Assembly (NCBI GenBank): GCA_017414145.1
Contig: JAFPQL010000251.1
Coordinates: 1 to 7,454 of the forward strand
Length of the DNA stretch: 7,454 nt
From: Oscillospiraceae bacterium
GTDB taxonomy: Bacteria > Bacillota_A > Clostridia > Oscillospirales > Ruminococcaceae
Reading direction: 5' to 3'
Both the position numbers and the translations under genes were made by a program. The notes under the pieces are model-generated. The model had not been told where the DNA came from and made no database searches. It was given only the letters and a program-made list of their open reading frames with translations. Positions 1 through 7,454 of this stretch are shown here, one piece after another (the first letter of the stretch is position 1; every line of letters starts with the position of its first letter).

Positions 1-70
1 GGGCGGTGTCGGCCCGATGACCCGCGCCATTCTCATGCGCAATACGCTGACCGCGGCAAAGCTGCAATAA
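1..70 (+). CDS. folD: FolD C-terminus (partial, 5' end outside window)
   Basis: Only the last 22 codons are visible, in the frame starting at base 2. They read GGVGPMTRAILMRNTL and then TAAKLQ before TAA at 68-70. The GGVGPMTRA block followed by a short variable tail is the characteristic C-terminus of bifunctional methylenetetrahydrofolate dehydrogenase / methenyltetrahydrofolate cyclohydrolase, a cytosolic enzyme that interconverts 5,10-methylene- and 10-formyl-THF with NADP. The active-site lysine and most of the Rossmann fold lie outside the window, so catalytic competence cannot be judged. The next gene, azlC, starts 60 bases downstream on the same strand. The only hairpin between them lacks a T-tract on this strand, so read-through into azlCD is possible. 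Confidence 0.85.
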   Translation, partial: GGVGPMTRAILMRNTLTAAKLQ

Positions 71-83
71 TTTCAGAAAAAGG

Positions 84-110
84 CTGCCGGCAGATCAGGG
101 ACGCCGGCAG
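84..110. other. Inverted repeat between folD and azlC
   Basis: CTGCCGGC (84-91) and GCCGGCAG (103-110) form a perfect 8-bp stem with an 11-nt loop. On the plus strand no T-run follows it, so it does not look like a terminator for folD. On the minus strand it is followed by CC and five T residues (complement of 77-83), which is terminator-like for antisense transcription. It could also be a folD mRNA 3'-end stabiliser or a processing site. No minus-strand gene is present here for it to terminate. Confidence 0.5.
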
Positions 111-130
111 ATGCAGATACGGAGTACCAA

Positions 131-865
131 ATGACTGAAACAAAACCGCACTTTTTCCGGCACGGCCTGCTGCACGGTCTGCCGATCGGGCTCGGATACC
201 TGTCCGTCTCCTTCGGCTTCGGCATCATGGCGGTGCGCGCCGGCATGAGTGTGCTCGAAGCAACACTGATTTCCTTGCTCAATCTGACCTCTGCGGGACA
301 GGCTGCCGGCGTCAATGTCATTGCGGCGGGCGGCACGCTCGCAGAAATGGCGCTCGTGCAGCTCACCATCAACATCCGCTACGCACTGATGGCGCTGTCG
401 CTCTCGCAGAAATGCAGCAGGCGCTTCCGGCTGCCGCAGCGGATGCTCGGCGCATACGGCATCACCGATGAAATCTTCGGCGTCTGCGCCGCGCAGGAGG
501 GCGCGCTCGAACCGCCGTATCTCTACGGCATGACGCTGATTTCCATGACCGGATGGGTGCTGGGAACCTTTCTCGGCGCCTATGCCGGCACGCTGCTGCC
601 CGCGTCCGTGACGGCGGCGCTGGGCATCCTGCTCTATGGGATGTTCCTCGCAATCATCGTGCCGCCTGCCAGAAAGGACAGGGCAATCCTCTGCACGGTG
701 CTGGCTGCTGCCGGCCTGAGCGTCCTGTGCCGGTATCTGATCCCGTCGCTCTCGGAGGGCTTTGCGGTGATTCTCTGTGCGGTGGCTGCGGCGACGGCGG
801 CCGCGCTTCTCTTTCCGCGTCCGGATGAGGACGGCGGTACGGCAGACGAAGGAGGCGGCACATGA
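131..865 (+). CDS. azlC: AzlC family branched-chain amino acid exporter, large subunit
   Basis: This 244-aa integral membrane protein has the usual AzlC length (about 230-250 aa). Recognisable family features are the glycine-rich N-terminal block HGLPIGLGYLSVSFGFG (about residues 15-31), the NIRYALMALSLS segment (81-92), the TDEIF motif (112-116) and GTFLGAYAG (145-153). These are followed by two or three further hydrophobic segments (about 160-180, 185-205, 208-227) and a short polar Asp/Glu/Gly tail. AzlC works with a small AzlD subunit to export branched-chain amino acids and some analogues across the cytoplasmic membrane. The start is supported by GGAG at 121-124, six bases before ATG. 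Its stop overlaps the azlD start (ATGA), which indicates translational coupling. Specificity within the family cannot be read from sequence. In some bacteria Lrp-type regulators control this pair, but none is encoded in the window. Confidence 0.9.
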   Translation: MTETKPHFFRHGLLHGLPIGLGYLSVSFGFGIMAVRAGMSVLEATLISLLNLTSAGQAAGVNVIAAGGTLAEMALVQLTINIRYALMALSLSQKCSRRFRLPQRMLGAYGITDEIFGVCAAQEGALEPPYLYGMTLISMTGWVLGTFLGAYAGTLLPASVTAALGILLYGMFLAIIVPPARKDRAILCTVLAAAGLSVLCRYLIPSLSEGFAVILCAVAAATAAALLFPRPDEDGGTADEGGGT

Positions 866-1161
866 AGCACACCGTCTATATCATCGTCATGGCGGCGGTC
901 ACCTACCTGATCCGCGTCTTGCCGTTCGCGTTTTTCCGCAAAAAGATCCGATCGCGCTTTCTGCGCAGCTTTCTCTACTACATTCCGTATGCCGTACTGA
1001 GCGCGATGACGATGCCGGCGATTTTCTACAGCACCGGCAGCTTTCTGACGGCGCTCGCCGGTACGGCTGCCGCGCTTTGTCTGGCATTTTTCGGGCTGCC
1101 GCTGATTGCGGTGGCGCTTGCGGCCTCTCTGGCGGCATTCCTGACGGGTCTGCTGCTGTAA
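862..1161 (+). CDS. azlD: AzlD family branched-chain amino acid exporter, small subunit
   Basis: This 99-aa hydrophobic protein has the expected AzlD size and about three to four membrane segments (roughly 3-22, 39-57, 60-78, 79-98). Family hallmarks are TYLIRVLPF (14-22) in the first helix and IPYAVLSAMTMPAIFYST (41-58) in the second. It is the obligatory partner of the preceding AzlC protein in the two-component exporter. The ATG overlaps the azlC stop by 4 bases and is preceded by AAGGAGG at 849-855, giving a strong site with about 6 nt spacing. It is the last gene of this cluster; the next gene starts 180 bases downstream after two inverted repeats. Confidence 0.9.
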   Translation: MKHTVYIIVMAAVTYLIRVLPFAFFRKKIRSRFLRSFLYYIPYAVLSAMTMPAIFYSTGSFLTALAGTAAALCLAFFGLPLIAVALAASLAAFLTGLLL

Positions 1162-1177
1162 AATTACGCAAAAAAAA

Positions 1178-1214
1178 CAGATGCACGGCTGTTGCTCAGG
1201 CAGCCGTGCATCTG
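1178..1214. terminator. Perfect 14-bp hairpin after azlD, T-tract on the minus strand
   Basis: CAGATGCACGGCTG (1178-1191) and CAGCCGTGCATCTG (1201-1214) pair perfectly around a 9-nt loop. Seven A residues sit just before the stem (1171-1177), so the classical U-tail follows the hairpin only when transcribed leftwards. On the plus strand the hairpin is followed by CAGAAAAG, without a T-run. Its position right after azlD suggests an end-of-operon role, but the orientation is unexpected. It may be a plus-strand 3'-stabilising hairpin, an inefficient terminator, or a barrier to antisense transcription. Confidence 0.6.
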
Positions 1215-1341
1215 CAGAAAAGTAGAGAGGTATTTTTTATCATGATTACGGTTTCAGTATATCATGTTTCCCGCTGAAATAATAGCGGATTTTCTCAATA
1301 ATTCATGAACAATCTGTGAACGGAAAGGAGCCGGCAACGGC
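1215..1341 (+). promoter_or_regulatory. azlD-tatD intergenic: weak hairpin, TATCATG repeat, tatD ribosome site
   Basis: A small hairpin CCGCT (1271-1275) / AGCGG (1284-1288), followed by ATTTTCTC, could be a weak plus-strand terminator. TATCATG occurs twice (1238-1244 and 1260-1266), offset by 22 bases, about two helical turns; this may be chance. I find no convincing -35/-10 pair, although the stretch is much more AT-rich than the flanking genes and probably contains the tatD promoter. AAAGGAG at 1324-1330 is the tatD ribosome binding site, 11 bases before ATG. Confidence 0.35.
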
Positions 1342-2106
1342 ATGATTTTTGACAGTCATTCCCACTACACGGACGAGGCCTTTGACGCCGACCGCACGGC
1401 GCTGCTTTCGTCCTTTCCGGAGAAGGGCATCGTGAAGCTCATGGTCTGCGCGACAGACCTTGCAAGCGCGGCGGACTGCATTGCGCTCGCGGAGCAGTTC
1501 CCCGACCTGATCGTCACGGCAGTCGGCGTGCATCCGGAATGCCCCGCGCCGGAGACGGACTATCGGGACAGGCTGCGGCTGCTGGCGGCGCATCCGTCTG
1601 TCCGGGCCGTCGGGGAGATCGGACTGGACTACCACTACGAGGGCTATGACCGCGACCTGCAGCGGCGCGTGCTCCGCGAACAGCTCACGCTGGCGAAGGA
1701 GCTTGATCTGCCGGTCATTCTGCACTGCCGCGACGCGATCGGCGATATGCTGGAGATTCTGCGGGAATTTGCGCCGCTGGACGGCGTGATGCACTGCTTC
1801 CCCGGCTCGGCGGAAACGGCGGCAGAGGTGCTTGCCATGGGGCTGTATATCGGCTTCACGGGGGTCATCACCTTCAAAAACGCGAAAAAACCGCTTGCGG
1901 CGCTGCGGGCTGTCCCGACAGACCGCCTGCTGATCGAGACAGACTGCCCGTACATGGCGCCGGTTCCCTATCGGGGCCAGCGCTGCGACAGCACCATGCT
2001 GACCGAGACTGCCGCCGTCATGGCGCGGGAAAAAGGCGTCACCACAGAGGAAATCTGCCGCATCACGGCAGAAAATGCCGCAAGGCTGTTCCGTGTCGCG
2101 CTGTGA
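1342..2106 (+). CDS. tatD: TatD family metal-dependent hydrolase (DNase-like)
   Basis: The 254-aa length matches the family's usual 250-265. All expected metal ligands of the amidohydrolase-type TIM barrel are visible: H6 and H8 in DSHSHY, E92 in GEIGLDYHY, H128 in ILHCRDA, H151 in MHCFPGS and D201 in IETDCPYMAP. GVHPE at 62-66 and the C-terminal PYRGQRCDS (209-217) are also typical. Characterised TatD proteins are cytosolic divalent-metal-dependent nucleases acting as 3'-5' exonucleases on DNA and RNA, with roles proposed in DNA repair and degradation. The substrate of this copy is not known. The start is favoured by AAAGGAG at 1324-1330 and by the HxH motif lying at the very N-terminus, as is normal. 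It is probably co-transcribed with the 89-aa gene 27 bases downstream. The assignment to the YcfH/TatD clade is secure; the exact orthologue is less so. Confidence 0.9.
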   Translation: MIFDSHSHYTDEAFDADRTALLSSFPEKGIVKLMVCATDLASAADCIALAEQFPDLIVTAVGVHPECPAPETDYRDRLRLLAAHPSVRAVGEIGLDYHYEGYDRDLQRRVLREQLTLAKELDLPVILHCRDAIGDMLEILREFAPLDGVMHCFPGSAETAAEVLAMGLYIGFTGVITFKNAKKPLAALRAVPTDRLLIETDCPYMAPVPYRGQRCDSTMLTETAAVMAREKGVTTEEICRITAENAARLFRVAL

Positions 2107-2133
2107 CGCGGACAGCGGGGAAAGGAGTACATC

Positions 2134-2403
2134 ATGCAGGAGCATCAGCCGCGCAACGCATTTGACATTCCGAAGCTGTTTTATTTTCAAAGCAGCAACA
2201 TTCACACCGGCAGCCGCGGGCCGCTGCGGTACATCGTCATACCGGAGGACGGGCAGCTGCTCGTTTCGGTGTGGCGGCAGGATCTCTGCTACGAAATCAT
2301 CCGCGACCGCGGAGAAATCGAGGCAGCAGAGCAGTTCCCGCTGACCGAGGAGGGCTTTGAGCAGATGCTCGCCTTTTTGCAGGCGGAATATGACCGGAAA
2401 TGA
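2134..2403 (+). CDS. Hypothetical 89-aa protein downstream of tatD
   Basis: I do not recognise a family. The protein is small, soluble and acidic towards the C-terminus, without a signal peptide or membrane segment. The first half looks beta-rich (around LFYFQSSNI, RYIVIPEDGQLLVSVWRQ and CYEII). The last 20 residues (TEEGFEQMLAFLQAEYDRK) should form an amphipathic helix. It has a strong ribosome site (AAAGGAG at 2121-2127, six bases before ATG) and coding-like composition. It starts 27 bases after tatD and ends just before a strong terminator, so a tatD-linked dicistronic operon is likely. It has one cysteine and no obvious catalytic motif. Nothing in the sequence shows a functional link to TatD beyond position. 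Confidence 0.75.
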   Translation: MQEHQPRNAFDIPKLFYFQSSNIHTGSRGPLRYIVIPEDGQLLVSVWRQDLCYEIIRDRGEIEAAEQFPLTEEGFEQMLAFLQAEYDRK

Positions 2404-2429
2404 GCAGCCGCCCGGAGAAAAGTGAAAAG

Positions 2430-2467
2430 CGCCGCCGTAAAGCTCATACGGCGGCGTTCAGTCTTTG
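2430..2467. terminator. Bidirectional terminator between convergent genes
   Basis: CGCCGCCGTA (2430-2439) and TACGGCGGCG (2447-2456) form a perfect 10-bp GC-rich stem with a 7-nt loop. TTCAGTCTTTGATTTG follows on the plus strand. On the minus strand the hairpin is followed by a T-rich stretch (complement of GAAAAGTGAAAAG, 2417-2429). It sits between the convergent 89-aa gene (ends 2403) and the LRAT-like gene (ends 2532), where a shared terminator is expected. The T-tail is better on the minus strand. A second short palindrome, ATCGC/GCGAT at 2495-2507, has no T-run and is not called. Confidence 0.8.
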
Positions 2468-2531
2468 ATTTGATAAGGGAGCTTCGGCGGGAGCATCGCG
2501 GCGCGATTGTATCCGTCAGACCGCTGTCGGC

Positions 2532-3371
2532 TTAATGAAATGCCGGTTTGCGAAACTGCCAGCCCTGCGCCCCCAGCAAGGAACGGAACATTCCCGAAAT
2601 CTGCATGGACTCGCTGACGCCCGTCTTGCACCAGATCACGAAATGCTCGCAGTTGTTTGTCAGCAGGTTGTAATTTGTCTCGCCCAGACGCGACCGCGCT
2701 CTTGCCACGGTCTCCTCCGGCGAATACAGATGATAGCCGAACTGCTGCTGCAAATGCCGCGCCAGTTCCTCCGAGACCGTCTCGGTGTGCGGCACGGAGC
2801 CGTTGTTTCCGATGCGGACGGGCGGCTCATACGGCCGCGGGAAGTCCAGCACAAAATACTCCGTGTCCGAGCGCAGGAAGTTCCGCAGATCGGTTGCGTG
2901 AACCGTCGCGTGCCCGATGGTCATGCTCGCGGGAATCGCGTAATGCACGATGCAGGTGTCGCTCAGGTAAATCCCGTAATGCTCGTATGCGCCGTTTCTG
3001 CGGACGACGCCGATGATGTCGCCGTACTGTGCCTGCACCGGCTGCGGGGCATTGGACGGACCGGACGGGAAGACGCCGGCCTCCCGCATCGCGGCGGACT
3101 GTGCCGCACGGCGGATCATGGACTGTTCCAGCTGTTCCTGCGTGCCGCGGTCCACGACGGTGCCGAATTTGTCGATGATGCGGCAGGAGCCGTCCACGAC
3201 ATGGCGCTGGAGCGTGTAATCTCCGGCGTAGTCGAGATCCTCCCAGCAGTACGCCTTGTCCATGACGGAAAACGAAGTGTCATTGCCGGCGGGCTGGTGG
3301 CTGCCGGTATATGCGTCCAGACGGTCGGCGAGTCTGCCGATGCCGCGGCTGAGTGCATCCAAAATATCCAT
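2532..3371 (-). CDS. LRAT-like (NlpC/P60 superfamily) domain protein
   Basis: This is a 279-aa protein with no signal peptide or membrane helix. Residues about 114-250 look like an LRAT-type domain. AQYGDIIGVVRRNGAYEHYGIYL carries the first histidine (H131), IVHYA has a second (H143), and TNNCEHFVIWCKTG has C241 in the N-C-E-H-F motif that holds the nucleophile in LRAT and H-Rev107-type proteins. Family members are thiol acyltransferases or hydrolases on lipids, and many bacterial copies are uncharacterised. Residues 1-113 have no recognised fold and contain a polar, probably helical stretch (75-97) and a Pro/Gln-rich linker (102-115). The start is preceded by GAGAGGG (complement of 3379-3385). 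A good promoter lies at 3422-3450, and the gene ends against the terminator at 2430-2456. The domain call is confident; substrate and role are unknown. Confidence 0.8.
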   Translation of the reverse strand: MDILDALSRGIGRLADRLDAYTGSHQPAGNDTSFSVMDKAYCWEDLDYAGDYTLQRHVVDGSCRIIDKFGTVVDRGTQEQLEQSMIRRAAQSAAMREAGVFPSGPSNAPQPVQAQYGDIIGVVRRNGAYEHYGIYLSDTCIVHYAIPASMTIGHATVHATDLRNFLRSDTEYFVLDFPRPYEPPVRIGNNGSVPHTETVSEELARHLQQQFGYHLYSPEETVARARSRLGETNYNLLTNNCEHFVIWCKTGVSESMQISGMFRSLLGAQGWQFRKPAFH

Positions 3372-3421
3372 AGCGGTTCCCTCTCTTTCGGAATGTCCGC
3401 GCGGTCTGCGCTGCTCCTTTT

Positions 3422-3450
3422 ATCATACCACAAAAACCGAGGGAATGCAA
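3422..3450 (-). promoter_or_regulatory. Sigma-A promoter of the LRAT-like gene
   Basis: Reading leftwards: -35 TTGCAT (complement of 3445-3450), a 17-base spacer, and -10 TATGAT (complement of 3422-3427) with TG one base upstream (extended -10). Transcription should start near 3415, giving a 5' leader of about 44 nt with the ribosome site GAGAGGG close to the ATG. The GTGGTATGAT block resembles the GTGGTATAAT of the promoter at 3912-3940. Confidence 0.75.
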
Positions 3451-3479
3451 GTCCGAATGTGCATTTTGACCAACAGTGC

Positions 3480-3524
3480 AAAAGGAAAGGGCAGAGCCGT
3501 CTGCACGGGTGACGCTCTGCCCTT
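3480..3524 (-). terminator. Intrinsic terminator of the minus-strand RNA
   Basis: On the minus strand AAGGGCAGAGC (complement of 3514-3524) pairs with GCTCTGCCCTT (complement of 3487-3497) over 11 bp. A further GAC/GTC pairing inside the loop is possible. The stem is followed by TTTCCTTTT (complement of 3480-3488). It lies about 30 bases before the LRAT promoter and cleanly ends the transcript that begins near 3905. The plus-strand tail (CTTCTTGTT) is weaker but could also work. Confidence 0.8.
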
Positions 3525-3557
3525 CTTGTTATCCCTGATTGAGCGCTGCGGCGCGTC

Positions 3558-3590
3558 TTAACGCTGTGCCGCAGGCGGTTCCGACTGCAT
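3558..3590 (-). CDS. Candidate 10-aa ORF after motif copy 3
   Basis: The frame encodes MQSEPPAAQR and TAA, with AAAGGA 10 bases before the ATG. The same frame is open upstream and could start at GTG 3662-3660, just after motif copy 2, giving 34 aa with RKEVFPM at motif copy 3. The stop codon lies in the loop of the hairpin at 3546-3574. Evidence for translation is limited to spacing and to the pattern shared with the other two copies. Confidence 0.25.
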   Translation of the reverse strand: MQSEPPAAQR

Positions 3591-3606
3591 CGGAAACACT
3601 TCCTTT
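3588..3606 (-). repeat. Motif copy 3, ribosome-site-like
   Basis: On the minus strand this reads AAAGGAAGTGTTTCC, G and ATG, with one change (T to A) from the core of copies 1 and 2. That change lengthens the GGAA/TTCC self-pairing to 4 bp. A competing hairpin TTCCGA-TGCAG-TCGGAA (complement of 3579-3595) would place the ATG within structure. Confidence 0.65.
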
Positions 3607-3631
3607 CGGAGTTGTGCGAATGTACGGTTTG

Positions 3632-3727
3632 TTACGGCTTTGTCAGCCTCATCATCCTGCACATCGGAAACACATCCTTTTTTTTAGGGTTCGCGGTGCC
3701 TTTCTCCGGCGCCGCGGGAATTGTCAT
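3632..3727 (-). CDS. Candidate 31-aa ORF spanning motif copy 2
   Basis: The longer frame starts MTIPAAPEKG, runs through KKKDVFPM at motif copy 2 and ends MRLTKP, giving a small basic, proline-containing peptide. Its ATG (3727-3725) overlaps the TAA of a 4-codon frame MPDR (3741-3727) as TAATG, a layout that allows reinitiation, but its own ribosome site is poor. The internal ATG at 3664 has the motif's AAGGA 10 bases upstream and would give MCRMMRLTKP (3664-3632). Which start, if any, is used cannot be settled from sequence. Confidence 0.3.
   Translation of the reverse strand: MTIPAAPEKGTANPKKKDVFPMCRMMRLTKP
3662..3685 (-). repeat. Motif copy 2, ribosome-site-like
   Basis: On the minus strand this reads eight A residues, GGATGTGTTTCC, G and ATG. 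The core is identical to copy 1 and lies 10 bases before an ATG opening a 10-codon frame. Similarity to copy 1 continues past the ATG (TGCAG then GATGAT), so the two copies probably share ancestry or function rather than arising by chance. Confidence 0.7.
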
Positions 3728-3779
3728 TATCGGTCCGGCATTTGCCCCGGACAGCCGCTTTCCGCGCAGTTTGCGGGGG

Positions 3780-3803
3780 TTAAGCGGGGATCATCTTCTG
3801 CAT
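3780..3803 (-). CDS. Candidate 7-aa ORF after motif copy 1
   Basis: The frame encodes MQKMIPA and TAA. It is supported only by an AAAAAGGA site 10 bases upstream and by the matching arrangement at two other places in the same transcript. The frame is open upstream and reads KKDVFPM into this ATG, but no ATG, GTG or TTG with a good ribosome site is found further upstream. The peptide itself may be irrelevant and the translation event the functional part, or the motif may not be translated at all. Confidence 0.25.
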   Translation of the reverse strand: MQKMIPA

Positions 3804-3821
3804 GGGAAACACATCCTTTTT
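3801..3821 (-). repeat. Motif copy 1, ribosome-site-like
   Basis: On the minus strand this reads five A residues, GGATGTGTTTCC, C and ATG. AAGGA sits 10 bases before the ATG of a 7-codon frame. GGA...TCC is self-complementary at its ends and may form a very small hairpin. The 14-nt core AAGGATGTGTTTCC is identical to copy 2. Confidence 0.7.
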
Positions 3822-3911
3822 CTGTGATGAAAGATTCGATTCGTTGCGGGTCAGCCCATTGGTCTCTCCTCCGTTCCGGCTGTAGGAGTGCTACAGCTTT
3901 GGTTTGATTGT

Positions 3912-3940
3912 ATTATACCACATCTTTCAAGGAATGTCAA
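3912..3940 (-). promoter_or_regulatory. Consensus sigma-A promoter of the minus-strand RNA
   Basis: Reading leftwards: TTGACA (complement of 3935-3940), exactly 17 bases, then TATAAT (complement of 3912-3917) with TGG directly before it, a full-consensus promoter with an extended -10. The DNA upstream of the -35 (3941-3985) is AT-rich with T/A runs resembling an UP element. The start site should fall near 3905. This is the strongest promoter in the window, and the first conventional gene beyond it on this strand starts more than 500 bases away, past a terminator. Confidence 0.85.
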
Positions 3941-4155
3941 GAGGTTTTGTGGAATCTCTATATATTTTTATATTCAAACAAACTAGGCGGAGAAGAACGC
4001 CCGAAATCGCCGGAAATCTGCGCAATCAAGGCCGAAAAACAGCCTGATTCCGCACGAAAATGACTACTATCAGTATATATAGTGTTGAATTTAGCAAAAC
4101 GGAACAAATATGAACAGGGGCGTTTGTTGAATATTTACAATTTGGGGGAAAGGGC
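3941..4155. other. Intergenic DNA between divergent promoters
   Basis: The stretch is AT-rich next to both promoters and contains no ORF with coding character. Small palindromes are present: GGCG/CGCC around 3987-4002 and ACTAT/ATAGT around 4065-4082. None has a T-tail or clear operator symmetry. I see no gene or mobile element here. Confidence 0.4.
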
Positions 4156-4184
4156 TTGCATTTTCTAAAAAACAATGCTATAAT
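4156..4184 (+). promoter_or_regulatory. Sigma-A promoter of the dockerin gene
   Basis: TTGCAT (4156-4161), 17 bases, TATAAT (4179-4184), with TGC just before the -10 (extended -10) and an AT-rich spacer with a run of six A. The start site should be near 4191. Only one base of the -35 departs from consensus, which fits a strongly expressed gene. Confidence 0.85.
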
Positions 4185-4190
4185 GTCAAT

Positions 4191-4296
4191 ATGTATATGT
4201 GCCGTGGGCGAAGTGCCGTCTGCCGTACCCCGCTGATTTGCAGCCGCAGTCTGCCGCGCCGCACCTTACATAATTTCATACTAAGGAGAGGTTTGA
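4191..4296 (+). other. 5' leader of the dockerin gene
   Basis: This is an inferred untranslated leader of about 106 nt. The first part is GC-rich with repeated GTGCCGT/CTGCCG elements and a small GCTG-ATTTG-CAGC hairpin (4231-4243). The end is AT-rich and carries the strong ribosome site AAGGAGAGG (4283-4291), five bases before ATG. There is no terminator-like T-run or recognisable riboswitch. An open ribosome site after a structured 5' end would be consistent with a stable, well-translated mRNA. Confidence 0.5.
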
Positions 4297-6849
4297 ATGA
4301 AATCACTTTTTAAGCGTGTGCTCGCAACCGCAACCGGTTACGTGCTCCTCGTGAGCCAGCTTGCCGCGACAGGCATCAACATCAACGCAGCTGACAGCGC
4401 TTCCGGCACCGTCCTTGACAAGGCATGGCTCACGGCTGTTCCTGTCGATGAGGCAACCATTCCCGCAATCGACGCACTTCCCGTTGTGATCGAAGGCGAA
4501 GATGCAGCAGCAGCCGGCTCCGTCCAGTGGGGCGAATCCGTCTGGAATGATGACCTTGAGACCGCAATGAACACCGTGCTCGGCGACAAGGATTCCGTCA
4601 GCGCCAGCTTCTTCGGCGCAAAGGCAAGAGAGCTTGTCATCAGAAATCTCGCAAGAACCAGCTACCTGACCCGCGCAGAGGCCACTGAGTTCGTCAACGG
4701 CTTCAGCAATGCGGATGTCAAGGTCACCAGCGCCGGCAAGCTGATCGCTGAGATGAGTGTGGACGGCGTCAATGAGAGAGTCGGTTCCGTCGCGGAGGAT
4801 GCCCTCACCAGACGCGGCATCAAGTTCGTCAACGAGGACGGCGATCCGGTCGTTCTGGACTGGAACAAGTTCCCGATGTCCGGCACAGTCACCGTTGAGG
4901 TTGACTACAGCAAGTTTGACAAGACTGCTTCTTATAATGTGGTCTTCACCGACGGCAAGAAGACCTATGACGGCTATGACGAGTTCGCGCAGTATGTGAC
5001 TGAGGAGTTCAACGCTGCTGTTGATTTCATCGCTGATGAGGCAACCGCACAGAACGCACCGAAGCTCGCTGAGGACATTCAGTACTACAGAGGCCGCTAT
5101 GAGACCCTGAAGGGCGAGGTCGAGTCCGTTGTCGATACGATCAACAAGATTCAGATCGAAGGCGATGATCCGGATCAGGTCTACGCTGATTACAAGCAGG
5201 CTGTCTACGATGCAATCGGCGATGCTGAGACCAGCGTCCGCTTCGCAAAGCGCGCAAGAGCTGAGATGTACAGACTGCCGGAGACCTTCATGGGCGCACT
5301 CACCGGCGACCGCGGCCAGGCATGGATCGACTATGTGATCGACGCTGCAAAGCGCATCGCAGGCGACAAGGTCAAGGTTACCCTTTCCGCTTCCGATATC
5401 GCGCATATCGTTGACGAAGGCTATGACTACAAGATCACCATTCCGAACGGCTTCTCTGCCGACGCAGAGTTCAAGCTCGCTGAGGAAGAAGCAGACCAGC
5501 AGGAAGTCTTTGACGCAATCGAGAAGGCTTACGGCGACCAGTGGGCAGAGGACGGCTACGAGCTCGTTTCCGTGACCTCCCACAAGGAAGTTACCCTGAA
5601 CGCTGAGACGGACAAGCTGACCGACAGCGAGAAGCTGTACTACAATGTCGTCCGTATCATCGACGAGGTTCTGCTGAAGAAGGTCGAGGAGACCACCACC
5701 ACGACCGAGGAGACCACTGAGTCTACTACTTCTTCGGAGACCACCACCGAGTCTACCACGACTTCGGAGACCACCACCGAGTCTACCACGACTTCGGAGA
5801 CCACCACCGAGTCTACCACGACTTCGGAGACCACCACCGAGTCCACCACTTCCTCGGAGACCACCACCGAGTCCACCACTTCTGAGTCTACGACTTCGGA
5901 GTCCACGACGACTGAGCTGACCTCGATTGATTCCTCCGAACCCACGGAGACCACCTCTGAGTCCACCACTTCTGAGTCCACCACTTCTGAGTCCACCACC
6001 TATGAGTCTACAACTTCGGAGTCCACGACGACCGAGATCACCACGACCTCTGAGTCCACGACCGCTGATGAGACTGCTCCTGTCACCGACGAGAAGGGCA
6101 ACACCTACGAGCTGAGCTTCGACGCTGAGGGCCTGTCTGAAGAGCTGGTCTACTGGTCTGAGGAGACTGAGAAATTCGACTTCGACAACCTCGAAGTGAA
6201 GATGAACATCAATGTGATCGCTGCTGACGGCACTTCTTCTGTGAAGACCATTGATGTCACCGACGCATTTGCTCCGGACAAGAAGTCCCCGCAGGATTTC
6301 GAGTTCAAGGGCTTCGGCAACTACAATATCCAGATCGCGCTGCAGGATGCAGACGCTGTTGAGACTGCACTCAAGGCTGAGATTGATGACGAGACTGTCG
6401 TCGCACGGCTCGTGAAGAAGTACAAGGTTGCAAACGGCAAGCTCGCTGACACCAACGGTGTGCTGCCGGTCATCCTCGTCCTCCGCGGCGACTTCGACCT
6501 CGACAACACGGTGACCGCGTTCGACGCAACCTGCGCTCTGACCTTCTTCAACCAGCTCCGCAACACCGGTTATTCGCTTGACGACATCCTGAGCTATGAG
6601 GATGAGCCTTCGTTCAAGGCACTTCCGGCTTCCATGCAGGCAGTCGGCAAGTATGCCCACTATGCAGCGGATGTGAACGGCGACGGTATGCTGTTTGCAA
6701 GTGATGCAATGGATATTCTGACTTACTTCAACTGGAGATACAACTCCGGCTGGGACGATGTCGATTGGACCGATGCTGACCTGGTCGGTGAGACCACCGT
6801 TCTGGAGAAGCTGCACAGCGATCCGTTCGCATTTGAGAAGAAGGACTGA
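4297..6849 (+). CDS. Secreted dockerin-bearing protein with Thr/Ser/Glu linker
   Basis: This 850-aa protein starts with a signal peptide: KSLFKR, a hydrophobic core to about residue 25, and a likely cut near ININAA (27-32). Residues 33-462 are an unrecognised acidic region, partly helical (225-330) with beta-like pieces (KVTVEVDY-type at 195-205, KVTLSASDI at 360-368). Residues 463-590 are a Thr/Ser/Glu linker built on ETTTESTTTS. Residues 595-730 look like a beta-rich module. Residues 731-815 form a dockerin with two calcium loops: D732-D734-D736-D743 in GDFDLDNTVTAFD, and D792-N794-D796-D803 in ADVNGDGMLFASD. The loops begin 60 residues apart against roughly 30-35 in classical type I dockerins. 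No sortase motif or C-terminal membrane anchor is present, so attachment is probably through a cohesin. No catalytic domain is recognised; a structural, adhesin or substrate-binding role is possible. Alanine codons are mostly GCA/GCT and lysine almost only AAG, unlike the GCG/GCC-rich neighbours. Confidence 0.85.
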   Translation: MKSLFKRVLATATGYVLLVSQLAATGININAADSASGTVLDKAWLTAVPVDEATIPAIDALPVVIEGEDAAAAGSVQWGESVWNDDLETAMNTVLGDKDSVSASFFGAKARELVIRNLARTSYLTRAEATEFVNGFSNADVKVTSAGKLIAEMSVDGVNERVGSVAEDALTRRGIKFVNEDGDPVVLDWNKFPMSGTVTVEVDYSKFDKTASYNVVFTDGKKTYDGYDEFAQYVTEEFNAAVDFIADEATAQNAPKLAEDIQYYRGRYETLKGEVESVVDTINKIQIEGDDPDQVYADYKQAVYDAIGDAETSVRFAKRARAEMYRLPETFMGALTGDRGQAWIDYVIDAAKRIAGDKVKVTLSASDIAHIVDEGYDYKITIPNGFSADAEFKLAEEEADQQEVFDAIEKAYGDQWAEDGYELVSVTSHKEVTLNAETDKLTDSEKLYYNVVRIIDEVLLKKVEETTTTTEETTESTTSSETTTESTTTSETTTESTTTSETTTESTTTSETTTESTTSSETTTESTTSESTTSESTTTELTSIDSSEPTETTSESTTSESTTSESTTYESTTSESTTTEITTTSESTTADETAPVTDEKGNTYELSFDAEGLSEELVYWSEETEKFDFDNLEVKMNINVIAADGTSSVKTIDVTDAFAPDKKSPQDFEFKGFGNYNIQIALQDADAVETALKAEIDDETVVARLVKKYKVANGKLADTNGVLPVILVLRGDFDLDNTVTAFDATCALTFFNQLRNTGYSLDDILSYEDEPSFKALPASMQAVGKYAHYAADVNGDGMLFASDAMDILTYFNWRYNSGWDDVDWTDADLVGETTVLEKLHSDPFAFEKKD
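5689..6066 (+). repeat. Tandem repeats encoding the Thr/Ser/Glu linker
   Basis: A 30-bp unit (10 residues, ETTTESTTTS-like) is repeated in register from 5731 to 5880 in five copies, with three units differing at only a few bases, and a partial diverged copy before it. It then breaks into shorter units of 12-15 bp encoding (S)ESTT(S) up to 6066, interrupted by a non-repeat LTSIDSSEPTE segment. All changes keep the reading frame. Such linkers in cellulosomal proteins are flexible and often glycosylated. The near-identity suggests recent expansion by slippage or unequal exchange. Confidence 0.9.
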
Positions 6850-6885
6850 TTCCCGATTCTGCTGCGGAAACGCAACCTGTGAATC

Positions 6886-6920
6886 AAAAGAGACTGCTGC
6901 TGATGCGGCAGTCTCTTTTT
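6886..6920 (+). terminator. Terminator of the dockerin gene
   Basis: AAAAGAGACTGC (6886-6897) pairs perfectly with GCAGTCTCTTTT (6908-6919) around a 10-nt loop and runs into five T residues (6916-6920), a strong intrinsic terminator 36 bases after the stop codon. The flanking A and T runs make it possibly bidirectional. Confidence 0.9.
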
Positions 6921-6950
6921 GTCCGGCGATCTGCCGGCGCCATTGGATAT

Positions 6951-6989
6951 AAAAACCGCCCGATCTCCCCTGCGGATGATCGGGCGGTT
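6951..6989 (-). terminator. Terminator of the minus-strand gene at the right edge
   Basis: On the minus strand AACCGCCCGATC (complement of 6978-6989) pairs with GATCGGGCGGTT (complement of 6954-6965) over 12 bp, followed by a T-run (complement of 6951-6955). It lies 18 bases after the stop of the 7008-7454 gene, giving two separate terminators in the convergent gap. Confidence 0.9.
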
Positions 6990-7007
6990 CTGCTATTCGG
7001 ATGCGGC

Positions 7008-7454
7008 TCAGCCAAAGAGCTTGATGCCGTCGGCGGTCTTGAACAGAATCAGCTCCATGCCGGAAATGGTCGGAACCGGTTCTTCATCGCCTTCGTACAG
7101 CACATTGACCGTAAACTGTAGATCCTGCATTTCTTCGGCGCTGTCGCGGACGGCCTTGACCTGATCGTCCGTCAGGATGCCGGCCTCTGTGAAGCGGGTG
7201 AAGAAATAGTCGTAATCGGGATTCGGGTAGAGGTCAAGCGTGATATCGGTGATGCGCCAGCTGTCGTAGCCGTCTTCGTCCAGCCGCTTGCGCTGTGATG
7301 CGAAATTCGCCTCAAGGCTGCTGCCCTTTTTCTGCAGGAAAGCGCCGTAGGCTTCGCGGTAGACAGGGTGCATCAGGTCGGAATAGGCGGCGTAGTCCTT
7401 CTGTTCAATCGCCGTGAAATATGCCTTGACCGTCTCGGCGTACTCTGCCGGAAC
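7008..7454 (-). CDS. Hypothetical protein, C-terminal 148 aa (partial)
   Basis: The open frame runs to the window edge, so the ATG at 7373 is probably internal: the codons before it (ETVKAYFTAIEQKDYAAYSDL) are coding-like and continuous with it. The start of the visible part resembles the first helices of NTF2/SnoaL-like folds, where a VKAYFTAIEQKDY-type helix precedes an alpha-beta cone. The remainder alternates predicted strands (WRITDITLDLYP, LQFTVNVLYEG, GMELILFKTADGIKLFG) with a charged helix (TDDQVKAVRDSAEEM), which agrees with such a fold. The family assignment is weak. Many Firmicute proteins of this kind are lipoproteins, but the N-terminus needed to test that is missing. It ends at TGA followed by its own terminator. 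Confidence 0.7.
   Translation of the reverse strand, partial: VPAEYAETVKAYFTAIEQKDYAAYSDLMHPVYREAYGAFLQKKGSSLEANFASQRKRLDEDGYDSWRITDITLDLYPNPDYDYFFTRFTEAGILTDDQVKAVRDSAEEMQDLQFTVNVLYEGDEEPVPTISGMELILFKTADGIKLFG

Follow-up and report, generated by a model that had tools for sequence, protein, structure and literature searches.

Comparison across one genus of Oscillospiraceae gives good support for a stand-alone RNA gene built of tandem minigenes. The locus was recognized in the window, the whole 7,454-nucleotide stretch of contig JAFPQL010000251.1 that was analyzed, where it occupies positions 3940-3478 of the minus strand between two ordinary genes, with about 425 nt that hold no conventional gene. 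An earlier note on this DNA had proposed a candidate new RNA or small-peptide locus here, and the proposal has held up: the unit keeps its position and layout across the genus, and no Rfam match covers it in the 17 of 27 units scanned. Decay of an ordinary gene, which the note had raised as one contrary outcome, is excluded by the genus-wide conservation of the short frames and disfavored by that of position and layout. Searches of the open-licence literature with narrow terms returned, among the matches listed, no description of such an RNA or of such a layout.

The unit opens with a promoter that agrees with the consensus at 12 of 12 positions, as had been claimed: TTGACA at 3940-3935, a 17-nt spacer, and TATAAT at 3917-3912 with a TG before the -10, all on the minus strand, which would place the transcription start at about 3905. 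It is the sole 12/12 site in the window, where a promoter scan found eight sites with at least nine matches against a mean of 2.7 in shuffles, and TTGACA and TATAAT are common to all seven units of the set A1. As the earlier note had it, the strength of this promoter would imply an abundant RNA. The note had also spoken of a hairpin-rich stretch; the predicted fold of the transcript beats that of every one of 100 dinucleotide shuffles (z -4.33). Likewise confirmed are three repeats of one motif, each 19 nt long (3588-3606, 3662-3680 and 3801-3819) and 89-100% identical to the reference copy. They read AAAGGA[TA]GTGTTTCC[CG]ATG, in which an extended Shine-Dalgarno (SD) sequence stands at a fixed distance from a start codon, and each ends in an ATG that opens a tiny ORF. 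This design had escaped the earlier note, as had a further start ahead of the three and the recurrence of the layout in most species of the genus.

Four minigenes follow one another on the minus strand, the start that is not among the three repeats being the most 5'. Minigene 1 (3851..3872) has its SD, GGAGG, at 3872-3868, then eight bases and ATGGGCTGA, that is ATG GGC TGA at 3859-3851, encoding Met-Gly-stop in two codons. Minigene 2 (3780..3819) begins with the start element AAAGGATGTGTTTCCC, has its ATG at 3803, and encodes seven codons (MQKMIPA) before a TAA at 3782-3780. The same element introduces minigene 3 (3632..3680; ATG at 3664; ten codons, MCRMMRLTKP, then TAA) and, with one A for T, minigene 4 (3558..3606; ATG at 3590; ten codons, MQSEPPAAQR, then TAA). 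In the predicted fold, positions -13 and -12 of the SD core and the CC at -4 and -3, ahead of the ATG, are mostly paired, and such pairing could weaken initiation. A 3' hairpin with a T-rich tail (3478..3522, minus strand) closes the unit, joining a terminator to a conserved loop element with the loop ACCCGTGCA at 3510-3502. The terminator hairpin and tail of the earlier note are both there, but the stem (3522-3489) has 12 pairs and one bulge where an 11-bp stem had been described.

Homologous units are widespread in the genus of the window. One start pattern scanned over about 85,000 species genomes gave 42 loci, six of which are homologous units; all six lie in Oscillospiraceae MAGs (four naming rumen or omasum) and have in common the promoter, a Met-Gly-stop followed by more tiny ORFs, and the loop of the hairpin. 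The 5' part served for a sequence model (R1), which was rebuilt with 12 members (R2) and run on 30 genomes of the genus, of which it matches 28 at E 1e-5 or better, 26 of them clear by their ORF tables. In a further genome, G408, the R2 match is the sister RNA described below, but at the syntenic place, next to the divergent gene, there is a unit of the window's type that has two tiny ORFs and the loop ACCCGUG, bringing the homologous units to 27 of the 30 genomes; G416 is outside this count. Counts over 27 units given hereafter refer to the window plus 26 genomes, with G404 and G408 left out. G404 was set aside, since all it has is a similar promoter and a Met-Gly-stop ahead of what looks like an ordinary gene; at that locus (L108, about 1501-1700) the Met-Gly-stop is followed directly by a membrane-protein-like gene, which puts a minigene in the position of a cis-leader. 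Because G402, G409 and G419 have a second weak R2 match elsewhere (that of G419 being an ordinary gene start), we do not claim one unit per genome. Over 396 genomes of the family, model R1 matched 200 at E 0.01 or better; the weak matches (27 of 30 fetched loci were read) share little beyond the promoter and are not counted, and three R1 matches (L051, L055 and L063) resemble ordinary genes. The covariance-model search that the earlier note had suggested found no Rfam 15 match at gathering score over the unit in the 17 of 27 units scanned. The best Rfam match in the window, ctRNA_p42d, reaches 24.2 bits against a gathering score of 50 and covers the terminator only, and no RF00013 (6S) match appeared in the window at E up to 1.

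The feature that these units hold in common is the shortness of their reading frames. One expression, by which some starts are overlooked (G417 and G411 have examples), collected 106 ATGs with an SD in the 27 units, two to seven per unit, against only six on the opposite strand. A stop follows the ATG within 10 codons in 90 of the 106 in frame, compared with 25 in the +1 and 34 in the +2 frame (Mann-Whitney p 5e-22, for units that are related and off frames that share that relatedness), and within two codons in 39, compared with 9 and 9. ORFs of at most 14 codons account for 95 of the 106, the other 11 running to 17-35 codons, and three consist of an ATG followed directly by a stop. Stop codons are TAA (49), TGA (45) and TAG (11 of 105); second codons are mixed (CAG 36, GGC 22 and TAC 9 of 106), and no shared codon run is visible by eye in the ORF table. 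Among the 27 units, minigene 1 reads Met-Gly-stop in 17, has MGC-, MGA- or MGR-stop in five, and MW-, MQ- or M-stop in three; it has 13 codons in G409 and is absent in G380. Minigene 2 is MQKYSSG-like in many species, and the peptides otherwise mostly vary, with amino-acid conservation partial in minigene 2 and some last ORFs and absent elsewhere. Since some residues of minigene 2 are kept, it may have a role as a peptide or in pairing. Comparison of the units shows that the frames are under selection to end early, together with selection for strong initiation signals and an ATG; by the same comparison, this selection acts on a transcript without a conserved gene behind it. The earlier note had left the choice between a regulatory RNA and an mRNA for small peptides. 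Because ORF length is kept and peptide sequence mostly is not, an RNA with start-stop ORFs is favored, and an mRNA for specific peptides is less so.

The start motif itself is tightly bound to the unit. When the pattern is written without its ATG (AAGGRNGTGNNNCCN), 69 of 69 strict copies are nonetheless followed by ATG. The start pattern AAGGRNGTGYTTCCRATG was found 44 times in the 30 genus genomes, spread over 25 of them and always at the unit by coordinates, and the reversed pattern, used as a control, has no match in the 30; at this stringency, the motif is private to the unit. With all 44 matches at the unit, the idea that it is a decoy for ordinary genes with an identical start site in these genomes is unsupported. 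A similar 20-nt string occurs elsewhere: among the 36 non-homologous loci of the 42, 32 open ORFs of at least 66 codons. In other Oscillospirales, GAAAGGA[AT]GTGTTTCCCATG precedes ordinary genes (L004, L022, L038, L001; L012, L019, L025, L032, L039), which we take to be rplL-like in Merdivicinus and to encode an 81-85 aa protein in Oscillibacter and relatives. A separate idea, that the stop codons sit in hairpin loops, is unsupported (p 0.17; flanking pairing p 0.009).

The 3' hairpin shows the covariation that the earlier note had proposed looking for in the stems. In an alignment of 21 units, 94% of cells are paired and 10 of 12 pairs have changed on both sides, a count that 7 of 500 shuffles reach; the covariation score is equaled in none of 500 shuffles and falls far lower when the helix is slid. 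Of the six units outside the alignment, three (G411, G409 and G414) are without the loop as defined, carrying loop variants or lacking the loop, and three have hairpins identical to rows already included. The loop CCCGUGC is invariant in the 21 rows, which were chosen for having it, and is kept in most units; as judged by this comparison, the hairpin is a conserved RNA element. It is also more than a terminator, because no T-run directly follows it in, for example, G001, G418 and G410. Pairing of the loop is near chance both with the leader of the divergent gene (mean longest pairing run 6.8, against 6.4 in shuffles) and inside the unit (6.0 against 6.4).

The unit has a fixed divergent partner, while the genes downstream differ among loci, so the RNA is unlikely to be the leader of the next gene. 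In the window, the partner (4297-6849, plus strand) encodes a protein of 850 aa, signal-like at its start and dockerin-like in its C-terminal part, behind a promoter-like TTGCAT-17-TATAAT at 4156-4184 on the same strand. Its dockerin matches are weak (Pfam Dockerin_1, E 0.022; ScaH dockerin 8ajy, E 0.3), and no Pfam family was found above cut-off; the protein has Thr/Ser/Glu repeats. By tblastn it has about 25-73% identity to proteins across the genus, often over the first 460-500 residues. In 26 of 27 loci, the window being one of them, a relative is the neighbor of the unit; the exception is G001, where the locus ends too near the unit. The divergent gene starts 310-402 nt from the -35 in the 24 loci, including the window, where the match reaches the N-terminus; in G413 it begins 130 bases from the contig start. 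The leader of the gene is conserved, and TATGTATATGTG and CACATnnnGTACATAAT at its two ends look complementary (window 4156-4300); the intergenic region also carries a conserved TTTGTnGAAT..TACAATTTG block. On the other side, the next gene downstream in the same direction has an LRAT domain (3371-2532, minus strand) and its own promoter-like TTGCAT-17-TATGAT at 3450-3422 on that strand. It lies beside the unit in only three of the 27 loci (the window, L017 and L034).

Other genera of the family have a related unit, here called the sister RNA, which stands divergent from 6S RNA. It has the same kind of promoter and often a first ORF of 13-27 codons, and its later ORFs read, for example, Met-Tyr-stop, Met-Lys-stop or Met-stop behind AAAGGTGAGTCC[AG]ATG. 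A sister pattern blind to ORF length was found 13 times, in 9 of 148 genomes. Each of the 13 matches opens an ORF of 1-6 codons (in 11 cases of 1-2 codons), and in all nine genomes 6S RNA lies nearby and divergent (seven loci established by one search, two of these below Rfam's cut-off, and two by another). In a frame test of 6S loci filtered for CC-N-ATG, which includes five loci added after inspection, at most two codons follow the ATG in 16 of 33 cases, against 3 and 4 off-frame. The pooled test without this filter, on those 40 of 70 6S loci with the promoter, found no overall shortening (medians of 14 in frame against 12.5 and 9.5) and an excess of two-codon ORFs (20, against 6 and 7, of 112). 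Six of the 11 6S regions with listed ORFs hold, close to 6S, a gene of about 105-115 codons whose start is TPDLYTLVDEDG-like, and the neighbors of the sister RNA are other than those of the unit. Its place beside 6S is circumstantial evidence, consistent with a general growth-state role.

Other observations at the 6S loci are set down here in their own right. A unit of several hundred nt divergent from 6S, with no Rfam match where scanned, occurs in many genomes of the family (examples are L077, L079, L081, L082, L084, L086, L115, L134, L143, L157 and L167). In the genus of the window, the 6S-divergent unit tends to carry a single ORF of about 20 codons (MDxMEIVPxIDGGSC-like), with two-codon ORFs few or absent. 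Elsewhere in the order (L116, L119, L126, L130 and L136), an ORF starting MPKIKTHS or MPKLKTSK is divergent from 6S; we take it to resemble ribosomal L35, which would suggest an infC-rpmI operon there. As for a link to infC/rpmI, no L35-like start was found by pattern in 20 6S regions.

Several known systems resemble the unit in part. 6S RNA (RF00013), which mimics a promoter, is similar in its possible global role and has the sister RNA divergent from it, but the unit does not match the 6S model, and a separate 6S gene was found in all 14 genomes searched (10 of 14 over the cut-off). The lambda bar minigenes, a phage locus of SD, ATG, one sense codon and stop whose toxicity arises through peptidyl-tRNA drop-off, share that arrangement with the unit; the unit, in contrast, is a conserved chromosomal locus with mixed second codons. 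Sponge RNAs of the CsrB/RsmY type have repeated AAGGAUGU-like motifs in a short RNA, and repeated GGA motifs are present in the unit; however, each of its motifs ends in an ATG with a short ORF. A CsrA sponge was rejected because CsrA was not found, in 0 of 30 genus genomes (their completeness not being stated) or in 0 of 7 in a separate search, with a control that was positive in E. coli, B. subtilis and T. maritima. The downstream-peptide/yfr6 RNA is also a short RNA with a small ORF, but it is cyanobacterial, its ORFs typically have 17-100 codons behind a conserved 5' UTR, and tandem minimal ORFs are not described in the available part of its source (PMC2864571).

A close parallel is with minigenes that work as gene leaders; according to the available part of PMC8708949, their action comes from ribosome binding, re-initiation and drop-off, and not from the peptides. 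Those of LEE1, LEE4, axe-txe and ycbK resemble the unit in having two- to six-codon ORFs behind SDs, and in both, the act of initiation or translation would outweigh the peptide (PMC8708949, available part). They differ in number and setting: one or two minigenes per gene leader, acting in cis, in the systems covered by that part of the source, against two to seven on their own transcript, with their own terminator and no conserved gene behind, in the unit. Compared with these cis-leaders, a minigene with an SD is present in the unit by sequence, and a regulated gene on the same transcript is unsupported.

How might such an RNA work? If the SD-ATG starts are used, ribosomes would load repeatedly on the unit RNA, make none to about ten peptide bonds, and then stop at once. 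The peptides would then most likely be by-products, and the RNA would most likely act in trans by engaging initiating ribosomes on an abundant transcript, with the loop of the 3' hairpin perhaps offering a further contact; as an alternative outcome, ribosome engagement may keep the RNA itself folded and stable. That the RNA holds or draws initiating ribosomes and tunes translation capacity in trans is the reading we hold to, although only tentatively and at somewhat less than an even chance. Against it stand the 11 ORFs of 17-35 codons, the predicted pairing of the SD core and of the CC before the ATG, and the pooled 6S-locus test with no overall shortening. We rather doubt, while thinking it worth stating, the broader proposal that this is a new kind of regulatory RNA, in which a transcript made up entirely of start-stop minigenes captures and cycles ribosomes in trans as a ribosomal counterpart to 6S RNA and its RNA polymerase, with one form beside 6S in several genera and a private one in this genus.

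The minigenes might instead shield the RNA from nuclease or early termination, the working part being the hairpin with its CCCGUGCA loop or another single-stranded stretch that pairs with targets. The strong covariation around a kept loop and the hairpins without a direct T-run speak for this, and there is precedent in the six-codon LEE4 mini-ORF, where a ribosome protects the mRNA from RNase E (PMC8708949, available part). Shielding would call for strong SDs but not for selection of stops after 1-10 codons, and no target was found, loop pairing with the divergent leader being near chance; we therefore regard it as a serious but unlikely alternative. A dedicated regulator, which controls the divergent secreted dockerin-like protein or is controlled along with it, would explain the near-constant partner at its narrow range of distances and the conserved intergenic blocks. 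We consider this improbable, since the conserved neighborhood may reflect only a shared intergenic region, the loop complementarity does not exceed chance, and the sister RNA by 6S has other neighbors.

The remaining explanations are less probable still. Functional tiny peptides, for example signals, encoded on a polycistronic mRNA would fit the recurrence of MQKYSSG-like and Met-Gly peptides in minigenes 2 and 1 and a last ORF of 24-26 codons with R[YC]GIGRK in five units (G003, G006, G343, G402 and G412). Yet peptide sequences, the number of starts and their order all change freely, ATG-stop and three-codon ORFs stand where other units have longer ones, and G006 keeps the letters near minigene 2 but stops at codon 4, all of which makes a peptide mRNA distinctly improbable. 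A toxic locus like lambda bar, working through peptidyl-tRNA drop-off, has in its favor that minigenes of two codons with strong SDs are the most toxic ones in the available part of PMC8708949. We give that account little credence, as the locus is kept genus-wide at one place; moreover, the second codons are mixed and UGA is nearly as frequent as UAA, so that the drain would not fall on any one tRNA. Least credible of all is an attenuator or leader of the downstream gene: a terminator does follow the tiny ORFs, as in leader-peptide attenuation, but the unit as leader of the LRAT gene is unsupported, given that gene's own promoter-like sequence and its presence in three loci only.

Overall, a genus-wide locus of two to seven minigenes, with frames selected to end after a few codons, suggests that an RNA can have the very start and stop of translation as its function, whereas the minigenes in the available part of PMC8708949 precede a gene. 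Loci like this are discarded by ORF finders, their ORFs being too short, and searches for RNA structure may overlook them, as most of the RNA does not adopt a single fixed fold; further loci of this kind may therefore be hidden. Through the sister RNA beside it, 6S RNA gains a candidate partner or counterpart, and the unit offers testable material on ribosome capture, re-initiation and drop-off in bacteria of the gut and rumen.
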